Of a DNA stretch of 40,591 nucleotides, positions 1 through 40,591 are shown in pieces. Numbering within the stretch: position 1 is the first letter of the stretch; each line of letters starts with the position of its first letter. The position numbers and the translations under genes are program-made. A model generated the notes under the pieces. That model saw only the letters and a list, made by a program, of their open reading frames with translations, was not told the origin of the DNA and ran no database searches. Source of the stretch: Bacteroidota bacterium (lineage in GTDB: Bacteria > Bacteroidota > Ignavibacteria > UBA10030 > UBA8401). The stretch spans positions 1-40,591 of the forward strand of contig JABWAK010000015.1 of assembly GCA_013361065.1 (NCBI GenBank), in the 5' to 3' direction.

Positions 1-721
1 GCGTGTGCGCAGCGGCGCCAGCGATGTCGTCAACGTCGCGCACTCGCTCGGCGCCAACTTGCTGATCACCGGCACGGTCTCAAGCCAACGCGAGTTCCTC
101 GTGGTCGACCTCGAGATGCGTGACCTCAAGCGCGAGATCGCGCCGTTGCAGCAGCGATTCCAGCGGCCGCAGAGCGAACTCGCTGCCCTGCACGACGACC
201 TTGCCGGCGCGGTGATCGATTCACTCCGGTTCTCTCCGGGATGGCATCTCCGTACCGTTGCGTCCGCCGGCCGGTCACTGGAACGGATCGACCCCGACGG
301 CAGAGCGGATGATCCCCGCAACTGGAGTTCATCCGTTGCTGTCCACCGCTCCACCCCTGCCGCACGGAACAGCATCGAACTCCGTACCGCACCTCCCTCC
401 TCATCGCTGCTGCTGGCACCGAATCCATTCTCACCTGACCAGGACGGTCATGAGGATTTCCTCTCCATCGGCTATTCCCTTCCTTCCCGGAGCAACACCA
501 TCCGTATCCGCATCTTCGATGTCTCCGGCAGACTCATCCGGACCCTTGCACACCAAGAGCCGTCCGCAGCGGCCGGTTCCATCCTCTGGGATGGCAGGGA
601 CGATCAGGGGCACCGCGTCCGCATCGGTCCGTACATCATCCTGCTGGAAGCAATGGACAATCTCGGCGGCAGCACCGCAACATTGAAAGGAGTGGCAGTG
701 GCAGCGCGGAAACTGCGCTGA
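1..721 (+). CDS. 3' part of TolB-N/FlgO-like protein with FlgD-type Ig tail (5' end outside window)
   Basis: The reading frame is open to the left edge. The first possible start, GTG at base 5, falls inside a conserved domain, so this is probably the C-terminal end of a longer protein. Roughly the first 75 visible residues resemble the TolB-N/FlgO-like domain found on bacterial adenylate cyclases and kinases (pattern A..LGA..L..G.V, then V.L.D, then the L..D.A..I...L helix). After a low-complexity Ser/Pro/Thr-rich linker, the last 100 residues form an FlgD-like Ig fold: APNPFSPDQDGHEDF, then RIFDVSGRLIRTL, WDGRDDQG and an IGPYIILLEA strand. Tails of this type are common on exported proteins of T9SS-bearing phyla. 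The combination suggests an envelope or regulatory protein; its function is unknown. The stop is TGA at 719-721. Confidence 0.7.
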   Translation, partial: RVRSGASDVVNVAHSLGANLLITGTVSSQREFLVVDLEMRDLKREIAPLQQRFQRPQSELAALHDDLAGAVIDSLRFSPGWHLRTVASAGRSLERIDPDGRADDPRNWSSSVAVHRSTPAARNSIELRTAPPSSSLLLAPNPFSPDQDGHEDFLSIGYSLPSRSNTIRIRIFDVSGRLIRTLAHQEPSAAAGSILWDGRDDQGHRVRIGPYIILLEAMDNLGGSTATLKGVAVAARKLR

Positions 722-722
722 A

Positions 723-971
723 CCCGGCCATGATCGTCCGGGATTAGATTTCTCTCATTAGACCTTTCTAAATGGCAATCGAAGCGTTCTTTCCCCAGAT
801 TGTCGGGAGCCGGAACGGTGGACCGCAGACTGTCGCTTCAGGGGAAGCGCAGTGTGCGGTTCTCGTTCCTGGTGATTTCCCCTCTCAGCAGCATCCGGCC
901 CTTGTTCATCCCGTACGACCTCCAACCGCCTGCAATATTGCACTTCTCCGCATTTCTGTTATCTATTATAG
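723..971. other. Intergenic region upstream of glnD
   Basis: About 250 bp without a credible gene. A weak CCCGG/CCGGG hairpin (723-742) follows the upstream stop and is the only terminator candidate. A second small hairpin, CGCTTC-AGGG-GAAGCG, lies near 835-850. The stretch just before glnD is A+T-rich (TATCTATTATAG, 960-971) but too close to the ATG to be an ordinary -10 box unless the message is leaderless. No Shine-Dalgarno sequence is seen. Confidence 0.4.
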
Positions 972-3494
972 ATGCCGGTCAAAGAATTCTTCACCCGCGA
1001 ATATGACAATATCTTCCGCTTCCACCGGTGCGGTGCCGGAGGTTTGGCGGTCGCCTCCGAACTGACGCAGCTGGTCGATGCGACCCTGACGATGCTGTGG
1101 AACGAACTTCCGGAACCGTCCCGCGACAGCTTTGCCGTGGTGGCACTGGGCGGCTACGGCCGGTGCGAAATGGCGCCGCACAGCGATGTGGATGTGATGG
1201 TGCTCTTCGCGAACGAGCAGCAGCGGACGGAGCATGCCGCCACGGCACAGCGCTTCCTGCACTCGCTCTGGAACCTGGGTTTCGATGTCGGCCACTCCGT
1301 GCGCACCATCGAGGACTGTCTGAACCTCTATCAGACCGATGTGGATGTCTGGGCATCGGTACTGGAGAGCCGGTACATCTGCGGCAACACGGCGGTGATG
1401 TCCGACTATACCGCGCGCTTCCTGGCAGCGGTGGCGCAGAAAAAGGACCGGAAATTCCTCACGGCGGTCATCGCCGGGGTGGATGAGCGGCACCGGAAGT
1501 ACGAACACTCGGTGAAACTGCTGGAACCGAACGTGAAGAACTGCGCCGGCGGCATCCGCGACCTGCATTCGCTCGTCTGGATCCACCGGTCCTCCGATAC
1601 CGCCTGGTTCACCCGTGACCCGTTCCGCACCTTCGGTTCCGCCTGCGCTGCGTTGATCGAACAGCTCGCTGCGACCGGTGCGATCCCTGCCGGTGAGCGG
1701 GATGAATGTCTCAAGGCCTTCGATGGCATCCTCCGTCTCCGGAACGAGCTCCACTACCTGTCCGGCGCGCAGAACGATGTCATGGAATTCTCCAAACAGC
1801 GCGAAGTGGCGGAGCATCTCGGGTACCGGCGGACCACCCCGGTAGAATCGGTGGAGTCGTGCATGCGTGATTACTTCCTGCATGCGCGGACGATCCACCG
1901 GCTGAACCGGAGGCTCATCGACCGCTTCCGCGCCAACAGCGGTTCGTCCTTCTGGACCCTCCGCCGCGAGGAGGTGCTCGACGCACAGTTCAAGATCCGC
2001 GAACGGCTGCTGCACCACCGCGTTTCACCGCCGGTGTTTACCTCGCCGGCAGAGGTCCTTCGCGCGTATCATTGGAGCGGATTCCACTCCGTCAGTCTGG
2101 CCCCGGAACTGCAGACCGCCATCCATGCTCTGACGCGGAAAGAACCGTTCTTCCGGTCGGATGATGCCGGCGCCTCGTCGATGCTGCTGGAGATCCTCCG
2201 CCTGCCATCGCGCGTCGCGCTGACGCTCCAAACAATGAATGACAACGATGTGCTCGGCGCACTCATGCCGGAGTGGGGACGCCTGGTCGCCTTCTTTCAG
2301 CACAGCGTCTACCATTACTACACGACCGATGCCCACACGCTGATCGCGCTGGAACATGCGGAGCATCTGCAGGAGAGCGGCAGCATCCTCGGACGGACCT
2401 TCCGTGCGCTGCCGGACCGCGTGACGCTCTATCTGGCGATCCTCTTCCACGACATCGCCAAACCGGTCGGCGTACAGGGACATGAAGTGACCGGCGTGGG
2501 GATCTGGAAGGAAGTGCAGCAGCGGTTCGGCATCCCGGACGAGCACGACGATGTGGCTTTCCTCATCCGTCACCATCTCGCCATGGAACAGGTCGCTTTC
2601 CGCCGCAATCTTGAGGATCCGGCGAGCATCGCGGAGTTCGCCGCACTGTTCCGGCGGCCGGAACAGCTGGACCTATTGTTCCTGCTGACCTATTGCGACC
2701 TCTCCGCCGTGAACAAAACGGTCTGGTCGCAATGGAAGGAGATGCTGCTGCAGGACCTCTACCTGCGCACACGCCGGCTGCTTGCGACCGGCACAGCGGA
2801 GGAACGGGAGGCGGAACCAGCGCAGAGCGACGGGACCCTCCGCAGCCGGTATGCTCCGCTCATCGCATCCCTGGATGTGGTCGCTGCCGAGTACCGCCAC
2901 GAGGAGGCGCATACGGTCGTCACCATCATCACCCGGGATGCCGAATTCCTCCTGGCAACGCTCTGCGGCGTGCTGGCGGCCAATGATGCCGGGATCTTCG
3001 ATGCGCAGATCGCCACCGACCCGGACGGGATCGTGATCGATACGTTCCGCGTGGTGGACGGCGCCACGAAACTGCCGCTCACGGCGGACCAGGAACGCTC
3101 CATCAGCCGCGACCTCCGGTCCGTACTGACCGGCGCCGAAACGCTGGAATCGCTCTTCGCACGGTATCACCGCCGCTGGCGGAGACGGGCCAAGCCGCTC
3201 TTCCATCCCAATGTGCGGATCGATGCGGTTTTCCACGAGAGCGGCCGTCATACCATCATCGACGTCTACGCGCCGGATATGACCGGATTCCTGTACAAGA
3301 TCACCGAGACCATCGCACGGAACGGGATGCGCATCGACTTCGCGAAACTGGCGACACGCGGCGACGGGATCGTCGATTCCTTCTACGTGACGAAGAACGG
3401 AAAACGGATTTCTTCTGAAGCGGAGAAGCAGTATCTTCGGGAGGAGATCCTGCATACGATCGATCGGTTGATGAACGTTCAACTAGATCTTTAG
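972..3494 (+). CDS. glnD: [Protein-PII] uridylyltransferase / uridylyl-removing enzyme
   Basis: Bifunctional nitrogen-status sensor. The family uridylylates PII when glutamine is low and removes UMP when glutamine is high. The 840-residue length is close to the usual 850-900. The nucleotidyltransferase motif is visible as ALGGYGR (about 59-64) followed by SDVD (71-74), the metal-binding acidic pair. The helical substrate domain follows (KNCAGGIRDLHS, about 189-200). The HD domain carries YHYYTTDAHTL (447-457) and LFHDIAKP (491-498). Two ACT domains close the protein: HTVVTIITRDAEFLL and, near the end, HTIIDVYAPDMTGFLYKI. The ATG at 972 is the only start that precedes the catalytic fold comfortably; no ribosome-binding site is apparent. 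No PII, amtB or glnA gene lies in the window, so it sits apart from its partners. Confidence 0.95.
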   Translation: MPVKEFFTREYDNIFRFHRCGAGGLAVASELTQLVDATLTMLWNELPEPSRDSFAVVALGGYGRCEMAPHSDVDVMVLFANEQQRTEHAATAQRFLHSLWNLGFDVGHSVRTIEDCLNLYQTDVDVWASVLESRYICGNTAVMSDYTARFLAAVAQKKDRKFLTAVIAGVDERHRKYEHSVKLLEPNVKNCAGGIRDLHSLVWIHRSSDTAWFTRDPFRTFGSACAALIEQLAATGAIPAGERDECLKAFDGILRLRNELHYLSGAQNDVMEFSKQREVAEHLGYRRTTPVESVESCMRDYFLHARTIHRLNRRLIDRFRANSGSSFWTLRREEVLDAQFKIRERLLHHRVSPPVFTSPAEVLRAYHWSGFHSVSLAPELQTAIHALTRKEPFFRSDDAGASSMLLEILRLPSRVALTLQTMNDNDVLGALMPEWGRLVAFFQHSVYHYYTTDAHTLIALEHAEHLQESGSILGRTFRALPDRVTLYLAILFHDIAKPVGVQGHEVTGVGIWKEVQQRFGIPDEHDDVAFLIRHHLAMEQVAFRRNLEDPASIAEFAALFRRPEQLDLLFLLTYCDLSAVNKTVWSQWKEMLLQDLYLRTRRLLATGTAEEREAEPAQSDGTLRSRYAPLIASLDVVAAEYRHEEAHTVVTIITRDAEFLLATLCGVLAANDAGIFDAQIATDPDGIVIDTFRVVDGATKLPLTADQERSISRDLRSVLTGAETLESLFARYHRRWRRRAKPLFHPNVRIDAVFHESGRHTIIDVYAPDMTGFLYKITETIARNGMRIDFAKLATRGDGIVDSFYVTKNGKRISSEAEKQYLREEILHTIDRLMNVQLDL

Positions 3495-3515
3495 CCACAG
3501 AGAACACAGAGAAAG
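3495..3515 (-). repeat. Short CACAGAGA repeat (two-unit copy)
   Basis: Immediately after the glnD stop the sequence has two CACAGAGA units 10 nt apart. Read on the minus strand it is TCTCTGTG-rich and belongs to the same dispersed family as the copies at 27691-27720, 29421-29455, 29709-29745 and 30047-30083. The spacer to murI holds nothing else recognisable. Confidence 0.5.
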
Positions 3516-3569
3516 AAATTACACATTATCAAATTGCAGAATTACAACACTGAGTTAGCAACAACCGGA

Positions 3570-4391
3570 ATGTCCAACACACTACAGAACAGTAAAGCGA
3601 TCGGCGTGTTCGATTCCGGCATCGGCGGCCTGACCGTGGTCCGCGCATTGCTGGAGCAGCTGCCGAACGAGAACATCGTCTACTTCGGCGATACTGCGCG
3701 CGTGCCGTACGGATCCAAATCCGCGCAGGTGGTGCGGGAGTACACGCTCGACGATACGGAGTTCCTGCTCTCGCGGGATGTGAAGATGATCGTGGTGGCG
3801 TGCAACACGGTGAGTGCGGTGGCGCTGGATGTGGTGCAGAAGCGGGCGAACCTGCCGGTGACCGGTGTGATCATCCCCGGCGCAGAAGCAGCGCTGCGCG
3901 CATCGGGGAACAAGCGGATCGGGGTGATCGGCACGGCGGGAACGGTGAACAGCAATGCGTACCGGAACGAACTGCAGCGGCTGGACGGAACGACGAATGT
4001 GTTCAGCAAGGCGTGTCCCCTCTTCGTCCCGCTGGTGGAAGAAGGATGGCTGGACCTGAAGGCAACGGAACTGATCGCCCAGGAGTACCTCTTCCCGCTC
4101 ACCACGGAGCGGATCGATACGCTCATCCTCGGCTGCACACACTACCCGCTGTTGAAGCGGACGATCGCGAAGGTGACGAAGGGGATGGTGACGCTCATCG
4201 ATTCCGGCGAAGCGACGGCCGGGACGGTGGCAGCGATGCTGGATGCGCAGGGACTGCGCAACAGCAGCTCCCAGTCGCCGAACATCCAGTTCTTCGTGAG
4301 CGACGCTCCGGAGAAGTTCACCGCGGTCGGAGAGCTCTTCCTGGGACGGAAGCTCGGGGTCGTCCGCAAGGTGACGGTGGGACGCCATTGA
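3570..4391 (+). CDS. murI: Glutamate racemase
   Basis: Cytoplasmic, cofactor-independent enzyme that interconverts L- and D-glutamate for peptidoglycan. Counting from the ATG at 3570 (273 aa, normal for the family), the protein shows GVFDSGIGGLTVV with catalytic-site Asp15 and Ser16, VPYGSKS, the first catalytic cysteine in ACNTVSA (Cys78), and the second in LILGCTHYPLL (Cys189). An in-frame TTG at 3534 would add 12 residues without family support, so the ATG is preferred. The stop TGA (4389-4391) directly abuts the stop of the convergent receiver gene, leaving no room for a terminator between them. Confidence 0.95.
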   Translation: MSNTLQNSKAIGVFDSGIGGLTVVRALLEQLPNENIVYFGDTARVPYGSKSAQVVREYTLDDTEFLLSRDVKMIVVACNTVSAVALDVVQKRANLPVTGVIIPGAEAALRASGNKRIGVIGTAGTVNSNAYRNELQRLDGTTNVFSKACPLFVPLVEEGWLDLKATELIAQEYLFPLTTERIDTLILGCTHYPLLKRTIAKVTKGMVTLIDSGEATAGTVAAMLDAQGLRNSSSQSPNIQFFVSDAPEKFTAVGELFLGRKLGVVRKVTVGRH

Positions 4392-4772
4392 TCACTCCCT
4401 GCCGCGCTCCTGTTCCCGACGGAGCGCTGCAAGCACATTCGGAAGATCGGTCAGTCGTTCCTTGCCGATGATCGACACCGCACCGGCGCGGGCGGAATGT
4501 TCACGGTACTCCTCCTCGCGCCACTGCGTCACGTGCACGATCACGGCGTGTGCATCCCGCCGGCAGATCTCGCGCGCTGCCGCCAGCCCGTCCATCACCG
4601 GCATATCGATATCCATCACAACAGCATCCGGGTGCCAGAGTGCATACTCCACCACCGCCTCCGCTCCGTTGCGGCATTCGCGCAGTTCATGGACCCCCTC
4701 GTCCGTCCTCTCAGCGATCGAACGCATGACGGCCCGCATCCCGTCATTGTCATCCACGATCAGGATCCTCAT
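4392..4772 (-). CDS. Stand-alone response-regulator receiver (CheY-like)
   Basis: A single REC domain of 126 aa with no output domain. From the chosen start it opens MRILIVDDND, giving the acidic metal-binding pair, then VVMDIDMPVMDG with the phospho-acceptor Asp (residue 54 from this start), VHVTQW supplying the conserved Thr, and IIGKE the conserved Lys. An upstream in-frame ATG at 4787 would add five residues; the family N-terminus favours 4772. It lies 38 bp downstream of the T9SS protein gene on the same strand and may be co-transcribed with it. No kinase is adjacent, so its partner could be either propeller kinase in the window or an unlinked one. Confidence 0.85.
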   Translation of the reverse strand: MRILIVDDNDGMRAVMRSIAERTDEGVHELRECRNGAEAVVEYALWHPDAVVMDIDMPVMDGLAAAREICRRDAHAVIVHVTQWREEEYREHSARAGAVSIIGKERLTDLPNVLAALRREQERGRE

Positions 4773-4810
4773 CGTTCCGCCGCGCATTCATGCCAGGGCA
4801 TCGTTCACCC

Positions 4811-7255
4811 TCATTTCATCAGGTTCATCTTGATCCGTTTGGTGTACTTCTCCGCACGAAGCTCGCAGAAATACACGCCGCTGGCCAGGTGCGATGCCGC
4901 GAACGGCACGGTATACCGTCCGGCCTCACGGTACCCCTGCATCAGCATCGCGACCTCCCTGCCGAGCGCATCGGTCACCGTCAGCGTGACCATGCCGGCA
5001 GCCGGCACAGCGAAAGCGATATTGGTGGAAGGGTTGAACGGATTGGGGTAATTCTGTTCCAGTGCATAATCAGTGGGCAGCGGCGCCGCACCTTCGCCGG
5101 CATGCAGCAGCTGCATCGGGACGATACTGCTGTTGTCGCTGCGGTTCCCGTTCACATCGACCGCTTTCACCAGATAGTAGTAGTTCCCGCCGGACGGGAC
5201 GGTCCGGTCGCGGAAGAGCGTATCGGCCGTCGTTCCGATGCGCGATGCATCGTTCGGGATGAAGGTCGGCACGGTGCCGCGATAGACCTCATATCCGCCA
5301 AGATCCGGTTCCATATTCGGCCTCCAATGGAGCACGACGCTCCCGTTCTGGAAAGTGCCGGCCGGCATCTGCGGCGGATAGGGCGGAAGATTATCGACGG
5401 AATACCCGCTGTCGATGTTGGAGTACCAGACCAGCGGCGGCATGGAGGAAAAATTGCCGTAACCGGTAATGTAGTAATTCCATGGGATCCCCTGCCGACC
5501 GGAATCGGAAGTGGTCGGGACGATCCGCGAGTATCCCCCCAAACCATTCGGCGCGATCTCCGCCATCATCTCCCAATAGATCGTTTCACCCGCCGAGGTT
5601 GTCATCTCGGGCACCGGCATGTTCGGAGCATCCGCTTCGATCGCGGTCCCGTTCTTCCGCGTGCGGACCCCTTCCGGCATTGTCCGCTCGGTGAGACCAC
5701 GGAAGACCCGATAGGTATTCGCGTTGAATTGCGACGGCCCCGCATTCAGCTCCCGCCACGAATCCCGGAACAGCACGGAGACCTTGCTCCCCTGATCATT
5801 GATCACATCGCGGACGGAACGGATGAACGGACCATTCTCTCCCAGATATCCGTTCTGATCCAACAACTTCGACTGTACCGTCCCATTGCGAAAGTCGCGG
5901 TACACAAAAATGATCTTTCCATTCTTCATCCCTACGGTCCCGATCAAACGTGCCGCGCCCGGTATGGACAATACCCGGCCGATGTTATTATACCATTGTG
6001 AAGAACCTGAGAGCAGCAACTTCTGTGCAGAGATGCCGGTCCCGCTTTCATCCAGGGGGAATACTATTCCGCCGTTCACCGCAACCGGTGTCCCATAGTA
6101 CATTTCAGGTGAGAAGTAGTTCGACGACACCTGTGTTCCATTCGTCGTCCAGAGGGCAACATCATTGAACAACCACCGTTGCGCGAACACCTGAGGATAC
6201 CCTTGTCCTTGTTGTGCGACATTGCGCAGATCACGCCAGCTGATGATCATCCCCCCCGCATTATCAGGAGTGAGCTGCAGACTATTCTGTATGCCCTGAT
6301 ATTTGCATATGGCTTTGCCCGTATCGGAAGCCCATTGATTGGTGACGAGTCCGTTCGAGTATCTGGCGATCTTAAAAAGAAAGACATCGGAATTCGAGAC
6401 CGCACCATACCGCATATCGCTGAAGGCAACATACCACGAGCGGTCATGATAGACGATATCGGTGAACTCGGAGTGCGTCCGGTCACGCAACGTCCCGAGC
6501 ACATAAGGAAATTCCATCCATCGGTTTCCATTCGGCGAGATGAATTGCCACGCCATGGTATCCCGCCAGGTATAGAACAACGCCAATCCGCCGTCCCCAT
6601 CGGTGGTGGCTCTGAAAAAGATGAAGTGATTGTCCCTGACGAATCCGGCAGCGGGGGTCACGTTGCCCGATGTCCATTGGATGAGTCCATTGGTGTTCAG
6701 ACGTTGGATGAAAAGCCTGTTCTGGGCATTCACTATCTCCTGCCATACCACATACACGTTTCCTGATGAGATAACGGCAGTCGCCCCCTCCGTCGTCCGG
6801 GAACTGATCTGGGTGCCTCCGCCGGCGAACTGAACCGACCCGTTCAAACCGATCTTTTGCATTCTCAGCTCATTATTACCAAAGAGCAGATAGAGATTTC
6901 CTGCATCGTCGGTCACGCCGGACGGATCGGTCATGTTCGATATCCCATACGGGAAACGCGGCATGAGATGGAATGAGGGATACCGCGGATTCCCGCTCTT
7001 GTCCAGATATTGCACATAGAGAGTGTCGGTGGTTCCAATCCCCTGCAGATAGTATTGTATCACGAACAGCACCCATACGCCATCTGCGTTCTTCTCCGGA
7101 ATGCTTTTCATTGACACATTGCCGACCCCTGACAGCTGCACCATGACTACCCCCGCATCATAATCCGTATGCGGCCACTCGACCTGGGCGGCCGCCGGTA
7201 GTGATGACAGCATGAAGAATAGAAGAAGACGGAACGAGTAACGCACGGAAGACAT
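4811..7255 (-). CDS. Secreted protein with fibronectin III domain and T9SS C-terminal sorting domain
   Basis: About 814 aa from the ATG at 7255, where a hydrophobic signal peptide (RLLLFFMLSSLPAAAQ) begins. A GAGGGG ribosome-binding site sits 6-7 nt upstream, supporting this start over an earlier in-frame ATG at 7321. The bulk is a repetitive beta-rich domain with W/Y-rich blades, resembling secreted propeller-like proteins. A fibronectin type III module follows (VLHWRPNMEPDLGGYEVYRG through YYYLVKAVDVNGN). The last 80 residues form a type A T9SS sorting domain: LEQNYPNPFNPSTNIAF, DALGREV and GVYFCELRAEKYTKRIKMNLMK. This predicts export through the Por/Sov machinery and surface attachment or release. 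Ligand and function are unknown. Confidence 0.88.
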   Translation of the reverse strand: MSSVRYSFRLLLFFMLSSLPAAAQVEWPHTDYDAGVVMVQLSGVGNVSMKSIPEKNADGVWVLFVIQYYLQGIGTTDTLYVQYLDKSGNPRYPSFHLMPRFPYGISNMTDPSGVTDDAGNLYLLFGNNELRMQKIGLNGSVQFAGGGTQISSRTTEGATAVISSGNVYVVWQEIVNAQNRLFIQRLNTNGLIQWTSGNVTPAAGFVRDNHFIFFRATTDGDGGLALFYTWRDTMAWQFISPNGNRWMEFPYVLGTLRDRTHSEFTDIVYHDRSWYVAFSDMRYGAVSNSDVFLFKIARYSNGLVTNQWASDTGKAICKYQGIQNSLQLTPDNAGGMIISWRDLRNVAQQGQGYPQVFAQRWLFNDVALWTTNGTQVSSNYFSPEMYYGTPVAVNGGIVFPLDESGTGISAQKLLLSGSSQWYNNIGRVLSIPGAARLIGTVGMKNGKIIFVYRDFRNGTVQSKLLDQNGYLGENGPFIRSVRDVINDQGSKVSVLFRDSWRELNAGPSQFNANTYRVFRGLTERTMPEGVRTRKNGTAIEADAPNMPVPEMTTSAGETIYWEMMAEIAPNGLGGYSRIVPTTSDSGRQGIPWNYYITGYGNFSSMPPLVWYSNIDSGYSVDNLPPYPPQMPAGTFQNGSVVLHWRPNMEPDLGGYEVYRGTVPTFIPNDASRIGTTADTLFRDRTVPSGGNYYYLVKAVDVNGNRSDNSSIVPMQLLHAGEGAAPLPTDYALEQNYPNPFNPSTNIAFAVPAAGMVTLTVTDALGREVAMLMQGYREAGRYTVPFAASHLASGVYFCELRAEKYTKRIKMNLMK

Positions 7256-7338
7256 GGGAACCCCTCGATTGATGGATGATTGGTGGTAGAATCTGTGGGG
7301 AAAGTACCATGTGTGCATCATGGAGGGAATAGAGCGGT

Positions 7339-7383
7339 GTACTCAATTTCTCTGAGTACCTGTACTTAAGCGGTCGGACCGCT
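7339..7383. repeat. Cluster of three small inverted repeats between regulator and T9SS gene
   Basis: Three hairpins lie in 45 bp: GTACTCA/TGAGTAC (7339-7345 with 7353-7359), AGTAC-CT-GTACT (7356-7367) and AGCGGT-CGG-ACCGCT (7369-7383). The last lies 5 nt past the stop of the leftward NarL-type regulator and may act as a weak terminator. The first two lie upstream of the T9SS gene and could be operator-like. Confidence 0.4.
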
Positions 7384-7387
7384 CTCT

Positions 7388-8038
7388 TTATTGCAGGGAA
7401 TCGAGACGCTGTTTGTGCTCCAGCGCAAAGCCGAGGAGTTTATTGTATCCGGTGAGTCCAAGTTTGGCGGCGATATTGACGCGGTGATTCTGCACGGTGC
7501 GGGAACTGACATGCATCCGTTCGGCGATCTCCGCACTCGTGCGGTTCTGTGAGAGCAGCTTCAGCACTTTCCGCTCGGTCGGTGTCAGCAACGTGATCCT
7601 GTCCGCCGGCGAAGCTTCCGCGGGACGAAGCAGGTGGTCGGTCAGTGCGGGACTGATGAACCGTTTCCCCTCCGCGACGGCGGCGAGACACTTCAGGATC
7701 TCGACAGCGATGCTGTCCTTCAGCAGGTATCCCATCACTCCGGCATCGAGCGCCTCCTGCAGATAGGCGGCATCATCGAACATGGTGAGGATGATGATCC
7801 TCGTCCTGAGTCCCTCCCGCAGCACGGAGCGTGCGATCTCCAGTCCGGACAGACCGGGCATCGAGACATCCAGCACCGCCACCGTTGGCCGCAGAGCGCG
7901 GATCCGTTCCAGTGCTTCGGTGCCATTCGCTGCGGTCCCGCTCAGCGTGAAGCGGGCATCGGACGCAAGGATGCCGGCCAGCCCGCGGGTGAAGACGGGA
8001 TGATCGTCCGCAAGGAAGACCGTGATCGGTTTAGCCAT
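7388..8038 (-). CDS. NarL/FixJ-family response regulator (REC + LuxR HTH)
   Basis: About 216 aa from the ATG at 8038, which opens MAKPITVFLADDHPVF, the standard NarL-type start. The receiver shows the DD pair, the phospho-acceptor in VAVLDVSMPGLSG, and IILTMFD and LLKDS further on. The C-terminal LuxR helix-turn-helix is clear: LTPTERKVLKLLSQNRTSAEIAERM then SSRTVQNHR and AKLG. The start overlaps the last 8 nt of the upstream kinase gene, so the pair is translationally coupled and almost certainly cognate. The regulator probably binds DNA upstream of target operons; the 14.6-15.1 kb genes on the same strand are candidates. Confidence 0.93.
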   Translation of the reverse strand: MAKPITVFLADDHPVFTRGLAGILASDARFTLSGTAANGTEALERIRALRPTVAVLDVSMPGLSGLEIARSVLREGLRTRIIILTMFDDAAYLQEALDAGVMGYLLKDSIAVEILKCLAAVAEGKRFISPALTDHLLRPAEASPADRITLLTPTERKVLKLLSQNRTSAEIAERMHVSSRTVQNHRVNIAAKLGLTGYNKLLGFALEHKQRLDSLQ

Positions 8039-11000
8039 GATTGGGAATGGTGATGGAGATCCGGGTTCCGGCACCGGGAGAGGAAACGACGTCCAGCGTT
8101 CCGTTCAGCAAACGGGTCCGCTCTTTCAGGCTCGTCATACCGAGTCCGTCCGACGCGACAGCATCCGCAGCAGCGAATCCTTTTCCGTCATCCCGTACCG
8201 TGATGTGAATGTGGGAATTTGTTGCCGTGAATGCAATCTCCGCAGACGATGCATCGGCATGTTTGATGATATTATTGACGATCTCCTGCAGGATCCTGAA
8301 GATATGGATATCATCCTGCGACCGGCGGAGTTCCGCTCCCTCCTGGATGGTGACCGTGAAATGCGTCCCTCCCGTCTTGCCGGCATTCTCCGCCATGGAA
8401 CGGATGGCACGGTGCAGTCCCAGCCGTTCCAGCTGATGCGGATGCAGGTTGGAGGAGATGCTCCGGACCTCACGGACCGTCTCCTTGGTCAGTTCCGTCA
8501 CCCGTTCGATCTCCTCTTTCTTCTTCCGTTTCGCACCGAGGTACAACTGCAGCGTATTGCTGATGATCAGCAGGTTCTGTCCGATGCCGTCATGCAGTTC
8601 GGAGGCGATCCGCTTCCGCTCACCCTCCTGTGCATCGATGAGCTGACGGGAGAACTCCTGCTGCCGGAGCCGGTCCCGCCGGAACTGCGAGAATTTCCGG
8701 CGCACCACCAGCACGGCAAGGAGGATGGCCATCAGCAGACCAAGAAGACGGACATCGGGACGCTCCCACCAGGGTGGCGAGACCACGATCGTGAGCGGTC
8801 CCGTTTCCGCGCTCCACGTCCGGTTGTCGTTCGCAGCGCGCACCGTGAACCGATAGGTGCCTGGGGCAAGATTGGAGAAGGTGACCTCTGTTCGATTGCC
8901 CGCCGCGATCCACCTGTCACCACCCCCTTCCAAACGATACTCATAGACGATCCCGGCAGGACGCTCATAGTTCAGGGCGGCGTAGGTGAGCGAAATGGTG
9001 TTGCGGTCATAGGTCGTCTCCCACCGGTCGATCAGAGCGTGGTCCTTCCCCCCGTCCAACGGTACACCATCGATACGGACCGACGTCCTGTACAACGGAG
9101 GGATCTCACGTGACGGCTGCAGCGCATCGGGGGCGAACTGCAGCGGGCCATCGGAACCGCTGAAGGAGAGTGTGCCGTCGGACAGTACCGTTGAGTGTCC
9201 GAAATTGAATTCGTAGCCGTTCATCTCCCCGGTCAGATCATAGCTGCGCCACCGGTCCGCCGCGGGATCGAATGCATACAGGAGAGAATGCGGAGCACCG
9301 AACCACAGCGTGCCTCTTGCATCCATCAGCAGCTGATAGACGAACAGACCTTCCCGCCGGAGCCGCGGCCGTGGGGATGCATTCAGCGGATCATCGATGC
9401 TCACGAGACCGCCCTGTGTACCGATCCATACGTTCCCTTGTGCATCCGCTGTAACATATGTGGGCCGGTTGATCGGAAGTTCGGAATCGCTGCTGTCAGC
9501 AAGCATGGTAGTGAATGTTCCCGTTGTTCTGTTCCACTGCTGCAGTCCATTGCCGGTCGCCAGCCAATACTGTCCGGTCCGGTCCCGGACCAGGTCGGCG
9601 ATGAAATTCGATGCAAGACCCGGCGTCTTTTCCGAACGAAGTTGCTGCACGGACGGAACCAGCTCATGCTTCCGGTCGTGCGGAATGAGAAAGAGACCGC
9701 CTCCCCAGGAGACGGACAGGATGTCGCCGGAGGGATCCACGACCGTCTTCTTCATGTACTGCTGCGGGATGATGCGTTCGAAGCGGAGCGGTGCTCCCGC
9801 AACGAAACGCTGCGGCAGACGCACACGCATCAGGCCTTCGCCCCAGGTGCTGATCCACACCGTGCGGTCCTCATCCATCGTCAGATGGATGACTGTGACA
9901 TCCTTTCCGGGACGAAGCCGGTACGGATGGATCCGTCCGTCCGCCGCAGAGCGGACGGAGATGCCGCGCGGTGTGGCGAACCATCGGTTCCCGATCGGGT
10001 CCTGCCAGAGATGGTTGACGGCGGACCGCAGCGGCTGCCGATCCGTTCGGGATGCATGGTACTCACCGCGGAACCGCGGCGGAATAACGGAACGTTTGTT
10101 CAATCCTTTCTGAGTACCGAACCACAGAATGCCGTCCCCGAAATCGCGGATGAAATGGACGGTGTTATTGGAGAGCGAGGTGGAACGTTCAGGATCGTAG
10201 GAATGGAGGACCGCCTTCTGTTCCGCGATGGAATACTCGACCGCACCGTTCAGCGTTCCGATCCACAGGACAGAATCATTCAGCAGATGGACCGCCGGTG
10301 TCAACGTCATGGCGGACAGCGGCGCGGGAAGTGTTGCCGTGATATTAACGGTGCGGAGCGTGGCGGCATCGATCCTGAGAATGCCTTTCCCTCCGGTGGC
10401 CGCCCAGATGGTGCGGCGGTCGGATGAGACGGCGAGGTCGTGGACCTGGATGTTATAGAGGGAAGGTTTCAGCGGGAGACTGAACCGCCCGGTAACGGGA
10501 TCGAACAGCAGGATCCCCTTCCCGAAGGTCGCCAGCCACAGCCTCCCGTCCCGGTCCTCGCGGATCAGATTGATCCGGTTCCCGCGCGGTTCGTCCGGCA
10601 GCGACGCGGAGACCCGGTACTCCTTCCGGAGGCGAAAGTCGTCACCCAGGAGCAGAAGGCCTCTGTTCGTTGCGATCCAGATGCGGTCACGCGAATCCCT
10701 GAAGGCGCTCACGGCGGCCACGGAATCCAGTTCGTCCGTGCGCATGAACTCATCGATGCGGCCGGTGCGGTAATCGTACTGATCGATCCTGCCGGAGTAT
10801 TCAAAGAACAGGATACGGTGGGAATCGAGCGCAAAACAGGAAAGATAGTTCGTTCCGAGCCGGAGAGCGGTGCGGGAAGAATCGTAATGGAACTGCTGGA
10901 AATTCGTTCCGTCGAACCGGCGGATGCCGCCTGCCGTAGCGACCCAAAGGAAGCCGCGGGCATCCTTCACGGCCGCCGTCACGATATTGGATGCCAGCCC

Positions 11001-11117
11001 GTTCCTCCGGGTGTACTGCTCGAACGGGATATCGCCGGGAGCGGCAGCGGCGGCTGAAGAAAGGACCGCAGCGGCGATCAACAGCATCGGAACGCAGGAT
11101 GGTCGCAGCATCGTCAT
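8031..11117 (-). CDS. Periplasmic two-propeller sensor histidine kinase, HisKA_3 type
   Basis: A 1028-aa kinase. A signal peptide (VPMLLIAAAVLSSAAAAA) precedes about 14 degenerate W.(A/G)T..G(I/L) blades (for example GFLWVATAGGIRRFDG, DRIWIATNRGL, GNVWIGTQGGL), consistent with two seven-bladed propellers. A Y_Y_Y domain follows (YEYRLEGGGDRW through APGTYRFTVRAAN), then one membrane helix (about 791-806). The cytoplasmic part has the HisKA_3 motif ERKRIASELHDGIGQNL with His842, an N-box NNIIKHA and ATP-lid motifs DDGKGF and DGLGMTSLKER. This is the periplasmic sensor layout of Bacteroides hybrid systems, but with a NarX-type kinase and a separate regulator, so a classical two-protein system. 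It lies 17 bp downstream of the DUF5916 gene, hinting that ligand import or binding and sensing are linked. Confidence 0.92.
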   Translation of the reverse strand: MTMLRPSCVPMLLIAAAVLSSAAAAAPGDIPFEQYTRRNGLASNIVTAAVKDARGFLWVATAGGIRRFDGTNFQQFHYDSSRTALRLGTNYLSCFALDSHRILFFEYSGRIDQYDYRTGRIDEFMRTDELDSVAAVSAFRDSRDRIWIATNRGLLLLGDDFRLRKEYRVSASLPDEPRGNRINLIREDRDGRLWLATFGKGILLFDPVTGRFSLPLKPSLYNIQVHDLAVSSDRRTIWAATGGKGILRIDAATLRTVNITATLPAPLSAMTLTPAVHLLNDSVLWIGTLNGAVEYSIAEQKAVLHSYDPERSTSLSNNTVHFIRDFGDGILWFGTQKGLNKRSVIPPRFRGEYHASRTDRQPLRSAVNHLWQDPIGNRWFATPRGISVRSAADGRIHPYRLRPGKDVTVIHLTMDEDRTVWISTWGEGLMRVRLPQRFVAGAPLRFERIIPQQYMKKTVVDPSGDILSVSWGGGLFLIPHDRKHELVPSVQQLRSEKTPGLASNFIADLVRDRTGQYWLATGNGLQQWNRTTGTFTTMLADSSDSELPINRPTYVTADAQGNVWIGTQGGLVSIDDPLNASPRPRLRREGLFVYQLLMDARGTLWFGAPHSLLYAFDPAADRWRSYDLTGEMNGYEFNFGHSTVLSDGTLSFSGSDGPLQFAPDALQPSREIPPLYRTSVRIDGVPLDGGKDHALIDRWETTYDRNTISLTYAALNYERPAGIVYEYRLEGGGDRWIAAGNRTEVTFSNLAPGTYRFTVRAANDNRTWSAETGPLTIVVSPPWWERPDVRLLGLLMAILLAVLVVRRKFSQFRRDRLRQQEFSRQLIDAQEGERKRIASELHDGIGQNLLIISNTLQLYLGAKRKKKEEIERVTELTKETVREVRSISSNLHPHQLERLGLHRAIRSMAENAGKTGGTHFTVTIQEGAELRRSQDDIHIFRILQEIVNNIIKHADASSAEIAFTATNSHIHITVRDDGKGFAAADAVASDGLGMTSLKERTRLLNGTLDVVSSPGAGTRISITIPNHG

Positions 11118-11134
11118 ACGGTCCCGGTCCCGGT

Positions 11135-13591
11135 CTACAGGTTCATCCAGTAACTGACCTTCACCGCGAAGACATTGTCCGGCGCCGTGCGCCGGAACGT
11201 GTTCCCCAGATTCGTTCCGAATCCTGTCTCATACCCGCCGCGCTCGAAGAAGGAGCGGCCGTGCGACCAGACGAAATAGAAGGTGCTCCCTTCACGGTAC
11301 TCCCACCGGAGCACCACGTTCGTCTGCAGCGAGGTGCGGTTCACTTCCTCTTCCCTGCCGTACGCGTACGGGACGAGGTTCCGGGCCGGGTCCAGCAGCG
11401 CATAGGTCGTCGTGTCGAACTGCCGCTGTTCCCAATAGAACTGATTGTAGATCTGCAGCGAGAGATCGCTGGTGAAGAGGATGGAACTCCGCAGGGTCAG
11501 GTCGACCCCGTCCACATCGCGGCTGCCGAAGAGCGGCACCGGATCGGCCGCAGCGAACGCGATGAGTGTATCGGTGTACCGGCGCACATAGCGGTCCAGG
11601 TCCCGCTGCCGCTCATAGCCCATCGAGACCTTGTACTCCATCGCCGTGGTCGGCCGCAGGGTGACCACACCCTCCGTATTGGAGATGGTACCGCCGTCCG
11701 CATACCGGCGATAGTTCTGTTCCGCCTCCACGATGATATCCTTCCGGTTATCACTTTCGATCTCGCCGCGGATGAAGAAGCTCGCCGGGATATTATAGAC
11801 GCCGTATCCGCGCGGCTCGTACGGATCCTGTCCGCCGAGTGAGTACGATGTACTGCCGCTGAGGGACCAGTAGTTCACGAACTGCGCCGAGGAGGAGAGA
11901 TTGAATTCGCGGAAGAGGGTCATGCGGTCATAGTTCCACCGCCAGTGGATGTTCCCGTTGAAGGTGTAGGAACGGAAGTAGTCGCCCGGTGTGTAATTGC
12001 GGTAGCCGCCGTTCACTCCCACGCCGTAATCGTTCGGCGAACGGAAAAATCCGATATCGTTGATGTAGTACTTCTTCGATGTGAAATCGAACCCGGCGCC
12101 GTACGTCCACGCGCCGCTCACTTTGGCGAAATTCAGTTTACCGGCCGATCCCTGCTGCAGGTACGGCTGACGCAGCGTCTGGAAGTGTTTATTGATGAAG
12201 GTATTCGCGTGGGAGACGGCCAGGAATCCATAGACGCGGTAGGTGCTGCTGTCCAGCTTCACATCCCAGTCCGTTCCGACGGTGTACGCCGGAACGGCAC
12301 CGGTCCGCGAAGTGCCGGTAACGATCGCCCCGATATTCGAATTCCCCCAGAAATCCTGTTTGATGCGGAAGAGATTGTACGAGGCGCTCGGTTCGGCGCG
12401 GAGCGAACGCTCCCTGCCGAGTGTGTCACGGAACGAGAACTCCTCTTCATCGGTCAGCGCGGTCAGCACACCGATGGAGGTCCCTCCTTCCGTCTTGCCG
12501 GAGAATTTCGCCGCGCCGAGAATGGTAGCGGACCGCGGTTCATCCGTGATGAGTGCGCCTGGTTCCGGCGCTCCCACGGAGATAGGGCGGCCGATGCGGC
12601 GGGAGTAGAACAGTCCCGGACCGAAATCACCGCCGAAGGTGACGAAACGGAGGATCTGCGTCCCTTCGATGAAGAACGGACGTTTCTCCGGATAGAACGT
12701 CTCGAACGAGGAGAGGTTGAGTACCGCAGGGTCCGCCTCCACCTGCGCGAAGTCCGGATTGATGGTGGCATCCAATGTGAAGTTGGAGGTGACGCCGTAT
12801 TTCAGGTCCACACCGGCATCGGGACGGAGCCGTTCGATCTTCACCCGTTCATCCGTGCGGGGATAGTGTTCGGACGATCCGACGGCATACGGGAGCACTT
12901 CTGCGGCGTTCGCGCTTTTAATGTCGGCCATTCCGGTCATGGTGCCGAACTGCGACACGTAACCATCCTTGTGTTTGCTGATCAGGCTCCAGTTGGTCTC
13001 TTCCTGTTTCCGGGCGATCTTCCGAATGACGTTGACACCCCAGGTGTCATTCCCTTCCGTGAACCGGATCTGGGAGAGCGGGATCCTCATCTCCACACTC
13101 CAGCCGTTCTCCAGGATCCTTGTGGCGGTCTCCCACACCGGGTCCCACGATTCATCCTCATCCCGTCCGTCGTTGTATTCCAGCAGATCGGTCTTGCTGC
13201 CCGATGGCAGTACCACAAAGATGAAGGCCGTCTGCCGGTCATAGTAACTGTCGAACGCAACGGCGAACCAGTCGGACTGGGGGACATTGTCCCGCCGGGC
13301 GAGCCGTGACGCGATGCTGTCCGGGTTGGCATCGTACATCATCGCGGTGAGATAGATGTTGTCATCGTCGAAGAGGATGCGGAACTCGGTCCGTTCCGTC
13401 TCGGGCGCATTGTCCACCGGTTCCCGCTGCACGAAACCGGAACCGACCGCTGCCTGCTGCCATACCGCATCGTTCCCGAAACCATCGATGACCGGCGGTG
13501 ATGCAGTACGTGTCGCAGGATAGGAGCGCGGCTGGGCAAAGAGCAGTGAACACAGAACTGCCATACAACAGAAGATCTGGAGGATTCTCAT
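11135..13591 (-). CDS. DUF5916-type outer-membrane protein with N-terminal CBM9-like domain
   Basis: About 818 aa from the ATG at 13591, opening with signal peptide MRILQIFCCMAVLCSLLFAQ. An upstream in-frame start at 13654 precedes it but lacks secretion logic. The N-terminal part is a carbohydrate-binding-module-9-like sandwich (PPVIDGFGNDAVWQQA, FRILFDDDNIYLTAMMYD, GWSVEMRIPLSQIRF). The remainder matches DUF5916: LNLSSFETFYPEKRPFFIEG, LFYSRRIGR, then long amphipathic beta-strands ending in an aromatic/hydrophobic strand (VKVSYWMNL), as expected for an outer-membrane barrel. Substrate and function are unknown. It is probably in one transcription unit with the kinase and regulator downstream. 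Confidence 0.85.
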   Translation of the reverse strand: MRILQIFCCMAVLCSLLFAQPRSYPATRTASPPVIDGFGNDAVWQQAAVGSGFVQREPVDNAPETERTEFRILFDDDNIYLTAMMYDANPDSIASRLARRDNVPQSDWFAVAFDSYYDRQTAFIFVVLPSGSKTDLLEYNDGRDEDESWDPVWETATRILENGWSVEMRIPLSQIRFTEGNDTWGVNVIRKIARKQEETNWSLISKHKDGYVSQFGTMTGMADIKSANAAEVLPYAVGSSEHYPRTDERVKIERLRPDAGVDLKYGVTSNFTLDATINPDFAQVEADPAVLNLSSFETFYPEKRPFFIEGTQILRFVTFGGDFGPGLFYSRRIGRPISVGAPEPGALITDEPRSATILGAAKFSGKTEGGTSIGVLTALTDEEEFSFRDTLGRERSLRAEPSASYNLFRIKQDFWGNSNIGAIVTGTSRTGAVPAYTVGTDWDVKLDSSTYRVYGFLAVSHANTFINKHFQTLRQPYLQQGSAGKLNFAKVSGAWTYGAGFDFTSKKYYINDIGFFRSPNDYGVGVNGGYRNYTPGDYFRSYTFNGNIHWRWNYDRMTLFREFNLSSSAQFVNYWSLSGSTSYSLGGQDPYEPRGYGVYNIPASFFIRGEIESDNRKDIIVEAEQNYRRYADGGTISNTEGVVTLRPTTAMEYKVSMGYERQRDLDRYVRRYTDTLIAFAAADPVPLFGSRDVDGVDLTLRSSILFTSDLSLQIYNQFYWEQRQFDTTTYALLDPARNLVPYAYGREEEVNRTSLQTNVVLRWEYREGSTFYFVWSHGRSFFERGGYETGFGTNLGNTFRRTAPDNVFAVKVSYWMNL

Positions 13592-13678
13592 AGGGGGTTC
13601 GGCTGGTGAATGATGCGCTCTAATTACGCCATTCTCCCCAGGAAACGCAAGCAAATGCCGAACGAAACAGGATAATTG

Positions 13679-14620
13679 TCAATGACCGGAGTGCCGTGTG
13701 CGGACGAATACCGGCCCCTGCTCGTACCGGTATTCGTTGGTCAGCTGTTGTACCCGTCGTCCCTCTTTTGTATAGAGTACAATGCTGAACTTGGTGTTCG
13801 CCGGGTCCGATTCCTCGGTCACCACATACTCCCCGTCCGGCGACCACGTATGCCACCCGAGATTCACGCTGGTATCGGCGGAGAATGGCCTGCCGCCGGT
13901 CCCGTCCGGCCGGATGAGATAGATGCCGGACCGGGAGCGCTGATTGGAGATGTAGGAGATGATGTTCTGATTCGGCTCCCAGAACGGCGGACCGGCGTGA
14001 TAACTGTGGATGAAGGCGGTGGTATCCTCTTCGGGATACCGCGTGAGCCTGCGCAGGTCCGCACCGTTCGCGTCCATCATCCACAGCTCGTCGTATTTCG
14101 TTCCCCGTTTGGACCGGAAGACGACCGTCCTGCCGTCCGGCGAGAAGATCGGATCATTGTCATTGAGAGTGTCGGCGGTGAGCCGGCGGAGTTCCTTCCC
14201 GTTGCGGTCGATGCGGTAGATCTCCCCGCGCCGGTGGTCCTTTGCGGAAGCGACCACGAACTCCGCCCCGTCATTCCTCACACCGATCCAGGAATCCGCT
14301 ACCAGGAAGGAGCTGATCCGACGCACGTTCTTCCCGTCCGCATCCATCTCGTACAGGAAGTATTTGCGGTGGGATGTGTCCCGGTCCGACACGAAATAGA
14401 TCTTGTCTTTGTACGACGCATAGACCCAATCGACCCCTTTCCAGTTGGAGATGTTCCGCTTGTTGGTCCCATCCGGATCCATGGCAAAGATCTCATAGTC
14501 GTCCTTCTCCTTATCGAACAGGACATTATAGACGATCTTCGTCCCGCGCAGTGACGGCGGCACATCGGACTGTCCGACAACCAGGCCGGACACCAGCAGG
14601 AGGAGGAGCAGGATTCTCAT
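13679..14620 (-). CDS. Secreted TolB-like (PD40) six-bladed propeller protein
   Basis: About 313 aa from the ATG at 14620 (MRILLLLLLVSGLVVGQ, a clear signal peptide). A second ATG at 14632 would add four residues and cannot be excluded. At least six PD40-type blades are visible with the (I/L)(Y/F).(M/I)D.(D/N)G motif: YEIFAMDPDGTNKR, YFLYEMDADGKNVRR, GEIYRIDRNGKELRRLT, ELWMMDANGADLRRLT, GIYLIRPDGTGGRPFS and VLYTKEGRRVQQLT. Similar proteins act as periplasmic binding or scaffolding propellers, but no catalytic domain is fused here. It sits 87 bp upstream of the DUF5916 gene on the same strand, and both start regions share the MRIL coding string. Confidence 0.82.
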   Translation of the reverse strand: MRILLLLLLVSGLVVGQSDVPPSLRGTKIVYNVLFDKEKDDYEIFAMDPDGTNKRNISNWKGVDWVYASYKDKIYFVSDRDTSHRKYFLYEMDADGKNVRRISSFLVADSWIGVRNDGAEFVVASAKDHRRGEIYRIDRNGKELRRLTADTLNDNDPIFSPDGRTVVFRSKRGTKYDELWMMDANGADLRRLTRYPEEDTTAFIHSYHAGPPFWEPNQNIISYISNQRSRSGIYLIRPDGTGGRPFSADTSVNLGWHTWSPDGEYVVTEESDPANTKFSIVLYTKEGRRVQQLTNEYRYEQGPVFVRTRHSGH

Positions 14621-14678
14621 AGGAAGATCCATGGGATCGTTATCATTGAGCAACGGCGCGGAGCGGCACGCCGCTCGT

Positions 14679-15089
14679 TCATTTCCAGGCGCCGAGGATC
14701 GCACCCATCACAATGAAGGCGACGACCCAATACGCTCCATTGATGAACCACTGCAGCGTGGGACGCTGCTCGAACAGGTACACCACGCCGAAGGCCGGTG
14801 CCACCCAGCCGATGCCGGTGGCGGCACCCGCAGCGATCCCGAAAGCCAGGTCCGATTGCGGTCCGAGGAACAACGCAAGGTTGAGCGATGCAATGAGCGA
14901 CAGAATGAACGTACCGCCATAGATCTTGGCGGGATTCCCCTGCTTCACCGATTCTTCCGTCATGCCCGCTACTTTCATCCATGCGTTGCCGAACATCAGC
15001 GGCGAGTACCAGATACCGCCGAGCATGAAGGTGGAGAGCGCAGCAGCGATCACCGCCAGCCAGTTGAGACTGTTGAAGGATGTTGCCAT
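14679..15089 (-). CDS. DUF1761-family integral membrane protein
   Basis: About 136 aa with four predicted membrane helices: LNWLAVIAAALSTFMLGGIWYS, GGTFILSLIASLNLALFL, AFGIAAGAATGIGWVAPAFGVVYL and WFINGAYWVVAFIVMGAIL. The GGIWYSPLMFG motif after helix 1 and the AW following it are typical of DUF1761. A strong GGAGGT Shine-Dalgarno (15099-15104 on the minus strand) is 9 nt from the ATG at 15089 but only 3 nt from an in-frame ATG at 15095, so the inner start is preferred. Function is unknown. It heads the leftward run of envelope genes. Confidence 0.85.
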   Translation of the reverse strand: MATSFNSLNWLAVIAAALSTFMLGGIWYSPLMFGNAWMKVAGMTEESVKQGNPAKIYGGTFILSLIASLNLALFLGPQSDLAFGIAAGAATGIGWVAPAFGVVYLFEQRPTLQWFINGAYWVVAFIVMGAILGAWK

Positions 15090-15230
15090 GTCCATAGGAC
15101 CTCCGTTGAATGATGGATGATATGGGTGCATCTGAACCTGCGCCAATCTACGGCATCCGGTCCATGCAGTCAAGCACCATCCGACCGAAACGGGAAAATA
15201 CGGGACCGAAACCGAACGGACCGGGCGGAA

Positions 15231-15260
15231 TCCCGCAGAACCCGCAGAATAACGCAGAAA
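15231..15260 (-). repeat. 30-nt phased GCAGAA/TTCTGCG repeat, copy 1 (inverted)
   Basis: Three CGCAGAA units at 10-nt steps. Read on the minus strand this is three TTCTGCG heptamers ending in GGGA, and it aligns without gaps to the plus-strand copies at 15906-15935 and 16013-16042. It lies upstream of the GxxExxY gene in the opposite orientation to the downstream copies. Confidence 0.75.
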
Positions 15261-15453
15261 TAGAAAAGGATAAACTTATAATGCCAGATCAGTTCATTTC
15301 ATTGGTTTTCCGACGTGTGAAGCAGAACGCATAGAAGAGAACTTCACCGTAAAAAGCGAAAACCAACACTATCAGGTAACTCCGGAACAATCACCCAATA
15401 CAGCAATGGAAATGACTTGGATGATTCAACGAGAATGTACACAATGTCTTGTT

Positions 15454-15461
15454 GGAGGAGG
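15454..15461 (+). promoter_or_regulatory. Strong ribosome-binding site of the GxxExxY gene
   Basis: GGAGGAGG ends 6 nt before the ATG at 15468. It decides the start: an in-frame TTG at 15417 would add 17 residues outside the family fold. Confidence 0.75.
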
Positions 15462-15467
15462 ACCACA

Positions 15468-15845
15468 ATGACAGAAAATGAACTATCGTTTGTCGCGCGG
15501 GGTGCGATCTTTACGGTATTTAAAACATTGGGGCCGGGATTACTGGAATCTGTTTATGAAAGCGCCTTAACCGAGGAGCTCATACGACGAAGGGTCGGCG
15601 TGCGAAGACAAGTGCCGATCCCGGTGTACTATGGGGAGACAACGCTGGATGTAGGATTCCGTCTGGACCTTCTGCTGGACGACAAGGTGATCATTGAAAT
15701 AAAATCTGTAGATTCCCTGACTTCAGTACACCACAAACAGATCATCACATATCTCCGTTTATCGGGGATAAAACTAGGTTTGCTCGTTAACTTCAATACT
15801 ACTGATGTCTCAAAAACTATCTTCCGTAAAGTGAATGGTCTATAA
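15468..15845 (+). CDS. GxxExxY protein, PD-(D/E)XK nuclease superfamily (PDDEXK_3)
   Basis: A 125-aa protein with the family signature G24-P-G-L-L-E27-S-V-Y30 near the N-terminus. The predicted nuclease core follows: DVGFRLDLLLDDKVIIEIKSV, supplying Asp67 and the E77-I-K79 pair, then HHKQIITYLRLSGIKLGLLVNFN. Members are frequent in environmental genomes but their biochemical activity is largely untested; nuclease function is inferred from the fold. The gene is more A+T-rich than its neighbours and is enclosed by oppositely oriented copies of a 30-nt repeat (15231-15260 and 15906-15935), which suggests acquisition as a small unit. No partner antitoxin, methylase or transposase is adjacent. Confidence 0.9.
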   Translation: MTENELSFVARGAIFTVFKTLGPGLLESVYESALTEELIRRRVGVRRQVPIPVYYGETTLDVGFRLDLLLDDKVIIEIKSVDSLTSVHHKQIITYLRLSGIKLGLLVNFNTTDVSKTIFRKVNGL

Positions 15846-15905
15846 TTTCTTTCCTGTTTTCATCTTACAATAGAGAATCAACGTCATTCAAGTATTTTTA
15901 TTATC

Positions 15906-15935
15906 TTTCTGCGGTGTTCTGCGTGTTCGGCGGGA
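15906..15935 (+). repeat. 30-nt phased TTCTGCG repeat, copy 2
   Basis: TTTCTGCG, then TTCTGCG and TTCGGCG at 10-nt steps, then GGGA; a trailing GCAC is shared with copy 3 at 16013-16042. It starts 60 bp after the GxxExxY stop. Confidence 0.75.
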
Positions 15936-16012
15936 GCACTCTTGTTCTCGTCATTGTGTTATGTCGTGCATAGCAAACAGGGTTTTTCATCATTCAGATT
16001 CCTTTCCCTTTC

Positions 16013-16042
16013 TTTCTGCGGGGTTCTGCGTATTCTGCGGGA
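16013..16042 (+). repeat. 30-nt phased TTCTGCG repeat, copy 3, overlapping the ribosome-binding site of the LytS gene
   Basis: Same layout as copy 2, 107 bp further on, with the shared tail GGGAGCAC (16039-16046). The GGGAG of this tail lies 5 nt before the GTG start of the kinase at 16049 and would serve as its Shine-Dalgarno sequence. Confidence 0.75.
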
Positions 16043-16048
16043 GCACAT

Positions 16049-17089
16049 GTGACTGAATATGAGATCGATACGGAACTGAACGACACCGTCATCCGGCTGG
16101 TGCTGATACCGTTCTTCGGGCTGGTCATTCCGAACCTCACCGGGATGATCGACAACGGTGCCCATACACCGGCGGAACTGGCAGCGGCGTACCTCTATTT
16201 CATCTTCATCGCGTTCGCCATCTGGCAGGGGAACCGGTACCTCCTCTTCCGGCTCCGGCTCCGTTTCTCCTGGCTCAGCCAGCCGGTCTACAAAGTGCTC
16301 GCGCTGGTGGTCTCCAACATCTTCTACACCATCCCGATCTCCGTGGGACTGATGACCATGTGGTACGTGTTCGCACGGCATGCGGCGGCCGACTGGGATG
16401 TCATCTTCAAGGCGACCGCGCTCTGCGTGGTGTGCGTCGTCTTCATCACCCATACCTATGAGACGGTCTTCCTCATCAAGAGCTGGGGCACGGACCGGTC
16501 CAAAAGCGAGGAACTGGCGAAAGCGAAGATGGAAGCGGAACTGGAAGCGCTGAAGAACCAGATCGATCCGCACTTCCTCTTCAACTCGCTCAACACCCTC
16601 TCCCACCTGATCGGGCAGGACCCGCAAAAGGCGAAGCAGTTCAATGACGACCTGGCGGAGGTGTACCGGTACATCCTCTCCAACAAGGACCGGAACCTCG
16701 TCCTGCTGAGCGAGGAACTGCTGTTCGCGGAACGCTACTTCTCCCTGCTCCGCATCCGGTTCGGCAGCGCCGTCGTGCTGACGGTGGAGGGCGCCGGCAG
16801 TGCAGACGACCTGCTCATCCCGCCGATCTCGCTGCAGATCCTGCTGGAGAATGCCGTGAAGCATAACGCCTTCTCGGAAGAGGACCCGCTCCGCATCACT
16901 GTTCAGATACACGATGCGGCGATGACCGTGACGAATGACCGGCGGAACAAAACGACCGCGGGCACCTCTTCCGGTATCGGTCTGCGCAATCTCCGGGACC
17001 GGTACCGTCTCATCACCGGACAGGATCCCGCCATTCAGGATGGCGACGGCCGGTTCACCGTCACACTGCCGCTGCTGAGGACGACATGA
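16049..17089 (+). CDS. LytS-type (His_kinase family) membrane sensor histidine kinase
   Basis: A 346-aa kinase with four N-terminal membrane helices (about 15-33, 46-60, 83-104 and 121-145) and no extracytoplasmic sensor domain. A short coiled coil (EELAKAKMEAELEALKNQ) leads into the His_kinase motif QIDPHFLFNSLNTLSHL with phospho-acceptor His175. The N-box is LLENAVKHN and the ATP lid is GIGLRNLRDRY. The GTG at 16049 is the only sensible start: the frame upstream is open to 15974 but has no ATG or GTG, and reads through the repeat. A minimal ATG-TGA frame (16047-16052) overlaps the start. The stop overlaps the next ATG by 4 nt (ATGA), so translation with the LytTR regulator is coupled. Confidence 0.92.
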   Translation: MTEYEIDTELNDTVIRLVLIPFFGLVIPNLTGMIDNGAHTPAELAAAYLYFIFIAFAIWQGNRYLLFRLRLRFSWLSQPVYKVLALVVSNIFYTIPISVGLMTMWYVFARHAAADWDVIFKATALCVVCVVFITHTYETVFLIKSWGTDRSKSEELAKAKMEAELEALKNQIDPHFLFNSLNTLSHLIGQDPQKAKQFNDDLAEVYRYILSNKDRNLVLLSEELLFAERYFSLLRIRFGSAVVLTVEGAGSADDLLIPPISLQILLENAVKHNAFSEEDPLRITVQIHDAAMTVTNDRRNKTTAGTSSGIGLRNLRDRYRLITGQDPAIQDGDGRFTVTLPLLRTT

Positions 17090-17835
17090 CCATCATCATC
17101 ATCGAAGACGAATTGCCGGCCGCCGAACGGCTCTCCGCGATGGTGCGCGAGTTCGATCCCGCAGTCCGCATCGCCGCCGTGCTGCGCAGTGTGAAGGAGG
17201 CGCGCGCGTGGTTCTCCTCCCATCCCGCGCCCGACTGCATCCTGGCCGACATCCAATTGACGGACGGGTTATCCCTGGACATCTTCCGGTCCGTTCCGGT
17301 CACCGCACCGGTCATCTTCATCACTGCATTCGATGAGTACCTGATGAAAGCGTTCGCCTTCAACAGCATCGATTATCTGCTGAAGCCGCTCGACAAAGCG
17401 AAACTGTTCCGCGCCCTCGGCAAGTACCTCACGCTGCGCGAACATTTCGCCGGGAACCTCGCTGCCATGTCCGACCAATGGGAACGGAAACTCCCGGTGA
17501 CCGACCGGCTGGTGGTGAAGAAAGGGACCGAGTATATCGTGCTGCGGACCGACCAGATCGCGTATTTCTATTCCGAGCATAAGATCACCTTTCTCCGGGA
17601 TACTGCCGGGGTGCGGTACATCGTGGACAAACCGCTGGCGGAACTCGAGCAGAGTTACACCCGGCCGGCGTTCTTCCGTGTGAACCGGAAGTATCTCGCG
17701 GCATCCGCTGCCGTACGGCGGTTCCGTCCGCTCGACAAAGGGAAACTGCTCGTGGACCTGGACCCTTCTGCCGGCGACGATGTGATCGTCAGCCAGGAGA
17801 ATGCCTCTGCCTTCAAACAATGGATGGGACGATGA
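17086..17835 (+). CDS. LytTR-family response regulator
   Basis: A 249-aa regulator. The receiver has MTIIIIEDELPA (acidic pair), the phospho-acceptor Asp55 in CILADIQLTDG, a conserved Thr region in VIFITAFDEY, and LLKPLDKAKL with the conserved Lys. The C-terminal LytTR DNA-binding domain begins near residue 145 (LVVKKGTEYIVLRTDQIAYFYSE) and continues through ITFLRDTAG, ELEQSYTRPAFFRVNRKYL and VRRFRPLDKGKLLVDLDP. It overlaps the kinase stop by 4 nt on one side and the next gene start by 4 nt on the other. It is the cognate partner of the LytS-type kinase. Such regulators usually control envelope or export genes, here possibly the secreted propeller immediately downstream. Confidence 0.94.
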   Translation: MTIIIIEDELPAAERLSAMVREFDPAVRIAAVLRSVKEARAWFSSHPAPDCILADIQLTDGLSLDIFRSVPVTAPVIFITAFDEYLMKAFAFNSIDYLLKPLDKAKLFRALGKYLTLREHFAGNLAAMSDQWERKLPVTDRLVVKKGTEYIVLRTDQIAYFYSEHKITFLRDTAGVRYIVDKPLAELEQSYTRPAFFRVNRKYLAASAAVRRFRPLDKGKLLVDLDPSAGDDVIVSQENASAFKQWMGR

Positions 17836-18653
17836 GAACACTCTGCTGCTGTCTGCTGGTATTGTTGTGCACCACCGCCGATGCGCATCCCGGCATCGGC
17901 ATCGTGGAGGATTCGCGCGGGAACATCTTCTACACCGACCTGACCCACGTCTGGCGGATCGATCCGGAAGGGCGGCGGACCATCGCTGTGCGGAACGTCC
18001 ATACGCACGAATTGTCTATCGATGCCAGTGATGCATTGTACGGCGAGCACCTGTGGTACAACGGCGAGGCACGGAACACCTGGGGACATTTCGTCTGGAA
18101 GAGGCATACCGACGGTCGCATCGATACGGTCATCCGTGCACGGGAAGGATTCCGGACGGATTATAGTTTCGTCCGTGATGACTCCGGTACGATGTACTGG
18201 GTGGAACGGGGCACCAAGGAGCGGATCATGAAACGCACGACCGCGGGAGCTGTCACGCCGGTCCATCCGTCACGCTTTTCCGGTGTCGGCTGGCTGTATG
18301 CAACACCGAACGGTACGCTGTACATCCGTGATCGCAACACGCTGCACCGCTGCGATCCCGACGGAACGCTTCGGATGATCGCCCGGGTATCGCCGCACAC
18401 TGACTACGGCCTGCTGCACGGTCTGTGGAGCGACCGCCGCGGGAACATCTATCTTGAGGACGGGAAACAGCGGCAGGTAACGATGGTGGACCCGCACGGT
18501 TCCGTCTCCGTCTTCATGCGCTCGGACAAAGGATGGGCCCCGTCCGGCGGTGTGTTCGCTGCGGACGGGACGCTCTGGCTGCTGGAATATTCTCCCCAGA
18601 ACCGCGTCCGGGTGCGCCGGATCGCAACGGACGGAAAGATTAGAATATTCTGA
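17832..18653 (+). CDS. Exported NHL/SMP-30-like propeller protein
   Basis: A 273-aa protein from the ATG at 17832, which overlaps the regulator stop (ATGA). This start gives a clean signal peptide (MRTLCCCLLVLLCTTADA); an ATG at 17820 would bury it. The mature part is a six-bladed propeller in the NHL/SMP-30 style: IVEDSRGNIFYTDLTHVWRIDPEG, LSIDASDALYGEHLW, DDSGTMYWVERGT, LYATPNGTLYIRDRNTL, GLWSDRRGNIYLED and GVFAADGTLWLLE. No catalytic metal triad could be assigned. Its position inside the LytS/LytTR unit and upstream of another propeller kinase suggests a periplasmic accessory, perhaps ligand-binding. Function is unknown. Confidence 0.82.
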   Translation: MRTLCCCLLVLLCTTADAHPGIGIVEDSRGNIFYTDLTHVWRIDPEGRRTIAVRNVHTHELSIDASDALYGEHLWYNGEARNTWGHFVWKRHTDGRIDTVIRAREGFRTDYSFVRDDSGTMYWVERGTKERIMKRTTAGAVTPVHPSRFSGVGWLYATPNGTLYIRDRNTLHRCDPDGTLRMIARVSPHTDYGLLHGLWSDRRGNIYLEDGKQRQVTMVDPHGSVSVFMRSDKGWAPSGGVFAADGTLWLLEYSPQNRVRVRRIATDGKIRIF

Positions 18654-18690
18654 GTTGTTCCGGCGCCCCAAACCTAGTACATTCCCTCCT

Positions 18691-21600
18691 ATGATCAGAC
18701 TCCTCACCCTTTCCGTACTGGTAGCGGCTGCGGCATTCCCTGCTGTTGCGCAATCTTCGAAGTCCAAAGGTCCGGACCCGAAGAAAGCGATCACGCAGTA
18801 CACGCACGAGGTGTGGCAGACGGATCACGGCCTTCCGCAGAACTCCGTTACCAGCATACAACAGACCGAGGACGGGTTCCTCTGGATGGGGACGCAGGAA
18901 GGGCTCGTCCGTTTCGACGGCGTGCTCTTCACGGTTTTCGACAAGAACAATACACCGGAGATCCGTCACAACCACATCGTGGCCCTTGCGGTCAACCGTC
19001 AGGGTACCCTCATCATCGCCACGCATAGTGAAGGCCTGGTCGCCTACAAGAACGGCGTCTTCAGCCGTGTACTCAACGTTCCCCAGCTCGAGGGGACGCA
19101 GCTCCGGCACCTTCATATCGATCACCGCGGTTCCATCTGGGTCTCCACGCGCGACAGCGGATTGGTGCGTCTCGACTCGACCGGTACCAGCCATTTCACC
19201 AAACGCGACGGCCTGGTCAGCAATAACGTGTGGGAAGTGACCGAGGATGCACAGGGACGGTACTGGGTCGCGGCCGAAGGTGGCATCTCCGTCATCGAAG
19301 GACGGTCCATCCATTCCTTCACACAGAAGGACGGGATCCTGGCGAAGGAGAATTACAGTCTGCTTCCCCTCTCCGGCGGCGAAATATGGGTGGGAGGACG
19401 CGACGGGATGCAGCGACTGCGGCTGGACGGCAACACTCTGCGGGAAACGAAGCGATACACGCGGGAGTCCGGTCTGGCAAGCAACGGTGTCTATGAAATG
19501 ATCAATGATGAGCAGGGGAACCACTGGATCGGCGGGGACCGGGGACTGACGCGGATCTACAATGGCACGGTCTCGACCTTCACGGACAAAGATGGTCTCT
19601 CCGAGCGACTGGTGAACGCCGTGTTCGTGGACCGCGAAGGGAATCTCTGGATCGGGACCGACGGCGGCGGACTGAATGTCCTGAAGGACGGTATCTTCAC
19701 CTCCTATTCTGTGAAGGAAGGGATGCCCCACAATAATACGTGGGCTGTGTACGAGGACAAACTGCGGAATCTCTGGGTCGGCACGGACGAGGGATTGGTG
19801 CTCTTCGACCAGTCGAAAGGGATCCGCCGGGTCTACGGAAAGAAGGACGGACTCTCACACGGGCTGATCTGGACCCTCACGTCCGATACCGGCACCGGTC
19901 TCTGGGTCGGCACCATCAACGGATTGAACAGGATCGTCAACGAGCGCATCGTTCCTCTTCCCGCAGAGCTGCAGTTCGATGACCAGGCGATCAACACGCT
20001 CATCACCGACCGGAGCGGCACGCTGTGGGTCGGCACTTCCGGGACCGGGCTGTACAAAGTGGCGAACAACCGGCGCACGAAGATCGGCGCCGGGCACGGG
20101 ATCACGAACGAGTTTATCAACGTGCTCATGGAGGACCGGAACGGGAACATCCTGGTCGGTACCGACGGCGACGGATTGTTCATCCTCCGCAACGATACGG
20201 TCCGGGCACGGTACACCACCAAGGACGGGCTCACGGCGAACTTCATCCACTCCCTGTACGTGGATGCGCAGAACAACTACTGGATCGGGACGCTCGGCGA
20301 AGGACTGACCATCTATGACGGCGCTGCATTCCACACCTTCACGATGAAGGACGGGATGTTCGATGATGTGCTGTACCAGATCCTGGAGGATGACCATGGC
20401 AGGATGTGGTTCTCCTGCAACAAGGGGATCTTCCAGGTGGAACGCCGGCAGTTCTTCGCCAGGATCGACGGTACGTCGGACCATGTGGTGTACACGGCCT
20501 ACGGCAAAGAGAACGGGATGATCTCCTCCGAATGCAACGGCGGCATCTCGCCCGCCGGGTGGAAGACCCGCAGCGGTCACCTCTGGTTCCCCACCGCGCG
20601 GGGTGTGACGATGGTCGACCCGAAGAACATCGCCATCAACACCCAGCCGCCGCTGGTGGTGATCGAAGAGATGCTCATCGACAACGAATCCCTCCGGATC
20701 CCCTCCTCGGCCTCCGTGCCGCCGGGCCGCCAGCGGTTCGAGTTCCGGTTCACCGGACTCAGCTTCGATGGTCCGAAGAAGGTCCGCTTCAAAGTGATGC
20801 TGGAAGGGTACGACAAGGAATGGGATGATATCCGGTACCGCCGCGCCGCGTATTACAACTATCTGCCGCCGGGAGAGTACACCTTCCGCGTGATCGCCGC
20901 GAACAGCGACGGCGTCTGGAACATGGACGGCGCCTCGTTCCCCTTCGTAGTACAGGCTCATTTTTATGAGACCCGGATCTTCTATCTGACCGTGGCGGTC
21001 TTCCTGACGCTGCTCACGTACGGCATCTACCGCTGGCGCATGCGCACCATCCGCGCACGGCAGGAGGAACTGGAGCGGCTGGTGGAGGAACGGACAAAGA
21101 ACCTCACCGAAGCGAACGATGCCAAGAGCCAGCTGCTCAGCTTCGTGGCGCACGACCTGAAGACGCCGCTCATCACCATCAACAGTATCGCGCAGGAGAT
21201 CAAACGGTTCGAGGTGGACAAGCATTTCCGCGGTTATCTGGACCTGGTGGAACAGAACTCCAAGCGCATCGTCACGCTCATCTCCGAGATCCTCAATATC
21301 ACGGCGATCGAGACCGGCAAATTCCAGTTCAGGATGGAACCGATCAATATCGCCGACATCGCCGGCATGGTGGTGGACGGATATCAGGTGCAGGCACACC
21401 GGAAGGATCAGCGGCTGCAGTACTCGGTGGACGGTCATGAATACTGTACCGTCCTGGCCGATTCCGGCAAGATGCAGGAGGCGATGGAGAACCTGGTGAA
21501 CAACGCCATCAAGTACTCACCGCGCGGCGCGGCTATCAGCGTGAACGTCACGCGCAGCAACGGCACCATCCGCTTCTCCGTGAACGACCAGGGACCCGGC

Positions 21601-21798
21601 ATCACGGAGGAGGAGAAGGAACAGCTGTTCAAGAAATTCACCGTCCTCTCCGCCAAACCGACCGGCGGCGAGATCGCCACCGGACTCGGACTCGCCATCG
21701 TGAAGGAGATCGTGGAAGCGCACAAGGGACGGATCTACGTGGAGAGCGAACCGCAGAAAGGGAGCACGTTCATCATCGAGCTGGACCGGCACACATAA
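18691..21798 (+). CDS. Periplasmic two-propeller sensor histidine kinase, HisKA type
   Basis: A 1035-aa kinase from the ATG at 18691, with signal peptide LTLSVLVAAAAFPAVAQ. About 14 regulator-propeller blades are readable (FLWMGTQEGLVRFDG, NLWIGTDGGGLNVL, NYWIGTLGEGL, HLWFPTARGVTMVDP and others), enough for two seven-bladed propellers. The Y_Y_Y domain follows (FRFTGLSFDGPKKVRFKVMLEGYDKEW through PPGEYTFRVIAANSDG), then a membrane helix (about 763-782), a coiled coil and a HisKA domain SFVAHDLKTPLITI with His821. The N-box is NLVNNAIKYS; the G boxes are DQGPG and ATGLGLAI. No receiver or DNA-binding domain is fused, unlike Bacteroides hybrid sensors. It follows the secreted propeller by 37 bp, so the locus holds two kinases of different class but one regulator. 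Confidence 0.93.
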   Translation: MIRLLTLSVLVAAAAFPAVAQSSKSKGPDPKKAITQYTHEVWQTDHGLPQNSVTSIQQTEDGFLWMGTQEGLVRFDGVLFTVFDKNNTPEIRHNHIVALAVNRQGTLIIATHSEGLVAYKNGVFSRVLNVPQLEGTQLRHLHIDHRGSIWVSTRDSGLVRLDSTGTSHFTKRDGLVSNNVWEVTEDAQGRYWVAAEGGISVIEGRSIHSFTQKDGILAKENYSLLPLSGGEIWVGGRDGMQRLRLDGNTLRETKRYTRESGLASNGVYEMINDEQGNHWIGGDRGLTRIYNGTVSTFTDKDGLSERLVNAVFVDREGNLWIGTDGGGLNVLKDGIFTSYSVKEGMPHNNTWAVYEDKLRNLWVGTDEGLVLFDQSKGIRRVYGKKDGLSHGLIWTLTSDTGTGLWVGTINGLNRIVNERIVPLPAELQFDDQAINTLITDRSGTLWVGTSGTGLYKVANNRRTKIGAGHGITNEFINVLMEDRNGNILVGTDGDGLFILRNDTVRARYTTKDGLTANFIHSLYVDAQNNYWIGTLGEGLTIYDGAAFHTFTMKDGMFDDVLYQILEDDHGRMWFSCNKGIFQVERRQFFARIDGTSDHVVYTAYGKENGMISSECNGGISPAGWKTRSGHLWFPTARGVTMVDPKNIAINTQPPLVVIEEMLIDNESLRIPSSASVPPGRQRFEFRFTGLSFDGPKKVRFKVMLEGYDKEWDDIRYRRAAYYNYLPPGEYTFRVIAANSDGVWNMDGASFPFVVQAHFYETRIFYLTVAVFLTLLTYGIYRWRMRTIRARQEELERLVEERTKNLTEANDAKSQLLSFVAHDLKTPLITINSIAQEIKRFEVDKHFRGYLDLVEQNSKRIVTLISEILNITAIETGKFQFRMEPINIADIAGMVVDGYQVQAHRKDQRLQYSVDGHEYCTVLADSGKMQEAMENLVNNAIKYSPRGAAISVNVTRSNGTIRFSVNDQGPGITEEEKEQLFKKFTVLSAKPTGGEIATGLGLAIVKEIVEAHKGRIYVESEPQKGSTFIIELDRHT

Positions 21799-21820
21799 CA
21801 CGATCGGCCATGCGTTCTAG

Positions 21821-21856
21821 AACGACGACAGCCCGCAGAAGCGGGCTGTTGTCGTT
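21821..21856. terminator. Bidirectional terminator hairpin between convergent genes
   Basis: A 16-bp stem (21821-21836 with 21841-21856) closed by an AGAA loop; one G-U pair is the only imperfection. It lies between the stop of the propeller kinase (21798) and the stop of the leftward hydrolase (21877). The T tract is poor on both sides, so its efficiency is uncertain. Confidence 0.7.
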
Positions 21857-21876
21857 CATACCGCTTGGGAGTTTCA

Positions 21877-23394
21877 TCACAGCAGGACAACGATGCCGTA
21901 CAGGATCGCTGCAGCAGCCGCTGCACCGGTGGCGAGCATGATCTTGCCGATGATCGGGAACCCCCATCCAACGGAGAAATCGACCGGTGATACTGTTGCC
22001 TCCGTACTGTCCGCCGTCCCTTCGCGGAAGTATCGCGCGACCAGCTGCTGCGTACGCGGCGGGTCCACCGTCCACACATCGGCAACATGTCCGTACTCCC
22101 GAAGGACGATCTGTTGGCCATTCGGCAGGAACGGCAGCAGTTCATTCGCGGCATTCTCTGCCGGCGTGGAGAGATCCAGACTGCCGCTCAGCATGAGTGT
22201 CGGCACATCGGAACGGACCAGCGTACGGTACCGCTCCGGCAGCATACGGATCGGCCACTGTCCATACTGCAGCGAGCCCCACAACAATCTGCTGAGCGGA
22301 GAACCGAACATCGTACCGTGCGAGGATGTCTCACGGATATGGTCCCGCAGCGGATCGTGGTCCGCACTCACCGCTTTGGATGCCAGATCGCCCCAGACGA
22401 ACAGCGGCGGCAGGACGAAATCCGATGCCATGGACATCACCGCCAATCCCGAGGGATCCCCCTCCGCCGCGGCACGGTAGGCATCGAAGACCATCGCCGC
22501 GGTACCGCGGTGGAACATCAATGCGAACGAAACGGTCCGTACCTTCCCTTCGTTGACCGGAATGAACAGCCAGCGCTTCGGCATCGCGCGCAGAACCGTA
22601 TCCATCGTGCCGTACAGATCGACGCCGCTCCCCTTCCCCTCGGGCGACTCCTCCCACAGTTTTGCATACTGCCGCAGCTGCTTATCAATCCTGGACGATT
22701 CCCAGATAAAGCGCCCCGGCGGATTGACACCGATCATCACCGAACGATGGACCGACGCTGGATGCACCACCCCGAAGAAGTAGGCGATCCGAGTTCCGTA
22801 ACTTTCGCTCAACAGGTTCATGGGACCATACCCCAGCGCGATGCGCGCCTGTTCCACATCCCCGATCACTTCCTGAATGGTATATCCGTTCAGATCCACC
22901 TCTTGTTGACGCAGCGCCTCGGCATCGGCCTTCCATGCATCTCCGATCCTCCGGAGCACGGTGTCGCTCAGCAGATCATCACTGCTCTTGATCGCCTCTT
23001 CCACCGCGGGACATTCCAGCACACTGCTGCCATCCACACCGCGGTACCCCACCATGACCACATCATGTTCCGCGAGCAGCGAGTCTGACGGTTTCCAGCG
23101 AAGATTGCTGACACCCGGTCCCCCCGTCAGATAGAAGATCGGCTCCAACGGAGCAGAATTCGGGGTGAGTATCCGGACGATGGGTATGGTGATGCTGCGC
23201 GACGACCGATCACTGCGATTCTCGGGCACCGTCATCGTATGATAACGGACCTGATAGGAACGGGATCCGTTGGAGAAGGTCCCCTCGCGGTTTGTTGCCA
23301 CGCTGTCGGAGAGCGGAGCGGCTGCAACACCGCCGTGAAGGATGCTGAGAAGGGGTATGAATATCGCCATTATGGAGCCGCGTCGTAAGATCAT
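21877..23394 (-). CDS. Exported alpha/beta hydrolase with C-terminal membrane anchor (proline-iminopeptidase/TAP-like)
   Basis: About 505 aa from the ATG at 23394, with signal sequence MAIFIPLLSILHGGVAAA close behind. The hydrolase core shows the oxyanion motif FYLTGGPGVSN, DVVMVGYRGVDGS, the nucleophile elbow LLSESYGTR with Ser198, and near the end SGSLDLSTP (acid) and YGHVADVW (His), which complete a Ser-Asp-His triad. The TAP-like C-terminal region is in the expected place. A last hydrophobic helix (IMLATGAAAAAAILYGIVVLL) would anchor it to the membrane facing the periplasm. The family includes tripeptidyl and prolyl aminopeptidases; the exact substrate cannot be read from sequence. It may be in one unit with ccmF, 94 bp upstream, but hairpins lie between them. 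Confidence 0.87.
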   Translation of the reverse strand: MILRRGSIMAIFIPLLSILHGGVAAAPLSDSVATNREGTFSNGSRSYQVRYHTMTVPENRSDRSSRSITIPIVRILTPNSAPLEPIFYLTGGPGVSNLRWKPSDSLLAEHDVVMVGYRGVDGSSVLECPAVEEAIKSSDDLLSDTVLRRIGDAWKADAEALRQQEVDLNGYTIQEVIGDVEQARIALGYGPMNLLSESYGTRIAYFFGVVHPASVHRSVMIGVNPPGRFIWESSRIDKQLRQYAKLWEESPEGKGSGVDLYGTMDTVLRAMPKRWLFIPVNEGKVRTVSFALMFHRGTAAMVFDAYRAAAEGDPSGLAVMSMASDFVLPPLFVWGDLASKAVSADHDPLRDHIRETSSHGTMFGSPLSRLLWGSLQYGQWPIRMLPERYRTLVRSDVPTLMLSGSLDLSTPAENAANELLPFLPNGQQIVLREYGHVADVWTVDPPRTQQLVARYFREGTADSTEATVSPVDFSVGWGFPIIGKIMLATGAAAAAAILYGIVVLL

Positions 23395-23423
23395 AGGCAA
23401 TGAGGAACACGTCTGAAACTACA

Positions 23424-23449
23424 GGTCCCCGATGATTCCATCGGGGACC
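23424..23449 (-). terminator. Perfect 11-bp hairpin downstream of ccmF
   Basis: GGTCCCCGATG pairs perfectly with CATCGGGGACC around an ATTC loop. It lies in the spacer between the ccmF stop and the hydrolase start on the minus strand. It lacks a T tract, so it may be an attenuator or RNA-stabilising stem rather than a full terminator. Confidence 0.5.
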
Positions 23450-23466
23450 GAAAGGTATGTCCAACA

Positions 23467-23486
23467 AGGATCCGTTGAAGGATCCT
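23467..23486 (-). terminator. AGGATCC/GGATCCT hairpin just after the ccmF stop
   Basis: A 7-bp inverted repeat with a 6-nt loop, starting 3 nt beyond the stop codon of ccmF on the minus strand. It forms a tandem pair with the hairpin at 23424-23449. Only a short TTGTT follows. Confidence 0.4.
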
Positions 23487-23488
23487 GT

Positions 23489-25714
23489 TTATGCGTCTGC
23501 CATCCGGCGCCGCAGAATGGCGAGCACGAACCCGCCCAGCACGAAGAAAGTGCCGATCCAGACGAGGCTGATGAACGGCTTCACACTGGCATCCACCACG
23601 AGTGCCTCACGCTTGCCGGCGATCGGGATGCCGGCCTGATGGATCATCTGGATCTGGATCGCCGATTTCCCTTCGCCCATGCCGCCGATGTTCATGGACA
23701 GGAACTCGATCTTCGTCCCGAGCAGTTTCGATTCCACGCCGAAGTATTCCTGTTTCTTCCCGTCGAACACCACATACGGCACCACGGTCTCGGACTGTCC
23801 GTCCGCTTCGATCAGGATCTTCGCGCCGATCCGCGTCCCGCCGGCGGTCGATTGCGGATTGTGTCCGGCCATGTCGAATGCCATGAAGGTCAGACGCATG
23901 CTGCCGACGTTGATCGGCTGCTGCTTGATGAGGGTCGCATGACCATGCTCATCCACCGCGTTCTCCTCGATGCCGGAGGGAGCGATGTACATATCCTCCG
24001 TGAAGTACGATTTGATATCCGGATTGCGCATCAGACCGGAACTCTCCGTTTCGAACATCATCGGCACCAGCACCGAAGTGTCACCGTCCTTCGAGACCGT
24101 CACCGAGAACGCGGTCTTGTTCCCTTCCACGATATCCCGGCCGGTGTAGGTGACCGTATAGCCGAACAGTTCCTGCGGCACGCCGAGTTCCAGCGCTGCT
24201 GCCTTCTTCTCGCTGAGCAGTCCGGAGAGCATCGCCCCGACCAGGAAGATCGCCAGACCCATATGGGAGAATTTTCCGCCCAGCATCCGGATGTCGCCGC
24301 GGATCGTCATCCACGTCTGCTCCAGGTTGACGAACAGTGCGAAGAGCGAACCGAAGATGAAGAGCAGATACATCCCGTCCCAGACGCTGAGAGCGCCGAC
24401 CGCCAGCGTGCCGATGAGCGCACCGAGCAGCGATTTCCAGGAGCGTTCCTTCAGGAACATCCCGTCCTCCTCCTCCCAGCGGACCAGCAGACTGTATCCG
24501 ATGAGCAGCGTCATGATGATCGCGATCGGCACATGCATCTTGTTATAGAACGAAGGATCGACCGTCGTGGTGGAGACGAGCGGCAGACTGGTCCCGAAGA
24601 AGACGATCACGGCGCTCGCCAACAGCACGAACGAACCGAGCGACAGGGCGAACTCGCGGGTGAGCCAGTGCATCGGCTTGGCGATCGCTTTCAGTTCCGT
24701 GCGGCGGGCCAGCATGAAGCCGAAACCGGCGATAATGGAAGCGGACAGGAAGACCAGCAGCAGTCCATAGACCAGCGTACCGGGATCGGTGAACGAGTGA
24801 ACGGATGAATCGCCAAGCACACCGCTGCGTGTGAGGAAGGTGGAATAGATGACCAGCACGAACGAGAGGATGGCGAAGATGAAATTGGTGCGGACGAGAT
24901 TCCCGGTCCGTGCCTGCGCCAGCATCGTATGCAGCAGCGCCATGGAAAGGATCCACGGGATGAGCGACGAGTTCTCCACCGGATCCCAGCCCCAGTATCC
25001 GCCCCAGCCGAGCACACCGTACGCCCAATAGGCACCGAGCATCAAACCGGCACCGAGCGACAGACCGGAGAAGAGCACCCAGGGGAACGCGCTCGTCAGC
25101 CAGGTATGGTACTCCTTGCGCCAGAGCGCCGCCACCGCAAGACTGAACGGGATCGCCGACGCGGCGAAACCGATGAAGAGCACCGGCGGATGGATCACCA
25201 TCCAGAAATTCTGCAGCAGCGGATTCAGTCCCCGTCCGTCATCCGGCAGCTGGCCCGGTGTCAGTTCGCCCGGGAACTGTTCGTAGATGGTCTTGAACGG
25301 TGATTTCGCGATCAGCAGCACCACCAGGAATGTCTGAACCGCCATGTACACCGGCAGCACATGCGCATCGAGCTTCCGTTTCTGCGTGTAGGAGAGCAGG
25401 AAAAGACTCAGCACCGCCGAACAGAATGTCCAGAACAGGAAGCTCCCTTCCTGTCCGGCCCAGAAGGTCGACATCAGCAGACCGAGCGAGAGGTCCCGGG
25501 AACTGTAGCTCCAGACATACGCGGTCGCGAAGTTATGCTGAAGGATGTCGGTCATCAGCACGACCGACGCCAGGAAGATACCGAGAGCGGATGCATACAA
25601 CCCGGTCCTTCCGAGCGCAGACCGTTTCTTGTTACCGTTGGCTGCCTGGATGTAGCTGAGAATGGAGAGCAATCCGGCGAAGAGTGACAGATAGAGAGCG
25701 AATGTGCCGAGCAT
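23489..25714 (-). CDS. ccmF: Cytochrome c-type biogenesis protein CcmF (haem lyase subunit)
   Basis: A polytopic inner-membrane protein of 741 aa, somewhat longer than the roughly 650 aa of E. coli CcmF. It carries the tryptophan-rich WWD haem-handling motif GWGGYWGWDPVENSSLIPW (about 236-254), a conserved His in MVIHPPVLF (about 172-180), WAGQEGSFLFW, FLTRSGVLGDSSVHSF and a C-terminal periplasmic domain before a last helix (FISLVWIGTFFVLGGFVLAIL). The family transfers haem from CcmE to apocytochromes c. An AGAGG ribosome-binding site precedes the ATG at 25714. No other ccm gene is in the window. Its likely clients include the multihaem NrfH and NrfA encoded 12.5 kb to the right. Confidence 0.95.
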   Translation of the reverse strand: MLGTFALYLSLFAGLLSILSYIQAANGNKKRSALGRTGLYASALGIFLASVVLMTDILQHNFATAYVWSYSSRDLSLGLLMSTFWAGQEGSFLFWTFCSAVLSLFLLSYTQKRKLDAHVLPVYMAVQTFLVVLLIAKSPFKTIYEQFPGELTPGQLPDDGRGLNPLLQNFWMVIHPPVLFIGFAASAIPFSLAVAALWRKEYHTWLTSAFPWVLFSGLSLGAGLMLGAYWAYGVLGWGGYWGWDPVENSSLIPWILSMALLHTMLAQARTGNLVRTNFIFAILSFVLVIYSTFLTRSGVLGDSSVHSFTDPGTLVYGLLLVFLSASIIAGFGFMLARRTELKAIAKPMHWLTREFALSLGSFVLLASAVIVFFGTSLPLVSTTTVDPSFYNKMHVPIAIIMTLLIGYSLLVRWEEEDGMFLKERSWKSLLGALIGTLAVGALSVWDGMYLLFIFGSLFALFVNLEQTWMTIRGDIRMLGGKFSHMGLAIFLVGAMLSGLLSEKKAAALELGVPQELFGYTVTYTGRDIVEGNKTAFSVTVSKDGDTSVLVPMMFETESSGLMRNPDIKSYFTEDMYIAPSGIEENAVDEHGHATLIKQQPINVGSMRLTFMAFDMAGHNPQSTAGGTRIGAKILIEADGQSETVVPYVVFDGKKQEYFGVESKLLGTKIEFLSMNIGGMGEGKSAIQIQMIHQAGIPIAGKREALVVDASVKPFISLVWIGTFFVLGGFVLAILRRRMADA

Positions 25715-25737
25715 AGGGATAACCTCTGTTTCCTGTA

Positions 25738-25766
25738 TTGATATGCGGAGAATGTATTGCTATGTT
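25738..25766 (+). promoter_or_regulatory. Possible sigma70-like promoter of the HD-hydrolase gene
   Basis: TTGATA (25738-25743), a 17-bp spacer and TATGTT (25761-25766) lie about 37 bp before the ATG at 25803, in the 88-bp divergent spacer shared with ccmF. Match quality is moderate, and Bacteroidota-type promoters differ from this consensus. Confidence 0.3.
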
Positions 25767-25802
25767 GCCCTATCATCAGTCAAGAATCGTACCGGGAAAA
25801 TC

Positions 25803-26411
25803 ATGACACCGTTGTCCGAGATATATTCCTTCCTCCACACCGCCGAACGGCTGAAAAACGAACTTCGCCACAGTTTTACATCGAAAGGACGGCAGGAAAG
25901 CGTCGCCGAGCATACCTGGCGGATGACGCTGATGGCGATGCTCATCGTCCCGAAACTGGACAAAAAAGTCAATTTTGAGAAATTGCTCAAAATGATTGTC
26001 ATTCATGATATTGTGGAGGTCTTCGCCGGCGATACTCCCGTCCCATTCATGGTTGGGAACGACGCGCTGAAGGAAGAGAAGGCCCGTAAGGAGCTGGAGG
26101 CGATCAAAGAGGTGCGGAACCGGCTGGGTGACGTGCCGGGGAAGGAGATCGAGGAACTGTGGCACGAATTCGAAGCGCGGGAGAGCTACGAAGCGAAGGT
26201 CGCCAATGCGCTGGACAAACTGGAGGTGCAGGTGCAGCACAACGAGGCCGATATCGCCACCTGGATCCCGGTGGAGTACGGACTGATCTACTCCCGCCGT
26301 CCGTACACGGCGTTCGATCCGGTGATGGACGAGCTGCGGAGGATCATCGAGCAGGAAGCGGAGGAGAAACTGACCGCCGCCGGCATCCCGCTCCAGCGAC
26401 CGAAGGAGTGA
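25803..26411 (+). CDS. HD-domain phosphohydrolase (YfbR/5'-deoxynucleotidase-like)
   Basis: A 202-aa HD-superfamily enzyme. The metal-binding set is visible as VAEHTWRM (His37), VIHDIVEVFAGD (His68, Asp69) and ANALDKLEVQ (Asp138). The layout HTAERLKNELRHSF then SVAEHTWRM resembles YfbR and related nucleotidases that dephosphorylate deoxynucleoside 5'-monophosphates; the substrate here is inferred. The ATG at 25803 matches the family start; the frame is open upstream but that part has no family resemblance. It is divergent from ccmF and is not obviously in an operon with the exonuclease 510 bp downstream. Confidence 0.88.
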   Translation: MTPLSEIYSFLHTAERLKNELRHSFTSKGRQESVAEHTWRMTLMAMLIVPKLDKKVNFEKLLKMIVIHDIVEVFAGDTPVPFMVGNDALKEEKARKELEAIKEVRNRLGDVPGKEIEELWHEFEARESYEAKVANALDKLEVQVQHNEADIATWIPVEYGLIYSRRPYTAFDPVMDELRRIIEQEAEEKLTAAGIPLQRPKE

Positions 26412-26920
26412 CCATCCTGCCGATTTCTTTTCGTATATTCTTCAAACACCATTACATTTTGTTATTAAAAGATTGCTCTGAAAAATTTTTCGAAACAGAG
26501 ATCTTTACATAATAGATTCAACTCGATATTTATATAGAGCGGGTGGCCGCGAAATTTAGGCGGATTGAGCGAATGGGAAAGCCCTGCCCGCTGCGCGTTC
26601 AGGCGGGGATGAATGACGGGACTTTTGATGGCGCGCAGCGCCATCAACGGGCATGAGCGAACGGGATTCATCGCGCGCGTTAAATTTCGCAAGGGGTTCT
26701 TTTGCTTCTTTTCTTGCCCCGTCAAGAAAAGAAGGACCAGCACTTAATCTAAACAGTGGTGCTTTATATATTTCCTTTTGCACATTCGAATTATGACATC
26801 GTTTTGACATCCAATTGATACTTTAACCTTCTCTGTATTTTGGGCTCGCTCAATTTGGCCGAAGCAGAAGAGTTAAAGCATCAAAACATACAGAATCTCA
26901 CTTATCAAAAACGGCACCAT
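26412..26920. other. Palindrome-rich intergenic module between HD hydrolase and exonuclease
   Basis: About 510 bp without a supportable gene. A G+C-rich core (about 26540-26740) sits in A+T-rich flanks. It holds three inverted repeats: outer arms GCGAAATTTA (26549-26558) and TAAATTTCGC (26681-26690); TTGATGGCGC-GCA-GCGCCATCAA (26625-26647); and a 12-bp stem CTTCTTTTCTTG/CAAGAAAAGAAG with a CCCCGT loop (26706-26735). TGAGCGAAYGGG also occurs twice as a direct repeat (26566 and 26654). Small leftward open frames here look like repeat-derived spurious ORFs rather than genes. Confidence 0.6.
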
Positions 26921-27685
26921 ATGCTCGACACCCTCACACTGCAGCGTCCGCTCATCTTCTTCGATCTGGAAAGCACCGGCGTCAGCTTCGCCAAGGACCG
27001 TATCATCGAACTCTGCGCCATCAAGATCATGCCGGACAAGTCCCGCGTGATGCTGCTGCAGCGGTTCTATCCGGAGATGCCGATCCCTCCCTCCTCCACC
27101 GAGATCCACGGCATCACGGATGAGATGGTCAAGGGTGAACCGACCTTCCGTGAAAAGGCGCGCGAAGTAGCGGCGTTCTTCGCCGATTGCGACCTGGCAG
27201 GATACAACATCGCGAAGTTCGACATCCCGATGCTGGTGGAAGAACTGCTGCGGGCGGGACTCAAGGAGAATCCGTTCGAGAAAGTGCGGATCATCGACTC
27301 CCTCTCCATCTATTTCAAGAAGGAGCCGCGTAATCTTGCCGCCGCGCTCAAGTTCTACGCGAACGAGGAGATCGTCAACGCACACTCCGCCGAAGCGGAT
27401 GTGGAAGCGACCATCAAAGTGCTGAACGGACAGCTGCAGAAGTATCCGGACATCGGCGGCACGACCGACGCGCTGCATGCGATGTTCGCACAGGAGAGCG
27501 AATTCCTCGATTATGACCGGAAATTCGGACGGGACAAGAGCGGCGAGATCATCTTCACCTTCGGCAAGAACAAAGGTCTCCGCGTGGCGGACAACCTCGG
27601 CATGGTGAAATGGATGCTGGACAAGGACTTCTCCGAGTATACCAAACTCATCGCACGCAGGATCCTCTCCGGCGAACTCATTTAA
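26921..27685 (+). CDS. DEDDh 3'-5' exonuclease (DnaQ/RNase T-like) with C-terminal DUF3820-like region
   Basis: A 254-aa protein from the ATG at 26921. The exonuclease motifs are complete: ExoI LIFFDLESTG (Asp15, Glu17), ExoII LAGYNIAKFDIPML (Asp101) and ExoIII HSAEAD (His155, Asp160), the DEDDh type of DNA polymerase III epsilon and related enzymes. After the nuclease fold the C-terminal 50 residues (FTFGKNKGLRVAD, MVKWMLDKDFSEYTKLIARRIL) resemble the DUF3820 motif, commonly found behind DnaQ-type domains in this lineage. It is more likely a repair or RNA/DNA-trimming exonuclease than the replicative subunit, but this is inference. The frame extends upstream to 26840 without family support. 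Confidence 0.9.
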   Translation: MLDTLTLQRPLIFFDLESTGVSFAKDRIIELCAIKIMPDKSRVMLLQRFYPEMPIPPSSTEIHGITDEMVKGEPTFREKAREVAAFFADCDLAGYNIAKFDIPMLVEELLRAGLKENPFEKVRIIDSLSIYFKKEPRNLAAALKFYANEEIVNAHSAEADVEATIKVLNGQLQKYPDIGGTTDALHAMFAQESEFLDYDRKFGRDKSGEIIFTFGKNKGLRVADNLGMVKWMLDKDFSEYTKLIARRILSGELI

Positions 27686-27690
27686 AAACA

Positions 27691-27720
27691 TTCACCGCAG
27701 AGACCGCAGAGCACGCAAAG
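27691..27720 (-). repeat. 30-nt phased CGCAGAG repeat, three units
   Basis: On the plus strand ACCGCAG, ACCGCAGAG and CACGCAAAG recur at 10-nt steps; on the minus strand this gives CTCTGCG-type units ending GGTGAA. Its length and phase equal those of the TTCTGCG copies near 15-16 kb. It begins 6 bp after the exonuclease stop. Confidence 0.65.
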
Positions 27721-27763
27721 AGTTTGGAGAACGAACAAGCAGGGAGCGGTGTCCGACAGACAC

Positions 27764-27820
27764 AGTCATTCTGAACGAGCCGGGTTTTTCTTGATGGCGA
27801 GTGAAGAATCTGCTTGATGT
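27764..27820. repeat. Remnant of a GTCATTCTGA...GAAGAATCTGC dispersed element
   Basis: The pieces CAGTCATTCTGAACGAG and GTGAAGAATCTGCTTGATG flank a short insert. Strings of this kind are recognised as a widespread intergenic element of Bacteroidota and neighbours. Identification rests on memory of the pattern and has not been searched. Confidence 0.4.
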
Positions 27821-27828
27821 AGCACAGG

Positions 27829-27875
27829 GGTGAGCGTCACCTCTTGCGACTGCTTTTATATAGGTGACGCTCACC
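27829..27875. repeat. Perfect 14-bp inverted repeat with self-palindromic arms
   Basis: GGTGAGCGTCACCT (27829-27842) is the exact reverse complement of AGGTGACGCTCACC (27862-27875), with a 19-nt spacer. Each arm can itself fold (GGTGA-GCG-TCACC). It lies 50 bp upstream of the lipoprotein start and could be a terminator, a cruciform or a mobile-element end. Confidence 0.65.
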
Positions 27876-27924
27876 ACTCAAACAACGTCAACGGCATTAG
27901 CCGCCGAAACACAAGAACAACTCC

Positions 27925-29079
27925 ATGCGCACCCCCTCACTAATCATCCTGATGGTTTCGATGCTGTTCACCGGTTGTCCGGAAGAAGACCCTCCCATCA
28001 TTCCACCGCCGCCTGCCACGCAATGCGAATACCCCGCGGGTAACCGTAACTATTCCTGGCGTCTTGATACGGTCGCATGGTTTCCATCCACATTGGGAGG
28101 AATCCACGCATTCTCAGACTCGGATGCGTATCTCATGGGATATATTGGCGAGGGAAAGGCACCATGGAGAATCTTTGCTGGTAAACATTGGGATGGAACC
28201 CAGTGGTCGACCAATTTAAACGGTACTAATGCAGAGATAGCACATGTTGCAAACGATGTAACTGGTGATGATCATTTCATGGTTTCTGTCGGAAACTGGT
28301 CAATAAATCCACCCAAACCAGCGCTCGGTGAGTTCAACAATCAAACGAAAAAGTGGAAGGGATATCAATTTGAAACAACGGGAGAATTGCGATCTGTCTG
28401 GACTGACGGCAAAGGGTATTTTATTGCGGTAGGCGATAACGGAATGGTCTATATAAAGGATGGGTATTCTTCAAGCTGGGTGTATCAAAAAGCGCCAACA
28501 GAGTTTGGACTGTATGATGTTAATGGTATTTCAAAACATGAAATCTATATTTCAGCGGCTCAAAATCTTATTACAGGGGAGCATTATACACAGGGATGGA
28601 AATTGGAACAAGGTGAATGGCATAAACTTTATGACACCAAGGATATAACAAATACTCCGTTTCAAATAACGAATAATGACTATCCCAATCAAATGGGAGT
28701 TTGGCGATGCAACATTACTGACTCATTGAAGCTAATTGTTCACGGAGACCAGTCATATCTCTTTGAATCAAAAGGGCAAGAATTGAAATTTAAGAAAACA
28801 AATCTTTCCAGCTTAGGTTTGCCCCTAAAAAGTAGTGGGCGAACTGGAACGCGAGTCAATATTTTTACACCGAATGATATCTGGTTCTATGGCACTCGAT
28901 ACAATTTCTATCATTGGAATGGAACTAACTATCAGAAAATGATTATTCCTGGTTTGCCGAATGATGATATGCAATTTGGCTGGCAGCTCAGACCAATTAA
29001 AACCACATCAGGGAAATTATTTTTTGGCAGTGAAATTTCTTCTCAAGTGTATGTTGTAATACAAGGTACACCTCAATGA
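27925..29079 (+). CDS. Putative lipoprotein, A+T-rich, function unknown
   Basis: A 384-aa protein. The signal peptide LIILMVSMLFTGC carries a lipobox with Cys18 as the lipidation site, followed by an acidic and proline-rich linker (PEEDPPIIPPPPA). The rest is a beta-rich repetitive domain with W-rich strands (WDGTQWSTNLNG, VWTDGKGYFIAVGDNGMVYI, NDIWFYGTRYNFYHWNGTNY), suggesting a propeller of photosynthesis-stability or Kelch-like geometry; no catalytic residues were recognised. Base and codon use are clearly more A+T-rich than in all neighbouring genes, and repeat clusters flank it on both sides, which suggests recent acquisition. It is probably anchored in the outer membrane. Confidence 0.8.
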   Translation: MRTPSLIILMVSMLFTGCPEEDPPIIPPPPATQCEYPAGNRNYSWRLDTVAWFPSTLGGIHAFSDSDAYLMGYIGEGKAPWRIFAGKHWDGTQWSTNLNGTNAEIAHVANDVTGDDHFMVSVGNWSINPPKPALGEFNNQTKKWKGYQFETTGELRSVWTDGKGYFIAVGDNGMVYIKDGYSSSWVYQKAPTEFGLYDVNGISKHEIYISAAQNLITGEHYTQGWKLEQGEWHKLYDTKDITNTPFQITNNDYPNQMGVWRCNITDSLKLIVHGDQSYLFESKGQELKFKKTNLSSLGLPLKSSGRTGTRVNIFTPNDIWFYGTRYNFYHWNGTNYQKMIIPGLPNDDMQFGWQLRPIKTTSGKLFFGSEISSQVYVVIQGTPQ

Positions 29080-29311
29080 AATATATCATAGTCGTGCAGC
29101 GACAACTGCACTACTATTGTACCAGCAGACGAAGGCGGCGTGCCGTTAGCGATCAATTCAAGACGGAACATCTGAAGTATAGCGCGAGAATTCCTTACGG
29201 ACAGACCCTGAATCACCGGCAATCGAGCAACGCGGGCCGGCGTTCAGGGTGACGCGGTGTGCGTGGCTGCGGGCGGGATGACAACCCGTCCTACGCCGCG
29301 GTCGAAATATT

Positions 29312-29455
29312 GTGGTCGGGCGGGGGTCCGCCCTTTTTCTTGTGTTTTTTCCGGCGCGTCGACCCTGGACCATTCATCATTCCTCATTTATCATTTATCA
29401 TTCTTTATTGTTTTTTCCTTCCTTCTCAGTGACCTCTGTGTCTCTGTGGTGATAG
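29312..29455 (+). repeat. Repeat unit, partial left copy
   Basis: Begins with GTGGTCGGGCGG, followed by a terminator-like GGGCGG/CCGCCC stem with five Ts, then the CATTCCTCATTTATCATT string and a CTCTGTG phased copy. It aligns with the first half of the units at 29609-29890 and 29948-30228 and lacks their second half. Confidence 0.65.
29421..29455 (+). repeat. Phased CTCTGTG repeat copy
   Basis: TTCTCAGTGACCTCTGTG followed by TCTCTGTGGTGA. The 10-nt spacing of CTCTGTG units equals that of the TTCTGCG family near 15-16 kb. Confidence 0.55.
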
Positions 29456-29467
29456 TTTGAACAATGT

Positions 29468-29485
29468 GTCGGCATAAATGCCGAC
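29468..29485. repeat. TCGGCATAAATGCCGA palindrome, copy 1
   Basis: GTCGGCAT-AA-ATGCCGAC, an 8-bp perfect stem with a 2-nt centre, followed by CTACCGG. Copy 2 lies at 29921-29936 with CTGCCGG after it, so the flank is conserved too. Confidence 0.65.
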
Positions 29486-29608
29486 CTACCGGAAATGTGA
29501 TGGGACTGGTGTCCGTCATTTTTGCGGCTTCGCGGCATGCCCCTTTGGGGCTTTGCGTGAATTCTAACTGGACGGAATGACATCCCGTCCTACACCCAGT
29601 TGAAATAT

Positions 29609-29890
29609 CGTGGTCGGATGGGTGTCCGCCCCTTTTTTTGTGTTTTTCCCTTCGCATCGACCTTGGGCAATTCATCATTCCTCATTTATCATTCTTCGTT
29701 GCTTTTTTCCTTACTTCTCCGTGACCTCTGAGTCTCTGTGGTGGTGCTTTGGGGTTGTCCCATACCGGCTTCAGATGCGGCTGGACCGACTCTGGAGAGT
29801 CGGTCAACGTACGGCCTTCGGGTATTTCGTTCTCCCTTCCTTGATCAACTTATCATTGTCCATTGTTAATTGTCAATTGTTCATTGTTCT
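29609..29890 (+). repeat. Composite repeat unit, full copy 1 (about 280 bp)
   Basis: Matches 29948-30228 at an offset of 338 bp over nearly its whole length; from the CGCATCGACC string to the end the two copies have no indel and few substitutions. It contains a terminator-like stem, the CTCATTTATCATT string, a phased CTCTGTG repeat (29709-29745), the 22-bp palindrome at 29784-29805, and an ATTGTTAATTGTCAATTG tail. Confidence 0.8.
29784..29805. repeat. 22-nt perfect palindrome, copy 1
   Basis: GACCGACTCT, a GG centre and AGAGTCGGTC give a perfect 10-bp stem. The following CAACGTACGGCC is also shared with copy 2 at 30122-30143. Confidence 0.75.
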
Positions 29891-29920
29891 CCCCCGTGGT
29901 GATTGTTTTTTGAATGTGTA

Positions 29921-29936
29921 TCGGCATAAATGCCGA
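29921..29936. repeat. TCGGCATAAATGCCGA palindrome, copy 2
   Basis: TCGGCAT-AA-ATGCCGA, located in the 57-bp gap between the two full composite units. It matches copy 1 at 29468-29485, including the flanking CCGG. Confidence 0.65.
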
Positions 29937-29947
29937 CCTGCCGGTAT

Positions 29948-30228
29948 TGTGGTCGATCGGGGGCCGCCCTTTTTCTTGTGTTTTTTCTGGCGCATCGACC
30001 ATGGACCATTCTTCATTCCTCATTTATCATTCTTCGTTGCTTTTTTCCTTACTTCTCCGTGACCTCTGAGTCTCTGTGGTGGTGCTTTGGGGTTGTCCTA
30101 TAGCGACTTCAGATGCGGCAGGACCGACTCTGGAGAGTCGGTCAACGTACGGCCTTCGGGTATTTCGTTCTCCCTTCCTTGATCAGCTTTTCACTGTCCA
30201 TTGTTAATTGTCAATTGTTCATTGTTCT
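29948..30228 (+). repeat. Composite repeat unit, full copy 2 (about 280 bp)
   Basis: Second full copy of the unit at 29609-29890. Differences are concentrated in the GC-stem near its left end and in the few bases before the palindrome. It ends about 165 bp before the PFOR start codon. Confidence 0.8.
30122..30143. repeat. 22-nt perfect palindrome, copy 2
   Basis: Identical to copy 1 at 29784-29805, offset 338 bp, with the same CAACGTACGGCC flank. Confidence 0.75.
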
Positions 30229-30391
30229 TCCTTTCCTAGAAATAAGACTCCGTTATCCCCTCATTCTTACAACTGATAATAATTTCCCCGTAAATCGTTC
30301 AAATCATTGGTGTTTCCGGTGATATTGTTTGGCAACGTTTTTGCAAAAGTACCCGGTGCCTTTATCAAATAAGAATCCGGAGTCCTTTATT

Positions 30392-33982
<3,591 letters not shown>

Positions 33983-34042
33983 TACCAACGGTCCGCCGCT
34001 GCCGGCACGGTAACGGCGGACCATCAATCTCGGAGAATACTC

Positions 34043-35032
34043 ATGGACCTTTCAACGCAATACCTCGGATTGAATCTGAAGAACCCGATCGTTCCTTCCG
34101 CCTCTCCCATGTCCCGCACGGTCGGCAGCGTCCGCCTGATGGAGGATTACGGCGCCTCCGCCGTGGTGCTCTTCTCCATCTTCGAGGAGCAGATCCGGCA
34201 CGAGACGAAGGAACTGTACCATCATCTTACCTACCATGCGGAAAGCTATGCGGAAGCGACATCGTACTTCCCGGAAGCGCACGAGTACCACAGCGGGCCG
34301 GACGAGTACCTGAACCATATCCGCAAACTGAAGGAATCGGTCAGCATCCCGATCATCGGCAGCATCAACGGTGTGACGGACGGCGGCTGGGTGGAATATG
34401 CGAAACAGATCCAGCAGGCGGGCGCCGATGCGCTCGAGCTGAACATCTACTACATCCCGACCGACCCGAACATGAGCAGCGACGACATCGAGCAGACCTA
34501 TCTGGACATCGTGAAGGATGTGCGGAACCAGGTTACCATCCCTGTTGCCGTGAAGCTCTCCCCGTTCTTCACGTCGCTCTCCAACGTGGCGAAGCGTCTG
34601 GACAACATCGGCGTGAACGGACTGGTGCTCTTCAACCGGTTCTATCAGCCGGACATCAACCTGGACACGCTCAGCATCGAACCGGGCGTGGTGCTCAGCT
34701 CCTCCAATTCCATCCGTCTGCCGCTCCGCTGGGTCGGTATCCTGCACAAGAAGATCAAGGCGGACCTGGCGGCAACGACCGGCGTGCATACCGGCGAGGA
34801 TGTGATCAAACTGATCATGGCCGGCGCCAATGTGACCATGATGTGTTCGGCCCTGCTGCGGCACGGACCGCGGAAGATCCGCGAGGTGCTGACCGAGGTG
34901 CAGCAATGGATGGTGGAGCATGAGTACTCCTCCATCAACGATATGCGCGGCAGCATGAGCCATCAGAACGTGGCGGATCCCTCCTCGTTCGAACGCGCCA
35001 ATTATATGAAAGCTCTTCAAACGTACATGTGA
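34043..35032 (+). CDS. Dihydroorotate dehydrogenase-like FMN protein associated with PFOR
   Basis: A 329-aa TIM-barrel flavoprotein. It opens MDLSTQYLGLNLKNPIVPSASPMS, as in class 1 dihydroorotate dehydrogenases, with FMN-site features GSINGVTDGGWVEYAKQIQQAGADALELNIYY, VAVKLSPFF and LVLFNRFY, then THTGEDV-like phosphate-binding strands (GVHTGEDVIKLIMAGANVTMMCSALL). Members of this subgroup sit directly behind PFOR in cyanobacteria and in Bacteroidota/Chlorobiota genomes; no pyr genes are nearby, so a role in electron transfer or redox chemistry linked to PFOR is more likely than pyrimidine synthesis. GGAGAA lies 6 nt before the start. The Rrf2 regulator begins 7 bp after its stop. Confidence 0.88.
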   Translation: MDLSTQYLGLNLKNPIVPSASPMSRTVGSVRLMEDYGASAVVLFSIFEEQIRHETKELYHHLTYHAESYAEATSYFPEAHEYHSGPDEYLNHIRKLKESVSIPIIGSINGVTDGGWVEYAKQIQQAGADALELNIYYIPTDPNMSSDDIEQTYLDIVKDVRNQVTIPVAVKLSPFFTSLSNVAKRLDNIGVNGLVLFNRFYQPDINLDTLSIEPGVVLSSSNSIRLPLRWVGILHKKIKADLAATTGVHTGEDVIKLIMAGANVTMMCSALLRHGPRKIREVLTEVQQWMVEHEYSSINDMRGSMSHQNVADPSSFERANYMKALQTYM

Positions 35033-35039
35033 GGTCATT

Positions 35040-35474
35040 ATGTCCATCTTCTTCAGCAGACAATGCGAGTATGCGCTCCAGTCGATCATCTACCTTGCTC
35101 AAAAGAAGCAGGGCGAGATGACGACCATCAAGGAGATCTCGTCGCATCTCAACATCCCGTTCCACTTCCTCGGCAAGATCTTCCAGAAGCTCTCCCATAA
35201 GGGGCTGCTGCACTCCATGAAAGGGGTCTCCGGCGGTTTCTGGCTCGCCAAGCCGGCGGAGGAGATCGTATTGATGGATATCATCATCGCCATCGACGGT
35301 ACGGACATCATGAGCCTCTGCGTGCTCGGGTATGCGGAATGCAACAGTGCATCCCCCTGTCCCATGCACAACGAGTGGAAGACCACCAAGGAGAACTTCT
35401 TCGCCTCCCTGAGCAAGAAGAACATCCTGGATGTCGCCAAAGAGATCAAAAAGGACGGCTACCGAGCCGCCTGA
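35040..35474 (+). CDS. Rrf2-family transcriptional regulator, probable Fe-S sensor
   Basis: A 144-aa winged-helix protein. The DNA-binding part reads SRQCEYALQSIIYLA, IKEISSHLNIPFHFLGKIFQKLSHKGLLHS and KGVSGGFWLAKPAEEI. Three cysteines, Cys94, Cys101 and Cys107 (C-X6-C-X5-C in CVLGYAECNSASPC), sit where IscR and NsrR bind a [2Fe-2S] or [4Fe-4S] cluster. A GAGG ribosome-binding site precedes the ATG and the spacing to the DHOD-like gene is 7 bp, so it is in the PFOR unit. Its neighbours suggest it senses NO, oxygen or Fe-S status and controls the PFOR and nitrite-reduction genes; that is inference. A hairpin ends the unit. Confidence 0.9.
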   Translation: MSIFFSRQCEYALQSIIYLAQKKQGEMTTIKEISSHLNIPFHFLGKIFQKLSHKGLLHSMKGVSGGFWLAKPAEEIVLMDIIIAIDGTDIMSLCVLGYAECNSASPCPMHNEWKTTKENFFASLSKKNILDVAKEIKKDGYRAA

Positions 35475-35483
35475 TGATGCAGT

Positions 35484-35517
35484 TCCGGGTCCTGCTCGTG
35501 GATAGGCAGGACCCGGA
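35484..35517 (+). terminator. Terminator-like hairpin after the Rrf2 gene
   Basis: CCGGGTCCTGC pairs perfectly with GCAGGACCCGG across a 10-nt loop, with one further T-A pair outside, starting 10 nt after the Rrf2 stop. The following ATTGCTCTCTCC is only weakly U-rich. It separates the PFOR unit from the NapH-like gene. Confidence 0.6.
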
Positions 35518-35575
35518 TTGCTCTCTCCCAACGCCGGCTACCGCCGGTTCCGTTTCCATTTCCCTGTGAACGATC

Positions 35576-36772
35576 ATGAATACATATCCCCTCAAATCTG
35601 AAGCTGCACCCGATAATCGGACAAACTCATCTGAAATCAGACTCCGAATTCCCGGTATCAAAAAGATAATGCCCGGCCAGCGCCGCCGGAAGTACAAGCC
35701 GAATCCCGCCCTGGTGTGGTATCAGCGCCTACTGGACCGGCTGAAGAACGATACGCAGTTCTTCCGTTCGAGCGTCCAGCTGGCGTTCGTGCTTCTCTGC
35801 GTCTGGATCGGCATCGAATTCCATCTGTTCATGCGGTGGGGAATGTCCGGCGGAACGGAACCGTACGTGGAGCGTCCCCCGGGCGTGGAGGGCTTCCTCC
35901 CGATCAGCGCATTGATGGGAGCGCTGCACTGGCTGTACAGCGGTGCATTGAACACCATCCATCCTGCCGGCACCATGATCCTGCTCGGCTTCATCGCGGT
36001 CAGCATCGTGATGAAGAAATCGTTCTGCAGCTGGATGTGTCCCATCGGCACGCTGAGCGAATCGCTCTGGATGCTCGGACAGAAACTCTTTAAAAAGAAC
36101 ATCGTCGTCTGGCGGTGGCTGGACTATCCGCTCCGCTCGCTGAAGTACCTGCTCCTCTTCTTCTTCGTCTCCGCCATCGGCGCCATGAGCGTCCGCGATC
36201 TGGACGTATTCATCAACAGTCCGTACAACAAGGTGGCCGACATCAAGATGTACCTCTTCTTCGCCGACATCACGCCGTTCGCACTCTGGACGATCATCAT
36301 CCTGATGCTCTTCTCGGTGGTGATCAAGAACTTCTGGTGCCGGTATCTCTGTCCGTACGGTGCGCTGCTCGGCATCGCCGGACTCCTCTCGCCCTTCCGC
36401 ATCACCCGCGTGAAGGAGTCGTGCATCGACTGCGAGCTCTGCACGAAGGTCTGCCCTGCCAACATCAAAGTCCATACGGTCAACCAGGTATGGAGCGACG
36501 AATGCACCAGCTGCCTGCGCTGCGTGGAGGAGTGCCCGGTGAAGGAGACGCTCGTGCTCCGTTCCCGCCAGCGCTCCGCCACCGTGGCTCCGTGGGTCTT
36601 CGGGACGCTCGTGGCCGGCGTGTTCATCGCCGTGACCGGACTCGGCATGCTGACGGGCCGCTGGGCGAACAGTGTATCGAAGGACGAGTATCAGGTCCGT
36701 TTCCAGAAACTCGATTCACCGCTCTATAATCATGCTCAGGGCTCCGTACCGCAGTACGGACCGAACGACTGA
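35576..36772 (+). CDS. NapH/MauN-type membrane ferredoxin, polyferredoxin quinol dehydrogenase-like
   Basis: A 398-aa inner-membrane Fe-S protein. Helices lie near residues 67-85, 133-146, 190-206, 236-250 and 343-360. Two CxxxCP motifs (CSWMCP 151-156, CRYLCP 255-260) are the NapH/NosR hallmark, followed by two cytoplasmic [4Fe-4S] ferredoxin sets, CIDCELCTKVCP (283-294) and CTSCLRCVEECP (310-321). The family passes electrons between quinol and soluble or periplasmic partners. Here it lies between PFOR and nrfHA, so a quinone/ferredoxin link to nitrite reduction is plausible. The first 33 residues are poorly conserved and a start at the Met near 35669 is possible. A rho-independent terminator follows the gene. 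Confidence 0.9.
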   Translation: MNTYPLKSEAAPDNRTNSSEIRLRIPGIKKIMPGQRRRKYKPNPALVWYQRLLDRLKNDTQFFRSSVQLAFVLLCVWIGIEFHLFMRWGMSGGTEPYVERPPGVEGFLPISALMGALHWLYSGALNTIHPAGTMILLGFIAVSIVMKKSFCSWMCPIGTLSESLWMLGQKLFKKNIVVWRWLDYPLRSLKYLLLFFFVSAIGAMSVRDLDVFINSPYNKVADIKMYLFFADITPFALWTIIILMLFSVVIKNFWCRYLCPYGALLGIAGLLSPFRITRVKESCIDCELCTKVCPANIKVHTVNQVWSDECTSCLRCVEECPVKETLVLRSRQRSATVAPWVFGTLVAGVFIAVTGLGMLTGRWANSVSKDEYQVRFQKLDSPLYNHAQGSVPQYGPND

Positions 36773-36787
36773 GCCATTGAACCAATG

Positions 36788-36818
36788 AACGCCGGCGGCT
36801 CCGACCGGCGTTTTTTTT
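36788..36818 (+). terminator. Rho-independent terminator after the NapH-like gene
   Basis: AACGCCGG pairs with CCGGCGTT around a 9-nt loop, followed directly by an uninterrupted T tract (36811-36818). This is the clearest terminator in the window; the porin/nrf unit downstream therefore needs its own promoter within 36819-36901, where none could be assigned. Confidence 0.9.
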
Positions 36819-36901
36819 GTGATGATAATCGGACAAACCGCTTCGCTGAACATTCCCGGAGTGTCGTTTCATATTTCCTTCCACCATACCATGAGGTCCT
36901 T

Positions 36902-38152
36902 ATGCGAATACATGCAACAACGATCCTGCTGCTCATCCTGGCAACGTTCCTGCCGGCACAATCCCCGCCGATCAAATGGAGCGGCGAAGCGCGGTTCCGT
37001 TCCGAGGCGGACGGACGCGACTTCCGTCTGAACACTCCGCTCAATCTGTATACCCTCTCCCGCATCCGTCTCGGCGCCGAGACCTCACCGTCCGACCGTA
37101 TCACGTTCAAAGTGACGCTGCAGGACAGCCGCACGTTCGGCCAGGAGGCCTCCACGATCGCCAACTCCGCCAACATCGATCTCTTCGAGGGATATGTGCG
37201 GATCGACTCCCTTTGGAACTCCGGTGTTTCGGCGCAGCTCGGCCGCATGGCGCTGGCGTACGGCAACGAGCGGATCATCGGCGGACTGGGATGGAACAAC
37301 TACGGACGTGTCTTCGACGGACTGTTGGTCAAGAGCCGATCCGAAGCGGTGCGGCTCGATCTGTTCGTGATGAATGTGAGCGACAACAACACGGCACCGG
37401 CCTCCGTGAATGCCGCCGGCACCGCATACACATACGATAAAGGGATCACGCTTGCCGGGATCTACGCAACGCTTCCGTTCTCTCCTGCATTGTCGCTGGA
37501 TCTGTACGCCATCCATGAACGTAACGGCAATCAGACAAAGAAGGACACGATCGACCATGCATTCTCAACACTCGGCGGTCTGATCAAAGGAACATCGGGC
37601 GGGCTATTCTATGATGCGGAAGCGGCGTTCCAGATCGGCGAGAACAAAAGGATCGGTGTGGCTGCGTACATGACAGCTCTGAGTGCGGGGTATGCGATGA
37701 AGGGATCGTTCCTTTCGTCCGTGGGCGTCCATGCGGATATCATCTCCGGCACTACGCCCGCCGGGAAGGAGTTCAATACCTTCACCGCGAACTACGCCAC
37801 CGGACATAAGTTCTTTGGATTCATGGACTATTTCGTTAATTTTCCGGTGCAGACCTTCCACCGCGGGATCGCCGATATAGCCCTGCGCACCACATTGTCG
37901 TGGAGCGACCGCGTGAAAAGCCAAATGACGTTCCATCATTTCTCCACGATGGAGGACCTCTCTTCCGTTGCCCCGCTGAACGTCACTGATGCGGGACAGG
38001 AAGCGGACATCATCACCACCATCACGTATTCACCGGCGCTGCAGTTCGAATGCGGCGCAGCGTTGTTCATCCCGAACACCGTCATGCGTACCGCCTTCGG
38101 CGGCAGCGACCTTGGCGTGTGGGGGTATGTCACGACGCATCTTATATTCTGA
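36902..38152 (+). CDS. Outer-membrane porin, alginate-export-domain type
   Basis: About 416 aa from the ATG at 36902, with signal peptide MRIHATTILLLILATFLPAQ; a GAGGT ribosome-binding site sits 4-5 nt upstream. The mature protein is a series of amphipathic beta-strands typical of the alginate-export family: WSGEARFRSEADGRDF, YTLSRIRLGAETSPSDRITFKVTLQDSRTFG, LFEGYVRIDSLWNSGVSAQLGRMALAYGNERIIGG, and a last strand GVWGYVTTHLIF. Family members are general or substrate-specific outer-membrane channels; alginate export itself is not implied. It begins the same unit as nrfH (27 bp downstream), so nitrite or nitrate uptake across the outer membrane is a reasonable guess. Confidence 0.85.
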   Translation: MRIHATTILLLILATFLPAQSPPIKWSGEARFRSEADGRDFRLNTPLNLYTLSRIRLGAETSPSDRITFKVTLQDSRTFGQEASTIANSANIDLFEGYVRIDSLWNSGVSAQLGRMALAYGNERIIGGLGWNNYGRVFDGLLVKSRSEAVRLDLFVMNVSDNNTAPASVNAAGTAYTYDKGITLAGIYATLPFSPALSLDLYAIHERNGNQTKKDTIDHAFSTLGGLIKGTSGGLFYDAEAAFQIGENKRIGVAAYMTALSAGYAMKGSFLSSVGVHADIISGTTPAGKEFNTFTANYATGHKFFGFMDYFVNFPVQTFHRGIADIALRTTLSWSDRVKSQMTFHHFSTMEDLSSVAPLNVTDAGQEADIITTITYSPALQFECGAALFIPNTVMRTAFGGSDLGVWGYVTTHLIF

Positions 38153-38179
38153 ACCGACCATTCACTTCCTGAGCACACT

Positions 38180-38785
38180 ATGAGAACACTTCTTCGCACC
38201 ATCGGCGGTCTGTACGACCGGTTCGGTCCGCCGCCGCAATGGAGGATCCCCGTCCTGCTCGCCGTCGGGTCGCTCTTCGGGATCGGGCTGCTGACGCTCT
38301 ATGTCGGCAACGCCACGTCGTACCTGTCCGACGATCCGCGCGCCTGCATGAACTGCCATGTGATGGCGCCGCAGTTCGCCACCTGGGAACGGAGCAGCCA
38401 CGCCAGAGTGACGGTCTGCAACGACTGCCATGTACCGCACGACAATGCGTTCATGAAGTACGCTTTCAAAGCAATGGACGGTTCGCGTCATTCCTTCATG
38501 TTCACCTTCCGGATGGAGCCGCAGGTGATCCGCATCCACGATGCGGGAACGGCAGTGGTGCAGCAGAACTGCATCCGCTGCCACTCCTCCCTCACACAGA
38601 ACGTCGCCGAGAAACTTGTCACGCTCGACGTGCAGAAGCACGGCGGCGGGAAACTCTGCTGGGAATGCCACCGCGAAACGCCGCACGGCCGGGTGAACAG
38701 TCTCTCCTCCGTGCCGTACGCCCGCGTTCCGATCCCGAGCGCCATCGTGCCGGAATGGCTGAAGAAAGATATTTCAACGAAATGA
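38180..38785 (+). CDS. nrfH: Cytochrome c nitrite reductase small subunit (NapC/NirT type quinol dehydrogenase)
   Basis: A 201-aa tetrahaem membrane-anchored cytochrome c. One N-terminal helix (about 22-43) is followed by four haem-binding motifs: CMNCH (56-60), CNDCH (80-84), CIRCH (131-135) and CWECH (160-164). The spacing and the MAPQFATWERSSHARV stretch after motif 1, with a Met available as haem ligand, fit NrfH of the NapC/NirT family. It takes electrons from menaquinol in the membrane and hands them to NrfA in the periplasm. The gene sits 34 bp upstream of nrfA on the same strand. Maturation requires a cytochrome c assembly system such as the one containing the CcmF encoded at 23.5-25.7 kb. 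Confidence 0.95.
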   Translation: MRTLLRTIGGLYDRFGPPPQWRIPVLLAVGSLFGIGLLTLYVGNATSYLSDDPRACMNCHVMAPQFATWERSSHARVTVCNDCHVPHDNAFMKYAFKAMDGSRHSFMFTFRMEPQVIRIHDAGTAVVQQNCIRCHSSLTQNVAEKLVTLDVQKHGGGKLCWECHRETPHGRVNSLSSVPYARVPIPSAIVPEWLKKDISTK

Positions 38786-38819
38786 CATTCTCCTCTCCTC
38801 ATTATTGAAAGGACCAACC

Positions 38820-40292
38820 ATGAAAATCACTGAGATCATCGAGAAGAAACCGTGGGTCGCCTGGGCGTTGTTCTGCGGGACCATCGTCGCCGTCTTCCTG
38901 GTAGGATGGCTCGGCGCCTCCATCATGGAGCGGCGCAGCGAAGCAGCGATGCAGTATCAGTACGTGAAACCGATCGCCGAATGGGAGCCGCGCAATGAAG
39001 TATGGGGCGAGAACTTCCCCCGCGAGTACGAAACGTACAAGAGCACGGAGGATACCACGTACCGCAGCAAATACGGCGGCAACCTGAAGCGCGACCTGCT
39101 GGAAGAGGACCCGCTGAACGTCGTCCTTTGGGCCGGCTACGCCTTCTCGCGCGATTACAATCAGGCGCGCGGACACTACTACGCCATCAACGACATCCGG
39201 AACACGCTCCGCACCGGTGTCCCCCAGCCGGCCACCTGCTGGTCCTGCAAGAGTCCCGATGTCCCGCGGCTGATCAACAAGATGGGCGCGGCGAACTTCT
39301 ACAAGGGATCGTGGGATTCGCTCGGTCATGAAGTGGTGAACAACATCGGCTGCCAGGATTGTCACGATCCGAAATCGATGAACCTCCGCATCACCCGTCC
39401 CGCACTCGCCGAAGCATGGCAGCGCCAGGGCAAGGACATCAACAAGGCGACACGGCAGGAGATGCGCTCGCTGGTCTGCGCACAGTGCCATGTGGAGTAC
39501 TACTTCAAAGGGAAGACGGAGAAATATCTCACCTTCCCGTGGGACAAGGGATTCTCCGCGGACCAGATGGAGGCGTACTATGATTCCGTCAACCATGTCG
39601 ATTTCGTCCACAAACTCAGCAAGGCGCCGATCCTGAAGGCACAGCATCCGGACTACGAACTCTACCGCACCGGCATCCATGCCGAACGGGGCGTATCGTG
39701 CGCGGACTGCCATATGCCGTACAAGAACGAAGGGGGCGTGAAGTTCACCAACCACAAGATCGCCTCGCCGCTGGAAAACATCGCCGGCTCGTGCCAGGTG
39801 TGCCACCGCGAGAGCGAACAGACCCTCACGAAGAACGTGAACGACCGTCAGGACAAGATCAACGAGCTGAAACTGCTCGCCGAGAAGGCGATCGTCTCTG
39901 CGCATATCGAGGCAGCGGCGGCATACAAAGCGGGAGCGGATTCCTCCGAGCTCGTCCCGGCGCTGAAGCTCATCCGCCATGCGCAGTGGCGCTGGGATTG
40001 GGTCGCAGCGGCGAATGCCGTCGGCTTCCACTCCCCGCTGGAAGGTGCGCGGGTGCTCGGCACTTCCATCCAGAAAGCAGAGGAAGCACGCCGGTTCATC
40101 ACCCAGGTGCTGATCAAATACAAAGCATCACCGGTGGTGCCGTTCCCGGACCTCTCCACCAAAGCGAAAGCGCAGGCCTACATCGGTCTGGACATGAAGA
40201 AACTGGAAGCGGACAAGGCGGAATGGCGGAAGAAAACACTCCCGGTCTGGGATGCGAAAGCGAAGGAGCGTCAGAGTGGTGCCCAGAACTGA
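38820..40292 (+). CDS. nrfA: Ammonia-forming cytochrome c nitrite reductase (pentahaem)
   Basis: A 490-aa periplasmic enzyme that reduces nitrite to ammonium with six electrons and also reduces NO. The active-site haem is marked by CWSCK (140-144), the Lys-ligated variant typical of NrfA; the other four haems are CQDCH (178-182), CAQCH (220-224), CADCH (294-298) and CQVCH (325-329). The distal His region is visible around KFTNHKIASPL. An N-terminal hydrophobic segment (about 11-32) serves as signal or anchor. AAAGGA lies 7 nt before the ATG at 38820; a TTG at 38805 extends the frame and is not preferred. It forms a complex with the NrfH encoded just upstream. Confidence 0.97.
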   Translation: MKITEIIEKKPWVAWALFCGTIVAVFLVGWLGASIMERRSEAAMQYQYVKPIAEWEPRNEVWGENFPREYETYKSTEDTTYRSKYGGNLKRDLLEEDPLNVVLWAGYAFSRDYNQARGHYYAINDIRNTLRTGVPQPATCWSCKSPDVPRLINKMGAANFYKGSWDSLGHEVVNNIGCQDCHDPKSMNLRITRPALAEAWQRQGKDINKATRQEMRSLVCAQCHVEYYFKGKTEKYLTFPWDKGFSADQMEAYYDSVNHVDFVHKLSKAPILKAQHPDYELYRTGIHAERGVSCADCHMPYKNEGGVKFTNHKIASPLENIAGSCQVCHRESEQTLTKNVNDRQDKINELKLLAEKAIVSAHIEAAAAYKAGADSSELVPALKLIRHAQWRWDWVAAANAVGFHSPLEGARVLGTSIQKAEEARRFITQVLIKYKASPVVPFPDLSTKAKAQAYIGLDMKKLEADKAEWRKKTLPVWDAKAKERQSGAQN

Positions 40293-40375
40293 GAATGACC
40301 ACGGCGGCCGCCATCCTTCAGGAACCGTTGGTATACGTCACCGTTCCACGTACAGAACATCCACAGACGATCATT

Positions 40376-40591
40376 ATGCCGACACCTCTTTGGACATATC
40401 TCGCCGATGATCATGACCGGCTCGACCGTGCGTTTCAGCGTGCGGTCGCCGCTCCCGGCACGGTCGATGAAGAAGCATATCGGGAATTCCGTCAGGGATT
40501 GCTGAGACATATCGGGATCGAAGAGAAGATCCTCATCCCGCTGCTGCAGCCGCATCTGGACGATCACGGCCGGGCGATGCTGGAGCGTATC
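40376..40591 (+). CDS. Hemerythrin-domain protein, 5' part (runs off window)
   Basis: The last 72 codons of the window are open from the ATG at 40376 to the edge. The product starts MPTPLWTYLADDHDRLDRAF, then RQGLLRHIGIEEKILIPLL and HLDDHG. The DHDRLD histidine, the HIGIEE histidine/glutamate pair and a later histidine match the di-iron ligand pattern of hemerythrin HHE domains. Short HHE proteins next to nitrite and NO reductases often act in NO or oxygen sensing or in iron-centre repair; this assignment is inferred from context. It is 83 bp downstream of nrfA, without a convincing terminator in between, so co-transcription is likely. Confidence 0.85.
   Translation, partial: MPTPLWTYLADDHDRLDRAFQRAVAAPGTVDEEAYREFRQGLLRHIGIEEKILIPLLQPHLDDHGRAMLERI

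Follow-up and report, generated by a model that had tools for sequence, protein, structure and literature searches.

GxxExxY nuclease-like genes and their inverted periodic arms, a probable and apparently undescribed, compact kind of mobile DNA

Genes of the GxxExxY family are commonly bracketed by inverted arrays of short repeated units, referred to here as arms. Gene and arms together make up a single block, which is seen at differing sites, is jointly missing from sister genomes and decays in place. That the gene and its repeats are inherited, moved and lost together suggests mobile DNA, apparently of a compact and undescribed kind. When the open-licence literature was searched by family name, Pfam accession and repeat strings, no paper was found that describes a link between GxxExxY and a repeat, an absence that is no proof. 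The block was recognised in a 40,591-nt stretch of DNA from a Bacteroidota genome, hereafter the window, and was then compared across relatives, the phylum and more distant lineages.

The unit in the window and its protein

An initial annotation of the window had described three copies of a 30-nt repeat, one inverted on the 5' side of a GxxExxY-like gene and two on its 3' side; the positions, the orientations and the gapless alignment of the copies were all confirmed, as was the bracketing of an intact gene (Table 1). The description of each copy as three TTCTGCG heptamers is right for the left and the second right arms and wrong for the middle copy, which deviates in its third unit, and the claimed 10-nt spacing throughout does not hold since within every copy the heptamers begin at positions 2, 12 and 21. 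The gene is richer in A+T than its surroundings, as had been stated, with a G+C content of 45.0% for the gene and 43.5% for the arm-to-arm stretch against 58.1% for the window.

Table 1. Features of the arm-bounded unit, with positions in the window
Feature	Positions	Strand	Remarks
Left arm	15231-15260	minus	three TTCTGCG units, steps 10 + 9; GGGA outer end at the lower-coordinate side
Ribosome-binding site of the GxxExxY gene	15454-15461	plus	GGAGGAGG; direct reading of the sequence
GxxExxY gene	15468-15845	plus	ATG at 15468, stop at 15845; 125 aa; predicted PD-(D/E)XK nuclease, conserved D67/E77/K79
First right arm	15906-15935	plus	third unit TTCGGCG
Second right arm	16013-16042	plus	first right arm duplicated 107 nt downstream; best partner of the left arm

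The best inverted repeat of the region is formed by the left and the second right arms (30 nt, 83% complementary), and the exact motif TTCTGCG-N3-TTCTGCG has three occurrences in the window, every one of them inside these arms. The sole gene of the unit encodes a PDDEXK_3 protein, and a transposase is absent from it. The GTG start of a LytS-like histidine kinase gene follows the outer end of the second right arm (GCGGGAG) at the distance of a ribosome-binding site (16037-16051), and the same arrangement is found in genome G018; from this position, the second right arm may act as a translation signal for the kinase. The GxxExxY gene is present in all four genomes having the window's gene pair, with arms of the TTCTGCG type in G000 and G018 and of the ATCTGCG type in G013 and G014. 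At the window-orthologous locus of G013 (L257, G013:C41), about seven tandem gene-less hairpins, each a pair of opposed arms joined by a short loop, lie between a DUF1761 gene and the GxxExxY gene.

The GxxExxY-like identity of the protein was borne out by profile matches well above the respective cut-offs, i.e., 129 bits for TIGR04256 (cut-off 35) and 128 bits for PF13366 PDDEXK_3 (cut-off 22). Among 76 aligned proteins, residues D67, E77, K79, Q91 and Y95 are near-invariant, and the AlphaFold2 model adopts a PD-(D/E)XK fold (pLDDT 95.7) with SSO0001, a Cas4-family protein, as its closest structural match (Z 9.8), lambda exonuclease, Hjc and restriction enzymes ranking lower. On both motif and modelled fold, the protein is confidently predicted to be a member of the PD-(D/E)XK nuclease superfamily. 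No credible sequence relative of it was found in the PDB. A phage origin was rejected, with GxxExxY matches in none of 50,697 phage records, and relatives occur in only 8 of 72,556 plasmid records; a defence system was likewise discarded, the top PADLOC match being partial (E 0.0064).

Arms around GxxExxY and four-helix-bundle genes

GxxExxY genes are found in 17 of the 22 genomes of the taxonomic family and, across the phylum, in 122 of the 247 genomes sampled, with up to 12 copies each. A set of 165 distinct, full-length loci was collected. In the host genome, each of the three GxxExxY genes has inverted periodic arms, minus upstream and plus downstream, with unit steps of about 10, 9 and 8 at the three loci. 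An arm typically comprises two to four units of the form TYYGYG (Y being C or T) at a spacing of 8-12 nt. Under a strict array setting and for the 157 genes with full flanks, minus-strand TYYGYG arrays were found upstream of 101 (64%) and plus-strand arrays downstream of 83 (53%), against 21 and 23 loci for the opposite orientations and 16 and 12 of 810 control windows (about 2%); at this setting, the array is missing on one side in about one third to one half of the loci. When 400 nt upstream, in reverse complement, were aligned with 400 nt downstream, a score of at least 18 was reached at 78% of 148 loci, compared with 11.5% for arms mispaired between loci and 10.9% in control windows. The association of the gene with inverted repeats is real and general, inverted arrays are far commoner near GxxExxY genes than in control windows, and the equal frequency that the initial annotation had named as refuting its reading was not observed.

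The arms of a given locus are matched to each other in sequence as well as in spacing. Over all loci, steps of 8, 9, 10, 11 and 12 nt were counted 80, 106, 128, 35 and 14 times, respectively, and the left and right steps of one locus agree (r=0.90), being equal in 68% of cases versus 20% after shuffling. The suggestion that helical phasing places every unit on the same helix face therefore fails in general, the step being 10 + 9 in the window and varying from 8 to 12 between loci. The arrays are non-palindromic and without GTAG; beyond the outermost unit, G is enriched and followed by A-rich sequence, which differs from what follows the inner units, and the arm thus has polarity.

Arm type tracks the GxxExxY lineage and not the host genome. 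Arm distance climbs from 1.24 to 2.85 with GxxExxY protein distance (Mantel p=0.002), and is 1.28 for the same site in different genomes versus 2.78 for different sites in one genome and 2.69 for unrelated arms, bearing in mind that some low-distance pairs of the non-orthologous class may be unrecognised orthologues. Within one genome, no correlation between arm distance and protein distance was found (p=0.54, 77 pairs), so the lineage signal stems from between-genome comparisons.

Matched arms also occur at loci of Zetaproteobacteria, Desulfuromonas, Patescibacteria and two Methanosarcinales archaea, as well as in Bacteroides finegoldii and Bernardetia, on records from a plasmid collection; in Gemmatirosa (Gemmatimonadota), a full hairpin flanks the gene on either side. 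In Sphingomonas parapaucimobilis (L379), only the left arm is found, the GxxExxY gene there interrupting the fatty-acid operon between fabD and fabG, with gaps of 2-33 nt, and on a plasmid of Fusobacteria bacterium ZRK30 (L385) arm-like blocks flank the gene as direct, not inverted, copies. In G217 (L210), a tandem GxxExxY pair lies in a duplicated block that is about 92% identical.

Arms exist away from the gene too. With at most one mismatch, the motif TTCTGCG-N3-TTCTGCG is found 40 times in the host genome and its reversed control once, which excludes chance; most are solo arms in a single orientation, within mosaics of other periodic words. Periodic words and palindromes lie beside the solo arms (L004-L033), e.g., CAGCTATCAGCTTTCAG, AATTTGTAATTTG, CATTGTCAATTGTC and GGACGGGATGNCATCCCGTCC, and these other intergenic words of the host are probably other element families. 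By hand tally from per-genome tables, a strict three-unit period-9 pattern amounts to 270 copies in 45 of the 122 GxxExxY-bearing genomes and to 48 copies, 24 of them in one genome, in 20 of the 125 that lack the family, the reversed control giving about 30 copies over all 247 genomes. In G177 (L277), 24 three-unit arrays are found and a TIGR04256 match is absent, for which either a divergent enzyme or a lost gene may account.

A second, unrelated family shares this architecture. TIGR02436 four-helix-bundle (S23-like) genes, present in 18 of the 22 genomes of the taxonomic family with up to 16 copies, have matched inverted short-period arms made of other words, including CCTAATGCCTAATG, CTTATTACTTATAACTT and GCTGATAGCTGACAGCT, at loci such as L331, L335, L348, L350 and L356. 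Their arms align with a score of at least 18 for 67% of 18 located genes versus 8% when mispaired, some of the weaker alignments looking non-periodic, and TYYGYG arrays were found at none of 26 such loci. With an architecture that is shared and a word that is specific to the protein family, a relation between protein and arm is favoured over a common host process, which falls short of proof.

These features bear on two readings in which the protein would not act on the arms. In one, which is judged unlikely, the element would work at the RNA level like the 23S rRNA intervening sequence, the arms pairing in the transcript as a long stem to be processed (e.g., by RNase III), whereby insertion into operons would be tolerated, the match between arms would come from selection on base-pairing and the protein would be a passenger. 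The complementarity of the arms at each locus, the many insertions between co-directional genes, a marginal skew toward mismatches that keep G.U (78 versus 54 reverse, p=0.045) and the similar architecture at S23-like genes all fit such a stem, which nonetheless leaves unexplained why short units are repeated, why solo arms occur in a single orientation and why each protein family has a word of its own. In the other, held to be improbable to a like degree, GxxExxY and four-helix-bundle genes would merely be carried by periodic-arm elements that some other enzyme or a host process mobilises; a unit devoid of transposase and a comparable architecture around two unrelated proteins speak for such carriage, and words that differ by protein family and track the protein lineage rather than the host genome speak against it.

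Insertion, residence and decay

Within the window's genus, one element is found at different sites in two genomes, i.e., as L246 in G015 and as L243 in G017, with a gene nucleotide identity of 0.898. The similarity starts at GCCACAAAG and stops at CTTTGTGGC, namely at the outer arm ends, beyond which the flanking sequences are unrelated, in keeping with the unit-like behaviour initially proposed. Only G015 has the element at site A, before a deoxyhypusine-synthase-like gene, where G016, G017, G018, G019, G021 and G000 have a short spacer devoid of arms. At site B, before the alanine dehydrogenase gene, only G017 has it, the site being empty, with no arms, in G015, G018, G019, G021 and G000. 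The empty sites that the initial annotation had proposed to look for in sister genomes thus exist, and the repeats are absent from them; its refuting condition, that orthologous sites without the gene keep the repeats, does not hold at sites A and B. Sites elsewhere that keep arms without the gene look like decayed insertions. Since the empty alleles at these two sites carry no arm, homing through recombination into pre-existing arms was rejected. Between L246 and L243, the dS of the element is 0.46, compared with 0.54, 0.99, 1.09 and 1.47 for four core genes of the same genomes. Neither site gave a clean target-site duplication: at site A a possible imperfect one of 14 nt was seen, at site B none, and the 20-40 nt that flank the arms of site A have no counterpart in the empty site or in the other copy.

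Decay follows a route in which the gene is lost and arms are left behind. At the rpmE site, which is empty in members of other genera, the element is intact in G000, G019 and G021, whereas both arms persist without the gene in G016 and G017 and one arm in G015. At the rlmN-adk site, G018, G013 and G010 have the gene, which G000 and others lack. Same-site GxxExxY genes are mostly monophyletic, from which it follows that copies stay in place for long periods, and, together with dN/dS values of 0.02-0.10 (14 pairs), that movement is rare; most copies look vertically resident. A resident host gene with arms that serve a host function as regulatory or structural sites, rather than bounding a mobile unit, would share the low dN/dS and the monophyly of same-site genes but is very improbable given one element at two sites, empty and arm-less sites in congeners, tandem arm duplications, gene-less remnants and a copy number of 0 to 12 among relatives.

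Comparison with known systems, proposed mechanism and meaning

Among known systems, the closest likeness is with the REPtron (tnpA_REP/RAYT), outlined in PMC8266576, in which a small nuclease-type gene also lies between inverted short repeats, with solo or tandem non-autonomous intergenic copies and long vertical residence. The enzyme is however an HuH Y1 protein there and of PD-(D/E)XK fold here, and the repeats are GTAG-headed palindromes there and unit arrays of variable step here. With neither an HuH Y1 transposase gene nor a GTAG-headed palindrome, the GxxExxY element is not a member of REP/RAYT and, as enzyme family and repeat type both differ, is better seen as a functional analogue. 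The 23S rRNA intervening sequence with its S23 gene (PMC4990558) is similarly short, with inverted ends, a single small gene and horizontal acquisition followed by vertical retention, but the GxxExxY element lies between protein genes and encodes PDDEXK_3, not an S23 four-helix bundle, and is excluded from that group on both grounds. Insertion sequences and MITEs share inverted ends, gene-less deletion derivatives and presence or absence between sister genomes; the GxxExxY unit is set apart by its periodic-unit ends, perhaps by the want of a clean target-site duplication, and by a gene content without transposase, which speaks against the assignment. Finally, a homing endonuclease gene is also a small free-standing nuclease gene that spreads, but the arms move along with the GxxExxY gene and the empty target has no repeat, i.e., the cognate site is absent from the empty alleles at two sites, and this identity was discarded as well.

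The explanation regarded as probable, with moderate confidence, is that of a compact and mostly resident mobile unit, bounded by arms on which its own PD-(D/E)XK protein probably acts. The GxxExxY protein would recognise these arms and cut or nick there, and host repair or replication would finish the insertion into intergenic DNA hitherto devoid of arms; solo arms and gene-less hairpins would be non-autonomous derivatives, as REP is for RAYT. Following insertion, most copies would remain long in place under strong purifying selection, which implies either that rare transposition is enough or that the nuclease has a further use. This explanation of an arm-bounded mobile unit draws on (i) orientation-specific arrays, the locus-specific match of left and right and an arm type that tracks the protein and not the host, (ii) one element at two sites, similar only as far as the arms, and the sites of congeners empty and arm-less, (iii) the lower dS of the element than of core genes, (iv) gene-less remnants with arms, gene-less hairpins and the co-occurrence of arrays and gene over 247 genomes, and (v) near-invariant catalytic residues, a confident PD-(D/E)XK model and four-helix-bundle loci devoid of TYYGYG. 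What counts against it is the want of a clean target-site duplication, the unmatched nucleotides at site A, the rarity of movement, the one-sided arrays, the two plasmid-record loci with a single arm or with direct copies and the arrays of G177 without TIGR04256.

More tentatively, and as a possibility we would rate below the explanation for GxxExxY itself, bacteria and archaea may share a widespread class of minimal mobile elements, each consisting of one small protein gene and matched inverted short-period arms with a protein-specific word, comprising at least the GxxExxY and four-helix-bundle families; each protein would recognise its own arms and propagate them, and many intergenic short-period repeats would be their gene-less offspring.

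GxxExxY is a very common family without known role, and its link with the arms yields a candidate substrate for the nuclease. Periodic intergenic repeats of the CTCTGTG/CTCTGCG type dot many of the same genomes, with no description in the papers searched, and the link would explain them. If true, this would add a strategy of mobile elements, with a PD-(D/E)XK nuclease in place of a transposase, in several phyla and in archaea.
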